A DNA stretch of 49,738 nt from Chthonomonadaceae bacterium. Its GTDB lineage: Bacteria; Armatimonadota; Chthonomonadetes; Chthonomonadales; Chthonomonadaceae. The translations under genes and the position numbers were made by a program. Where the stretch lies: the NCBI GenBank assembly GCA_025054835.1, contig JANWZQ010000140.1:1-49738 (forward strand), given 5' to 3'. Below the pieces are notes generated by a model, which saw only the letters and a list, made by a program, of their open reading frames with translations, was not told the DNA's origin and made no database searches. How positions within the stretch are numbered: the stretch's first letter is position 1; each line of letters begins with the position of its first letter. Positions 1-49,738 of the stretch are shown in pieces.

Positions 1-204
1 CTGGAGGCGGGAGGGCGCTTCTATTTTGCCAAAGACAGCACGCTCGACCCGCAGTCTGCTGCCGCTTTCCTGGGGCCAGAGACACTGAAGCGTTTCTGTG
101 CCCTGAAGCGCGCCTGCGATCCGGAACACCTGCTGCAGACCGACCTGTCACGCCGGCTCTTCGGGCCCCTCTTTCATCCCCGATCACAGGCATCCTTCCC
201 CTAG
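1..204 (+). CDS. FAD-linked oxidase, C-terminal end (partial)
   Basis: Frame 1 is open from the window edge to a TAG at 202-204 and encodes the last 67 residues of a protein that starts outside the window. The visible tail begins LEAGGRFYFAKDSTL and ends with a KRACDPEHLLQTDLSRRL segment. This ending (a GGR-F-Y-x-KD motif, then DP-x-x-LL-x-x-DLxRR) is typical of vanillyl-alcohol-oxidase-type flavoenzymes such as DprE1/alditol-oxidase-like FAD-binding oxidoreductases. The FAD-binding domain itself is not visible, so substrate and pathway cannot be given. The stop codon shares the tetranucleotide CTAG with the stop of the convergent TPR gene. The family call is fairly sure, the exact enzyme is not. 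Confidence 0.6.
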   Translation: MEAGGRFYFAKDSTLDPQSAAAFLGPETLKRFCALKRACDPEHLLQTDLSRRLFGPLFHPRSQASFP

Positions 205-1265
205 AAACCGCCGATCCGCGTCATCAGATCCTCAGCAAGGTCCACCTCCACATGCAGCAGGATGCTAACCTGCTCCCGGGCATGATCGTGGTCGCCGAGT
301 GCGGCATAGACGACCCCCAGCGCATGATGCGCCTCGGCGAACCCCGGCTCACGGTTGACTGCCTGTCGCAACGCGTCACATGCGGCCTCGAGTTGACCGG
401 TACGCTGGAGTAACCGCCCCAGATTATAGTGTCCCTCGGCCCAACCGGGCGCCCGGTGCAATGCCTCCCGGTAGGCTGCTATCGCCTCCTCCAGCGTTCC
501 TGTCTGCTCCACCGCGACTGCTCGCCCCAGAAAAGCCTCTACATGCCCGGCGTGCAACGTGATTGCCCTGTCGTACGCCGTGCGCGCCTCTACCCACTGC
601 TCCTGCGCCATGTATGCGTCGCCGAGCGCCACGAGCGCCTCCGGCCAGTCGGGTCTGCGGCGCAGAGCCTCCTGATAGGCCTCCACGGCCTGTTCGTGCC
701 ATCCCAGGTTGTCGTAGATACGCCCCAGAATGAAGCTTCCTTCTGCCCATTCTGGAGCGCACTGCACCGCCTCACTGTATGCGCTGGCGACATCCGGCCA
801 CCGTCCCGGATCGTGGTAGTCCGGCCCCAGCAAGAAGCGCAGGTCCTGCCAGTCGGGCCGCAGCTGGATCGCCTGCTGGTACAGCGCCGCCGCCTCTTCA
901 TGCCGGCCAACAGCGCTGTAGGCCATGGCCAGTGACATTGCGAAGTCACTGCGCGAGGGGGCGATACTCAGAGCTTCTTCGAGAGACTGAATTGCGTCAT
1001 AGCAGTCCCCCTGCTTCTGCTGCGCCTGTCCCAGGTACCAGTACGCGTCCGCATTCTGCGGATCAAGAGCTACCACCTTATGAAATGCTGCCTCAGCCTG
1101 TGCCCACTGCCCGAGAGCGGCGTGACAGATGCCAACACGAAAGTGCGTCTCCGGGTCATCAGGATGCAGGATGATGGCCTTTTCGAACCAGCGCAGTGCC
1201 TCCCGATACTCTCGCGCATCAAGCGCATCCAATCCTTTTCCCACCCAGACTTCTGGCAGATCCAC
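201..1265 (-). CDS. TPR-repeat protein
   Basis: A 354-residue protein made almost entirely of tetratricopeptide repeats, about nine to ten 34-residue units. The recurring pattern is W/A-x-x-x-LG-x-x-Y followed by A-x-x-x-Y-x-x-A-(I/L)-x-x-x-P (for example EAYQEALRRRPDWPEALVAL). TPR arrays are protein-interaction scaffolds, and no catalytic domain or signal peptide is visible. The frame stays open upstream to 1487, but I chose the GTG at 1265 because a GGAGG sits six bases before it and the TPR pattern starts within about 15 residues. The extra upstream residues are Cys/Arg-rich and unlike a TPR. The 3' end overlaps the convergent oxidase stop. Its partner is unknown. Confidence 0.85.
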   Translation of the reverse strand: MDLPEVWVGKGLDALDAREYREALRWFEKAIILHPDDPETHFRVGICHAALGQWAQAEAAFHKVVALDPQNADAYWYLGQAQQKQGDCYDAIQSLEEALSIAPSRSDFAMSLAMAYSAVGRHEEAAALYQQAIQLRPDWQDLRFLLGPDYHDPGRWPDVASAYSEAVQCAPEWAEGSFILGRIYDNLGWHEQAVEAYQEALRRRPDWPEALVALGDAYMAQEQWVEARTAYDRAITLHAGHVEAFLGRAVAVEQTGTLEEAIAAYREALHRAPGWAEGHYNLGRLLQRTGQLEAACDALRQAVNREPGFAEAHHALGVVYAALGDHDHAREQVSILLHVEVDLAEDLMTRIGGF

Positions 1266-1774
1266 AGCGTTCCTCCGACTTTCGGCAGGTTCCGGGCAAC
1301 CACGCTCCCTGCGTCGTATTTGGGCAGAGATGCCCCCATGTCCTGCACAGGTCAACGCGATACCACATGCTCGCTCTCGCCACAGTCGCAGACCCTGTTG
1401 CATGATAAGCACAACGTCCCGGAGTACTGCAGGTACTGCTCCTACCGGGGTAAAACCAGAAAAATCTGTCGGGAGGCTTGCATGCAATGTCCAGAGCGTG
1501 TATAATATCCTGACGAACCCCCGGCATCATTTGCGCGTCCCGGTATCCCCCTCAGCCTGATCCGGTGTCTTATGTCCATGTGTAACAGAGCGAGTGGCTT
1601 CAGGCTGTTCCCCGGCGTGCTGACAACCCCGGTCTTTCCGGAATATGTTCGAAAACAGGATCCCGCACAAGGATGCGCCGCAACGGCACACTCACCTGAC
1701 AGGGTATGCGCAGTGCGGTCACGTGTCCCGGGTTCCGTGTCTGCAGACACACTACGCAAAGGTAGGAAGGGCTC
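1266..1774. other. Intergenic region between divergent TPR and lipoprotein genes
   Basis: About 510 bases without a convincing gene. It holds a sigma-70-like promoter at 1478-1506 reading right, which leaves an untranslated leader of about 260 bases before the lipoprotein ATG at 1775. Short open frames cross it on both strands, but none has an SD site or a recognisable motif. I see no riboswitch core or tRNA-like fold in the leader. Confidence 0.5.
1478..1506 (+). promoter_or_regulatory. Sigma-70-type promoter, lipoprotein gene
   Basis: TTGCAT at 1478-1483 and a perfect TATAAT at 1501-1506 are separated by 17 bases. Transcription would start near 1513. The first gene downstream on this strand is the lipoprotein at 1775, so the transcript would have an unusually long leader. 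Confidence 0.7.
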
Positions 1775-2332
1775 ATGAGGAACAGGGTGTTGTGGAATTC
1801 CCCCCGTGTCCGTTTCCCCCTCTATATGGCCTTGCTGCTGACGATGGCTGTCTCGGGCCTCTCCGGATGTGGCAGCGGGGGTGGCGGTAGCAGCGGCGGT
1901 ACCGGGGGTGGCGGTGTCGGTGGCGGCGGTATTGGCGGCGGAGGCAACGTGAACCCTAACCTGGCGACGATCAACGGCCGCGTGACAGATAACACGGGAG
2001 CGGCAGTGCGCAGCGCACGTATCACGGTGTTCACCCCGAACGGTTCCGTTGCCGCTACAGCGACTTCCGGCTCCGACGGCTCGTTCAGCGTGTTCAACGT
2101 GCCCCTGAACGCCAATCGATTCCTGGTCAATACGCCCGATCCCTCCCAGTACTACGATGTCGTGCAGTACCTGGGAGGACGCCCCTACGATACCAATCCG
2201 AACCGTTCCGGAGGCCCATGCCTGCTGCCACTGCCGACTCTGAATGCCGGTGCCAACACATTGCCTGGCACCGTCATCATCTACTCGGTGAACTCCGGCC
2301 CGCCGCCCCCACCGACTGGCAGCTGCCCGTGA
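1775..2332 (+). CDS. Glycine-rich lipoprotein with carboxypeptidase-regulatory-like domain
   Basis: A 185-residue predicted lipoprotein. A basic N-terminus, a hydrophobic stretch (about residues 15-28) and a lipobox LSGC place the lipidated cysteine at residue 32. A flexible linker of about 25 residues, mostly Gly in GGGG blocks split by Val or Ile, follows. Residues about 63-115 (INGRVTDNTGAAV, then a GSDGSFSVFNVP segment) match the beta-sandwich carboxypeptidase-regulatory-like/peptidase-associated fold that usually carries structural or binding roles on the cell surface. The tail is Pro-rich (GPPPPP). The start has AGGAAGG about five bases upstream. The envelope gene follows 89 bases downstream on the same strand. 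Binding partner unknown. Confidence 0.75.
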   Translation: MRNRVLWNSPRVRFPLYMALLLTMAVSGLSGCGSGGGGSSGGTGGGGVGGGGIGGGGNVNPNLATINGRVTDNTGAAVRSARITVFTPNGSVAATATSGSDGSFSVFNVPLNANRFLVNTPDPSQYYDVVQYLGGRPYDTNPNRSGGPCLLPLPTLNAGANTLPGTVIIYSVNSGPPPPPTGSCP

Positions 2333-2421
2333 TGCCGCGAGCGTTTCCGTGCGCTGCAGGCGCATCCGTCTGAAAGCAGGACAGTCAACCTGCTACGTTC
2401 CCGGAGAGCAGGGGGATCGGG

Positions 2422-3387
2422 TTGCGCGAGACACGCTCATGGCGGCAGAGGTGCGTTTCGGCCCTGATCTGGAGCGTGCTGTGCGGCGGGGGAGTCGGGT
2501 TGTTTTTTGCGTATCGGTGGGCAGAACACCAGCGCGCCCGCCCGGAGACTCCCCTGCCCATCGCCAGCAGTAGCAACGTGACCGTGCGCCTGCAGAACGC
2601 CCCGTTTCAGGGCTACACGGCCGGGCGGCTTGCCTGGACCCTGCGCGCAGCAGAGATCGTGCTGCAACGCGTTCCCGGCGGATCACTGGCTAACGTTGCC
2701 TCGGCCGACCTCCATGAGATCCGCGAGGGGCGTCTCTACGACATTCCTGCAGACGTTGCAGCATCCCTGCCCTCATCCGGTCCTCAGATCTCTCCGCCAT
2801 CTCCCCGTGCTGCTGCAGGGCACTCCCTGTTGTCGCCTCCACCTGTCGGTCTGAAACCCGCTGCGATATTTCGCGCCCGCTACGGGCGCTACGCTGTAGG
2901 CGCCGCGCAAACGTTCCCGCCCGAAATGAATCTCCTGTACACGGCGCAGTGGCATCTGTCGCTTGGTGGCGACGTGGAACTGCGTACCCGCCGGGGCGAC
3001 CGTCTGCATGCGGAGAGAATGACTCTGCTGGAACTGATGCATCGCCGCACCTGGAGATTAGAACGACGTGTTCTCTGTGAAGCGAACGTTGTGGTGCGCT
3101 CCGGCGATGTGGAAGTCCGATCCGCCCGTGCTGAGTTCACACCACGGGACCGCATGGTCACCTGTACCGACGGAGTGTCTGTTGCATACCGGCGGAACAC
3201 CCTGCGTGCGGAGCGCCTGATCTGGTTGCTGCAAGAACAGGCCGTGCACTGCCCGGAGACCGTGCAGGGAAGCCTGCAGGGCACTGCGTTCACCGCGCAA
3301 CGGGTCGCTATTGACTTGAAACGCCGACGGATCCGGGCAGCGCGAATACACCTGTGGATCCCGGAGGACAGGCTACCGGAGCCGTGA
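2422..3387 (+). CDS. LptC/LptA-like lipopolysaccharide-transport protein
   Basis: A 321-residue protein with one N-terminal membrane segment (about residues 13-30) and the rest outside the inner membrane. Residues about 60-110 (FQGYTAGRLAWTLRA, then VASADLHEIREGRLYD) resemble the LptC domain. Residues about 180-310 show the repeating short beta-strand pattern of OstA/LptA proteins (GDVELRTRRGDRLHAERMTL; VVVRSGDVEVRSARAEF; ERLIW). In the Lpt pathway LptC anchors to the inner-membrane LptBFG transporter and hands lipid to LptA. Here both seem joined in one chain. I chose the TTG start because AGGGGG lies five bases before it and it gives the full membrane segment. No other lpt gene is in the window. 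It implies an outer membrane. Confidence 0.6.
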   Translation: MRETRSWRQRCVSALIWSVLCGGGVGLFFAYRWAEHQRARPETPLPIASSSNVTVRLQNAPFQGYTAGRLAWTLRAAEIVLQRVPGGSLANVASADLHEIREGRLYDIPADVAASLPSSGPQISPPSPRAAAGHSLLSPPPVGLKPAAIFRARYGRYAVGAAQTFPPEMNLLYTAQWHLSLGGDVELRTRRGDRLHAERMTLLELMHRRTWRLERRVLCEANVVVRSGDVEVRSARAEFTPRDRMVTCTDGVSVAYRRNTLRAERLIWLLQEQAVHCPETVQGSLQGTAFTAQRVAIDLKRRRIRAARIHLWIPEDRLPEP

Positions 3388-3425
3388 CTCGTCCGTTCCG
3401 GTTCTGGCTACAGGAGAGAAGGACA

Positions 3426-4244
3426 ATGCTTTCAGAATCGACCGTGGTGCTCTTTTCGATCGACGGTTTGCGCCCGGACGCCCTGGCAGCAGCAGACACG
3501 CCCACCATAGATGCTTTGATGGCGCAGGGCACTTTTACATTGAACGCCCGCACCGTTATGCCGAGCGTGACCCTGCCCTGCCATACCTCCATGCTCCGGG
3601 GCGTCGACACCGCACGACATGGCATCACCACCAATATCTTCCAGCCCCTTGCCCGTCCGGTGCCCAGCGTGATCGACGTTGCCCATGCGCACCATCGCCG
3701 GACAGGCTTCTTTTTCAACTGGCCGGAATTACGCGACCTCTGCGCGCCAGGCAGTCTCAATGTGGCCCACAGTTTCAGCCCCTGCTACGATCCAGAGAGC
3801 GACTGGCTGGTCGCACGCGCCGCCGCCCGGGAGATACAGAGAGATCCTTTCGACTTTCTGTTCGTCTACCTTGGCTACACCGACGAGTGCGGCCATGCGA
3901 ACGGGTGGATGAGTTCCCCCTACCTGCAGGCCGTGGCCAATGCGGATCGGTGCATCGCGCACGTGCTGGAGGCCTGTGAGTCCTCCGGACGCCAGATCAC
4001 TGTGCTGGTCCAGAGTGACCATGGCGGGCACGATCGCTCGCATGGTACCGACTTGCCAGAAGACATAACCATCCCGTGGATCCTTTCCGGTGCGCGCGTT
4101 CGCGCCGGCACAGTCCTGAATACACCCGTTCGTATCTACGACACCTGCCCGACGCTTGCCGCCCTGCTCGGGTTACCCCTCGCCCGCGAGTGGGAAGGTC
4201 GTGTGATTGAAGAAGCGCTGGTCCCGGAAGGGTCACTCTCCTGA
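3426..4244 (+). CDS. Type I phosphodiesterase/nucleotide pyrophosphatase family protein
   Basis: A 272-residue protein of the alkaline-phosphatase superfamily, close to the nucleotide pyrophosphatase/phosphodiesterase branch. Metal and catalytic motifs appear in the expected order: FSIDGLRPDAL (first metal Asp), MPSVTLPCHTSML with the nucleophile Thr, GYTDECGHANGW (Asp and His), then QSDHGGHDRSHG (Asp-His and a final His). It has no signal peptide, so it is probably cytoplasmic, and the substrate is unknown. The ATG at 3426 was preferred because GAGAAGG lies just upstream. An upstream in-frame GTG (3354) would overlap the preceding gene by 34 bases. The 3' end overlaps the convergent phosphoribosyltransferase by 12 bases. 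Confidence 0.85.
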   Translation: MLSESTVVLFSIDGLRPDALAAADTPTIDALMAQGTFTLNARTVMPSVTLPCHTSMLRGVDTARHGITTNIFQPLARPVPSVIDVAHAHHRRTGFFFNWPELRDLCAPGSLNVAHSFSPCYDPESDWLVARAAAREIQRDPFDFLFVYLGYTDECGHANGWMSSPYLQAVANADRCIAHVLEACESSGRQITVLVQSDHGGHDRSHGTDLPEDITIPWILSGARVRAGTVLNTPVRIYDTCPTLAALLGLPLAREWEGRVIEEALVPEGSLS

Positions 4245-4946
4245 CCCGCTCTCCTGCCCGGCTTCCGGCGCAACAACCGCATGCCCCATTTCCAGACGCC
4301 GTTGCTGGAGCAGCGCTACCACCTCGGCATCGGCAACCTGTTCGAAGTCTGTGTACCAGATACCAACAGCATGAAAAGCCTCCGGGATCAGCACGCTGAC
4401 AATCTCGTCCGTCTCAGCAACCAGCCCCGGTGCGATCTGTGCGGCGCGCACCGGTACCGCGAGAACGATCCGTTGTGCCCCGGCCTGACGTACAGCCCTG
4501 ACGGCTGCCCACGCGGTCATTCCGGTAGCCAGTCCGTCGTCAACAAGCACCACCACGCGCCCGGTGACATCCGGCAGAGGGCGCCCGCCGCGGAACAGAC
4601 GGCGCCTCTCCTCCATAGCTTCCTCCTCCGCAGCAGCGATCGACGCAATCACTTCCGGTGTCAGTTGCAGCTCGGCAATGAGCGGTTCGTTCAGCACGAT
4701 CACGCCTCCCTCGGCGATTGCGCCGAAGGCCAGCTCGGGCTGCATGGGCACACCCAGCTTGTGCGCCAGCATCACTTCCAGCGGAGCGTCAAGGGAGTGT
4801 GCGACCTCATAGCCCACAGGCACGCCCCCGCGTGGCAGGGCCAGCACCAGGGAAAACGTACCCCGGAGATGCTGGAGTTGCCGGGCCAGTTGTCGCCCGG
4901 CGTCCCGTCGATCCAGAAATTTTGCCGGCCTGTAGGACAGATACAT
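4233..4946 (-). CDS. Phosphoribosyltransferase-domain protein
   Basis: A 237-residue type I phosphoribosyltransferase fold. The PRPP-binding loop is VVVLVDDGLATGMTAW (about residues 125-140), and the N-terminal part carries ALPRGGVPVGYEVA. Proteins of this class (long hood region, PRGG-x-P motif) are widespread and mostly uncharacterised. They should bind PRPP, but the base or sugar acceptor is not known. The ATG at 4946 has AGGAG about seven bases upstream. A longer frame exists but adds Cys/Arg-rich sequence with no family match. It is divergent from the sugar kinase across a 134-base region with repeats, and its end overlaps the phosphodiesterase gene. Confidence 0.85.
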   Translation of the reverse strand: MYLSYRPAKFLDRRDAGRQLARQLQHLRGTFSLVLALPRGGVPVGYEVAHSLDAPLEVMLAHKLGVPMQPELAFGAIAEGGVIVLNEPLIAELQLTPEVIASIAAAEEEAMEERRRLFRGGRPLPDVTGRVVVLVDDGLATGMTAWAAVRAVRQAGAQRIVLAVPVRAAQIAPGLVAETDEIVSVLIPEAFHAVGIWYTDFEQVADAEVVALLQQRRLEMGHAVVAPEAGQESGSGE

Positions 4947-4996
4947 GGCCCTCTCCTGACGCATTGCGCCCCTGGCAGCAAGCACCTGGGGATTTC

Positions 4997-5063
4997 GGCA
5001 CATACGAACGCAAGTCCTGCCTGCAAGCAGGTCAGGCAGGAATGCGGCCGGGCACATACGAAC
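4997..5063. promoter_or_regulatory. Paired direct repeat flanking a hairpin (possible operator)
   Basis: The 13-base sequence GGCACATACGAAC occurs at 4997-5009 and again at 5051-5063. Between them lies a perfect 9-bp inverted repeat, TCCTGCCTG at 5015-5023 and CAGGCAGGA at 5033-5041, with a 9-base loop. The element sits in the divergent gap between the phosphoribosyltransferase and the sugar kinase. It looks like a regulator-binding arrangement controlling one or both, but the regulator is unknown. Confidence 0.45.
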
Positions 5064-5080
5064 TGATGAGCAGGAGAACC

Positions 5081-6082
5081 ATGGCGACAGGAGATCGGAG
5101 GCCCGTGAACGCAGCGCGTCGCTACGATGTACTGACATTCGGAGAGACCATGCTCCGGCTCAGTCCGCCGGGATTCGGGCGGCTGGAAGAAGCGGTCTCT
5201 CTGGAGGTACGTATCGGAGGCTCCGAGTCCAACACGGCTGTTGCGGCGGCCCGTCTCGGTCTCCGGGCCGCATGGTGGAGCCGCCTGCCCGCCAGTCCTC
5301 TCGGGCGTCGTGTGGAAAACGAGATCCGCCGCTGGGGAGTGGATACATCGCACGTGCTCTGGGACCCTTCCCCGGATGCGCGCGTCGGGGTCTACTTTCT
5401 GGACTTCGGCGTTCCTCCGCGAGGGATCGACGTGTACTACGATCGCCGTGGGTCGGCTTTCAGTCAGTTAGATCCCGACGCCATGGACTTCTCCCCGGTT
5501 GCACAGGCCCATCTTTTGCATCTGACCGGTATCACGCCGGCGCTTGGCCCGAACCTGCTGGCAGTAACCCACCGGCTGATCACTGCCGCACGCCAGTCGG
5601 GCACATATATCTCTTTTGATGTGAACTATCGCGCCAAACTCTGGACACCTGAACAGGCGCGAGACACTCTGAACGTTCTCCTGCCCCGGATGGATCTTTT
5701 GCTCTGCACTCAATCCGATGCGGCTCTGTTATTCGGATGGCATGGCCCCGGCGAGACGATAGCCCGGCAGTTGCGCGCACAGTTCGGCGTGCGTGCGGCA
5801 GTCGTCACCTGCGGTAGCGAGGGCGCCCGGGCTGTGGACGATCGAGGCGAGTGGGCCTCATACTCCCCGGATCTACCTCACATCGTGGACCGTGTGGGCG
5901 CGGGAGATGCTTTCAATGCAGGCGCTCTGCTGGGCTTCCTGAATAACGATTTGCAAACGGGACTGGAGTACGGTTCGGCCATGGCGGCCCTGAAGCATAC
6001 CATGCCGGGTGACCTGCTTCTGTCCTCTCGTCAGGAGATAGAAGCCGTTCGGAGTGGCACGGCGCACAGTATCCGCCGCTGA
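5081..6082 (+). CDS. kdgK: PfkB-family sugar kinase, probably 2-keto-3-deoxygluconate kinase
   Basis: A 333-residue ribokinase-fold kinase. Visible are the N-terminal substrate motif GGSESNTAVAAARLG (about residue 46), the KDG-kinase-like segments GIDVYYDRRGSAFSQL and FDVNYRAKLW, and the ATP/catalytic motif DRVGAGDAFNAGAL near residue 270, whose Asp is the base. KDG kinase phosphorylates 2-keto-3-deoxygluconate to KDPG in uronate and sugar-acid breakdown. The matching aldolase is not in the window, so another PfkB substrate remains possible. The ATG at 5081 has AGGAG five bases upstream. An ATG at 5066 lacks an SD site. The divergent repeat element lies directly upstream. Confidence 0.75.
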   Translation: MATGDRRPVNAARRYDVLTFGETMLRLSPPGFGRLEEAVSLEVRIGGSESNTAVAAARLGLRAAWWSRLPASPLGRRVENEIRRWGVDTSHVLWDPSPDARVGVYFLDFGVPPRGIDVYYDRRGSAFSQLDPDAMDFSPVAQAHLLHLTGITPALGPNLLAVTHRLITAARQSGTYISFDVNYRAKLWTPEQARDTLNVLLPRMDLLLCTQSDAALLFGWHGPGETIARQLRAQFGVRAAVVTCGSEGARAVDDRGEWASYSPDLPHIVDRVGAGDAFNAGALLGFLNNDLQTGLEYGSAMAALKHTMPGDLLLSSRQEIEAVRSGTAHSIRR

Positions 6083-6103
6083 TGCCCGGGTAACAATGAG
6101 GCG

Positions 6104-6178
6104 GAGGCCCCTGTCTGTACGGCAACAGCCCCGATCGAGCCTCTCGTTCAGCGCCCTGCTGGTATCGATCGGGGCCTC
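6104..6178 (+). terminator. Branched inverted-repeat structure after kdgK
   Basis: CCCCGATCGA (6129-6138) pairs perfectly with TCGATCGGGG (6165-6174). An outer GAGG (6104-6107) can pair with CCTC (6175-6178), and CTGT/ACAG (6111-6114, 6125-6128) can form a small side hairpin, so a three-way junction is possible. No T-run follows. It may end the kdgK transcript or act as a site for control of the promoter immediately downstream. Confidence 0.4.
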
Positions 6179-6181
6179 TCA

Positions 6182-6190
6182 TGTTATAAC
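6182..6190 (+). promoter_or_regulatory. Extended -10 promoter, phosphatase/fructosamine kinase operon
   Basis: TGTTATAAC is an extended -10 element (TGn plus TATAAC at 6185-6190). No good -35 lies 16-18 bases upstream; that space is filled by the inverted repeat. Transcription would begin near 6197, leaving a leader of about 23 bases before the ATG at 6220. Confidence 0.45.
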
Positions 6191-6219
6191 GCGACTGCGC
6201 GCACCCTGAAGGAGCGAAA

Positions 6220-6681
6220 ATGATTCGAGTGCTGTTCGTTTGCCTGGGCAATATCTGCCGCTCTCCGATGGCAGAGGCCGTTTTCATGCATCATGTGCAC
6301 GCTGCAGGACTGGCATCACAGATTATCGCCGACTCTGCAGGAACCGGCCACTGGCATCTCGGAGAACCTCCACATCCGGGCACCATGCGCATTCTGCACG
6401 CCAGAGGCATCCCCTACGCTCACCGCGCGCGCCTGATCACCCGGCATGATCTGGAACATTTCGACTACATCCTGACAATGGACGAAATGAACTGGCAGGA
6501 CGTTCAGGAGCTGGGGCCGGGGCGGGCGAAGGTGATGCGCTTGATGGAATTCGCGCCCCATACCGGGCAGACCGAAGTGCCGGACCCGTACTATAGCGGA
6601 CGCTTTGAAGAGGTCTATCATCTGGTCAACGAGGCGACACAGGGCCTGCTGGAGTATATTCGACGGGAGCACGGTGTGTGA
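6220..6681 (+). CDS. Low-molecular-weight protein-tyrosine-phosphatase family
   Basis: A 153-residue protein, the usual family length. The catalytic P-loop is CLGNICRS, with Cys8 and Arg14 forming the C-x5-R motif. The general-acid Asp is in VPDPYY near residue 120. AAGGAG lies seven bases before the ATG. It overlaps the fructosamine kinase by four bases (GTGA). In bacteria this pairing is a known theme: such phosphatases can remove the phosphate from ribulosamine-5-phosphate or erythrulosamine-4-phosphate adducts, and the kinase then phosphorylates the sugar so that the adduct falls off. I therefore infer protein-deglycation repair rather than tyrosine signalling. The family call is firm, the role is inferred. 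Confidence 0.92.
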   Translation: MIRVLFVCLGNICRSPMAEAVFMHHVHAAGLASQIIADSAGTGHWHLGEPPHPGTMRILHARGIPYAHRARLITRHDLEHFDYILTMDEMNWQDVQELGPGRAKVMRLMEFAPHTGQTEVPDPYYSGRFEEVYHLVNEATQGLLEYIRREHGV

Positions 6682-7619
6682 ACGCGTTGCCTGAGCCCCT
6701 GCACCGTGCGATTACAAACATGCTGGGAGCACCGGTGACCGGGGCTACCCGCCTGAGCGGTGGCATGATCAATCATGCGACGCGGGTAGACACGACGCGT
6801 GGCCCGGTCTTCGTTAAGTGGCAACAGGACGCACCTCCCCGCTTCTTTGAGTCCGAAGCGACAGGCCTCCGCCTGCTCAGGCGGTTCTGCCCGTTGCGCG
6901 TTCCAGAGGTCCTTGGAAGCGGCTCCTGTCCGGTCGGTAAGAAAGGCACAGGGCGGATCGCGTTTCTTGTTCTGGAATATCTGGAGCCATGTCATCCATC
7001 CGAACCTGTGCGCTTCGCCCGGCAGTTCGGAGAAGGGCTCGCAACCCTGCACCGTGAGACATACCCGGAGTTCACAGGCGGCTTCGGACTCCCTGAGTCT
7101 GGATACATCGGGGTATTGCCGCAGATCAATGAACCACTTCCCAGCTGGCCCGAATTCTATCGCGAGCGCCGTCTGCGCGTTCAGATCGAACTGGCCCGAC
7201 AGCGCGGGCTACTCTCATCGGAGCGTGAGTTCCTGCTGATGCGCTTGCTGGAATGCGTGGAGGACCTGCTGGCGGATCTGCCCTCCCGACCGGTCCTGAT
7301 CCACGGAGACCTCTGGAGTGGCAACTACCTCGCGGTGGGTAATGAACCTGTCCTGATCGACCCGGCGGTCCACTACGCGGAGCGTGAGGTTGAAATCGCG
7401 TACATGGAACTGTTCGGTGGTTTCCCGCACGGAGTGCTCGAGGCCTACCAGGCGCACTACCCGTTGGAACCGGGCTATCGGCATCGGCGGCCGCTACATC
7501 AGCTCTACCCGCTGCTGGTGCATCTGAACCTCTTTGGAGAGACCTATGGCCCGAGCGTGGAGGCCATATGTCGGCACTACCTGCAGCAGGAACGCTCTGG
7601 AGGAGCAGCAAGGTGGTAA
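6678..7619 (+). CDS. Fructosamine kinase family protein (ketoamine 3-kinase)
   Basis: A 313-residue member of the fructosamine/ketoamine 3-kinase family, related to aminoglycoside phosphotransferases. The catalytic loop is LIHGDLWSGNYL (Asp as base, Asn for metal), followed by the metal motif LIDPAVHYAEREVEIAYMEL. Ketoamine kinases phosphorylate C3 of sugar-lysine adducts, and the unstable product breaks down and frees the amine. The GTG start overlaps the phosphatase stop by four bases, and its own 3' end overlaps the regulator start, so all three are probably translated together. The protein should be cytoplasmic. The family is clear, but the sugar adduct it prefers cannot be read from sequence. 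Confidence 0.9.
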   Translation: MNALPEPLHRAITNMLGAPVTGATRLSGGMINHATRVDTTRGPVFVKWQQDAPPRFFESEATGLRLLRRFCPLRVPEVLGSGSCPVGKKGTGRIAFLVLEYLEPCHPSEPVRFARQFGEGLATLHRETYPEFTGGFGLPESGYIGVLPQINEPLPSWPEFYRERRLRVQIELARQRGLLSSEREFLLMRLLECVEDLLADLPSRPVLIHGDLWSGNYLAVGNEPVLIDPAVHYAEREVEIAYMELFGGFPHGVLEAYQAHYPLEPGYRHRRPLHQLYPLLVHLNLFGETYGPSVEAICRHYLQQERSGGAARW

Positions 7620-8269
7620 CGACAGGAAAACTCCGCATTGTCCTCGTAGAGGATCGCATCCTGTTCCGACAGGGTTTGGCGGCGCTCATCCATGCGGAAA
7701 CGGACCTGGAGGTAGCTGGAGAGGCGTGTGATGTAGACGAAGCCCGCAGGATCTGTTCGCGCACCCGCCCGGAGATCATCGTGATTTCAGAACGCCTGCT
7801 CTGGCAGGAACATACGCCCTCTGCGCGCGCCATACTGGAAGCCTGTTGTCCGGGCACCGTACTGGTAACCCTGCGCGACCACAGCCCTGCGACAGACACC
7901 GTACCCGGGAGTATGGAACTACCGACCCTGTACGCCGACCGGGATCGACTCGCTTTTATCCGCGCCCTGCGCGCTCTGGCCTCTGGCACGCGGTACAGGC
8001 ACCTGCCAGCCTCACTTTCCCCTACCATCACACGCAGGGAGCGAGAGATCCTCCACATGCTGGTGCAGGGCCTGAGCAACAAAGAGATTGCGCAGCGCCT
8101 CGCATTGCGCACACAAACCGTGAAGAACCATGTCAGTCGCCTGTTGAACAAGCTCTGTCTTGTCGACCGCACTCAGCTGGCCGTGTACGCACTGGAGCAT
8201 CATCTGGATGCTCCGCCCCCCGATCTGCAACCGTCTGCCTCGTCTACGGGCCACACGTCAACACGCTAG
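7613..8269 (+). CDS. LuxR-family regulator with degenerate receiver domain
   Basis: A 218-residue protein laid out like NarL response regulators: a receiver-like domain (residues about 6-125) and a C-terminal GerE helix-turn-helix ([23 protein letters not shown], shown here only in part: [19 protein letters not shown]). The acidic pair Glu13-Asp14 is kept, but the phospho-accepting Asp is Ser59 (PEIIVISE where the family has PDxVLxD), and the conserved Lys is missing (LYADRD). It probably works without phosphorylation. The GTG at 7613 has GGAGGAG seven bases upstream and overlaps the kinase gene by seven bases, which suggests it controls or senses the deglycation pathway. The stop shares CTAG with convergent lon. 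No histidine kinase is nearby. Confidence 0.85.
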
Positions 8270-10782
8270 AGGCGCTCGCTTCTGTGCGGCCCGCTTATCG
8301 CGAGCGCCCCGGCGCTTTCCGACGGCAACAGAGCGATCTCCAGCACTTCATCCATATGCTGGACCAGACGGAAGCAGAGATCCCGGCGCACGTAGTCCGG
8401 CAGTTCTTCCAGGTCCTTCTCGTTGTCTGCCGGGATCAGCACGGTGCGGATGCCTGCACGATGGGCCGCGAGTACCTTCTCACGCACACCTCCTACAGGG
8501 AGAACGCGCCCACGCAACGTGATTTCACCGGTCATGGCAACGTCCTTGCGGACCGGTCGCCGCGTGAGCGCAGAGGCAATTGCCGCAGCGATCGTGATGC
8601 CAGCAGAAGGACCGTCCTTCGGCACACTGCCTGCCGGCACATGCACATGCACATCCAGATGGCGATGGAACTCCTCATCGACTCCCAGCGTGGCCGCGCG
8701 CGAGCGGATGAAAGACAGGGCCGTCTGCGCCGATTCTTTCATCACATCGCCCAGGTGCCCGGTGAGCTGCACGCGCCCTTCATGGCCGCGCAACAGGCTG
8801 ACCTCGATCGTGACGATATCCCCGCCAGCCTCGGTGTATACCAGGCCAGTTGCGGCAGCAATCTCATCTCGCTCCTCTACAAGGCCGTAGCGATAGCGTG
8901 GCTGCCCCAGAAAAACAGGCAGGTCCTCTGCATCCACTGTAACCGTTCCGGTCTCCCCTGCAACGACCTGCCGCGCGATCTTACGGCAGATGGCGGCAAT
9001 TTCCCTCTCCAGGTTACGCACACCGGCTTCCCGGGTATACTGGCGGATCAGGTGGCGCAGCGCCTCGTCGGTAATGTTCAGGTGCTGCTCACTCAGGCCA
9101 TGGTCCCTTCGTTGCTTGGGCACCAGAAATCGGCAGGCAATGGCCAGCTTGTCCTCTTCGGTGTACCCGGTAAACGGGATCACCTCCATCCGGTCGCGGA
9201 GAGCAGGCGGAATGGGGTCGAGCAGGTTCGCGGTCGTCACGAACATCACGTCGGAAAGATCGAACGGCACCTCGAGGTAGTGATCACTGAACTCACGGTT
9301 CTGCTCCGGATCGAGCGCTTCCAGCAGCGCACTGGAAGGGTCCCCTCGGAAGTCCATGCCCAGCTTGTCAATCTCATCCAGCATGAACACCGGATTCCGC
9401 GCTCCGGCCTGTTTGATGCCCTGAATGATCCGCCCCGGCATGGCGCCGATGTAGGTGCGTCGATGTCCGCGAATTTCTGCCTCGTCCCGCACTCCTCCGA
9501 GCGATACCCGGATGAACTTCCGGTTCAATGCGGCCGCGATGGAACGCCCGATGGACGTCTTGCCCACACCCGGGGGTCCCACGAAGCAGAGGATGGGGCC
9601 CCGGGTTGTGCCCGTCAGTCTCCGTACTGCCAGAAACTCCAGAATGCGCTCTTTGGTCTTCTCCAGGCCATAGTGGTCGGCATCCAGCATTGCCGCAGCT
9701 TTCTCCAGATCGATGTCGTCCGGGGTTGCTGCGCTCCACGGCAGTGACACCAGCCAGTCCAGATAATTGCGGATCACCACCCCTTCGGGCGTTGCGAAGG
9801 GCATCTTCTCCAGCCGATCCAGTTCCCGGTTCGCTCTCTCCGCAGCCGCTTCAGGCATGCCAGCCGCCGCAATTCGGGCCCGATACTCCTCGATCTCCGA
9901 GCTGCGCTCGTCGCGTTCCCCCAGTTCCTGCTGGATGATCTTGAGCTGCTCGCGCAACAGGAACTCTTTCTGGGTCTCTCCCATCTCTTTTTCCACGCGA
10001 CTGCGAATGCTCTTCTGAATGTCAAGAATTTCCGCTTCTTTCTTCAGCACAAGCGAAAGCCGGTGCAGGCGCTCTTTCACATCCAGCGTTTCCAGAATTT
10101 CCTGCTGGGCGTCCACACGCATCTGGCGCAGGTAAGGCGTGATGACATCCGCAAGCCTCCCCGGATCATCCGTGTTGACCACATTGATCAACGCTTCCGG
10201 CTGGATGTTCTTGCTGGCATTCACGACCTGTTCGAACTGGGCTACAACGCTGCGCATCAATGCCTCGATGAGCAGGTCCTTCTTCTCTTCGGTACGCAGT
10301 ATTCGAACCGCTACCCGGAAGTAGGGCTCGGTTTGCAGATAGTGCAGGATCTCACAACGCTCCAACCCTTCCAGCATCACCCGCACCGTGCCGTCCGGAA
10401 CACGTAAGACTTGCATGATTTCTGCAATGATGCCAATGGAGTAAATATCCTCCGGCTCGGGGTCTTCTGCCTGCAGGTTCTTCTGAGCCACCAGCAGGAT
10501 GTACCGGTTGCCGGCCGTGGCTTCCTCCAGCGCACGCACCGACTTCTCCCGCCCCACCAGCAGAGGAAAGATCATATGCGGGAAGTAGACCTGATCCCGT
10601 ATGGGCAGCAGTGGAAGCACTGTGGGCAGGGCATCTTCGGCACCCTCGTTGTTCTCCAGTTCGGGGCTCTCCAGCGCAGTCAACTCCTGACGCGCGATTT
10701 CCTCCAGCAAGCGACGGCTTCGCCGCTTACCAGCCGGTCCCTCCCCGGTATCGCCTTTCGCTTTTCTGGGTGTTCGCGGCAT
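8266..10782 (-). CDS. lon: ATP-dependent Lon protease
   Basis: An 838-residue full-length LonA. The N-terminal LON substrate domain (about residues 52-245, [19 protein letters not shown]) is followed by a coiled-coil segment rich in Glu/Arg, the AAA+ module (Walker [10 protein letters not shown], Walker [11 protein letters not shown]) and the protease domain. The catalytic Ser is in KDGPSAGIT and the Lys in [14 protein letters not shown]. Lon degrades damaged and regulatory proteins in the cytoplasm. The ATG has GGAGG six bases upstream. The N-terminal 40 residues are basic and variable. I found no CIRCE element or other known heat-shock operator in the 326-base region before it. The gene is convergent with the LuxR regulator, sharing a CTAG. 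Confidence 0.98.
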
Positions 10783-11108
10783 GAAGACCTCCCATCACAT
10801 GCACAGCAGAGCCTGTTGTCTGTGGGCTCTAGTTCGCCCCTGACCGGAGCAAATCCTTGTTCCACCACTGTTCCACGCAATAGCCTCCAGAATGGTAGCA
10901 ACCTGTCTGCTTTTTTTCCTGCTGCACCGGTGGTATATTTGGTAACTGTCAGAACGCATTGTCGTGTTGTAGCCCGTCTGGCGTGTCGGTCGTGAAGCTG
11001 ACGCCTGTGCACAGTACAGACAGTATGTAACTGCGTGTCGTTCTCCGGAAGCGTACCGTCTGTGCCTGCTTACGTGAAAGCCTGTCCGGGAACCGGGACC
11101 ACACAGCT
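10783..11108. other. Divergent intergenic region, lon and SAM adenosyltransferase
   Basis: A 326-base gap. On the plus strand TGGTATATT (10931-10939) is an extended -10 candidate, with only a T-run (10911-10917) in the -35 position. A transcript from it would have a leader of about 160 bases. No clear lon promoter was found on the minus strand, and no gene, repeat or RNA fold is recognised. Confidence 0.4.
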
Positions 11109-11972
11109 ATGTCGCCCATCATCGCGCTGATGACCGATTTCGGCCTCTCCGACACCTACGTCGGAACGATGAAGGGCGTGATCCTGTGTATCGCGCCCGG
11201 TGCGACCATTGTCGACCTGACGCACGGCATTGGACCGCAGAACCTGCTGGAGGCCAGCTTGAAGCTAGCGTCGGTGGTTGCTTACTTTCCCCCGGAAACG
11301 GTGTACGTTGTTGTAGTCGATCCTGGTGTAGGTAGCCAGCGGGATGCCGTCATTGTCGAGACGGCCATCGGGCGCTTTGTGTGCCCGAACAACGGGGTGC
11401 TGACGCAGGTTCTGCGCACGTACCCGCCTCTCCGGGTCGTGCGCCTGACCGAGAAAGCGCGACCATACTGTCTGCCAGAGATCAGCGCGACTTTTCACGG
11501 CAGAGACATCTTTGCCCCTGTCGGGGCGCACCTTGCGCAGGGCGTTCCCATGGAGACTTTTGGCGACCCGTGCGCTTCGGAAAGTCTCGTAACCTGCGAT
11601 ATTCCTGCGGTAGATGTGGCGTCAGGACCGGACGGCCGGATCCGTCTGTCGGTACCCATTCTCTACCCGGATCACTTTGGCAACCTGATCACCGCGTTGA
11701 CCGTGACACAGTGGCTCGCATGGGTGGAACACTCTGGCAGAACGGCTCCGGATGTGGAGCGCGACGTACAGATCTCCGCGGGAGATATGCAGTGGCAGGG
11801 TATTGTGCGTACCTACTCTGATGTCGCACGAGGTGCTCCGGTTGCCTACTGGGGTAGCAGTCACCATCTGGAAATCGGCATTCGAGAAGGTAATGCCGTC
11901 GACACCTTGCATCTGCGCGCGGGTGACTCTGTGACCGTGACGTTGTACGGGCTACCGGGCGCCAGCCCCTGA
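11109..11972 (+). CDS. SAM hydroxide adenosyltransferase (DUF62 family)
   Basis: A 287-residue member of the family that includes fluorinase, chlorinase and SAM hydrolase. Hallmarks are the N-terminal IALMTDFGLSDTYVGTMKG, VYVVVVDPGVGS, CPNNGVL and the later YPDHFGNLITAL. Ordinary members split S-adenosylmethionine with water to adenosine and methionine; true halogenases are rare and need a halide pocket that I cannot confirm here, so the hydrolase is the safer call. Related proteins are often found with vitamin or metal transport genes, but none is adjacent. The ATG at 11109 has only a weak SD site. Cytoplasmic and probably trimeric by family knowledge. Confidence 0.9.
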   Translation: MSPIIALMTDFGLSDTYVGTMKGVILCIAPGATIVDLTHGIGPQNLLEASLKLASVVAYFPPETVYVVVVDPGVGSQRDAVIVETAIGRFVCPNNGVLTQVLRTYPPLRVVRLTEKARPYCLPEISATFHGRDIFAPVGAHLAQGVPMETFGDPCASESLVTCDIPAVDVASGPDGRIRLSVPILYPDHFGNLITALTVTQWLAWVEHSGRTAPDVERDVQISAGDMQWQGIVRTYSDVARGAPVAYWGSSHHLEIGIREGNAVDTLHLRAGDSVTVTLYGLPGASP

Positions 11973-12528
11973 CAATGTTGTTCATCCTGCCTCGTTGCTG
12001 TTCTGCTCCGCAGTTCACACCGAAGTTGATACCCTCGCAGACATAAAGTATCGGTGTTCTGGAACAGGCATGATGCGCAGATACCGTGACGCCGCTCATC
12101 ATGTGCTGTACACAACAGCATAATGCTTGAGAGCACTGTGTACTCAGCTCCTCCCACTGTTGTTCCCAGATCTCTCCGGGAGGGTCATCCCGGCATGCTC
12201 CGCAGTGGCTTCCGGTACAGGCCTTCCGTTTGTTGAGGGTTGCGCGGATGTACCAGCACCATTCCGGAAAGGAGGATTCATTCCGCAAGGAAAACACCGG
12301 AAAATCTGCAAAGACCTGAGAACTGACCGGTTCCACAGACTGCCTTTCTTCAATCAAACAGACCGGAGAAGAGTCGGCACCTGCATGTTGTGATGTTCCC
12401 GTCCAGCGCCCCGCGAGTCCCGGCGGGAAGGTTGCCGCGCATCCACTCTGGCATCAGAAGAACAGACCTGATCCGGCGGGTACTGTTCGCAAACGATCGT
12501 AGTCCGGAAGAAAGGAACTCGAATCACC
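11973..12528. other. 556-base gap without a recognisable gene
   Basis: Nothing in this gap matches a known gene family. It holds a small hairpin (CCGGGA 12176-12181, TCCCGG 12188-12193) and a perfect SD-like AAAGGAGG at 12268-12275 that is not followed by ATG, GTG or TTG at a usable distance. An ATT 5 bases later would open a basic 37-residue frame to 12393. A long leader or small RNA for the sigma factor gene is possible but unsupported by any known fold. Confidence 0.4.
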
Positions 12529-13299
12529 ATGTCTCTGGCAACCACGTTCCCCACGCCCCCTGCCCGCTCCGGAAGGGAGGTCGGAGTTTGCCACACCGAG
12601 ACAGATCCCGATCTGGCCGCCATTGAACGTATCCGGCGTTACAACGACACCCGGGCGTTCGGCGAGATCTGGACGCGTCACTGGCCAGGCCTCTGTGCTT
12701 ACTTCCACCACCATGTGCGCAATCGCGAGGATGCAGAGGACCTTGCCAGCGAAACGCTTCTGACAGCGCAGACGCAGTTGCCCTCCTTCCGGGGTCAGGC
12801 CGCGTCGGCACCCCTCACTCCCTCGCCGAAGATTGGCGCAGAAAGCCCTGCTCAAGCAACGCAATGCGCTTCCTGCAGCTTCCGCACCTACCTGTACGCC
12901 ATTGCGCGCAATAAACTGGCCCGCTGGCTCCGGCGCAAGCGAAACCGGCCGGTAATGGGGTTCCACGATCTCTGCACGGAAGAGAGCACCGCAAACGCCG
13001 CGGCATTTCTGGAGCAGAAACTGGGCCCCGCACCTGAAGCGGATCCTCTAACCCCCCTGCTGCAGGAAGCTCACCGTGATGAGATCTGCATGGCGTTGGC
13101 CGAAGTGGGCATGCGATCCTCCGAACAGTTCAAAGCACTCATCCTGCACTATGGTTGTAAACTGCCCCACAAAGAGATCGCAACCCTTCTGGAGACACGC
13201 AGCGAAACCGTCAACTCGCGTCTGCAGGAAGGGCGGCGCACTCTGATGCGCCGTTTCGCCCCACAGCATTCTGCCGATGGACGTCAGGGCATCCAGTGA
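12529..13299 (+). CDS. ECF-type RNA polymerase sigma factor with an insertion
   Basis: A 256-residue sigma-70-family protein. Region 2 is visible as the FGEIWTRHWPGLCAYFHHHV and DAEDLASETLL segments, ending in the DNA-melting segment CSFRTYLYAIARNKLARWL. Region 4 is FKALILHYGCKLPHKEIATL followed by ETVNSRLQEGRRTLMRRF. Within region 2 there is an extra stretch (about residues 90-115: QAASAPLTPSPKIGAESPAQ and more) that typical ECF factors lack, and the N-terminus is extended by about 25 residues. No anti-sigma factor is adjacent; the next gene, 37 bases on, is unrecognised and has no membrane segment. AAAGGA lies rather far (about 13 bases) from the ATG, so the start is less sure. Confidence 0.85.
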   Translation: MSLATTFPTPPARSGREVGVCHTETDPDLAAIERIRRYNDTRAFGEIWTRHWPGLCAYFHHHVRNREDAEDLASETLLTAQTQLPSFRGQAASAPLTPSPKIGAESPAQATQCASCSFRTYLYAIARNKLARWLRRKRNRPVMGFHDLCTEESTANAAAFLEQKLGPAPEADPLTPLLQEAHRDEICMALAEVGMRSSEQFKALILHYGCKLPHKEIATLLETRSETVNSRLQEGRRTLMRRFAPQHSADGRQGIQ

Positions 13300-13336
13300 C
13301 TCTGTTGCCCTGTCGCAGTGAGAAGGAGTACGCACT

Positions 13337-14137
13337 ATGGCCGCCACGGAAATCCCCCCGATAGCCGGTAACGACTGCGCCTGTCGCCGCGCATTCCCTG
13401 CAGAGACACCGACAACTGGATGCGAAAAACCTGCGGAACGCGTTGCGCAATTTGGCCCCAATTTGATCCCGCTGTTCTACACGGCCCTGCGCGCCACACC
13501 ACGTCACCTGCAGTGGGAGAATCTCTACCCGAACGCCCCTGTCACCATCAACCTGTATGTTCTGACGGACGACCGGGAGTTGCATCTTCTGTTCTGTACC
13601 CGGTTGCCACCGGGTACCAGCATCTGCCCCCTGCCAGATGTGCAGGTCGAGCCGGGCCGTACTTGCATCTGGCGTGTTGTGTTTGACGTGCCGGGCGAAT
13701 CCGTCGCGTTGGAAGGCTACTTCTGGTTGTTGGAAAGGCACCAGCAGATGCGATGGGAGCATGGTTGCCGCGTCCTGCAGGAGGACAGCGATCCCGACTT
13801 CGCTGCTATCGGCATGGCCCTGTTTCTGGCCGATCTGCAACTGTATCAGGAAGCCCTGCAATGTATCCTCCAGGGCCCGGCACAATCCCGGCGCCCGGCG
13901 CGGGCTCTGCTGGCCTGCACTGCTCAGGCGTTGATCTACCAGCAGATGCACCGGAAGCTGGAAGCCATGCTGCACGCCGACGTTGCCGGCCCGGAAGCAC
14001 TGCATTGCTTTGCTCACTGGGCGGGGCAGCGCGCCCGATATTACCGGGAGAGAGCGGGCCAGTGGACTACCGCGAAGCCTGCATCGGCGGGGCAGTTGCA
14101 TGATCGTCAGCATGTGCTGGAGGCGCATGCGGCCTGA
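13337..14137 (+). CDS. Unrecognised protein in sigma factor operon
   Basis: A 266-residue protein of unknown family. The N-terminal 30 residues have several Cys (NDCACRRAF). Residues about 55-135 are predicted beta-rich (VTINLYVLTDDRELHLLF; GRTCIWRVVFDVPGES; LEGYFWLLE), loosely like DUF4384-type domains. Residues about 150-220 look alpha-helical and TPR-like (FAAIGMALFLADLQLYQEAL; ACTAQALIYQQMHRKLEAML). No signal peptide or membrane segment. AAGGAG lies eight bases before the ATG, so it is a real gene. It follows the ECF sigma gene by 37 bases and is probably cotranscribed, so a role in sensing for or binding that sigma factor is a reasonable guess, not shown. Confidence 0.75.
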   Translation: MAATEIPPIAGNDCACRRAFPAETPTTGCEKPAERVAQFGPNLIPLFYTALRATPRHLQWENLYPNAPVTINLYVLTDDRELHLLFCTRLPPGTSICPLPDVQVEPGRTCIWRVVFDVPGESVALEGYFWLLERHQQMRWEHGCRVLQEDSDPDFAAIGMALFLADLQLYQEALQCILQGPAQSRRPARALLACTAQALIYQQMHRKLEAMLHADVAGPEALHCFAHWAGQRARYYRERAGQWTTAKPASAGQLHDRQHVLEAHAA

Positions 14138-14274
14138 AAGAATTATTCCGGGCCGGATTTCTGCCAGAATCGGAAAGGTATCTCCGTTTCTGTGTTAAAT
14201 TTTATGTAGATGCATGACAGGCAAAACAGATTAGGATAACAGTGTCACAGGTCATCCATGTGCAGGTAAAAGCA

Positions 14275-14344
14275 TTGACAGAGTCCTGCCGTTGAGGCTC
14301 CATGCATCGACCTGTCGCGACGCGGAACGCGCTCTGGAACGCGC
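14275..14344 (+). promoter_or_regulatory. TTGACA box and tandem GGAACGCGC before XRE-TPR gene
   Basis: A perfect -35 hexamer TTGACA lies at 14275-14280, but no good -10 follows at 16-18 bases. The 9-base sequence GGAACGCGC occurs at 14324-14332 and 14336-14344, just before the SD site of the XRE-TPR gene. Tandem copies on one face (12-base period) could be an autoregulatory site. They could also be coding if translation starts at the upstream TTG (14292), where they encode ERALERAL. Confidence 0.3.
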
Positions 14345-14360
14345 ACTGAAGGAGATCACT

Positions 14361-16355
14361 GTGCCACCCAGAAGGAAGTGGAGCACCCCGGAAAAGCGTG
14401 CCCGCATCGGTGAGCGCATTAAAGTCGCTGCTTACCATGCCGGACTGACGCTGAAAGAGCTTGCGGAAGCGGTTGATACCCCACAGACCATTATCTACCA
14501 GTATGTGCGCGGTGTCACAACGATCCCGTCACAGTTACTGGACAGGATTGCTGCCGTCACCGGAGTCCATCGCGATTTCTTTGATCCGGATCAGGCAAAG
14601 CAGAGCACGGCGATCCTGCCCGAAAGCGCCCCTGCGGCACCCGGTCAGGAGCCGGACAACTGTGCCCTGGAGCATGCCACCGTCGTACGCATCCAGATCG
14701 AGTTTGAACACCTGCACCAGCTCGCCGAGGCATATAACTACCCCAAGCGCAATCGAAACGCCTATCTCTCGGCACTGGAACAGATGCTGGCGCTGGCCCG
14801 GGCCACAGAAGACCGTCGTAAGATGGCGTGGGCTTACTGGATGATCGGGCGTGCGCGCATGGAAGCCAGTGACTGGGAAGCGAGCCGACAATCTCTGGAA
14901 ACGGCGCGGGACCTGTTCGCCGCGGAAGGCATGGAAACGTACCGCATGAAAGTGCTGCTGGATCTGGCTCAGGGTCTGAACGAGCAGGGGCTCTTCGGAC
15001 GCGCACAGGCAGCCATGGAAGAGGCACTGTGCAGCACGGATCCGGATATTCAGTGGCGCGCACTGATCTCCCTGGGCAATCTCCACTATCGCCAGCACAA
15101 TTTCGGTGCGGCTCTGCACCACTTCAATCAGGCGGCAGCGTTCATTGGCCAGAGCCATCACAGAGAAGCTCCTGAAAAGCGCGAGGAGGCCGTGCTGCAC
15201 CTGATCAACCACATTGCCGATGTAGTGCGCGCTACTGGACACCATGAGGAGGCTATGCTCCTCTGGGCGCGTTGTCTGGAACAGGCAGTTCGGGACCGCA
15301 ATGCGGAAGTGCTCCTGGAATCGTTGATTGAGGTCGCCCGATGCTGCCATCTCACGGGGCGAATCAGCAAAGCGAAACAGCATCTGGAACAGGCCGCGGT
15401 GCTGGCCCGGCTCCTCTTTGAGGACGAAGCCCGTCTGAGCGTAGCCCGCGCACATCTGGCCCATGTGCTGGTGACCATGGGTGCACTGGATGAGGCCCGG
15501 GAGAACGCTCGCGAGGCCCTGCAGATCGCTCATCGCGTGCGGGGCCCACGTCCCACCATCCTCGCGGCACTCGCGCAGGCCGAAACCAGTCTGATGGCAG
15601 GACACTGGAAGGAAGCTCTGCTGGAAACACAGGACGCGCTGCATGAGGCACAGCGTACACAGAGAACCCGGGAGCTTGCACAGACCCATGAAGTCCGTGC
15701 GCGTGCCTTCCTGCAGGAAGCCGGTATGCACCGCGCCGCAGACGACAGGACGCAGGAGCAGGCCGCTCTCGCCAGCGCATTGCAGGAAGCAACTCATGCC
15801 CTGGACATTGCCGCCCGTGCCGAGTCCATCCATGACCGTATTGCCGCCCACCTGACACTGGCGCGTTGCTACTACCATGGAGGCCATGCCGAAGCCGCGG
15901 AACAGGAGGTGCGCGCCTCCCTGGATTTGATCCAGAATGGGGCAGTCGGCCTGAACCGGCTCATGGGCCGCGAAGCGACCTGCCTCACCGACCTCCTGCG
16001 CTCACCGGAAATCAACGTGCAACGCCTGTTCGCCAGCCACCGGGTTCAGTTGCCATTCGTGGAGTGGCAGGCGCGCTACCTGGAGGGCAAGCTGCTGGCG
16101 CACAGAGTCGGATCCGAAGCCGCCTTCGCAGCGATGCGCCATGCGCTGATGGCCTTGCAGCAGATCCTGAACGACCTGTCGCCCGCGGAAGCCACACGGT
16201 TCCGGCAGCAACACCCGGAAGTATCCGCCCTGATCGCAGATCTGCAACGGCATGCGCTCACGGAGGAGGCCCGTCAGGAGATGAGAGCGCTGCTGATGTC
16301 CACGCCCTGCCTTGTCTCCGAGCTCACCTGCCCGGGTCTGCTCACCGCGGAATAA
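14361..16355 (+). CDS. XRE-type HTH regulator with C-terminal TPR array
   Basis: A 664-residue protein. Residues about 15-75 form a Cro/C1-type helix-turn-helix (IKVAAYHAGLTLKELAEAVD, then TPQTIIYQYVRG). The remaining 580 residues are helical TPR-like repeats (AYWMIGRARMEASDWEASRQ; ALISLGNLHYRQHNFGAAL; ARAHLAHVLVTMGALDEARE). This layout resembles peptide- or ligand-responsive XRE-TPR regulators, where the TPR part senses and the HTH binds DNA. The ligand is unknown. The GTG at 14361 has AAGGAG six bases before it. An upstream TTG at 14292 would add 23 residues, including an ERALERALKE repeat, and cannot be excluded. Downstream genes start only 31 bases later, so it may share a transcript with the esterase. 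Confidence 0.85.
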   Translation: MPPRRKWSTPEKRARIGERIKVAAYHAGLTLKELAEAVDTPQTIIYQYVRGVTTIPSQLLDRIAAVTGVHRDFFDPDQAKQSTAILPESAPAAPGQEPDNCALEHATVVRIQIEFEHLHQLAEAYNYPKRNRNAYLSALEQMLALARATEDRRKMAWAYWMIGRARMEASDWEASRQSLETARDLFAAEGMETYRMKVLLDLAQGLNEQGLFGRAQAAMEEALCSTDPDIQWRALISLGNLHYRQHNFGAALHHFNQAAAFIGQSHHREAPEKREEAVLHLINHIADVVRATGHHEEAMLLWARCLEQAVRDRNAEVLLESLIEVARCCHLTGRISKAKQHLEQAAVLARLLFEDEARLSVARAHLAHVLVTMGALDEARENAREALQIAHRVRGPRPTILAALAQAETSLMAGHWKEALLETQDALHEAQRTQRTRELAQTHEVRARAFLQEAGMHRAADDRTQEQAALASALQEATHALDIAARAESIHDRIAAHLTLARCYYHGGHAEAAEQEVRASLDLIQNGAVGLNRLMGREATCLTDLLRSPEINVQRLFASHRVQLPFVEWQARYLEGKLLAHRVGSEAAFAAMRHALMALQQILNDLSPAEATRFRQQHPEVSALIADLQRHALTEEARQEMRALLMSTPCLVSELTCPGLLTAE

Positions 16356-16386
16356 TCCTGTCACTTCAGGGGGTATCACACTCAGC

Positions 16387-17808
16387 ATGAACCGCAACGT
16401 TGTAATCTGGGCACTGGCAATGTGGCTGGTCCCTCTGCCTGCTTTCCCCGAAGTTCGCCCACATCATCTGTTCACAGGCGGCGCTGTCCTGCAGCAAAAG
16501 ATGCCGGTGCCGATCTGGGGCACTGCACGCGACGGTGAGAAAGTGACCGTCACCCTCCACCGGCAGAAGGTACAGACCACGGCCACGAACGGTCGCTGGA
16601 TGGTGCGCCTGCACCCGATGAACGCGGGCGGCCCCTACGACCTGAAAATCGCCGGGGAAGATAACGAAGTGATTGTGAAGGACGTGATGATTGGCGAAGT
16701 CTGGGTCTGCAGCGGTCAGTCAAACATGCAATGGCCTGTGCGCGCAAGTGCCGACCCGGATGCCACCGCCGCCACAGCAACCGACCCGATGATCCGCCTC
16801 TTCACCGTTCCGCGTCGTCCGGCAGACGCACCGGAGACCGACGTGGACGCGGCCTGGCAGATCTGTACCCCCGACACCGTTCTGGACTTTTCCGCTGTGG
16901 CGTACGCGTTTGCTCGCTCCCTGCGAAAGGCCCTGAGAGTACCGGTTGGACTGATCGGTTCCTACTATGGAGGCACGGTCGCAGAGGCGTGGACGCCCCG
17001 AACAGACCTGCAGAACACCCCCGAGTTGCGTCACCTTGTCATCGCAGAAGACCCGGGCCAGAGTCGTAATCGCGGTGTGAACCGACCTGCCGTCCTGTAC
17101 AACGCCATGATCGCCCCGTTGATCCCCTACGCCATCCGGGGAGTGATCTGGTATCAGGGAGAGTCCAATGCCACGCGCGCCTATGAATACCGCAGGCTAT
17201 TTCCGACGTTGATCCGCGCGTGGCGCACCGCCTGGGGACAGGGCGAATTTCCCTTCCTGTATGTCCAGCTCGCCCCCTTCATGGCCACTCCCCCCCTGGC
17301 ACAGGAGGAGCAATGGGCGGAGTTGCGCGAGGCGCAGCTGATGACCCTGAAGGTGAGCCCCAGAACCGCCATGGTCGTGATCACGGACCTGGGCGATGCC
17401 AGAGACATCCACCCGAAACACAAGGCACCTGTCGGAGAGCGGCTGGCGCTCGCGGCACGCGCCATCGCCTACGGCGAACGGATTGTCTACTCCGGTCCGA
17501 TCTACGATAGCATGCGGATCGACGGTAACCGGATCATCCTGCGTTTCCGCAACGTGGGCGGAGGCCTCGTCGCCAGAGACGGAGCGCTCACGGGCTTCAC
17601 TATTGCCGGGAAAGACCGGAAGTTCCTGGAAGCGCAGGCAGTCATCGATGGCGACACAGTGGTCGTCTGGCATCCGGATGTGCCGGAACCCGTCGCTGTC
17701 CGCTACGGGTGGGCGAATTTCCCGGTGGTGAACCTGTATAATAAGGAGGGATTGCCAGCGTCGCCGTTCCGCACGGACGACTTCCCCCCGGCAACGCGTC
17801 CCCGGTAA
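16387..17808 (+). CDS. Sialate O-acetylesterase family protein (secreted)
   Basis: A 473-residue SGNH-fold esterase with a signal peptide (residues 1 to about 21, hydrophobic VVIWALAMWLVPLPAF). Motifs: VWVCSGQSNMQWPV with the nucleophile Ser, an oxyanion Gly in SYYGGTVAEAW, GVIWYQGESNA, and the Asp/His pair in LGDARDIHPKHKAPVG. The N-terminal beta domain (LQQKMPVPIWGTARDGEKV) and C-terminal beta domain are typical. The family removes acetyl groups from sialic acids or, in many environmental bacteria, from other glycans. It acts outside the cytoplasm. The ATG at 16387 is the first that gives a proper signal peptide; the SD match (AGGGGG) is about 13 bases away. A sialidase lies 14 kb further right. 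Confidence 0.9.
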   Translation: MNRNVVIWALAMWLVPLPAFPEVRPHHLFTGGAVLQQKMPVPIWGTARDGEKVTVTLHRQKVQTTATNGRWMVRLHPMNAGGPYDLKIAGEDNEVIVKDVMIGEVWVCSGQSNMQWPVRASADPDATAATATDPMIRLFTVPRRPADAPETDVDAAWQICTPDTVLDFSAVAYAFARSLRKALRVPVGLIGSYYGGTVAEAWTPRTDLQNTPELRHLVIAEDPGQSRNRGVNRPAVLYNAMIAPLIPYAIRGVIWYQGESNATRAYEYRRLFPTLIRAWRTAWGQGEFPFLYVQLAPFMATPPLAQEEQWAELREAQLMTLKVSPRTAMVVITDLGDARDIHPKHKAPVGERLALAARAIAYGERIVYSGPIYDSMRIDGNRIILRFRNVGGGLVARDGALTGFTIAGKDRKFLEAQAVIDGDTVVVWHPDVPEPVAVRYGWANFPVVNLYNKEGLPASPFRTDDFPPATRPR

Positions 17809-17912
17809 TCTGCAGGGGTATGCCGGTAACGTGCGTATGCCCCCCATCACACTTTCCCGGGGAACACGTGCGGCCCCGCAACACGGCGTTCAAGCAGAAG
17901 AGATCCCGGAGA

Positions 17913-19187
17913 ATGCCACGAACCAGCGTCATGCATGAGATCAACGACCGGGAACGTGCGGTCCTCGTCAGTGTGGAACCTGATGAAGCGCTGCGCCCCT
18001 ACGCGCTGGAGGAGTTGACCGCACTCACCCAGACCGCCGGAGCCGTGGTGGTAGGCGAGTTCTATCAGAAACGCGATCGGCCGGACCCTGCCTACTACAT
18101 TGGCCCCGGAAAGACGCAGGAGTTGTTCGCCGGCGTGCGGGACACACAGGCCAGCCTGGTGATCGTGGATAGCGAACTCTCGCCCGTGCAGGCGCGCAAT
18201 CTCGAAGAGGTGCTGAAGTGCCGGGTCATCGACCGCACCCAGCTGATCCTCGACATCTTTGCCCAGCGCGCGCATACCCGGGAAGGAAAACTACAGGTAC
18301 AGCTGGCCCAGCTGACTTACCTGCTGCCCCGGCTCTCCTCGCTTTACACCAAGTTCGAGCGTCAGCAGGGTGGTATCGGCGTGCGTGGAGGCGCAGGCGA
18401 GACCAAGCTGGAAACCGACCGGCGTAAAGTGCGCGAAATGATCAGCGATCTGGAGGCGCAGCTGGCCGAGGTCCGCAGCACGCGTCAGCAGCAGCGCACC
18501 CAGCGACGCCGCCTGCCGTTCCCCACCGCCGCGCTTGTGGGTTACACCAGCGCGGGCAAATCGACCCTGCTCAACACGCTCTCTGGAAGTCAGGTCTACG
18601 CGGATCCAAAGCTGTTCGCTACTCTCGATCCGACCACACGCCGCGTGGTCCTGCCGGACGGATGGGGGATCCTGCTGACCGACACGGTTGGCTTTATCCG
18701 GAACCTCCCGACACACCTGGTCGCCGCCTTCCGGGCTACCCTGGAGGAAACTATCGAGGCGGACTTCCTGATCCACGTGGTGGACGCCAGTCATCCACAC
18801 CGGGATATTCAGCACAATGCCGTTCTGGATGTGCTGGAGGACCTCGGCGTTGCCGACAAACCGATCATCACCGTTTTCAACAAGATCGATCGACTTCAGG
18901 ACACTTCAGAACTGCGCGCACGGATCGCCTCCATGGAGAACGCGGCCTACATCTCGGCGCGCACGGCAGAAGGCATCCCTCAGTTGATGGATCGCATTGT
19001 ACAGACGCTCAAGTCCTTGCTGGTAGAAGTGCATCTGAAAATTCCCTACGACCGGAGCGAACTGGTAGCTCGATGCTACGAGTACGGACGCGTGATCCGG
19101 GCCGACTACCGGGAGGATGGCATTCACGTGGACGCACACATTACGCGCTTTCTGGCGGGCCGCGTGCAGGACTTCATCGTCTCATAG
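17913..19187 (+). CDS. hflX: GTPase HflX
   Basis: A 424-residue ribosome-associated GTPase. The N-terminal HflX domain shows FYQKRDRPDPAYYIGPGKTQ, then VIDRTQLILDIFAQRAHTRE and the Gly-rich GGIGVRGGAGETKLETDRR. The G domain has Walker A GYTSAGKSTLLNTL, switch segment FATLDPTTRRV, G3 DTVGFIRNLP and G4 FNKIDR. HflX splits or rescues stalled 70S ribosomes under stress. The start is uncertain: the frame is open from 17820, and ATGs at 17913 and 17931 are both possible. I chose 17913 because the family begins with a segment like ERAVLVSVEPDEA shortly afterwards. None has a well-spaced SD site. Confidence 0.95.
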   Translation: MPRTSVMHEINDRERAVLVSVEPDEALRPYALEELTALTQTAGAVVVGEFYQKRDRPDPAYYIGPGKTQELFAGVRDTQASLVIVDSELSPVQARNLEEVLKCRVIDRTQLILDIFAQRAHTREGKLQVQLAQLTYLLPRLSSLYTKFERQQGGIGVRGGAGETKLETDRRKVREMISDLEAQLAEVRSTRQQQRTQRRRLPFPTAALVGYTSAGKSTLLNTLSGSQVYADPKLFATLDPTTRRVVLPDGWGILLTDTVGFIRNLPTHLVAAFRATLEETIEADFLIHVVDASHPHRDIQHNAVLDVLEDLGVADKPIITVFNKIDRLQDTSELRARIASMENAAYISARTAEGIPQLMDRIVQTLKSLLVEVHLKIPYDRSELVARCYEYGRVIRADYREDGIHVDAHITRFLAGRVQDFIVS

Positions 19188-19256
19188 TGCTCTATCTCCA
19201 CTTCTGCAGCGGCGCACGGTGCATGAGCGCACCGTCGCATCAACAGGATTCATATT

Positions 19257-20261
19257 ATGAGGTTCTACCATATGTCCCCTGTGCTCTGGCGGACCTTCCT
19301 GCCGGGCCTGCTACTGGTTCTGCTGCCCCGGACCGGCCTCACGCAGCAAGCCGGAACATCCAGCACAAAAGCCCCGGTGGAGGCCCTGCGTCTGGCTTTC
19401 TACGCCTACGATCGTGACCTGCCCCTCAACGCGCGCGTGAAGCAGCTGGAAGCGAACGCACGGCGTACGCGCTACCACGTGAGCTACGACAGCGCGCATG
19501 ACCAGCGCGTTACGGCCATCCTCTCCATTCCACGCCAGGGCATATCCCCCTTTCCAGCGGTGATCCTGATGCATGGTGCAGGAGGCCACAAGGATGTCGA
19601 TTATGTGCGCTTTGCCTCGGAAGCCCTGACCGGCCAGGGCATTGCGACCCTGTCGATAGATGCCCAGTATCGAGGAGAGCGTGAACGCCCGGGACGTAGC
19701 GGCGACCTCCGTCTGGATCTGTACCTGATGCGCGACGCGTGGGTCCAGACCGTGATCGATCTGCGGCGCGCCGTGGACTATCTGGAGTCCCGCCCGGACA
19801 TCGCACGCGAGCGGATCGGCTACCTCGGCTTCAGCATGGGGGGAATGCTTGGATCCGTACTGGGGGGCGTGGAGCCACGCGTTTCCGCTTTCTGTCTCGC
19901 TGTAGCCGGGGGCGATATTGTGGGATTGGTACGCCAGATCGACCGTTACCCTCTGTTAAAGGAGCGCTGGCCTGTGCAGGTAACCCCGGAAGTTCTGCAA
20001 CGCGTGGAAGACATCGCCAACGTGATCGACCCGGTGCACTTTGTCGGGCGCATTCTGCCCCGCCCGCTGCTGTTCCTCGTTGCCAGCCGGGATGAAGTCA
20101 TTCCCGCGGCTGCATCACGCGCGTTGATCGAGGCCGCCGGAGCCAGCGAGAAAGAGCACGTGCGGCGATGGGAAGCAGGCCACGCGCTCCATCCCAACGT
20201 CGCCTACGAAATCCGCGACTTTTTTGTCAAACATCTGAAACCGGCACGTCCCGCGCGTTGA
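19257..20261 (+). CDS. Secreted alpha/beta hydrolase (acetyl xylan esterase/dienelactone-type)
   Basis: A 334-residue hydrolase with an N-terminal signal (hydrophobic FLPGLLLVLLP, about residues 14-24, ending near LTQQ). The catalytic triad is visible: GFSMGG nucleophile elbow (about residue 197), Asp in ASRDEVIP, and His in EAGHALHPN. The oxyanion region is LMHGAGGHKD. This fits the acetyl xylan esterase/dienelactone hydrolase-like group, so removal of ester side groups from polysaccharides or small esters is likely, with substrate unknown. AGGA lies about nine bases from the ATG. The stop lies seven bases from that of the convergent DUF1385 gene. Confidence 0.85.
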   Translation: MRFYHMSPVLWRTFLPGLLLVLLPRTGLTQQAGTSSTKAPVEALRLAFYAYDRDLPLNARVKQLEANARRTRYHVSYDSAHDQRVTAILSIPRQGISPFPAVILMHGAGGHKDVDYVRFASEALTGQGIATLSIDAQYRGERERPGRSGDLRLDLYLMRDAWVQTVIDLRRAVDYLESRPDIARERIGYLGFSMGGMLGSVLGGVEPRVSAFCLAVAGGDIVGLVRQIDRYPLLKERWPVQVTPEVLQRVEDIANVIDPVHFVGRILPRPLLFLVASRDEVIPAAASRALIEAAGASEKEHVRRWEAGHALHPNVAYEIRDFFVKHLKPARPAR

Positions 20262-20268
20262 GCCGCCG

Positions 20269-21384
20269 CTATACAACGGCAACTGCGGGCTCCAGAGGAT
20301 CGGGAGGCGACGGGCTGGCGACACGCCCCGGGATGTACTCGTGATGCCCTTCCGCCTCCAGCACCGCGTAGAGCGCAGTCAGAGCGACCTCAACCTGGTC
20401 CGGCGTGGGCTCGCGGGTCGTCAGCAGTTGCGACCACATGCCGGGCGCAAACGCAGCCATCACCAGGGGGCTCTGCCGGAACTTACCCGCGAACTTGATG
20501 CACTCATAGGCGATGCCAGCCACAGGAGGCATGACCGCCATGTGTAGTGGAATGCGCAGGTACCAGACAGGGCGCGGCAGGAACAGGCAGATCAGAAAGT
20601 CCACTGCCAGCACCACAATGATGAAGCTTGTGCCGCAACGCGGATGGATCCGGGAGGCCCGCAGGGCATTGTCCAGTGTGAGGGGCAACTGTGCCTCCAG
20701 CGTATTGATCGCTTTGTGCTCGGCCCCATGGTACTGAAAGACGGCCCGGATACCCGATAGGCGCGAGATCAGCAGAATGTAGGCGAAGAAGATCCCTGCC
20801 CGGATGAAGCCATCCAGTGCGTTCTTGGCCACATAAGAAGCCGCGCCGAACGCGCTGCGGTGCTCGATGAACTCGGTCAGCAGAGTGGGCAGCGCACGAA
20901 ACAGCAGAAATCCGAACAGCAGGCTCAGAACGATGGTGCCCCCGACTGCAATATCGTTGATCCGGTCACTCCGGGCACGATCTCGCGCGACATGCATCGG
21001 AGTACCGGCAATCACGGTCGCAGCATCGGCCGCGACGGCAGCCGGCAGCGCCGCTCCCACCGCCTGCCGCTTGTCCTGGCCGGTGCCCTCGCTGGCGGCC
21101 TGTAACTGCACGCGCGACGCGAATGCGAGCGCACGATTGCCCAGGATCATGGCGTCCAGTAATGCCAGAGTCCCTCGCAGAAATGGGCGGTTCATCCACT
21201 TCAACCGGCGCACGAAGGACTTGTCGACTTCCTCGCACTGCGTGACAATGGAACCGTCGGGAAGGCGACAGGCGACTGCAAAGTAACGCGGGCTGCGCAT
21301 CATCACGCCTTCGATCACGGCCTGCCCGCCGTACTGCAGAAAGTCCCCGGTTGGCCGGGTGTCTGTCGCACGCGCCTCGCTCAT
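20269..21384 (-). CDS. DUF1385 membrane protein
   Basis: A 371-residue membrane protein. The family signature GGQAVIEGVMMRSPRYFAV is at residues about 16-35. Several hydrophobic segments follow (GTIVLSLLFGFLLFRALP; AGIFFAYILLIS; FIIVVLAVDFLICLFLP). HGAEHKAINTLE and RCGTSF are further hallmarks. DUF1385 proteins are conserved beside rpmE and prfA in several phyla; their function is not established, though metal dependence has been suggested for some. The ATG at 21384 has GGGAG five bases upstream. rpmE lies 106 bases upstream on the same strand and probably shares its promoter. Confidence 0.9.
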   Translation of the reverse strand: MSEARATDTRPTGDFLQYGGQAVIEGVMMRSPRYFAVACRLPDGSIVTQCEEVDKSFVRRLKWMNRPFLRGTLALLDAMILGNRALAFASRVQLQAASEGTGQDKRQAVGAALPAAVAADAATVIAGTPMHVARDRARSDRINDIAVGGTIVLSLLFGFLLFRALPTLLTEFIEHRSAFGAASYVAKNALDGFIRAGIFFAYILLISRLSGIRAVFQYHGAEHKAINTLEAQLPLTLDNALRASRIHPRCGTSFIIVVLAVDFLICLFLPRPVWYLRIPLHMAVMPPVAGIAYECIKFAGKFRQSPLVMAAFAPGMWSQLLTTREPTPDQVEVALTALYAVLEAEGHHEYIPGRVASPSPPDPLEPAVAVV

Positions 21385-21490
21385 CTCCGCTCCCGACGTC
21401 CCGTTATGCAGACCAACCACGATATCACGATGCGAAGAGCGTGCCTCCTCGCGCCGGAGCAAGCGGCCACATACCGACAGGCCCTCCCGC

Positions 21491-21703
21491 TCACTTCTTC
21501 TTCATGAACTTCTCGTACCGTTGCATGAACTTTTCCACGCGCCCTTCGGTATCCACAATCTTCTGCTTGCCCGTGTAGAACGGGTGGCACGCGGAACAGA
21601 TCTCCACGCGAATGGTCTCTCGTGTCGATCGGGTCTGGAACGTATTGCCGCACTGACACACCACGGTGGCAGGTTTGTACTCAGGGTGAATTCCGGGCTT
21701 CAT
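21491..21703 (-). CDS. rpmE: 50S ribosomal protein L31
   Basis: A 70-residue L31 of the zinc-binding (C+) type. Cys16, Cys18, Cys37 and Cys40 (VCQCGNTF and [12 protein letters not shown]) form the metal site. The C-terminus is Lys-rich ([13 protein letters not shown]). It is part of the large ribosomal subunit's central protuberance and bridges to the small subunit. GAGGAG lies five bases before the ATG. A consensus promoter sits about 45 bases upstream. The DUF1385 gene follows. Confidence 0.98.
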
Positions 21704-21746
21704 AGCAACTCCTCATGCATCCGGTTCTCTCCGGGTAGTGCTACTT

Positions 21747-21776
21747 ATTATAGACGAAGAGGAGATACCGTTGCAA
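21747..21776 (-). promoter_or_regulatory. Sigma-70-type promoter, rpmE
   Basis: On the minus strand TTGCAA (21771-21776) and TATAAT (21747-21752) are separated by 18 bases. Transcription would start near 21740, about 37 bases before the rpmE ATG. Confidence 0.75.
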
Positions 21777-21825
21777 TGCGAACCCGCATGGAAAGGCCCG
21801 TCCGCACAGGTACCGGTAAGGATCC

Positions 21826-21855
21826 TTGACAAAGCGGGAGTCGGAACGTTATAAT
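21826..21855 (+). promoter_or_regulatory. Consensus promoter, tRNA-Pro
   Basis: Perfect TTGACA (21826-21831) and perfect TATAAT (21850-21855) with an 18-base spacer. The -10 ends 12 bases before the mature tRNA 5' end. This is the strongest promoter seen in the window, as expected for a tRNA gene. Confidence 0.9.
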
Positions 21856-21867
21856 ACTATCCCGCAT

Positions 21868-21939
21868 CGGGGTGTAGCTCAGTGGTAGAGTGCTCGTCTG
21901 GGGGGCGAGTGGTCGCTGGTTCAAGTCCAGTCACCCCGA
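21868..21939 (+). tRNA. tRNA-Pro (GGG anticodon)
   Basis: A complete cloverleaf of 72 bases. Acceptor CGGGGTG pairs with CACCCCG and the discriminator is A. The D arm is GCTC/GAGT. The anticodon stem CTCGT/GCGAG (closing T-G wobble) holds the loop CTGGGGG, giving anticodon GGG, which reads CCC proline codons. The T arm is GCTGG-TTCAAGT-CCAGT. The 3' CCA is not encoded. The last nine bases overlap the end of the DsbA-like gene on the other strand. Confidence 0.95.
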
Positions 21940-22560
21940 TCTCTTCTCTCCTTCTTCTGTTGCCTCGCTCTGCACGAAGCGTGCGGCCAGCGCGCGCAAC
22001 ACCGGATAGGGTTGCTCAGCGACCCACTCTTCCGGGAACATCCACGTGGGCACATGCCATACCCCCTTTGCGTGTGCCGGCGCATCGAACTCCACAACAC
22101 GCGAACGGTAGCGACGGGTCTCCAGAGCATCGAGAAACTCCCCGATGTCCAGACCGGCCTCCTCGGCAACCTCGGTCAGCACCCGCTTGCTGCTGATATC
22201 CCGGTCCTCCTCCCAGTAGGTGTGGTACAGAGCGTCCAGATAGGGCTCTGCCAGGCCTGCCTCATAGGCGTACTCGGCCCCTTCCAGCGCCATACGCGAT
22301 CGAGAAGGCTCGCGTGTACGGCGCGGTAACGTCAGTCCTTCCACCAGCAGCAGCAACTCCAGACGGGTTGGAATACGCGGCTTCATCGCGGGCTCTGAAG
22401 CGGTCTCCTCGAAGGCTTCTACTACTCCTTCCGGTTGCAGCTCATAACCGACCCAGCGAAACGTCAGTGTCGGGAATTCCTTCTGCAGTCGTGCTGCTTG
22501 CTTCCGCGCCACCCAGCACCAGGGACAGACCACATCGTGCGCGACCATGAGTTGCGGCAT
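21931..22560 (-). CDS. DsbA-family (FrnE-like) thiol oxidoreductase
   Basis: A 209-residue thioredoxin-fold protein of the FrnE/2-hydroxychromene-isomerase-like DsbA group. The redox motif is Cys12-Pro-Trp-Cys15 in VVCPWCWVARKQA, and the cis-Pro loop is GVWHVPTWMF. There is no signal peptide, so it is likely cytoplasmic, as FrnE proteins are. It may exchange disulfides or act on small thiols. I chose the ATG at 22560 because GAGGTGG lies eight bases upstream and the longer frame is unrelated. The C-terminus runs into the tRNA-Pro gene by nine bases on the opposite strand. Confidence 0.85.
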   Translation of the reverse strand: MPQLMVAHDVVCPWCWVARKQAARLQKEFPTLTFRWVGYELQPEGVVEAFEETASEPAMKPRIPTRLELLLLVEGLTLPRRTREPSRSRMALEGAEYAYEAGLAEPYLDALYHTYWEEDRDISSKRVLTEVAEEAGLDIGEFLDALETRRYRSRVVEFDAPAHAKGVWHVPTWMFPEEWVAEQPYPVLRALAARFVQSEATEEGEKRSG

Positions 22561-22704
22561 GAACAAACCACCTCTTCCCTGTGTATGGGGTTGATTTCGT
22601 GTTTCCTGCCGGGCGTTCCTGCCTTCCACTCCAGGGCACAGAGCAGGAAATCGTTCTGGTACCGTAGATAGTTACGTACACCATACCCTTCGTAGAAAGG
22701 CACC

Positions 22705-25137
22705 GTGCGTATCATGTGGAGATCACTCCTGTTATCCTTCTGTCTGACTGCCGGTACCGTGGCCCGGGCGCAGCAGACACCCCCGCGCTCTTTTGAGGCC
22801 ATTGCGACCTCCCCGTCGGAAATCCGGCTCTACTGGCTTCCCGCTCCCGGCGCGCAGGGTTATCGCATCTCCCGGGACAACACGCTCCTCGTTGAATTGC
22901 ACGCAGATGCCCGCGAGTACCGCGATACTGGTCTGGAAGCAGGAAGAGACTATCGCTACCAGATCACCGCTTTGCAGGACGGCCGGGAGTCACCGCCGGC
23001 TACCTATCTGGAACGCACCTTCCTCCCGCTTCCCGTATCCGGTGACGGGAAGACCGGCACGGCCCGCTATGATGTGGTCGTTGTTCAGGCATCCTCGGCG
23101 GGAGTAGCAGCCGCCATCGAGGCAGGTCGGCGGGGCATGAAAGTGGCCCTGATCGAACCCACCACACGGCTCGGAGGGATGCCCGTCAATGGCCTGAGCG
23201 CTACCGACCTGCGACGCCAGCAGCACATCAGCGGCTTCCTCGTTCGCTTCCGGGATACTGTGCGCGCGCTCTATGCCGCAGAAGGTGTGCAGACCAGTGG
23301 CCTGCAGTATGAGCCACGTATCGCACATCAGGCAATGAAGTCCCTGTTGTTTGCCACCCCGAATGTAGATGTATACCGCCGGGCGCGTCTGTCGAAAGTG
23401 CACACGCGACACACCGGCGCGCTCTCCGGTGGGAAACCACGTCGCAGAGTCACCGCGATTGACGTGGAAGAGCTGGACGCTACAGGAGCTCCCACAGGCC
23501 GGCGTGCGCGCCTCTCTGCCAGCATCTTCATCGACGCCACAGATAGCGGCGATCTGGCCGCCTGGGCCGGCGCACCCTACCGTATCGGGCGTGAACCTCG
23601 CTCTCCGGACGAACCGCACAACGGCGTCATCTACTACGACCGGGCTGGAGATCGCCTCCTGCCCGGCAGTACCGGCAAAGGAGACCGCCGCATCCAGTCC
23701 TACGCCTATCTGATCACGGTCAAGGATTACGGACCGGATGCGGATAGAACGGTCCCGCGCCCCCCTAACTACGACCGGAACCACTACATCCACACCCCCC
23801 CGTGGGAAAGGTCGTGGGCCGTGACATCGGGCAAGCTACCCAACGACAAGTACGAAATCAATCAGCATCCGCAGGGCAGTGACCTGCAGGAGATCAACTA
23901 CCGCTACCCGGAGGGAGACTACCGCGAGCGTGCACGGGTCGAACAACGCTACCGGGAACATGTCCTGGGATACCTGCACTACATCCAGACCGAGCAGGGC
24001 CAGAAACAACTGGGGCTCCCGGATGACGAGTACCGGGACAGCGGCGGTTTCCCGCCGCTGCTCTACGTGCGCGAAGGGCGGCGGATTGTGGGCGAGCAAC
24101 TCCCGACAGAGCGCGAAATCATCGAGGCGCGCCGGATCACCCGTCCCGAGTCCATCGGTATCGGCGACTACCCGATGGACTCGCACGCTGTACGCGTGAA
24201 AACGGACTGGAGCAGCCCGGATATGGGGGAAGGCGAGTGGTGGCTCTATCTGTACACACCGTGGTATCCGATCCCTTTCGGCGTCATGGTGCCCCAACAG
24301 CTGGACAACGTCTTCGTCACCATTGCGGTGTCCTCCACACATGTCAGCTACGGCACGTACCGTATGGAGCCAGTGCGCATGCAGTTCGGGCAGGCGGCAG
24401 GCATCGCTGCCGCTCTGGCCGTGCGTTACGGACTGCGCGCCCGGGACGTGCCCGTCCGGCAGGTGCAGGACGAGCTCCTGCCATGGCACCGTAATCCGCT
24501 CGGTGACCCCGGGATTGTCCTGCACTTCTTTCCGGACGTGAACCGCAACACACGCAATTACAATGTCATCCAGTACATGGCAGCACGCGGCTTCATTCCG
24601 GAGGGTGAGCGCTTCGAGCCGGAGGCTCCCACCACCCGCGCGGAGGCAGCCCGATGGCTCCGTTTGCTGGCTGAACGGGGCGCTCCCCTGCCGGAACGCA
24701 CCCGTTCTGGCGTCCGGCGTGCCTACTATCCCTACGCCGGGCACCCCACAGACCGGAACGCAGTACCGCAATGGACCGAAAACGCCCCGGTCACCTACTC
24801 CGAGTTCGTGGTGGCTCTGGCCCGCGTGTTGCACCTGGAACTGAAGGAACAACCCGCCCCGGCCAACGGCCCCTACGCAGATCTCCCGCCGGGCATAGTG
24901 CGTGCGGCTGCCGAAGCGCTCCATGCGCGCGGGATCGACACCCGGCTCTGGGAGGGCCGTCGCGCTGTCCGGCCCGATGGAAAGCTGAACTTCCGACCGT
25001 TTGGCCAGATCACGCACGCCGATATGATGCTGACGCTCTACATCGCGCAGATCGGTCTCGGCCCGCTGTTCTTCGACCCTCCTGCAGACGGTAAAAACGG
25101 CCGGGATGTACCTCCCCTGCCGTTTGTTAACGACTGA
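22705..25137 (+). CDS. Secreted FAD-dependent oxidoreductase with FN3 and SLH-like domains
   Basis: An 810-residue modular protein. A signal peptide (about residues 1-22, ending VARAQQ) is followed by a fibronectin type III-like domain (about 28-105), then an FAD_oxidored-type (PF12831-like) domain starting at RYDVVVVQASSAGVAAAIEA (121-140). Its dinucleotide motif is degenerate, QASSAG instead of GGGPAG, a variation seen in secreted members of this group. The flavin-binding tail QAAGIAAALAVRYGL is near 560. The last about 200 residues (PTTRAEAARWLRLLAE; APVTYSEFVVALARVL; ITHADMMLTLYIA) resemble S-layer homology repeats, so it may be held at the cell surface. The GTG start has AAAGG five bases upstream. 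The substrate is unknown; xanthan-lyase-like annotations are common for relatives. Confidence 0.85.
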   Translation: MRIMWRSLLLSFCLTAGTVARAQQTPPRSFEAIATSPSEIRLYWLPAPGAQGYRISRDNTLLVELHADAREYRDTGLEAGRDYRYQITALQDGRESPPATYLERTFLPLPVSGDGKTGTARYDVVVVQASSAGVAAAIEAGRRGMKVALIEPTTRLGGMPVNGLSATDLRRQQHISGFLVRFRDTVRALYAAEGVQTSGLQYEPRIAHQAMKSLLFATPNVDVYRRARLSKVHTRHTGALSGGKPRRRVTAIDVEELDATGAPTGRRARLSASIFIDATDSGDLAAWAGAPYRIGREPRSPDEPHNGVIYYDRAGDRLLPGSTGKGDRRIQSYAYLITVKDYGPDADRTVPRPPNYDRNHYIHTPPWERSWAVTSGKLPNDKYEINQHPQGSDLQEINYRYPEGDYRERARVEQRYREHVLGYLHYIQTEQGQKQLGLPDDEYRDSGGFPPLLYVREGRRIVGEQLPTEREIIEARRITRPESIGIGDYPMDSHAVRVKTDWSSPDMGEGEWWLYLYTPWYPIPFGVMVPQQLDNVFVTIAVSSTHVSYGTYRMEPVRMQFGQAAGIAAALAVRYGLRARDVPVRQVQDELLPWHRNPLGDPGIVLHFFPDVNRNTRNYNVIQYMAARGFIPEGERFEPEAPTTRAEAARWLRLLAERGAPLPERTRSGVRRAYYPYAGHPTDRNAVPQWTENAPVTYSEFVVALARVLHLELKEQPAPANGPYADLPPGIVRAAAEALHARGIDTRLWEGRRAVRPDGKLNFRPFGQITHADMMLTLYIAQIGLGPLFFDPPADGKNGRDVPPLPFVND

Positions 25138-25155
25138 AAATCGCCCTGTTCCGGG

Positions 25156-25185
25156 TTGACCTGTCCCCGGGCGGCACGGTATACT
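25156..25185 (+). promoter_or_regulatory. Sigma-70-type promoter before purL
   Basis: TTGACC (25156-25161) and TATACT (25180-25185) with an 18-base spacer, 18 bases after the oxidoreductase stop. The predicted start near 25192 falls at the first bases of the hairpin that follows, so transcripts toward purL must cross an intrinsic-terminator-like structure. Confidence 0.7.
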
Positions 25186-25190
25186 GAAGC

Positions 25191-25239
25191 AGAGGGAAAG
25201 GGCAATCCTGCAAAGTAAAGGCCTTTTCCCTCTGTTTTT
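25191..25239 (+). terminator. Intrinsic terminator or leader hairpin before purL
   Basis: AGAGGGAAAGGGC (25191-25203) pairs with GCCTTTTCCCTCT (25221-25233) as a 13-bp stem with one G-U pair and a 17-base loop. It is followed by GTTTTTG (25234-25240). The stem plus T-run has the form of a Rho-independent terminator. It may end the upstream oxidoreductase transcript, and it also lies at the 5' end of any purL transcript from the promoter at 25156-25185. Confidence 0.75.
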
Positions 25240-25275
25240 GGTCCGCGAAGAAGCTCAGGGCTCCAGAGGCGCAAG

Positions 25276-27621
25276 GTGGTCGAGCCGGAAGTCTATCGTG
25301 AGATGGGATTGAATGATGCCGAGTACGCACAGATCCTCGGCATCCTCGGGCGAGAACCGACCCTCACCGAACTTGGCATGTTTGCGGTGATGTGGTCGGA
25401 ACACTGCGGCTACAAGTACTCCCGGCCGGTACTCTCCCTGTTCCGAACCTACAGAGAGGCCCGGGATAAGGGCTTGCTGGAAAACGCCGGTGTGGTGCCT
25501 CTGGACGAACGACTCGGCATCGTTTTCAAGATTGAGTCCCACAATCATCCCTCCGCGGTAGAGCCCTTTCAGGGTGCTGCTACCGGGGTCGGTGGGATCC
25601 TGCGAGACGTCTTCACCATGGGCGCTCGTCCCATTGCCAGTCTCAATTCCCTGCGCTTCGGCCCGTTGGAAGAGCCCCGCAATCGCTACCTCTTCGAGCA
25701 TGTTGTCGCCGGGATCGCACACTACGGCAACTGCGTTGGCGTGCCAACCGTTGCCGGGGAGATCTATTTTCACCCCTGTTACAGTGGCAACCCGCTGGTC
25801 AATGCCATGGCTGTCGGCGTGGTGGAGCGCGATCGGATCGCCAGCGCCGCTGCACGCGGGGTGGGTAATCCCGTCCTCTACGTGGGGAGCGCCACTGGCA
25901 AGGACGGCATCCACGGCGCAACGTTCGCCAGCGCCGAACTGGACGAGAACAGCGAGAGCAAGCGCCCCAACGTACAGATGGGTGATCCCTTTCTGGAAAA
26001 GTTGCTCATTGAAGCTACCCTCGAGGCGCTGGCAACGGGACACGTGATTGGCATTCAGGACATGGGCGCGGCCGGCCTCACCTGCTCCACCTGCGAAACG
26101 GCTTCCAAAGCAGGTACGGGCATCGAGATCGATGTGCGGCGCGTGCCCCTGCGTGAGCCGGATATGACCCCCTATGAGATCATGCTGTCCGAGTCGCAGG
26201 AACGGATGCTCTGCATCCTGCGGCGCGGAACCGAACAGGCCGTGATGGAGATCTTCCGCAAATGGGGCCTCAACGCAGCCGTTATCGGGCAGGTCACCGA
26301 CGACGGCATGGTGCGCGTCCGGGACAACGGGGTGGTGGTCGCCGAAGTGCCCGCGCGCGCCCTCACGGAAGAGTGCCCGACCTACTATCTGGAAACGCAG
26401 GAACCAGAATACATCCGTCAGCTCCAGTCCGTGGACGTTCTTGCAATCGCCGGTCAGGACGTTACGACCAGCACGGATGTGCTCGCACCCATCCTCGCAG
26501 ATCTTCCCGAAGGGCGGGAATTCCAGCCTGTACACCCCCATGACGCCACGTTGCTGCGTCTGCTCGATACCCCCTCCATTGCCAGCAAGGAATGGGCCAC
26601 CGAACAGTACGATAGCATGGTGCAAGCGCAGACCGTCGCCCTGAACGGCGCGGACGCGGCCGTCCTCCGGATCCACGGCACGTCGAAAGGGATCGCGTTG
26701 AAGATCGATGGCAACGGCCGTTATGGCTACCTCGATCCCTACGTCGGCGGTCAGATCGCTGTTGCAGAGGCTGCGCGCAACGTCGCCTGCGTGGGCGCGC
26801 GCCCCGTCGCCCTCACGGACAACCTCAACTTCGCCAATCCGCAGAAGCCGGATAACTTCTATCAGTTCCGGCGCAGTGTGGAAGGTATCGCGCATGCGGC
26901 CGAAGTGCTGGAAACACCCGTTGTCTCCGGCAACGTTTCCTTCTACAACGAGACACCTGAGGGCCCGATCTTTCCCACCCCCACGATCGGCATGCTGGGC
27001 ATCCTCGACGACGTTAACCGCCGCTGTCAGGCAGGCTTTCGCCCTGACGGCGAGGGAGACCTGATCGTACTGCTGAGCGCCTACGAAGACCCGACCGGAG
27101 GCCTGGGAGGCAGCGAATACCTCGCACTGGTACACCACACCGAGGCGGGGCCCCCCCCTCGTATTGATGTCGCGGGCGAGAAGCGCCTGCAGCAGCTCCT
27201 GCTGCAAAGCATTCAGGATGGTCTGTTTGCCAGTTGCCACGACGTATCCGATGGTGGTCTGGCCGTCTGTCTGGCCGAGTCAGCCATCTGGAGTGATACC
27301 GGTGCCGCAGTCCTGCTGAATCCGAACGATTTTCCCGCCAGCCTGCCCGTGCCCGCACTCCTGTTCGGTGAGGCGCAGGGGCGCGTGGTCGTCACACTCC
27401 GCACTGAGAAGCAATTCGCGACGCTCCGAACCCGGGCACAACAGCAGAACATTCGTGCGCTCTGGATTGGCACCGTCGGGGGCACCAGCCTGCGCATTGC
27501 ACTCGGACCGACCACCCTGCTCGACCTGCCGGTCTCCCTGATAGCTGGCGTGTACCGGAACGCCCTGCCACGGCGTATGCATGCTCCATCTCCTCAGAAT
27601 CGGACCGGGGAAACGCCATGA
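25276..27621 (+). CDS. purL: Phosphoribosylformylglycinamidine synthase subunit PurL
   Basis: A 781-residue small-type PurL, which makes formylglycinamidine ribonucleotide from FGAR and ATP using ammonia from PurQ with help of PurS. Signature segments are MWSEHCGYKYSRPVL, FKIESHNHPSAVEPFQGAAT, GGILRDVFTMGARPIA, IQDMGAAGLTCSTCE and SCHDVSDGGLAVCLAE. The two-fold repeated AIRS-like halves are complete. purQ and purS are not in the window. The GTG start follows AGAGG by six bases. Expression must pass the terminator-like hairpin upstream, which suggests attenuation. purF follows 101 bases later on the same strand, the usual order in many bacteria. Confidence 0.98.
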   Translation: MVEPEVYREMGLNDAEYAQILGILGREPTLTELGMFAVMWSEHCGYKYSRPVLSLFRTYREARDKGLLENAGVVPLDERLGIVFKIESHNHPSAVEPFQGAATGVGGILRDVFTMGARPIASLNSLRFGPLEEPRNRYLFEHVVAGIAHYGNCVGVPTVAGEIYFHPCYSGNPLVNAMAVGVVERDRIASAAARGVGNPVLYVGSATGKDGIHGATFASAELDENSESKRPNVQMGDPFLEKLLIEATLEALATGHVIGIQDMGAAGLTCSTCETASKAGTGIEIDVRRVPLREPDMTPYEIMLSESQERMLCILRRGTEQAVMEIFRKWGLNAAVIGQVTDDGMVRVRDNGVVVAEVPARALTEECPTYYLETQEPEYIRQLQSVDVLAIAGQDVTTSTDVLAPILADLPEGREFQPVHPHDATLLRLLDTPSIASKEWATEQYDSMVQAQTVALNGADAAVLRIHGTSKGIALKIDGNGRYGYLDPYVGGQIAVAEAARNVACVGARPVALTDNLNFANPQKPDNFYQFRRSVEGIAHAAEVLETPVVSGNVSFYNETPEGPIFPTPTIGMLGILDDVNRRCQAGFRPDGEGDLIVLLSAYEDPTGGLGGSEYLALVHHTEAGPPPRIDVAGEKRLQQLLLQSIQDGLFASCHDVSDGGLAVCLAESAIWSDTGAAVLLNPNDFPASLPVPALLFGEAQGRVVVTLRTEKQFATLRTRAQQQNIRALWIGTVGGTSLRIALGPTTLLDLPVSLIAGVYRNALPRRMHAPSPQNRTGETP

Positions 27622-27722
27622 GTGCGCTCTCTTTCGAGCAATCGCCGGTTCGATGCCTCCCCGGCAAGCAACTTTCGTGCACCCCGTATCGTACAGGAAC
27701 CGGGTAGAGGAGCCTCCGTATC

Positions 27723-29264
27723 ATGGCCACTGTCACCTGCGCGCAGGCGCACCCAGAAGCTCTCCAGACGCTCTGCCACACGGATCCTTTCCCGGATCAC
27801 GATCATCCTGCAGAAGAGTGTGGCATCTTCGGCATCTTTGCCCCCGGCGAGGAAGTCGCCCGCATCTGCTTCTTCGGACTGTTCGCCCTGCAACACCGTG
27901 GACAGGAGAGCGCTGGCATCGCGGTCTCCAACGGGAAGCACCTGCGCGTGCACAAAGATATGGGGCTGGTCACCCAGGTGTTCGATGAGCAGGTAATCCA
28001 GGACCTGCAGGGCATCAGCGCGATCGGACACACGCGCTACTCCACCACCGGATCCAGCGTGGTGTGCAACGCGCAACCCCTCACCAGCGCGTCCCCTATG
28101 GGCCCCATCGCCATCGCGCACAACGGCAACCTGATCAACACCGCACACCTCCGCGCCGAACTGAGCGCCGCCGGATGCACCTTCGAGACCACCAACGACA
28201 GCGAAGTAATCGCGCAGATGCTGGCCCGACACCACCACGGATGCATCGAAGAAGCGGTCCGGGAGACCATGCAACGCCTGCAGGGCGCCTACTCACTGGT
28301 CATTCTGACCCCGGACAAGCTGATCGGCGTGCGTGACCCCTACGGCATCCGCCCTCTCTGCCTGGGGCGCATCAACGGCAACCACTATGTCCTCGCCTCG
28401 GAGTCCTGCGCCCTGACGCCGGTTGGCGCCCGATTCCTGCGCGAGGTCGAGCCCGGCGAGATGATCATCATCGATCGGAACGGCCAGCGCGAGGCGCAGG
28501 CACTCCCTACCCGTCGCCATGCTACCTGCCTGCTGGAATTCATCTACTTCGCTCGCCCGGACACCATGCTCTACAACCGATCCCTGCATCAGGCGCGCCG
28601 GCGTATGGGGCACGAGCTGGCCCGGGAGCACCCCGCTCCGGGAGCGCATGTGGTGATCCCGGTGCCGGATACCGGCGTACCGGCAGCTATCGGCTACGCA
28701 GAAGCCTCCCGCATTCCCTACGGCGAAGGCATCATCAAAAACCGTTATATCCAGCGCACTTTCATCCAGCCCAGCCAGCGCATGCGTGATCTGGGCGCGC
28801 GCATGAAGTACTCTCCGCTGAAGGAGGCACTGGCCGGCAAGAAAGTGGTCGTCGTGGACGACTCCATCGTCCGGGGTACTACTACCGGGAAACTGGTCCG
28901 GATGCTCTTCGACGCCGGCGCGCAGGAAGTCCATGTCCGCATCACCGCGCCGCCGGTCAAACACCCCTGCTATTACGGCATCGATATGGCCAATCAGGAC
29001 GAACTGGTCGCCGCCCGGCATTCCGTGGAAGAGATCCGACGCATGATTGGCGCTACCTCGCTGGGATACCTCTCCCTCGCCGGTGTGGTGCGCGCGGTCG
29101 GCATGCACAAAGACCACTTCTGCCGTGCCTGCTTCGACGGCCGATACCCGATCCCCATCCCCCCCGACGTCCGGGTGACGAAGCTCATGCTGGAGCGCCA
29201 GCGCCACAGTAACCCCCACACCACCGAGGGAGGGCCGGACGACGGTTCTCCGGAGGAAGCCTGA
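27723..29264 (+). CDS. purF: Amidophosphoribosyltransferase
   Basis: A 513-residue PurF, the first committed enzyme of purine synthesis (PRPP plus glutamine to phosphoribosylamine). A 32-residue propeptide precedes the catalytic Cys33 (AEECGIFGIFAPG), so self-cleavage is expected. The N-terminal glutaminase domain shows LQHRGQESAGIAV and the PRPP loop is VVVVDDSIVRGTTTGKL. Four cysteines (HATCLLEF, KHPCYYGID, DHFCRACFDG) match the [4Fe-4S] ligands of the Bacillus subtilis-type enzyme, so this is the oxygen-sensitive form. AGGAG lies ten bases before the ATG. It follows purL and precedes a GNAT gene. Confidence 0.98.
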   Translation: MATVTCAQAHPEALQTLCHTDPFPDHDHPAEECGIFGIFAPGEEVARICFFGLFALQHRGQESAGIAVSNGKHLRVHKDMGLVTQVFDEQVIQDLQGISAIGHTRYSTTGSSVVCNAQPLTSASPMGPIAIAHNGNLINTAHLRAELSAAGCTFETTNDSEVIAQMLARHHHGCIEEAVRETMQRLQGAYSLVILTPDKLIGVRDPYGIRPLCLGRINGNHYVLASESCALTPVGARFLREVEPGEMIIIDRNGQREAQALPTRRHATCLLEFIYFARPDTMLYNRSLHQARRRMGHELAREHPAPGAHVVIPVPDTGVPAAIGYAEASRIPYGEGIIKNRYIQRTFIQPSQRMRDLGARMKYSPLKEALAGKKVVVVDDSIVRGTTTGKLVRMLFDAGAQEVHVRITAPPVKHPCYYGIDMANQDELVAARHSVEEIRRMIGATSLGYLSLAGVVRAVGMHKDHFCRACFDGRYPIPIPPDVRVTKLMLERQRHSNPHTTEGGPDDGSPEEA

Positions 29265-29361
29265 TCCACAGCATGTTGTACTCCGAATACCACATCCAGT
29301 TGCTATCTGCTCACAGGAACGCGCAAGGAGTTTCTCCACACGCCGGCGAATACGCAGTATT

Positions 29362-30222
29362 ATGAACGCGTCAGCTTCACCTCCGGGACGCTCTGCAGAC
29401 CGGATCGTGCGGCCGCTAACGCCTGAGGATCTGCCCGCATTCCAGGCGCTCTGTACCCGGGACCCACTCCGTTTCCTGCCCGTACGATTGAACATCGAAC
29501 GTGACGGACTGGACAGCCCGGACATCCGATGCTGGGGCGCATTCGCACCGGAAAGCGCAACCCTGCAGGGTGTCCTGATCCGATTCGGTAACACCCTGAT
29601 GGCCACTGACATCGACGGGTCCTGTGGTGCTGCCTTTGCATCCGTTGTGGACAACGAGTTCGGTCTTGCAGGCATACGGGGTACGCTGGAAGTTGTGAAG
29701 GCCTTGCAGAACGCGGTGCGGGCCTATGCGCCCTCCGGAATGGAAATCAGCCACTACTTGCGCCTTTCCCATCCGCCCCGTTGCGCCCCCGCACGGCTCT
29801 CCCGGGCACGTCGGGCACACCTGGCGGACCTCGACCGGCTCGCTGCGCTCTACGCACAGGCGGGCGAGATGTACCGGAACCGCGCCAATGTGGAGGCCAA
29901 GTTGCGTTCCGAGCGCGTCTTCGTTGTGGAAGAGCCCGCGTCCCTCCTCCGCCCGGCACGCATCGTATCCTGCGCACTGACCAACATCGAGGGACGGGAT
30001 GCCGGGATCATCGGCGGTGTCTTCACCCTGCCAGAAGCCCGGGGAAAAGGCTACGCGGGAGCGTGCACCGCGGCGCTCGCGCTGGACCTGCAACGCGACG
30101 GGAAACTGCCCTGCCTGTTCTACGAGAACCCCATTGCCGGTGTGGTCTACCGTCACCTGGGCTTCGAGGAAATCGGACAATGGGGCCTGCTGTACCTGAC
30201 CCCGCGCCGACGATTTGCCTAG
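29362..30222 (+). CDS. GNAT-family N-acetyltransferase (DUF4081-like N-terminus)
   Basis: A 286-residue protein. The C-terminal half is a GNAT fold: acetyl-CoA-binding motif A is VFTLPEARGKGYAGACTAAL (about residue 216) and the final strand YENPIAGVVYRHLGFEEIGQ is typical of amino-acid-side acetyltransferases. The N-terminal half (RIVRPLTPEDLPAFQALC, then RDPLRFLPVRLNIE) resembles the DUF4081 domain often fused to GNAT proteins. Substrate unknown. The ATG at 29362 has no near SD site and there is no other in-frame start nearby, so the start is moderately sure. Its stop shares a CTAG with the convergent MFS gene. Confidence 0.85.
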   Translation: MNASASPPGRSADRIVRPLTPEDLPAFQALCTRDPLRFLPVRLNIERDGLDSPDIRCWGAFAPESATLQGVLIRFGNTLMATDIDGSCGAAFASVVDNEFGLAGIRGTLEVVKALQNAVRAYAPSGMEISHYLRLSHPPRCAPARLSRARRAHLADLDRLAALYAQAGEMYRNRANVEAKLRSERVFVVEEPASLLRPARIVSCALTNIEGRDAGIIGGVFTLPEARGKGYAGACTAALALDLQRDGKLPCLFYENPIAGVVYRHLGFEEIGQWGLLYLTPRRRFA

Positions 30223-31523
30223 GCATCGACCGGCACGGCGGCACCATTCGGAGCTCTCTCGGCACGCAACGTATCGGCCGGGGCAAAACGCAACGCCGCC
30301 AGCCCTAGCAGCAAGGCCACCCCCACATAGATTGTCGCGGTCGCTGAAATCGCCTGGCTCAGAGTAGCTCCCCGGTGTGCCGCGTAGCCAATCAGATAGG
30401 CTCCCGCGGCGCCGCCGAGCCACCCGATCATGTTCATCAACCCCACTGCGGCGCCACGCCGTGAGGCCGGTACCACATCATAGAGCGACGCCCAGATGTT
30501 GGCGTCATACAATCCCTTGCAGAGCCCGAAACCCGTCATCGCACCTACCAGCATCCACAGATCCTGCGTCTGCCCGCAGACGAAGATGAACGGCGCGCCA
30601 ACCAGCGTGCCCAGCGCCTGCGACAGCATCCGACCTCCAGCATGCCTGCGACGCCACACATCTGCCAGCGCCCCCCCGGCAGCAGCACCGGCCATACTCG
30701 CCGTCTGGATGAAGAAAGTCGCGCCAAACCCGGCAGAAGCGAGATCCAGACGGAACTGTTCCCGCAGAAACGTGGGCATCCAGGTCAGAAACACCATGGC
30801 GATGCCATTCGCGCCGAAGAAAGCCAGGATCAACAACAGAGCGCTGGGCGTACGAAACAGCTCCCGGAGAAAGCGCTTCATCGGCATCGGCGCGACCATT
30901 CGTTCCCTGCTCTGACGGACCGATTGCCGTACTGGCTCGCGCAACCACCGGGCCAGCACCAGACCGAGCACGATCCCGGCCACAGCCAGTAGCACAAATG
31001 GCAATCGCCAATCGTACCGCGCGGCCAACCACCCGGCCAGAACGCTTCCCCCTATCGTGCCCGCGTACACACTGGTCTGATGCAGGCTCATCGCACGGGA
31101 CCGCGTCCGCGCGTCATGATAGTCGCTCAGAAACGACATGGAGGCCGGAAAGTAAAAGGTCTCTCCAAGGCCCTCCGCGCCGCGCACCAGCACAAAGTGC
31201 CAGACTTTCGAGCAGAGCGCGGTGAATCCCGTGATCAGGCTCCACACGTACAGCCCGCCCAGGATCAACACCTTGCGTGAGACACGATCCCCTACCTGTC
31301 CTGCCAGAGGGGCCGTTAGCGCGTAGACCACTGTGAACGCTGCGCCGATCCGGCCCAGCTCTTCCGGAGTGAAGCCAAACTCCTCTCTCAGAACGGGGAA
31401 CACCGCGAAAATCGCCTGCCGGTCAGCATAGTTGAAGAAGCAGATGAACCAGAGCATGCCGACCACGGCCCACCGATAGCGCGCCCCCATCTGCTCCGGT
31501 GGCACGGGTTCCCGGGGGTTCAT
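30219..31523 (-). CDS. MFS transporter (hexuronate/anion:cation symporter-like)
   Basis: A 434-residue inner-membrane transporter with about 12 hydrophobic segments. The first helix is WAVVGMLWFICFFNYADRQA, followed by the loop 2-3 signature GQVGDRVSRK, typical of the major facilitator superfamily. FNYADR and the later WMPTFLREQF resemble the anion:cation symporter (hexuronate/glucarate) group, so sugar-acid or sugar uptake is likely. The ATG overlaps the sialidase stop by four bases. It is the last gene of a four-gene minus-strand group (kinase, dehydrogenase, sialidase, transporter), consistent with import of a glycan-derived sugar. Confidence 0.9.
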   Translation of the reverse strand: MNPREPVPPEQMGARYRWAVVGMLWFICFFNYADRQAIFAVFPVLREEFGFTPEELGRIGAAFTVVYALTAPLAGQVGDRVSRKVLILGGLYVWSLITGFTALCSKVWHFVLVRGAEGLGETFYFPASMSFLSDYHDARTRSRAMSLHQTSVYAGTIGGSVLAGWLAARYDWRLPFVLLAVAGIVLGLVLARWLREPVRQSVRQSRERMVAPMPMKRFLRELFRTPSALLLILAFFGANGIAMVFLTWMPTFLREQFRLDLASAGFGATFFIQTASMAGAAAGGALADVWRRRHAGGRMLSQALGTLVGAPFIFVCGQTQDLWMLVGAMTGFGLCKGLYDANIWASLYDVVPASRRGAAVGLMNMIGWLGGAAGAYLIGYAAHRGATLSQAISATATIYVGVALLLGLAALRFAPADTLRAERAPNGAAVPVDA

Positions 31524-32770
31524 CGCGCCTCCGCCCGGCTTAACACCCAGGCCTCGTTGAACACAGCATACCGGATCGACTCCCCGCTACCGTACCGCGC
31601 CGCCTCGACGCGGTTGAGCGTGATACTGTAAGTGAGATGGATCAACCCGTCCCGGGACTGGATAATAGAGGGATAATGATATCTCCCGGCACCCTCCCCG
31701 GGCGCATCCCGCTCAATGTAGGTGACACGCGGCCACGTACGTCCCTCGTCCTCGGAGATAGAAAGAGCCAGCTGATGCCGCCCACGCTCCGTGTTGTTGT
31801 TCACCAGCAACCACCGTCCACTCTGCAACACGATGACCTCCAGGCCCGAACCCGGATCCGGTAGATCGGTGTCCCGACAGGAGCTCCAGGTGAGCCCACC
31901 ATCCGTGGACTCGCTGACCATCACCCGCTGGGGCGGCGGGCCGTTATCCCGGAAGTAGGCCACCAGCGTCCCGTCCCTGCGACGGGCAATACTGGGCTGC
32001 ACGTTGCCGGCTCCAACAATCGGTGCACTGGTCCGCCACGTCTGACCCCAGTCATCCGTGAGGGCCATCATAGAAAAGTTGAAGCCATCCGAATAGAGAG
32101 GCACGATGAGCCGCTTCCCATCCAGAATGAACGGATGGGCCCGGGGCATCCACCCCAGCCGGACACTGAGCCGATCTGCAGCCATCTGCAGGATACGATC
32201 ACGCTCTTTCTGCAACTGCTCCCGGCCAGCAGGATCTGCTCGCTGCAAATAGGGCCCCCACTGCACGTCCAGATCCCGCTGCACAGTCTCCAGAAACTCT
32301 GGCCCCGGCTTCAAATGCACGATGGTATCCTGCTCCCACCGGGGCGGGCCGTTACGGCGCTGATAGTCCCGGCTCACCTTCACCTTGAGCAATGCGCTCT
32401 CCCAGGTATTGGCCAGAATCAATGGCCAGAAGAGCCAGAGGCGCTGTTGCGGGTCAATGATCATACAGGAATTACAATCCGGAAAACCGGGGGTGTCCGC
32501 CAGAATAAACGGTTCAGACCACTTCCGCGTCCTGTGCCGACGACGCGCCCCGTAAATCGCCACATCATCCGCGCGTCGCTCCCCCGATCCCCGGTACCAG
32601 CTCACCAGCAGATCCCCGTTCGGACACTCCACGATACAACTGCCATGATTGTGAAGCGCCATCGGAGGAAACAGCAACTCGCTGCGAAACAGAGGTTGCT
32701 GTCCCTGCGTGGGGACAGCACATAGCAACAGGAGGACAGACAGTCCCCACAGCACCCATATAAAGGTCAT
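31520..32770 (-). CDS. Secreted sialidase-family protein (BNR/Asp-box)
   Basis: A 416-residue six-bladed beta-propeller protein. A signal peptide covers about residues 1-22 (FIWVLWGLSVLLLLCAVP). At least three Asp-box motifs (S-x-D-x-G-x-T-W) are visible: STDGGLTW, TDDWGQTW and SEDEGRTW. Sialidases cut terminal sialic acids from glycans, but many environmental BNR proteins of this form act on other sugars or have no shown activity, so I do not name a substrate. The ATG at 32770 gives the signal peptide; AGGAAA lies about 11 bases upstream. It sits between the Gfo/Idh gene (40 bases) and the MFS transporter (overlap of four bases), so the group is probably one transcript. Confidence 0.85.
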   Translation of the reverse strand: MTFIWVLWGLSVLLLLCAVPTQGQQPLFRSELLFPPMALHNHGSCIVECPNGDLLVSWYRGSGERRADDVAIYGARRRHRTRKWSEPFILADTPGFPDCNSCMIIDPQQRLWLFWPLILANTWESALLKVKVSRDYQRRNGPPRWEQDTIVHLKPGPEFLETVQRDLDVQWGPYLQRADPAGREQLQKERDRILQMAADRLSVRLGWMPRAHPFILDGKRLIVPLYSDGFNFSMMALTDDWGQTWRTSAPIVGAGNVQPSIARRRDGTLVAYFRDNGPPPQRVMVSESTDGGLTWSSCRDTDLPDPGSGLEVIVLQSGRWLLVNNNTERGRHQLALSISEDEGRTWPRVTYIERDAPGEGAGRYHYPSIIQSRDGLIHLTYSITLNRVEAARYGSGESIRYAVFNEAWVLSRAEAR

Positions 32771-32810
32771 TCTCAGCAGTTTCCTGGAAGTGTTATGGTT
32801 CGCCCGGATC

Positions 32811-33938
32811 TCAAACATCCAGCGCATCTCCCGGCAGGCCGAGGGGCAACGGGGCCGGCCTCTGGCAGGTACTGTACATCCGGTAGAGCGTGCCGGAATC
32901 AGAGGCATCATGGAACCCGTGCATGGCCTCCAGAACGTGATAGGCCATATCACCGCTGGCCCGGTGCGGGCGTCCGCTCTGAATGGCATAGGCCATATCA
33001 GCCACACCGATCCCCCGGGTGTTCTCGGCAAATCCATGCGTCAACGGCATCACGCTCCACTCCGAAGCGCCGGCGCGACGCACCCGAACCGGGCCACCAA
33101 AACCATTGGGATCCGGCACATCCAGCGTGCCCTCCGTGCCGTAGATCTCGATGCGTGGCAGATTGGCGTGCCACACATCGAAACTGGTCAGAATGGTGCC
33201 AATGGCGCCCCCGGCAAAGTGCATGATCCCGGCCACATGCGTGGGTACCTCCACACGGATCCGCGTGCCGTATCTGGGCGCACTGGTGATGGTACGCTCC
33301 GGGAATGTAATCCGCGTGGCTCCCGTCACACTCTGGATCGGACCGATCAGCGCAACGAGCGCAGTGAGATAATACGGCCCCATATCGAACATCGGCCCCC
33401 CGCCCACCTTGTAGTAGAACTCCGGGTCTGGATGCCAGGACTCGTGTCCGTGACAGGTCATAAACGCGGTCGCTCCAACGGGCTCACCGATCCACCCGTC
33501 ATCAATGAGCTTGCGACACGTCTGCAGGCCGCCCCCGAGAAACGTGTCCGGGGCGCCCCCCACACGCAAGCCCCTCTGCGCGGCCACCTGCACCAGGCGC
33601 TGCCCCTGCTCCCGGGTGATGGACAACGGTTTCTCCACGTAGACATGTTTGCCGGCCTCCAGCGCAGCCAGACAGACGTCGTAGTGCGCGTTGGGAGTGG
33701 TCAGATTGACCACAATCTCAACCTCCGGATCTCCCAGCAAGGCCTCCGGCGTACAGGCTCGGGGTACCCCATGCTCCTGCGCCTTCGCCTGCGCGCGTCC
33801 CATGTCCAGATCCGCACAGGCTACAATGTCCAGAATGGGAAACGTCTTCCCTGCTTTGAAGTAGATACCGCTGATATTGCCGCACCCAACAATCCCGACT
33901 TTCATCGGCCGGATGCCTTCAGGCAGTGAGGGTCTCAT
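32811..33938 (-). CDS. Gfo/Idh/MocA-family oxidoreductase
   Basis: A 375-residue NAD(P)-dependent sugar dehydrogenase. The N-terminal Rossmann motif is [14 protein letters not shown], followed by HVYVEKPLS, the conserved Lys-Pro of the family. The C-terminal half is the usual alpha/beta substrate domain ([20 protein letters not shown] with the active-site Asp-x-G-x-x segment). Members oxidise, reduce or epimerise sugars and sugar acids. Starts at 33938 (AGGAG ten bases away) and 33905 (MKVGIVG) are both possible; I kept the longer. The PfkB kinase gene ends 78 bases upstream on the same strand. Confidence 0.92.
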
Positions 33939-34016
33939 CTTGCGGATGCTCCTGTAAGATTTTGCGGAGTAAAATGAGGGTTTCCGGAAGAGCCATCGGG
34001 AGAGTGCCCGGCCCCG

Positions 34017-34868
34017 TCAGGCCGTTGCACCGGCATGGGTGCAGACCTGCGCCGCCCGCCGATTGGCCTCTTCGTTGATCACGTCCAGCGGATGCCCCTG
34101 CAACACTCCCGCCACGAGCACAGCAGTGAACGCATCGCCGGCCCCAACGGTGTCCACCACCGGTACGGGATAGCCGGGGTGATCCGAGGTCTGATCCGCG
34201 GTGAGCAACAGGCTCCCACGTGCCCCGCGCGTAAGCGCAATCAAACGCAACGAAAACCGGACCAGCAGGGCTTTCAGCAGGTCCTCACCGGTCTCCTCCA
34301 TGCTGAGCACACTGGCGATCACAGGCAGCTCCTCATGATTGAGCTTGAGAACCTGCGCCGCCTCCAGCGAGGCACGCAACAGATCCCGATCGTAGTACGA
34401 CTGCCGCAGATTGACATCGCACACGCGCAGACAATGCACAGGGACACTGGCCAGAAAGCGCTGGATCGTCCCACGAGAAACCGGATGGCGCTGCCCGAGC
34501 GTCCCGAAGCAAACAGCACAGGTCTGCGCCGCCAGCGCTTCCAGCTCCGTCTGCCACACAATGTGATCCCACGCGACATTCTCATGGATCACATATTGCG
34601 GCACCCCCGACGCGTCCAGAGTGACAGACACCGTACCCGTCGGCAGATCCGCCACCGTCTGCAGGTAACGCGTGTCGATGCCCCAGTCAGCCAGCCGCTG
34701 CCGGATCGCATCCCCCGGCTCATCCGCGCCCACGGCGCTCACCACCACCGACGGAAGCCCCAGCGCATGCACATGCCAGGCAAAGTTCGCCGGCGCACCC
34801 CCCAGCTGACGCCCTGCAGGCAACAGGTCCCACAGAACCTCACCAAGCCCCACAACGTATTGCGTCAT
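34017..34868 (-). CDS. PfkB-family carbohydrate kinase (fructokinase-like)
   Basis: A 283-residue ribokinase-fold kinase. The N-terminus GLGEVLWDLLPAGRQLGGAP, continuing into ANFAWHVHALG, is the classic fructokinase-type substrate motif, and VDTVGAGDAFTAVLVAG carries the catalytic Asp and anion hole. It probably phosphorylates a hexose taken in by the neighbouring MFS transporter. It is the first gene of the minus-strand group ending with the transporter. The SD site is weak (GGGGC). A 209-base divergent region separates it from the sulfatase gene, and I found no clear promoter there. Confidence 0.85.
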   Translation of the reverse strand: MTQYVVGLGEVLWDLLPAGRQLGGAPANFAWHVHALGLPSVVVSAVGADEPGDAIRQRLADWGIDTRYLQTVADLPTGTVSVTLDASGVPQYVIHENVAWDHIVWQTELEALAAQTCAVCFGTLGQRHPVSRGTIQRFLASVPVHCLRVCDVNLRQSYYDRDLLRASLEAAQVLKLNHEELPVIASVLSMEETGEDLLKALLVRFSLRLIALTRGARGSLLLTADQTSDHPGYPVPVVDTVGAGDAFTAVLVAGVLQGHPLDVINEEANRRAAQVCTHAGATA

Positions 34869-35077
34869 CGCGCCCCAGCGCCCCCTTGCACCACAACCGT
34901 TGCTCCTTCAATTCCCTGCGGGAGGTTCGCGATCGCAGGCCCCTTTTCCTCTCACAACCCGGCATGCAACGCACAGGCTGATGCCCCTCTCCATCACCTC
35001 GATCGTGCCATGCCATGCAGGAGGCAGGTACCAGCATGTCGAAATTCCCGGAAGCATCGTCGCAGGAAGAATATCCC

Positions 35078-36514
35078 ATGCACCGACGCGACTTTCTGTT
35101 CGGAAGCTTCCACATCCTTCTGCGCACAACGGATACACCTCCCGGCCCCCTCCACTTCGTGGTCCTGAAGTCCGATGAGCACAACCCGCGCTACAGTTCG
35201 GTCTACGGTCACCCCTTCGTTCGCACCCCGCACATGGAGCGCCTGGCCCGCATGGGTACCGTCTTCGAAAACCACTACACCCCCTCCCCCCTCTGCCGAC
35301 CGGCGCGCTCCGCATGGATGTCGGGCCGATACGTCCACACCATTCAGTGCTACAACAACTGCACGGTCTTCTCGCACAACCATCGCACCTACGCACAGGT
35401 GCTGCGCGCGCAGGGCGTGCACACCGTGCACATTGGCAAGACCGACGCCTATCGCCCGGCCCACCAGCTCGGGTTCTCCGAAATGCTCCATCCCATCGAT
35501 CGTCCCCCGCCCGGCGATACGTACATCTCCCGCCAACCGCTGGACATCCGGGATGACAGCACCACCCGGGCAGAAGGCTTCGGCGTCCGCCCTGACCCCT
35601 TTGCAACAGACGACGTCATCATCGATGCAGCGGTCCGATGGCTCACCGAGGTCGCACCGAAGATCCCGGGGCCATGGACGCTGGACGTCAACATCAACGC
35701 CCCGCACTTCCCGCACTACGTCACGCAAGAGCTATGGGACCTGTACCCGCAGGGCGCAGATCTCTCCCCTCTGGGCCCCGGGGAAGCGTCCGCGCAACAC
35801 CCCTACGCACAGGACCTCCGAACCCACTTTCGCACAGAGACCTTCACCGAAGCGCAGATCCGTGGATTGCGTCGTGGCTATCTGGGTTGCGTCACGGCCG
35901 CAGACCGGCAACTGGGCCGCCTCCTGGATGCCATAGAAGCCACGGGCCTGCATCGCACCACTGTGGTAGCCTACACCTCGGATCATGGGGAAATGCTGGG
36001 CAAGTTTGGCCTCTGGTGGAAGAGTAGCCTGTACGAAGACGCGGCACGCACCCCTCTGATTGTCGCTGGACCGGGATTCGCTGCCGGAACCCGCGTGCAA
36101 ACCCCGACCACACTGCTGGACCTGCAGGCCGCCATGTTCCACGCTCTTGGTGCCCGGCGCCCGCGCGGATGGAAAGGCCATCCCCTGCAACTGCTGCCAG
36201 CCCGTGATGCCCGCCGCACGGTGTTCCTGGAGTACCACGGTCACGGCACACGGGCCAGCGCGTTCGCGATTCGCAGGGGCCCGTGGAAGCTGATCTACTA
36301 CGCCGCTGCTCCCCACCAGCTGTTCAATCTGGAAGCGGATCCGGAAGAGCAGAAAAATCTGGCCGATACCCTGCCAGACAGGAAACGAGAACTGGAACGC
36401 GAACTGCGTCGCATCTGCGACCCGGAGCGTGAAAATCAGCGTGCCGAGGCCTTCCTGCAACGCGAACTGGCCGCCATACGCGCACACGATCGGTCCGAGC
36501 AGGAACTCCCCTGA
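35078..36514 (+). CDS. Sulfatase family protein
   Basis: A 478-residue sulfatase. The formylglycine site is Cys73 in PLCRPARSAWMSGRY, matching C-x-P-x-R, which needs a formylglycine-generating enzyme. Metal residues are suggested by LKSDEHNPRYS (Asp33, Glu34 in place of the usual Asp-Asp) and YTSDHGEML. It removes sulfate from glycans or other esters. The start MHRRDFLFGS carries a twin-arginine RRDFL motif, but the hydrophobic part is short, so export by Tat is uncertain. AGGAAG lies nine bases before the ATG at 35078. A frame open to 35015 adds nothing recognisable. It heads a three-gene plus-strand group with ThuA and an epimerase-like protein. Confidence 0.88.
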   Translation: MHRRDFLFGSFHILLRTTDTPPGPLHFVVLKSDEHNPRYSSVYGHPFVRTPHMERLARMGTVFENHYTPSPLCRPARSAWMSGRYVHTIQCYNNCTVFSHNHRTYAQVLRAQGVHTVHIGKTDAYRPAHQLGFSEMLHPIDRPPPGDTYISRQPLDIRDDSTTRAEGFGVRPDPFATDDVIIDAAVRWLTEVAPKIPGPWTLDVNINAPHFPHYVTQELWDLYPQGADLSPLGPGEASAQHPYAQDLRTHFRTETFTEAQIRGLRRGYLGCVTAADRQLGRLLDAIEATGLHRTTVVAYTSDHGEMLGKFGLWWKSSLYEDAARTPLIVAGPGFAAGTRVQTPTTLLDLQAAMFHALGARRPRGWKGHPLQLLPARDARRTVFLEYHGHGTRASAFAIRRGPWKLIYYAAAPHQLFNLEADPEEQKNLADTLPDRKRELERELRRICDPERENQRAEAFLQRELAAIRAHDRSEQELP

Positions 36515-36580
36515 ATGCTGATGAACTTCCTGATGCCGCCCGGACCAGAGACACACTCAACCAGAGAAGTGAGGACGCTC

Positions 36581-37528
36581 ATGAAACGCCGCTTTGCGCT
36601 CACAGCAGGCTTTCTGCTACTCGCAGCCGTAACGCTCACTGCGTGCCTCTCCAGCGACAGGCGTGTGGAGGCCTCGCCCGGCCTGCGCGGAGAACCCCAG
36701 ACGAGGAATAGACGCATGAAGAATGTGCTCGTGGTTACTGTCACTAAAGGTTTCCGCCACGACAGCATCCCTGTCGCCGAAGAAACCATCAAACTGCTGG
36801 GCGAACGGACCGGCGCCTGGATCACGGATTTCGCCCGTACCGACGCCGATATTCAGCAGAAAATGACCCCGCAGGCGCTGCAGAGGTACGACGCGGTGAT
36901 CTTCGCCAACACCACAGGCGTCCTCCCCCTGCCCGACCCGCCAGCGCTGCTGGAGTACGTTCGATCTGGAAAGGGCTTCGTCGCCATGCATGCCGGCAGC
37001 GACACCTTCCACACATGGCCGGGCTCCAGCGCCCCCGTCTCCGAATACATTCAGATGCTTGGAGGCGAGTTCCTGACTCACGGCGCGCAGTGCGCGGTGG
37101 ACGGACATATTCTCGACCCCAAACACCCCGCCACAATCGCCATTGTCCGATCCGGTGAGAGGACCGATCCGGCAACCGCCGCGAATGTGGACCTCAAAAA
37201 GTACACCGTCGCCACCGGAAAGATCTGGAAAGTCTTCGATGAGATCTACATCCTGAAAAACGTGGATCGGGTCAACCTCCGCGCGCTGGTTGTTCTGGAC
37301 CGCTACCCGCCCGACGGAAGCCCTAACGCAGGAAAGCCCGGGGAGCATCTGATCTCCTGGTGCAGAACCTACGGCAGAGGCCGGGTCTTCTACACCGCTC
37401 TCGGGCATCGCCAGGAAGTCTGGCGAGATCCCCTGTTCCAGGAGCACATCGCCGGCGGCATCCAGTTCGCTCTTGGACTGATGAAGGGAGAGACCCGCCC
37501 CAACCCGGAAGCTGCTCCCGCCAAGTAG
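36581..37528 (+). CDS. ThuA-domain lipoprotein
   Basis: A 315-residue lipoprotein: basic start MKRRF, hydrophobic FLLLAAVTL and lipobox LTAC with Cys22. The remaining part is a ThuA/PF06283-like domain of the glutamine-amidotransferase fold (NVLVVTVTKGFRHDSIPVAE; RSGKGFVAMHAGSDTFHTWP; RGRVFYTALGHRQEVW). ThuA proteins are linked to trehalose and other sugar use, and many are found next to sulfatases and Gfo/Idh enzymes; the reaction is not settled. GTGAGGA lies six bases before the ATG. It follows the sulfatase by 66 bases and precedes the SDR gene by 29. Confidence 0.88.
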   Translation: MKRRFALTAGFLLLAAVTLTACLSSDRRVEASPGLRGEPQTRNRRMKNVLVVTVTKGFRHDSIPVAEETIKLLGERTGAWITDFARTDADIQQKMTPQALQRYDAVIFANTTGVLPLPDPPALLEYVRSGKGFVAMHAGSDTFHTWPGSSAPVSEYIQMLGGEFLTHGAQCAVDGHILDPKHPATIAIVRSGERTDPATAANVDLKKYTVATGKIWKVFDEIYILKNVDRVNLRALVVLDRYPPDGSPNAGKPGEHLISWCRTYGRGRVFYTALGHRQEVWRDPLFQEHIAGGIQFALGLMKGETRPNPEAAPAK

Positions 37529-37557
37529 CGACAGAATACACCTTCTGGAGGAGTAAC

Positions 37558-38280
37558 ATGCCCCCGTTACGCGTCCTGATCACCGGCGTTGGAGGCCGTA
37601 TCGGCCGCCATGTGGTCCCCGCGCTCCGCGAGATCTACCAGTTGAAGACTCTGGACCGTGTGCCCACCCCGGTCGCCCCCGATGCCGTGATCACCGATCT
37701 GCAGGACCGCGACATCCTGCGCACCACCATGGAACAGATCGATGTAGTGCTGCACCTGGCGGCTACTTCCGACGAGGCCCCCTTCGTCGAAGATCTGGTT
37801 CCCAACAACGTCATCGGGGTCTACAACGTCTTTCAGGCCGCCTATGAGGCAGGAGTGCGGCGGATCGTCTTCGCCAGCACCGTGCAGACGGTCGGCATGT
37901 ACCCTCCAGATCAAACCATCACCATCTCCGATCCAGTACGCCCCAACACGCTCTACGGCGCCACCAAAGTGCTCGGAGAGGTCATGGGACGCTGGTACCA
38001 CGACGCGCACGGCATGGAGTTCGTCGGCATCCGCATCGGATGGTTCCACCCCTACGATAGCCCGGCACTGCGCAATCACGCCGGCGCGCGTTCCATCTGG
38101 CTCAGCCCCCGCGACGCGGTACGCCTGTTCCGTTGCGCCATCGAAACGCCCGACGTCGGATACGCCCTCGTGTTCGGCACCTCCCGCACCGAGTTCGAAC
38201 GACTCAGCCTCGCCCCTGCCCGGGAACTGCTCGGATACGAACCGGAAGACGACGTCACCCGGCTCTACCCGGGAGCGTAA
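37558..38280 (+). CDS. NAD-dependent epimerase/dehydratase (extended SDR, uronate-dehydrogenase-like)
   Basis: A 240-residue SDR with the N-terminal cofactor motif LITGVGGRIGRHVVPAL and the catalytic Tyr-x-x-x-Lys as YGATK. The sequence IVFASTVQTVGMYPPD and RIGWFHPYDSP, with a short C-terminus, most resembles uronate dehydrogenases, which oxidise galacturonate or glucuronate to the lactone. That role would suit the KDG-type kinase and glycan genes in this window, but it is an inference. GGAGGAG is five bases from the ATG. A minus-strand terminator overlaps its stop. Confidence 0.85.
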   Translation: MPPLRVLITGVGGRIGRHVVPALREIYQLKTLDRVPTPVAPDAVITDLQDRDILRTTMEQIDVVLHLAATSDEAPFVEDLVPNNVIGVYNVFQAAYEAGVRRIVFASTVQTVGMYPPDQTITISDPVRPNTLYGATKVLGEVMGRWYHDAHGMEFVGIRIGWFHPYDSPALRNHAGARSIWLSPRDAVRLFRCAIETPDVGYALVFGTSRTEFERLSLAPARELLGYEPEDDVTRLYPGA

Positions 38281-38309
38281 AAAAAACCGGACACTGAAGC
38301 AGTGCCCGG
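38278..38309 (-). terminator. Intrinsic terminator for acyl-CoA ligase transcript
   Basis: Read on the minus strand, CCGGGCACTG and CAGTGTCCGG (38287-38309) form a 10-bp stem with a three-base loop and one G-U pair, followed by eight T (38279-38286). On the plus strand the same pair would be an A-C mismatch and no T-run follows, so it works only for minus-strand transcripts. It overlaps the stop codon of the convergent SDR gene. Confidence 0.8.
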
Positions 38310-38400
38310 AAAAGAGCGTGAAACGCTCCATGCGAGAAAAGGGTGATCGTCGCTCGGAGAGTGAGCGCACGGTTGCCATTATAAAAGACCGATGTTAAAT

Positions 38401-38440
38401 GCGCTTTAAGCAGGGATTAAATCCCTGTTAAATTTGCGCA
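38401..38440. repeat. AT-rich inverted repeat after the acyl-CoA ligase gene
   Basis: CAGGGATT and AATCCCTG flank a two-base centre, and the outer arms GCGCTTTAA and TTAAATTTGCGC extend the symmetry with a small bulge. It lies two bases past the ligase stop. It has no T-run of its own. It could aid termination or be a regulator site. Confidence 0.45.
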
Positions 38441-38442
38441 GG

Positions 38443-40005
38443 TCATGCCCCGCTCGTCGTCTCCATTTCCAGCTCTTTCTTGAGCAACCGCTTGACCACT
38501 TTGCCCGTGCCCCCACGGGGCAACGCCTCCCGGAACAACACCCGGCGCGGCACCTTGAAGTTAGCCAGTCGCTCCCGGCAGTAGGCGATCAGCTCGCGTT
38601 CGGTCACCTCCACGCCCGGCTTCCGAACGACAGCGGCCACCACATCCTCGCCGCGCAACGGGTCCGGCACCCCGATCACGGCCGCGTCCTGAACCGCCGG
38701 ATGCGTGTAGAGCACCTCCTCGATCTCACGCGGGTAGACGTTCAACCCGCCGGTGATAATCATGTCCTTCTTGCGATCTACAATGTAGACGTACCCGTCC
38801 GCGTCCATATACCCCAGATCGCCTGTGTGATACCACCCGGAGCGCATCGCCTCGGCTGTCGCCTCTGGCTGGTTCAGATAACCCAGCATCACATTGTCAC
38901 CCCGCACCACAATCTCACCGATCTCGCCGGTCGGTAGCGGCTCATCCCGGTCATTGAAAATCGCAATCTGCACCCCGGGCAACGGAGGCCCCACACTGCC
39001 CACCTTGCGCGGCCCCTGCAGCGGGTTCACCGAGGTGACCGGACTGCACTCCGTCGGCCCATCTCCCTCCAGAACAGGCACCCCGAAACGCGCCTCCAGA
39101 GCCTCCAGCGTCGCCGCCGGCAAGGGCGCTCCCCCCGAAACAAACATCCGCAGGCTCGATGTGTCGTACTCCCGCTCCTGCGGAAAGTGCAGGATCGCGT
39201 TGAACATCGCCGGCACCCCGGGAAAGATGGTCACACGATGCTTCTCAATCGCCTCCAGAGCGCGCCCGGGAGTAAAACTCTCCAGCAACACCGACCCCGC
39301 ACCCACCGAAAGCGCCAGATTCTGGCACACCGTCCCGGCAAACGAATGAAACAGAGGCAGGACAGTTAGAAAACGATCCTGCGGAGTAAATCCAAGCGCA
39401 GCCTGCACCTGCGCAACGTTGCGCGTCAGGTTCCGGTGCGAGAGCATCGCCCCCTTCGGATGTCCGGTAGTCCCCGAAGTGTAGATGATCACCGCACAGG
39501 CATTCTCATCGATTTCCGGCGCCGGCACGCTCGCGCCCGCCCCGCGAGCCATCAACTCCGACAGCGCAATCCATCCCGGCACCTCCGCCAGAGCCGGATC
39601 CGGCAACTCCTCGCGCGGTGTGATGCTCACCACATGCTCCAGAGACGGCAACGCCCTGCGCGCCACCTGAACCCCCTCCAGCAAAGGCCCCGCCGTGACC
39701 ACCAACCGGACCCCCGCATCACGCCAGATGTACTCCAGCTCCGCAGGCTTCAGCAACGGGTTCGCCGGCACCACCACCACCCCCATCTGCTGCGCCGCGT
39801 AGTAGCTCCACACAAACGGCGTGCAGTTGGGTAACAACAGGGCCATCCGATCCCCGGGTTGCAACCCCAGCGATGCCAGGCCGGCCGCCAGCCGACGCAC
39901 TGCAACAGCCAGCTCCCCGTAAGTCACCGGTTGATCCCGAAAGATCAACGCAACGTTCTGCGGATACCTCTCCGCTCCTTGCTCAATGATCTCCCTGAGC
40001 AACAT
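38443..40005 (-). CDS. Long-chain fatty acid-CoA ligase family (AMP-binding)
   Basis: A 520-residue ANL-superfamily adenylating enzyme. The P-loop is IIYTSGTTGHPKGAMLSHRN. The A5 motif reads EGDGPTECSP, where most members have GYGPTE/GYGLTE, so a Tyr is replaced by Asp. A7 is YHTGDLGYMDADGYVYIVDR, followed by KKDMIITGG and the C-terminal Lys in PRGGTGKVVKR. It activates a carboxylic acid, likely a fatty acid, to an acyl-CoA. AAGGGGA lies seven bases before the ATG. A terminator at 38278-38309 closes the transcript. Confidence 0.9.
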   Translation of the reverse strand: MLLREIIEQGAERYPQNVALIFRDQPVTYGELAVAVRRLAAGLASLGLQPGDRMALLLPNCTPFVWSYYAAQQMGVVVVPANPLLKPAELEYIWRDAGVRLVVTAGPLLEGVQVARRALPSLEHVVSITPREELPDPALAEVPGWIALSELMARGAGASVPAPEIDENACAVIIYTSGTTGHPKGAMLSHRNLTRNVAQVQAALGFTPQDRFLTVLPLFHSFAGTVCQNLALSVGAGSVLLESFTPGRALEAIEKHRVTIFPGVPAMFNAILHFPQEREYDTSSLRMFVSGGAPLPAATLEALEARFGVPVLEGDGPTECSPVTSVNPLQGPRKVGSVGPPLPGVQIAIFNDRDEPLPTGEIGEIVVRGDNVMLGYLNQPEATAEAMRSGWYHTGDLGYMDADGYVYIVDRKKDMIITGGLNVYPREIEEVLYTHPAVQDAAVIGVPDPLRGEDVVAAVVRKPGVEVTERELIAYCRERLANFKVPRRVLFREALPRGGTGKVVKRLLKKELEMETTSGA

Positions 40006-40164
40006 CGCCAGTCCCCTTTATCTCGTGATCCTCAACGCACGCACCGCAACAGTGCATGCCAGTGCTTTAGCCGGGTGTTTCCTGCAGAGAACGCCATTTT
40101 CCTGCACGCGCGCAGCGGGAACGCAGGACACAGAGGATCAGGAGAAAAGCGCAGAAAACAAATA

Positions 40165-40190
40165 GAGAGCCCGGGCTATCCCGGGCTCTC
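40165..40190 (-). terminator. Perfect 11-bp hairpin downstream of the small LuxR gene
   Basis: GAGAGCCCGGG (40165-40175) and CCCGGGCTCTC (40180-40190) form a perfect stem with a four-base loop. On the minus strand it is followed by T-rich TATTTGTTTTCTG, so it is likely the terminator of the LuxR-type gene. Confidence 0.7.
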
Positions 40191-40220
40191 GAACCACATC
40201 ACAGTAGCGCTATCACAGCA

Positions 40221-40255
40221 GAACCCGTTCTGCCCTTCCGGCGTAGAACGGGTTC
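40221..40255. repeat. Second inverted repeat after the small LuxR gene
   Basis: GAACCCGTTCT (40221-40231) and AGAACGGGTTC (40245-40255) form a perfect 11-bp stem with a 13-base loop. It lacks a T-run on either strand. It stands 17 bases beyond the LuxR-type stop codon and before the terminator hairpin. Confidence 0.55.
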
Positions 40256-40272
40256 GCCTGCCGACGACGATC

Positions 40273-40512
40273 TCAGGTCACCTTCTCCAGTAACCCCAGA
40301 CGTGTGGCGCGTTGCAGCGCCTGCATACGGTTGGTCACCCCCAGCTTACCGTAGACATTGTCCAGATGAAAGTCCACCGTGCGCTTGCTGATGAACAACT
40401 TTCGGGCAACCTCTTTGCTGGAGTATCCCTCCACGATCAACGACAGCACTTCCAGCTCACGCGGCGTTAACCGGGCATTCGGCTCCAGAGTACTTGCATT
40501 CTGACCAGACAT
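40273..40512 (-). CDS. Single-domain LuxR-type HTH protein
   Basis: A 79-residue protein consisting of little but a GerE/LuxR helix-turn-helix (LTPRELEVLSLIVEGYSSKE, then VARKLFISKRTVDFHLDNV). It has no receiver or ligand domain, so its control is unknown; such stand-alone proteins resemble GerE and can act as direct DNA-binding regulators. The frame is open to an ATG at 40596, which would add 28 unconserved residues (Cys/Pro-rich). I chose the ATG at 40512, though its SD site is weak, so the start is uncertain. Two hairpins follow the stop. Confidence 0.8.
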   Translation of the reverse strand: MSGQNASTLEPNARLTPRELEVLSLIVEGYSSKEVARKLFISKRTVDFHLDNVYGKLGVTNRMQALQRATRLGLLEKVT

Positions 40513-40670
40513 AGTGCGTGGCTTCCCTCTTCCAGCCGGGTCTGCACGGCTCCCGCAGGAGAGAACAGCAGATCCCGGAACGATCAGGTCATCCACGCCT
40601 GTTATTCCACGATTTCCGTAAAACTAGCAGTACCAGTTTCTACACCGGCAGATCCCCCCGGCAAAGCGGC

Positions 40671-42464
40671 TCACGCATCGCGCCACTGCGTGAACAGCGC
40701 AACGACCTCCGCCAGCGTCTTCGCACCCAGATCCCCCTCACCGCGCCGACGCACACTCACGGTCTGGTTCTCTACATCCCGATCCCCCATGATCAGCATC
40801 ACCGGCACCTTCTGCAACTCCGCATCCCGGATCCGCTTCCCCATCTTCTCGTTGCGCCCATCCACCTCGCACCGAAAACCGGCCCCCTGCAGGTGTGCCG
40901 CCACCTGGTGCGCATAGGCATGATGCCGGTCCGCAATCGGGATCAGAACGCACTGCACCGGCGCCAGCCAGAATGGGAACGCTCCGGCATATTGCTCGAT
41001 CAACACCCCGAGAAACCGCTCCGTCGTGCCGGTCACCGCGCGATGCAGCACCACAGGCGTCTGCTCCTGCCCATGCTCGTCGATATACTTGCAACCAAGT
41101 CGCGCCGGTTGAATAAAGTCCACCTGTATCGTGGAGATCTGCCACTCACGCCCCAGAGCGTCCCGGGTCAGAAAGTCCGCCTTCGGGCCGTAAAAGGCCG
41201 CCTCGCCGCGCGCCTCGAAGTACTCCACACCGTTGGCATCCAGCGCATTGCGCAACGCCTGCTCCGCTTTGGCCCACTTCTCATCATCACGCACGAACTT
41301 GCTGTCCGGATTGTCATCCCGCAACGAAAGGCGCACCCGATAGTCCGTGAAACCATAACGCTGTAGCACCTCCTGGATCAAACGCAACGCCAGACCGAAC
41401 TCACTCTCGATCTGCGCCTCGGTGCAGAAAATATGGCAATCGTCCTGCGTCAGCGCACGCACCCGGGTCAGGCCACTCAGCTCACCGGACTTCTCGTAAC
41501 GATAGAGCGTGGCGAACTCCGCGTAACGCAACGGCAAATCCCGGTACGACTTCAGGCCACTCAGATTGTAAAGCGTCATGTGCGAGGGACAATTCATCGG
41601 CTTCAACCGGTAGGTGATCCCCGCATCCACGTCCTGCATGGGAGGGAACATCGCATCCCGATAGTTATCGTAGTGCCCCGAGCGCTTGTAAAGATCTTCA
41701 CGCACCAGATGCCCCGTCCAGACATGCTGATAGCCATACCGGGTCTGCACCTCGCGCACATAGGACTCCATGAGGTGCCGCACCATCTCCCCTTTCGGCA
41801 GAAATAGCGGGATCCCCGAACCCACCTGCTCCGGAGCAAACACGAATAACCCCAGCTCCTTCCCCAGCTTACGGTGATCCCGCGCCCGGGCCTCCTCCAG
41901 CCGACGCAGATAATCCTCCAGCTCCTCCTGCGTGAACCACGCCGTACCGTAAACCCGCGTCAGCATCCGGTTCTTTTCATCACCACGCCAGTAGGCCCCG
42001 GCCGTAGAAAGCAACTTGAAGTGCTTGAGGTACCCCGTGCTCGGCACATGCGGCCCCCGGCACAGGTCCGACCAGTCCCCCTGCCGGTAAAAAGAAATCA
42101 CCGTGTCCTCCGGCAGATCATCGATCAGCTCCACCTTGTACGGCTGATTGTTTCGCTCACAGAACGCACGCGCCGTCGCACGGTCCATCTCCTCACGCAC
42201 AATCGGCAGATCCCGTCGGGCAATCTCATGCATCCGGGCCTCGATCGCCGGGAAATCCTCCTCACTCAGGGGCCGCGGAAGGTCAAAATCGTAGTAGAAC
42301 CCGTCCTCTATGGGCGGACCGATGGCGTACTTCACCCCCGGGAACAACTCCCCGACAGCCTGTGCCAGCAAATGCGCGGTACTGTGTCGCAAACGGTAGA
42401 GGTCATCCTGCGGTATCTGCTCGTCCAATCCCAGTACTCCCCCATCCGGACAGGTCAGCAACAT
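40671..42464 (-). CDS. thrS: Threonine-tRNA ligase (lacking TGS domain)
   Basis: A 597-residue class II synthetase. The editing domain begins almost at once (RLRHSTAHLLAQAVGELFPG, about residue 25), so the usual N-terminal TGS domain of about 60 residues is missing. The catalytic core shows the zinc Cys in LKPMNCPSHM, motif 2 with RYEKSGELSGLTRVR and TQDDCHIF. Motif 3 is TGTTERFLGVLIEQYAGAFP. The C-terminal anticodon domain is complete. In-frame sequence upstream of the ATG has no TGS similarity. It makes Thr-tRNA. A strong promoter overlaps the stop of the preceding D-aminoacylase gene. Confidence 0.96.
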   Translation of the reverse strand: MLLTCPDGGVLGLDEQIPQDDLYRLRHSTAHLLAQAVGELFPGVKYAIGPPIEDGFYYDFDLPRPLSEEDFPAIEARMHEIARRDLPIVREEMDRATARAFCERNNQPYKVELIDDLPEDTVISFYRQGDWSDLCRGPHVPSTGYLKHFKLLSTAGAYWRGDEKNRMLTRVYGTAWFTQEELEDYLRRLEEARARDHRKLGKELGLFVFAPEQVGSGIPLFLPKGEMVRHLMESYVREVQTRYGYQHVWTGHLVREDLYKRSGHYDNYRDAMFPPMQDVDAGITYRLKPMNCPSHMTLYNLSGLKSYRDLPLRYAEFATLYRYEKSGELSGLTRVRALTQDDCHIFCTEAQIESEFGLALRLIQEVLQRYGFTDYRVRLSLRDDNPDSKFVRDDEKWAKAEQALRNALDANGVEYFEARGEAAFYGPKADFLTRDALGREWQISTIQVDFIQPARLGCKYIDEHGQEQTPVVLHRAVTGTTERFLGVLIEQYAGAFPFWLAPVQCVLIPIADRHHAYAHQVAAHLQGAGFRCEVDGRNEKMGKRIRDAELQKVPVMLIMGDRDVENQTVSVRRRGEGDLGAKTLAEVVALFTQWRDA

Positions 42465-42586
42465 GGCGGCGGCCCCGACCTGCGGCGCACAACAGATCGA
42501 CGCAGCCCGGGAACAGCGCGTAGAACGCTCCCTTTTCCCGGCGGAACGTTCCAGCCAGCACGCGCCCCTCCGCGGTGCGGACAGGG

Positions 42587-42615
42587 ATTATACCAGACGC
42601 CCCCTCCCACGTCAA
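42587..42615 (-). promoter_or_regulatory. Sigma-70-type promoter and leader hairpin, thrS
   Basis: TTGACG (42610-42615) and TATAAT (42587-42592) with a 17-base spacer on the minus strand. The -35 box overlaps the D-aminoacylase stop codon (42612-42614). Transcripts begin near 42580, leaving a leader of about 115 bases in which CCGGGAA and TTCCCGG can form a hairpin with an inner AGCG/CGCT stem. No T-box motif was found. Confidence 0.8.
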
Positions 42616-44270
42616 GCAACCCCCCCGGACCCCGCGCCCACACCTCGACGCAGGACACGCCCGGCACGCACCCCCAGCGGCTCCCCACCCTCCAGAGCCA
42701 CCTGACCATTCACAATCACCCACACAATCCCCTCGGGATATCGGTGTGGATCCTCGAACGTCGCCCGATCGGCAACCCGCTCCGGATCATACACCGTGAT
42801 GTCCGCAAAACACCCGGCAGCAATCCGCCCACGGTCCGTCAGCCCCAACCGTGCCGCTGGCAGGCCCGTCATGCGATGCACCGCTTCCGCCTCCGAGAGC
42901 ACCCCCTCCTCCCGTACATAGCGCCCCAGCACCCGCGGGAACGTCCCGTAAGATCTCGGATGCACCATGTCCTTCACGGTCGCCCCCTCGGGCCGCGTGG
43001 CCACCCCATCCGAACCGATCGCCGTCCAGCGATAGCGTAGAACCGTGACAATATCCCCCTCATCGATGGAAAAATTGATCGCGCTCACATGCCCTTCCGT
43101 CTCCTCGAGCAAGCCAAGCACGTAATCCATCGGATGCGCGCCAGCCTCAGCGGCCAGCTCCCGCACGCTGCGCCCCTGAATCTCCGGTCGCCCCCGACAG
43201 ATGCCAATCCGCACCCGGTCCCAGTGCGCTCCCGCACGAGCATCTTCCCACTCCGGATGCAAACGTGCCATCTCCTCCCGGATCGCCGTACGCGTCGCTG
43301 GATCTCGCAACCGGGCCACCATATCCGCATCCGAACCACGCAATGCCCACCGCGGCAATGTCTGAATTGCCAGCGCCGTCATGTACGCCGGGTACGGATA
43401 CTGATCGGTCTGCACGTCCAGACCGCGCTCCCGGGCCTCCTCGATCATCCGGAGCGTCGTGCGCACCTTCCCATGGTTCCGTTCTCCCTCGGCCTTATGG
43501 TGTGACAGCTGCACCGCAACCCCCGCCCGCTCTCCAACCCGCAACGCCTCCTGCACCGCCTCGATCAACGTATCCCCCTCATTCCGCAGATGCGTCGCGT
43601 ACAGTCCCCCACCTCCCGCAACCACCCGGCACAGAGCAACCAGCTCCTCCTCCCCCGCAAATGCCGACGGCGGATACTCCAGACCCGAGGAAAGCCCCCA
43701 GGCTCCCGCCTCCAGAGCGTCCTCCAGCACCCGTTGCATCTGCCGCAACTCCGCGGCATCCGGCGCACGGTCCGCCATGCCCATCACCCGCTTGCGCAGG
43801 GTGCCATGCCCCACCAGCGACAGCACATTGGTCCCGATCCCCTGACCCTCAACAAACTGCAGGTACTCCGCGAAATCGCCCCACACAATCTGCGCCCGAT
43901 GCGCGGCCAGCCAGCGCTGCTCCATCCCGAACACATCCGTGCGCAACGCCAGCCCCATCGACAGGCCGCAGTTGCCCACCACCTGCGTCGTCACCCCCAT
44001 GGCCACCGCGCTCGATTGCTCCGGATGGTAAGTCGCCGAGATATCCGAATGCGTATGAATGTCCAGAAAACCCGGAACCACACGCAACCCGCTGGCATCC
44101 AGCACACGCCTTGCCTGCGCCGTACTCAGATCCCCCACCGCCGTAATGCGCGCGCCACACACTCCCACATCCGCACGGAACGCCGGGCCCCCGGTTCCAT
44201 CCAGCACCGTCCCCCCGCGAAGGATCAGATCATACTCCGGTTCTGCCAAATCCCTCTCCCTCTCCACCAT
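42612..44270 (-). CDS. N-acyl-D-amino-acid deacylase (amidohydrolase)
   Basis: A 552-residue amidohydrolase-fold enzyme. The N-terminal beta domain (YDLILRGGTVLDGTGGPAF) leads to the metal motif DIHTHSDIS. Family motifs are VVGNCGLSMG, THLRNEGDTL, QLSHHKAEGERN and IGSDGVATRP, with a closing GCFADITVYDP. The family releases D-amino acids from N-acyl-D-amino acids or acts on dipeptide-like substrates; the specific one is not readable. There is no signal peptide. The SD site before the ATG at 44270 is weak. It is 25 bases downstream of uvrB on the same strand and may be cotranscribed with it, and its stop overlaps the thrS promoter. Confidence 0.9.
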   Translation of the reverse strand: MVERERDLAEPEYDLILRGGTVLDGTGGPAFRADVGVCGARITAVGDLSTAQARRVLDASGLRVVPGFLDIHTHSDISATYHPEQSSAVAMGVTTQVVGNCGLSMGLALRTDVFGMEQRWLAAHRAQIVWGDFAEYLQFVEGQGIGTNVLSLVGHGTLRKRVMGMADRAPDAAELRQMQRVLEDALEAGAWGLSSGLEYPPSAFAGEEELVALCRVVAGGGGLYATHLRNEGDTLIEAVQEALRVGERAGVAVQLSHHKAEGERNHGKVRTTLRMIEEARERGLDVQTDQYPYPAYMTALAIQTLPRWALRGSDADMVARLRDPATRTAIREEMARLHPEWEDARAGAHWDRVRIGICRGRPEIQGRSVRELAAEAGAHPMDYVLGLLEETEGHVSAINFSIDEGDIVTVLRYRWTAIGSDGVATRPEGATVKDMVHPRSYGTFPRVLGRYVREEGVLSEAEAVHRMTGLPAARLGLTDRGRIAAGCFADITVYDPERVADRATFEDPHRYPEGIVWVIVNGQVALEGGEPLGVRAGRVLRRGVGAGSGGVA

Positions 44271-44295
44271 AACACCCGGAAACCGCCAGCAAGCT

Positions 44296-46377
44296 TCACT
44301 TTCGACGACGACGTGGCCGCTCGTAGAGCGCGTTCACACGCCCCAGTCGGCTCGTGCCCTCGTTCTTCCCCACCTCCGAACGTGGCACAAGCCGGCGCAA
44401 TGCCTGTATCTCATCCCGTAACTCCGCCGCATACTCAAAGTTCAACGCGCGCGCCGCCTCCTTCATCTCCTTCTCCAGCGACGCAATCACCTCTTCCACC
44501 TGGTCCAGCGACATCTTCTCCGGAGCGCTCCGTAGCCGCTCCAGCGCACCCTCCGCACCGTACGACGCCCGCGGCTCCGCCACCAGATCCGCCTGAATCC
44601 GCTCGCGCACCGCCTTCCGCACCGTCTGCGGCGTGATCCCGTGCTCCCGGTTATAAGCCATCTGCTTCTCCCGACGCCGGTTGGTCTCCGCGATCGCCCG
44701 CTCCATACTCCCCGTCACATGGTCCGCATACAGAATGACCTGACCGTTCACATTGCGCGCAGCCCGACCGATCGTCTGGATCAAAGACGTCTCCGAACGC
44801 AGAAATCCCTCCTTATCCGCATCCAGAATGGCAACCAGCGATACCTCCGGCAAATCCAGCCCCTCACGCAACAGATTGATCCCCACCACCACATCATAAA
44901 CGCCAAGCCGTAGATCCCGCAGGATCTCTGTACGCTCCAGCGTCTTGATATCGCTGTGCAGGTAGTGCACCCGGATCTTTAGATCCTGCAAATACTCCGT
45001 CAGATCCTCGGCCATCTTCTTGGTCAACGTGGTAACCAGAACACGCTCCTCACGCTCCACCCGCCGACGAATCTCCCCGATCAGATCATCAATCTGCCCC
45101 CGGGTCGGACGCACGATCACCTCCGGATCCACCAGACCGGTTGGACGAATGATCTGCTCCACAATCTGCGCACTGTGTTGCCGCTCGTAGGGCCCCGGGG
45201 TCGCCGACACAAAAATCGCCTGCTTGACCCGGGCCTCAAACTCATGCCACTTGAGTGGCCGGTTGTCTGCCGCGCTCGGCAACCGGAAACCATACTCAAT
45301 CAATGTCTCCTTCCGCGCCCGATCCCCGTTGTACATCCCTCGCAGCTGCGGCAACGTCTGATGGCTCTCGTCCACCACCACCACAAAGTCCTCCGGGAAA
45401 TAGTCCAGCAACGTCTGCGGAGGCGTCCCGGGCGCCCGACCGTCCAGATGCCGCGAATAATTCTCAATCCCCGAACAGAAGCCCAGTTCACGCATCATCT
45501 CCAGATCAAAGCGCGTCCGCTGCTCCAGCCGCTGTGCCTCCAGCAACTTCCCCTGACGGCGAAATAACGCCACCTGCTGCTCCAGCTCCGCCTCAATCGC
45601 CTCCATCGCCCGCTTCAACCGCTCCTCCGACGTCACAAAATGCGACGCCGGAAACACCGTGATCGCGCCACGCTCCCCCAGAATCTCACCGGTCAACGGA
45701 TCCACCAGCGTGATCCGCTCCACCGTATCCCCGAAAAACTCCACACGGATAATCACCTCCTCATCCGCCGGCTGGATCTCCAGAACATCCCCGCGCACCC
45801 GGAACGTACCCCGGGTCAACCCCACCTGGTTCCGCGTGAACTGCATATCGATCAGTCGCTGCAATGCCTCCTCACGATCCACCTCCTCCCCGCGTTGAAA
45901 CCCCAGAACAATCTTCCGATACTCCTCCGGAGAACCCAGACCATAAATGCAGGAAACACTGGCCACCACAATCACATCCCGACGCTCCAGCACCGCCTGC
46001 GTCGCCGCATGACGCAAACGATCAATCTCATCGTTGATCTGAGCGTCCTTCTCAATGTACGTGTCCGTCTGCGGAATATAGGCCTCCGGCTGATAGTAGT
46101 CGTAGTAGCTCACAAAAAACTCCACCGCGTTGTGCGGAAAAAACTCCCGGAACTCCGAACAGAGCTGCGCTGCCAGCGTCTTGTTGTGCGCAATCACCAG
46201 CGCAGGACGCTGCACCCGCGCAATCGTCTGCGCAATCGTGAACGTCTTCCCCGTACCCGTCGCCCCCAGTAACGTCTGAAAACGCATCCCCGCGTTCAAA
46301 CCCTGCACCAGCATCTCAATCGCCTGCGGCTGATCCCCCGCAGGCGCATACTCCGCAACCAGCTGGAACTCGCTCAT
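44296..46377 (-). CDS. uvrB: Excinuclease ABC subunit B
   Basis: A 693-residue UvrB. Walker A is [15 protein letters not shown]. The beta-hairpin that inserts into damaged DNA is [20 protein letters not shown]. Helicase motifs include [20 protein letters not shown], then GRAARN. The C-terminal UVR motif is [20 protein letters not shown]. It takes damage from UvrA and recruits UvrC in nucleotide excision repair. GTG, GTG and ATG lie in a row at the start; I chose the ATG at 46377 because GGGGGA is six bases upstream of it, but the GTGs are close. Two TATAAT boxes precede the gene. The D-aminoacylase gene follows. Confidence 0.98.
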
Positions 46378-46391
46378 CACCACTCCCCCGG

Positions 46392-46426
46392 ATTATAGTA
46401 GACAGATTATACCCTGTTTTGCACAG
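46392..46426 (-). promoter_or_regulatory. Tandem -10 boxes and CTGT/ACAG element before uvrB
   Basis: On the minus strand two TATAAT boxes lie at 46406-46411 and 46392-46397, 14 bases apart. Neither has a convincing -35. CTGT and ACAG with a five-base spacer lie at 46414-46426, just upstream of the first box. This resembles a damage-response operator, but the spacing does not match the E. coli LexA box (N8). A leader from the nearer box would be about eight bases long. Confidence 0.35.
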
Positions 46427-46517
46427 ATCCTCCGGTCATCATAGATATGCAACACAGAAAGGCAGACCGGCCGGTAGCACAGCAACACACGGTGCACGTT
46501 GCGAAAGAGCGATCCGA

Positions 46518-47624
46518 ATGATACTTTTACCTGCCGCAGAGTTGACCGAAGGCATGGTCGTTGGCCGCGAAGTCCGCGACCGCAACAATCAACTGGTCAT
46601 CCCACGAGGAGCCATCATCAACGCACAGAATCTGCGCGTCCTGCAACGGATGGACGTTCTGGTATACGTTCTGGAGGAAGGAGAAGTCATGGAGGAACCG
46701 GCGCCCGCAACCACCGGCCCGAAGGATAACGCATCCACACCCCTCCGCGCTACCTTCCTGCGAGCAACCAGCGCGTTCCAGCGGCACATGGAGATCCGGA
46801 ACATCTCCATCAAACCCGCCGAAGTAGATGAAATCGCACACACCCTGCTCACCGACCTGCAGGAACACCCCGGACGCGTCGACCTGCTCCTGCAGATCCA
46901 TGCGTGGAACGAACGCTTCTTCCAGCACGCCATCAATACCGCCATCCTTGCCGCCGTGCTGGCACGCCAGATCCACAAAAACGAGGCGCAGGGACGCATC
47001 ATGGCACTCGGAATGACCTTCCACGACTGCGGCACCCTGCTCCTGCCCCACGAAATCTTCGAAAAACAGGGCAAACTCACCGACGAGGAACGCAAAATCG
47101 CCGCCAGACACCCCCTCGTCGGCTACCTCCACGTCAAAGAAAACGGTATCCTCCCGCAGGAAGCCGCCGAAATCGTCTACCAGCACCACGAACGACCGGA
47201 CGGAAAAGGGTACCCGCAAGGGCTCACCGAAGCCCACATCACTCCTCTGGCGCGCATCGCCGCGGTCGTCGAAGCCTTCGACGCCATGACCTCCCTGCGC
47301 TCCTACGCGCGAGGATCCACACCCGAAGAAGCCATGAAAACCATCCTGAGCCAGACCGGCAAAGCCTACGACCGCGAGGCTGCGCTCGCCCTGATGCAAC
47401 ACATCACCCTCTACCCCGCAGGCACCGCCGTACGCCTCAACACCGGCGAGTGCGGACTCGTGACCGCCACCAACCCCGGATGCCCTACCCGACCCGTCGT
47501 GCGCATCTTCTTCGGCAGCGATGGACGACGCGTGCCCGCCACCGAGATCAACCTCGCCACCGACCCTGCGCGCATGATCGTTCAGTCCGCGCCCATGCTC
47601 GATGAACTGCGCGACGTCGCCTGA
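46518..47624 (+). CDS. HD-GYP domain protein (probable c-di-GMP phosphodiesterase)
   Basis: A 368-residue protein. The N-terminal about 60 residues (ILLPAAELTEGMVVGREVRD) resemble the DUF3391-like segment that often precedes HD-GYP domains. The HD-GYP part shows QHAINTAILAAVLA, TFHDCGTLLLPHEIF with the His-Asp pair (the usual Lys of HDIGK is Thr), and HHERPDGKGYPQGL, the GYP motif. Such proteins hydrolyse the second messenger c-di-GMP to pGpG or GMP. No membrane segment is seen. AAAGAG lies about nine bases before the ATG at 46518. It diverges from uvrB and ends 40 bases from hemW. Confidence 0.9.
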   Translation: MILLPAAELTEGMVVGREVRDRNNQLVIPRGAIINAQNLRVLQRMDVLVYVLEEGEVMEEPAPATTGPKDNASTPLRATFLRATSAFQRHMEIRNISIKPAEVDEIAHTLLTDLQEHPGRVDLLLQIHAWNERFFQHAINTAILAAVLARQIHKNEAQGRIMALGMTFHDCGTLLLPHEIFEKQGKLTDEERKIAARHPLVGYLHVKENGILPQEAAEIVYQHHERPDGKGYPQGLTEAHITPLARIAAVVEAFDAMTSLRSYARGSTPEEAMKTILSQTGKAYDREAALALMQHITLYPAGTAVRLNTGECGLVTATNPGCPTRPVVRIFFGSDGRRVPATEINLATDPARMIVQSAPMLDELRDVA

Positions 47625-47664
47625 ACCGACCCCGCGCTCCCGGCCAGCTCCACCACCGGCACCC

Positions 47665-48813
47665 TCACACAAAATGCAGCGCCACGCTATCCGCCAGCAA
47701 TAGCCCCCGCTCCGTCAAACGCAAACGCCCGGGATCGGGCTCCAGCAACCCCTCCACCTGCAAACGCCGGATCACATCGCCGTACACTGCCCCCACATCC
47801 ACCCCGAAACGCCGGCGCAATGCCTCCACATCCACTCCCGCCCGCAAACGCAGCCCCAGCAGGATCGTCTCACCCAGCGCAGCGCGCGCATCCAGCCTCT
47901 CCTCCTCCACCGTCAGATCCGCCCCCGCGCGTACCTTCGCCACATAACGCCCCGGCAGACGCTCCCGCTTCCACCGCCGCCCCCCCAGGTACGACACAGC
48001 CCCCGGACCGAACCCCAGATACTCCTCGTTGCGCCAGTACGTCAGATTGTGCCGGCACTCAAACCCCGGCCGCGCAAAGTTACTCACCTCATAGTGCACA
48101 TACCCGGCCCCCCGCAGCACATCAATCGCCTCGCAGTACATCGCCACCTCCGTGTCCTCATCCGGCAACACCAGCTTCCCACCCCGGTACCGCCGCTCAA
48201 AACGAGTCCCCGGCTCCAGCGTCAACGCATACAGCGAAAGATGCTCCGTCCCCAGATCCACCGCCCGCGCCAGACTGTCCCGCCACAGACCCCGCGTCTG
48301 CCCCGGCAACCGGAACATCAGATCCAGATTGACATTCGTGAAACCAGCCTCCCGGGCCATCCGCACGGCCGCCGCCGCCTCGCCCGCCGTATGAAACCGA
48401 TCCAGAGCCACCAGCAACGCATCATCGAACGCCTGCACCCCGATGCTCAACCGATTGAACCCGGCCGCACGCATCGCACCGAACTTCTCCACATCCGCCG
48501 ACCCCGGATTGGCCTCACTGCTGATCTCAGCATCCGGCAACACCGGAAAGCTATCCCGGATCGCCCCCAGCAAACGCACCAGCTGTGCACCGGAGAGAAA
48601 CGTCGGCGTGCCCCCACCGAAGAAAAGGGTCGCCACGCAACGCTCCCCGGCAAGCTCCCGCCCCGCCCGCGCAACGTCCTCACAGATCGCGTCCACTGTC
48701 GCCTGCACAATCGGAGCCCCGGACTCCTCCACATACGTATTGAAGTCACAGTAAGCGCAGTGCCGCGCGCAGAACGGAACGTGTACGTAAACCGCTAGAG
48801 TGGAGTGTGGCAT
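47665..48813 (-). CDS. hemW: Radical SAM heme chaperone HemW
   Basis: A 382-residue radical SAM protein. The [4Fe-4S] cysteines are Cys15, Cys19 and Cys22 in VPFCARHCAYCDF, matching C-x3-C-x2-C. Further HemN-family segments are TLFFGGGTPTFLSGAQL, LSIGVQAFDDALLVALDRFH and YEVSNFARPGFECRHNLTYW. It lacks the N-terminal extension of coproporphyrinogen dehydrogenase HemN, so the heme chaperone HemW is the better name. Family members bind heme and deliver it to respiratory proteins. The ATG at 48813 has no clear SD site. Confidence 0.93.
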   Translation of the reverse strand: MPHSTLAVYVHVPFCARHCAYCDFNTYVEESGAPIVQATVDAICEDVARAGRELAGERCVATLFFGGGTPTFLSGAQLVRLLGAIRDSFPVLPDAEISSEANPGSADVEKFGAMRAAGFNRLSIGVQAFDDALLVALDRFHTAGEAAAAVRMAREAGFTNVNLDLMFRLPGQTRGLWRDSLARAVDLGTEHLSLYALTLEPGTRFERRYRGGKLVLPDEDTEVAMYCEAIDVLRGAGYVHYEVSNFARPGFECRHNLTYWRNEEYLGFGPGAVSYLGGRRWKRERLPGRYVAKVRAGADLTVEEERLDARAALGETILLGLRLRAGVDVEALRRRFGVDVGAVYGDVIRRLQVEGLLEPDPGRLRLTERGLLLADSVALHFV

Positions 48814-48883
48814 GCGTCAGAACACAGGTTCCAGCTCGGCCCGCCCGCACCGGAACCGCAATGGTTTTCGCTTCCCCTGCATA

Positions 48884-49225
48884 CTACGAAACAGGAGGTT
48901 CACCCGGCGCAACATGCTTGCGCTTCTCCGCAGCACGCAGGCCACCGCGACGCCCGATCGCCGCCATATGCGCCCGATCCTGAGCCACCTTGCAGCCACC
49001 CTTCCGACCGATCGCCGCCATGTGCGCCCGATCCTGAGCCACCCGGGTTCCCCCCACATGACCGGCCTGCGCGTGCCGCTCCGGATCACCGTACCACCCC
49101 CGGCCTCGCCGCCGCGCAACCGCATCCCCGACAATCCCCTCCGACGCCGCCACGCTGTCCTGCGCCGGCACAGGAGGTAACACACCCTCCTGAGAGGACA
49201 TCCCGGCGCGTGCCTTCCTTCCCAT
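48884..49225 (-). CDS. KGG-repeat stress protein
   Basis: A 113-residue hydrophilic protein. Three KGG (stress-induced acidophilic repeat, PF10685-like) motifs are visible: QAGHVGGTRVAQDRAHMAAI, then GRKGGCKVAQDRAHMAAIG and GRRGGLRAAEKRKHV. KGG proteins are induced by drought, acid or stationary phase in several bacteria and conidia of fungi; the molecular job is unknown. AGGAG lies eight bases before the ATG. A longer frame adds six residues. An ECF-type promoter candidate lies about 50 bases upstream. Two of the repeats are nearly identical in DNA (period 54 bases), suggesting recent duplication. Confidence 0.88.
   Translation of the reverse strand: MGRKARAGMSSQEGVLPPVPAQDSVAASEGIVGDAVARRRGRGWYGDPERHAQAGHVGGTRVAQDRAHMAAIGRKGGCKVAQDRAHMAAIGRRGGLRAAEKRKHVAPGEPPVS
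48955..49043 (-). repeat. 54-base in-frame tandem duplication within the KGG gene
   Basis: A 35-base segment at 48955-48989 recurs at 49009-49043 with one mismatch, giving a period of 54 bases or 18 residues. It encodes two successive KGG units. The near identity at DNA level points to recent repeat expansion. Confidence 0.8.
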
Positions 49226-49277
49226 ACTGCGTTCTCCTCTCACACAACCCGAAAACAGAAAGACCTTCCCGAATACC

Positions 49278-49306
49278 TAGACGTTACAGGCAACAACGCC
49301 GGTTCC
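49278..49306 (-). promoter_or_regulatory. ECF-type promoter candidate, KGG gene
   Basis: On the minus strand GGAACC (49301-49306) and CGTCTA (49278-49283) are separated by 17 bases, close to the GGAAC/CGTC pattern used by ECF sigma factors. The start would fall near 49270, leaving a 45-base leader to an ATG with a good SD site. Confidence 0.4.
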
Positions 49307-49458
49307 TGCATTTCCAAAATTAAATTTTGTTAATTTGATTCAAACCAGCGTCCCCCACCGCGCCCACCCGCGCAGAGGTTTTCCGTACCCCTCCGGCGTA
49401 ATAATAGAGACATCACAACCGCACAACCGCCCCGGAACCTGTACAGGGGGGAATACCT

Positions 49459-49738
49459 ATGAAACGCACCACCATGGCCCTGATCCTCGGCGCCTGCCTC
49501 GCCACCCCGGTCGGATACTACACCTACCACCGGATCCAGACCGCACCCCACAACACGTTCCCGAACTGGCCCCCCGACACCGCCACCATCCTGCGCCATC
49601 TCGACACACACGCCCCCATCAGTCCCGACGGGAAAAACCACGCCAGACGCGAGGCCCTCTACGCCGACCTGTTCAAAAACCGCTACCGCCGACACCAGCC
49701 CCAGATCGCAGTCGGCATGCGCATCCTCCCCGGCCGAC
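49459..49738 (+). CDS. Unrecognised exported or membrane-anchored protein (partial)
   Basis: The frame opens at an ATG with AGGGGGG eight bases upstream and runs off the window after 93 codons. The start MKRTTMALILGACLATPVGY looks like a signal peptide or single membrane anchor. The rest visible is hydrophilic with many Pro, His and Arg (WPPDTATILRHLDTHAP; KNRYRRHQPQ). No family is recognised. The coding strand is very rich in C (28 C against 10 G in bases 49501-49560), in line with the local strand skew. Confidence 0.7.
   Translation, partial: MKRTTMALILGACLATPVGYYTYHRIQTAPHNTFPNWPPDTATILRHLDTHAPISPDGKNHARREALYADLFKNRYRRHQPQIAVGMRILPGR

Follow-up and report, generated by a model that had tools for sequence, protein, structure and literature searches.

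The window, a 49,738-nucleotide stretch from a draft genome (3.7 Mb, 97% complete) of a Chthonomonadaceae bacterium, carries a row of three forward-strand genes that encode an ECF sigma factor, a 266-residue protein, referred to here as the partner, and an XRE-TPR regulator (Table 1). All three are genuine genes at this place and on this strand. An antisense open reading frame (13211-14128) or non-coding DNA in place of the partner gene was considered and rejected, since the forward frame is kept in five genomes. The partner gene starts 37 nt past the sigma gene and has a good Shine-Dalgarno sequence, bearing out the tight linkage described in an earlier sequence-only reading of this DNA. A single operon in the window is likely, because the partner and XRE-TPR genes share a 4-nt overlap (ATGA) in one relative (G008) and lie only 38 nt apart in another (G027), and because no forward terminator was found in the window's 223-nt spacer between partner and XRE-TPR. 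Upstream of the set lies a gene for a SAM hydroxide adenosyltransferase, downstream one for a SASA-family esterase. As the same reading had stated, no membrane anti-sigma gene stands next to the three genes.

Table 1. Coordinates of the three-gene set in the window and of associated features at loci of related genomes
Feature	Position	Strand	Description
ECF sigma factor	12529..13299	+	256 aa; sigma2 and sigma4, no fused extra domain
L3 segment of sigma	12796..12879	+	28 residues (QAASAPLTPSPKIGAESPAQATQCASCS) between FRG and FRTYL
Partner (predicted soluble)	13337..14137	+	266 aa; predicted disordered N-terminus 1-45, Ig-like 48-131, helices 134-245
Spacer, partner to XRE-TPR	14138..14360	+	223 nt
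XRE-TPR regulator	14361..16355	+	664 aa from the probable start GTG 14361
Promoter and putative leader hairpin regions, three relatives	L008 7043-7123; L015 365-458; L010 7210-7300
Repeat protein	L010 2784-3401; L032 4675-5358; L033 6575-7282; L034 463-1170		~200 aa; four genomes, one family

The first gene product matched TIGR02937 (E=1.5e-20) and, above the Pfam cut-offs, Sigma70_r2 and Sigma70_r4_2. With sigma2 and sigma4 but neither region 3 nor region 1.1, it belongs to the ECF (group 4) sigma70 factors. Its EDAEDLASET segment (region 2.2, DAED motif) and its region 4 helix-turn-helix are both intact, and the protein ends about 17 residues past region 4. What sets it apart is the L3 loop between FRG and FxTYL, which spans 28 residues in the window and 12, 13, 13 and 15 in four relatives. 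In the other ECF sigmas measured this loop has 3 residues, in a few cases 4-7, so that the 25-residue insertion in region 2 claimed by the sequence-only reading matches the excess found here. These lengths refer to fetched ECF sigmas with a measurable loop; some alignments of Chloroflexi sequences were interrupted here, and a regular-expression count gives 4 for those. The ordinary short L3, usual but not strictly defining for the ECF family, is thus absent from the window sigma, and among the sigmas measured the lengthened loop is confined to the partner-associated clade, which it marks. A frameshift or assembly error was rejected as its source, given that the reading frame runs on and that all four relatives carry a shorter form. 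L3, residues 63-72 in E. coli sigmaE, builds the pocket into which the flipped master nucleotide of the -10 element fits (PMC6372665), and exchanging the loop exchanges promoter specificity (PMC6372665; PMC8103513). The insertion is predicted to be disordered: residues 88-114 have a pLDDT below 50, among the least confident parts of an AlphaFold model that is weak overall (mean pLDDT 56.7) and informative for L3 disorder only.

The partner was placed by the sequence-only reading in no known family, and this holds for curated collections: Pfam, NCBIfam and PHROG gave no family, one sub-threshold NCBIfam match (E=0.025) aside. Its sequence returned only noise against the PDB and no useful match in BFVD. 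The AlphaFold model of the partner (three sequences), with pLDDT of ~80-89 across most of residues 50-180, predicts a disordered start, a seven-strand Ig-like sandwich and then TPR-like and longer helices. The top Foldseek match was the C-terminal domain of MtxA (PDB 4z29; E=3.6e-6, 184 columns, 169-residue chain), a chain that contains both the Ig-like and the TPR part, although the two structures superpose loosely (rmsd 10.1, TM 0.54 by target length). Both folds are described in the MtxA paper, which notes that prediction servers had failed to detect them (PMC4439547). Profile comparisons point the same way. A partner profile weakly matched a protein of genome G275 (E=8.7e-4), whose family (L093-L098) appears to be built of a signal peptide followed by FecR-like, Ig and TPR parts. 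Aligned with hhalign against six such MtxA-like proteins of Armatimonadota, the partner profile scored 97.2% probability (E=3.5e-11, 149 columns), compared with 0.4% for the sigma profile as a negative control; the MtxA-like profile in turn matched the G027 partner among the fetched open reading frames (E=5e-8). DUF928, weakly matched by three of the six MtxA-like proteins, is a weak further relative. Judged by these alignments and the predicted fold, the partner is a remote homologue of the C-terminal half of MtxA-like FecR-Ig-TPR proteins, a kinship that qualifies its earlier description as a protein of no family.

MtxA is known from magnetotactic bacteria, where its gene lies beside a CHASE2 cyclase. 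In other Armatimonadota, signal-peptide FecR-Ig-TPR proteins (L093, L094, L095, L096, L098) likewise sit mostly beside CHASE2-type cyclases or histidine kinases, which they follow, the FecR and CHASE2 labels at these loci being our reading of the sequences. While the partner shares the Ig-like and TPR parts of the C-terminal half, it differs from these proteins in lacking the FecR-like N-terminal half and the signal peptide, and begins instead with ~45 apparently disordered residues and no hydrophobic start; by hydropathy, none of the five partners has a signal peptide-like or membrane segment. Its gene lies beside an ECF sigma gene rather than a CHASE2-type cyclase or histidine kinase gene, neither of which was found immediately next to the three genes in the window or at L008-L010. 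We regard the partner as a cytosolic offshoot of the MtxA-like Ig-TPR family. No anti-sigma Pfam match was obtained for it, its cysteine positions vary among the partners and no zinc motif is recognizable. The possibility that it is an ASD anti-sigma factor was rejected, as profile and fold support are both absent.

The third gene product is, as the sequence-only reading had it, a large XRE-TPR protein, with HTH_3 and TPR_12 above cut-offs and several further TPR matches. Its start, however, probably lies at GTG 14361 and not at TTG 14292, because an AAGGAG site stands ahead of the former and the orthologues align from there. The TTG version (687 aa) would place 23 extra residues ahead of the orthologue-aligned part, and no good ribosome-binding site precedes it. 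RRNPP-type regulators consist of an N-terminal HTH followed by TPR repeats and have the gene of a cognate secreted pre-peptide nearby. The XRE-TPR protein shares the HTH-TPR combination, but its TPR array is about twice as long.

The sequence-only reading had suggested looking for the same gene order elsewhere. A protein search of 61 relatives turned up convincing homologues of the partner in three cases (22-28% identity), all encoded directly after an ECF sigma gene and before an XRE-TPR gene (41-46% identity). A profile of four partners, built without G018, found a fifth in that genome (E=6.5e-11; E-values of the genome searches are per genome), again with the sigma gene ahead and the XRE-TPR gene behind. 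The order is kept in 5/5 genomes with a partner, which represent five genera and two families of Chthonomonadales (Armatimonadota), and its persistence amid otherwise different surroundings led us to reject chance neighbourhood. When 291 genomes of the phylum were searched with a sigma profile, five members scored 330-358 bits and all others at most 90 bits; the five sigmas are a discrete clade, present in exactly the five partner genomes. XRE-TPR orthologues (41-49% identity) occur in these five and also in G005, G010 and G013, which have neither sigma nor partner, and more distant versions in five further genomes; G010, a 73% complete draft with its XRE-TPR gene on a 3.1-kb contig, weighs less. 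Two genomes of one genus are instructive. G006 has the order PfkB, sigma, partner, XRE-TPR, rhodanese and TrpB, and G013 has PfkB, XRE-TPR, rhodanese and TrpB without the sigma and partner genes, from which we conclude that the latter two were gained or lost jointly. The XRE-TPR proteins of the two genomes are sisters (100/99 support), and the XRE-TPR tree requires three label changes. Sigma and partner are therefore the core unit, and the XRE-TPR regulator is separable because it is found without them in three genomes. The three-gene signalling unit envisaged by the sequence-only reading stands as regards gene order and the finding that sigma and partner occur, or are missing, together; its third member is more loosely attached.

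Scanning a contig collection with the partner alone gave no match, and the sigma profile recovered two clade members there, both from Chthonomonadales, the rest being generic ECFs of low identity save over short stretches. A candidate partner homologue at L007 (E=0.0056) was dismissed as spurious, lying antisense to a glycosidase-like open reading frame. A mobile or viral origin was likewise rejected: the XRE-TPR gene is unmatched in plasmids and the sigma factor has no relative in viral contigs.

Upstream of the sigma gene, sigma70-like extended -10 promoters are present in G006, G027 and G018, and no recognizable promoter was found at this position in the window or in G008. The promoters of the three relatives suggest that the housekeeping sigma, and not the operon's own sigma alone, directs its transcription.

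The anti-sigma factors that hold most ECF sigmas have a recognizable domain. In the canonical arrangement the adjacent gene encodes a transmembrane segment and an anti-sigma domain, neither of which occurs here, and soluble class I anti-sigma factors carry an ASD or ZAS domain that the partner lacks. Soluble anti-sigma factors are nevertheless an established class (PMC8999054), and the present locus resembles their ECF pairs in that a gene for a soluble protein directly follows the ECF sigma gene with no membrane anti-sigma nearby. It departs from them in its Ig-TPR partner without ASD or ZAS, in an L3 of 12-28 residues and in having an XRE-TPR regulator as the third gene. ECF42 sigmas are similar in their association with TPR repeats, but there the repeats form a fused C-terminal extension, whereas here they lie on a separate protein together with an Ig-like domain.

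We propose, with a probability of about one half, a cytoplasmic binding interaction through which the partner controls the sigma factor, together with control of the operon by the XRE-TPR protein. The sigma factor would bind RNA polymerase in the ordinary fashion, as its intact sigma2 and sigma4 domains and DAED motif suggest. The cytosolic Ig-TPR partner would most likely contact it directly and set its activity, with the exposed L3 loop as a speculative candidate for the contact, and the DNA-binding XRE-TPR regulator would most likely respond to a cytoplasmic ligand or protein by adjusting transcription of the operon, as a separable input layer on the sigma-partner core. Ig and TPR folds are commonly protein-binding. 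We favor control of the sigma by the partner because the two are present and absent together in a conserved order, because the long L3 is found only in their clade, and because the partner is soluble and composed of Ig and TPR folds while the sigma lacks a fused C-terminal regulatory domain. Several findings count against this proposal: the partner lacks a recognizable anti-sigma domain and a zinc motif, its nearest structural relatives are not anti-sigma factors, the window has no recognizable promoter and a long gap ahead of the XRE-TPR gene, and the pairwise divergences of sigma and partner correlate only modestly (r=0.44; 10 pairs from five sequences).

Within this proposal the partner would act as a soluble non-ASD anti-sigma factor, by analogy with soluble partners encoded just downstream of their sigmas. 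That it is instead a fixed activating subunit, such that the sigma is inactive or promoter-blind until the partner docks, forms the less likely branch; listed apart, this ECF42-like arrangement split over two genes seems unlikely to us. The analogy is that ECF42 sigmas depend on their TPR extension to be active (PMC8999054), and it would suit a loop that governs -10 specificity (PMC6372665) and whose extra length is confined to the clade linked to the partner; against it, the insert varies from 12 to 28 residues and is predicted to be disordered. Bolder still, and decidedly improbable, is the idea that sigma and Ig-TPR protein together make up a two-part promoter-recognition unit in which the partner docks on L3 and alters or licenses recognition of the -10 base. 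If true, ECF promoter specificity would be set in trans by a partner and not by the loop sequence alone.

Other explanations leave the partner without any contact to the sigma. The sigma might be controlled only through transcription by the XRE-TPR regulator, with the partner as an effector or otherwise co-regulated product. Transcriptionally regulated ECF sigmas are known (PMC8999054), and the sigma70-like promoters of the three relatives would allow another regulator to set expression. We still regard this as rather unlikely, for the XRE-TPR gene stays behind in G005, G010 and G013 without the pair while sigma and partner never separate, and nothing in the partner points to an enzyme or a transporter. 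Those same three genomes, in retaining the XRE-TPR protein without a partner, also speak against a model in which the partner works with the XRE-TPR regulator through TPR-TPR or Ig contacts and passes a signal to this DNA-binding protein. The TPR-type repeats of both proteins, the adjacency of their genes and the translational overlap in G008 would fit such a pairing, which we nonetheless consider very unlikely.

The locus represents a lineage-restricted variant of ECF regulation. It looks like a self-contained switch, with control that appears to differ from the usual membrane-bound inhibitor, and it places an ECF sigma together with an Ig-TPR protein whose family otherwise occurs in the role of accessory to CHASE2-type sensors. 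Should the partner control the sigma, sigma partners would gain a new class, and the locus would offer a natural case in which to test the effects of L3 insertions on promoter opening. Being confined to one order of the poorly studied Armatimonadota, it has limited general reach.

Two minor features accompany the unit in related genomes (Table 1). Following the sigma70-like promoter, the presumed leader contains a hairpin of 11 pairs in G006 and G018, and in G027 a hairpin can be seen by eye (AGAGAGA...TCTCTCT); such a hairpin may act as an attenuator or else as terminator of the preceding gene. A conserved protein of ~200 aa, with three similar repeats of the GSWRxAVEYSGLNYEEIRxY type, is encoded no more than a few kb ahead of XRE-TPR genes.
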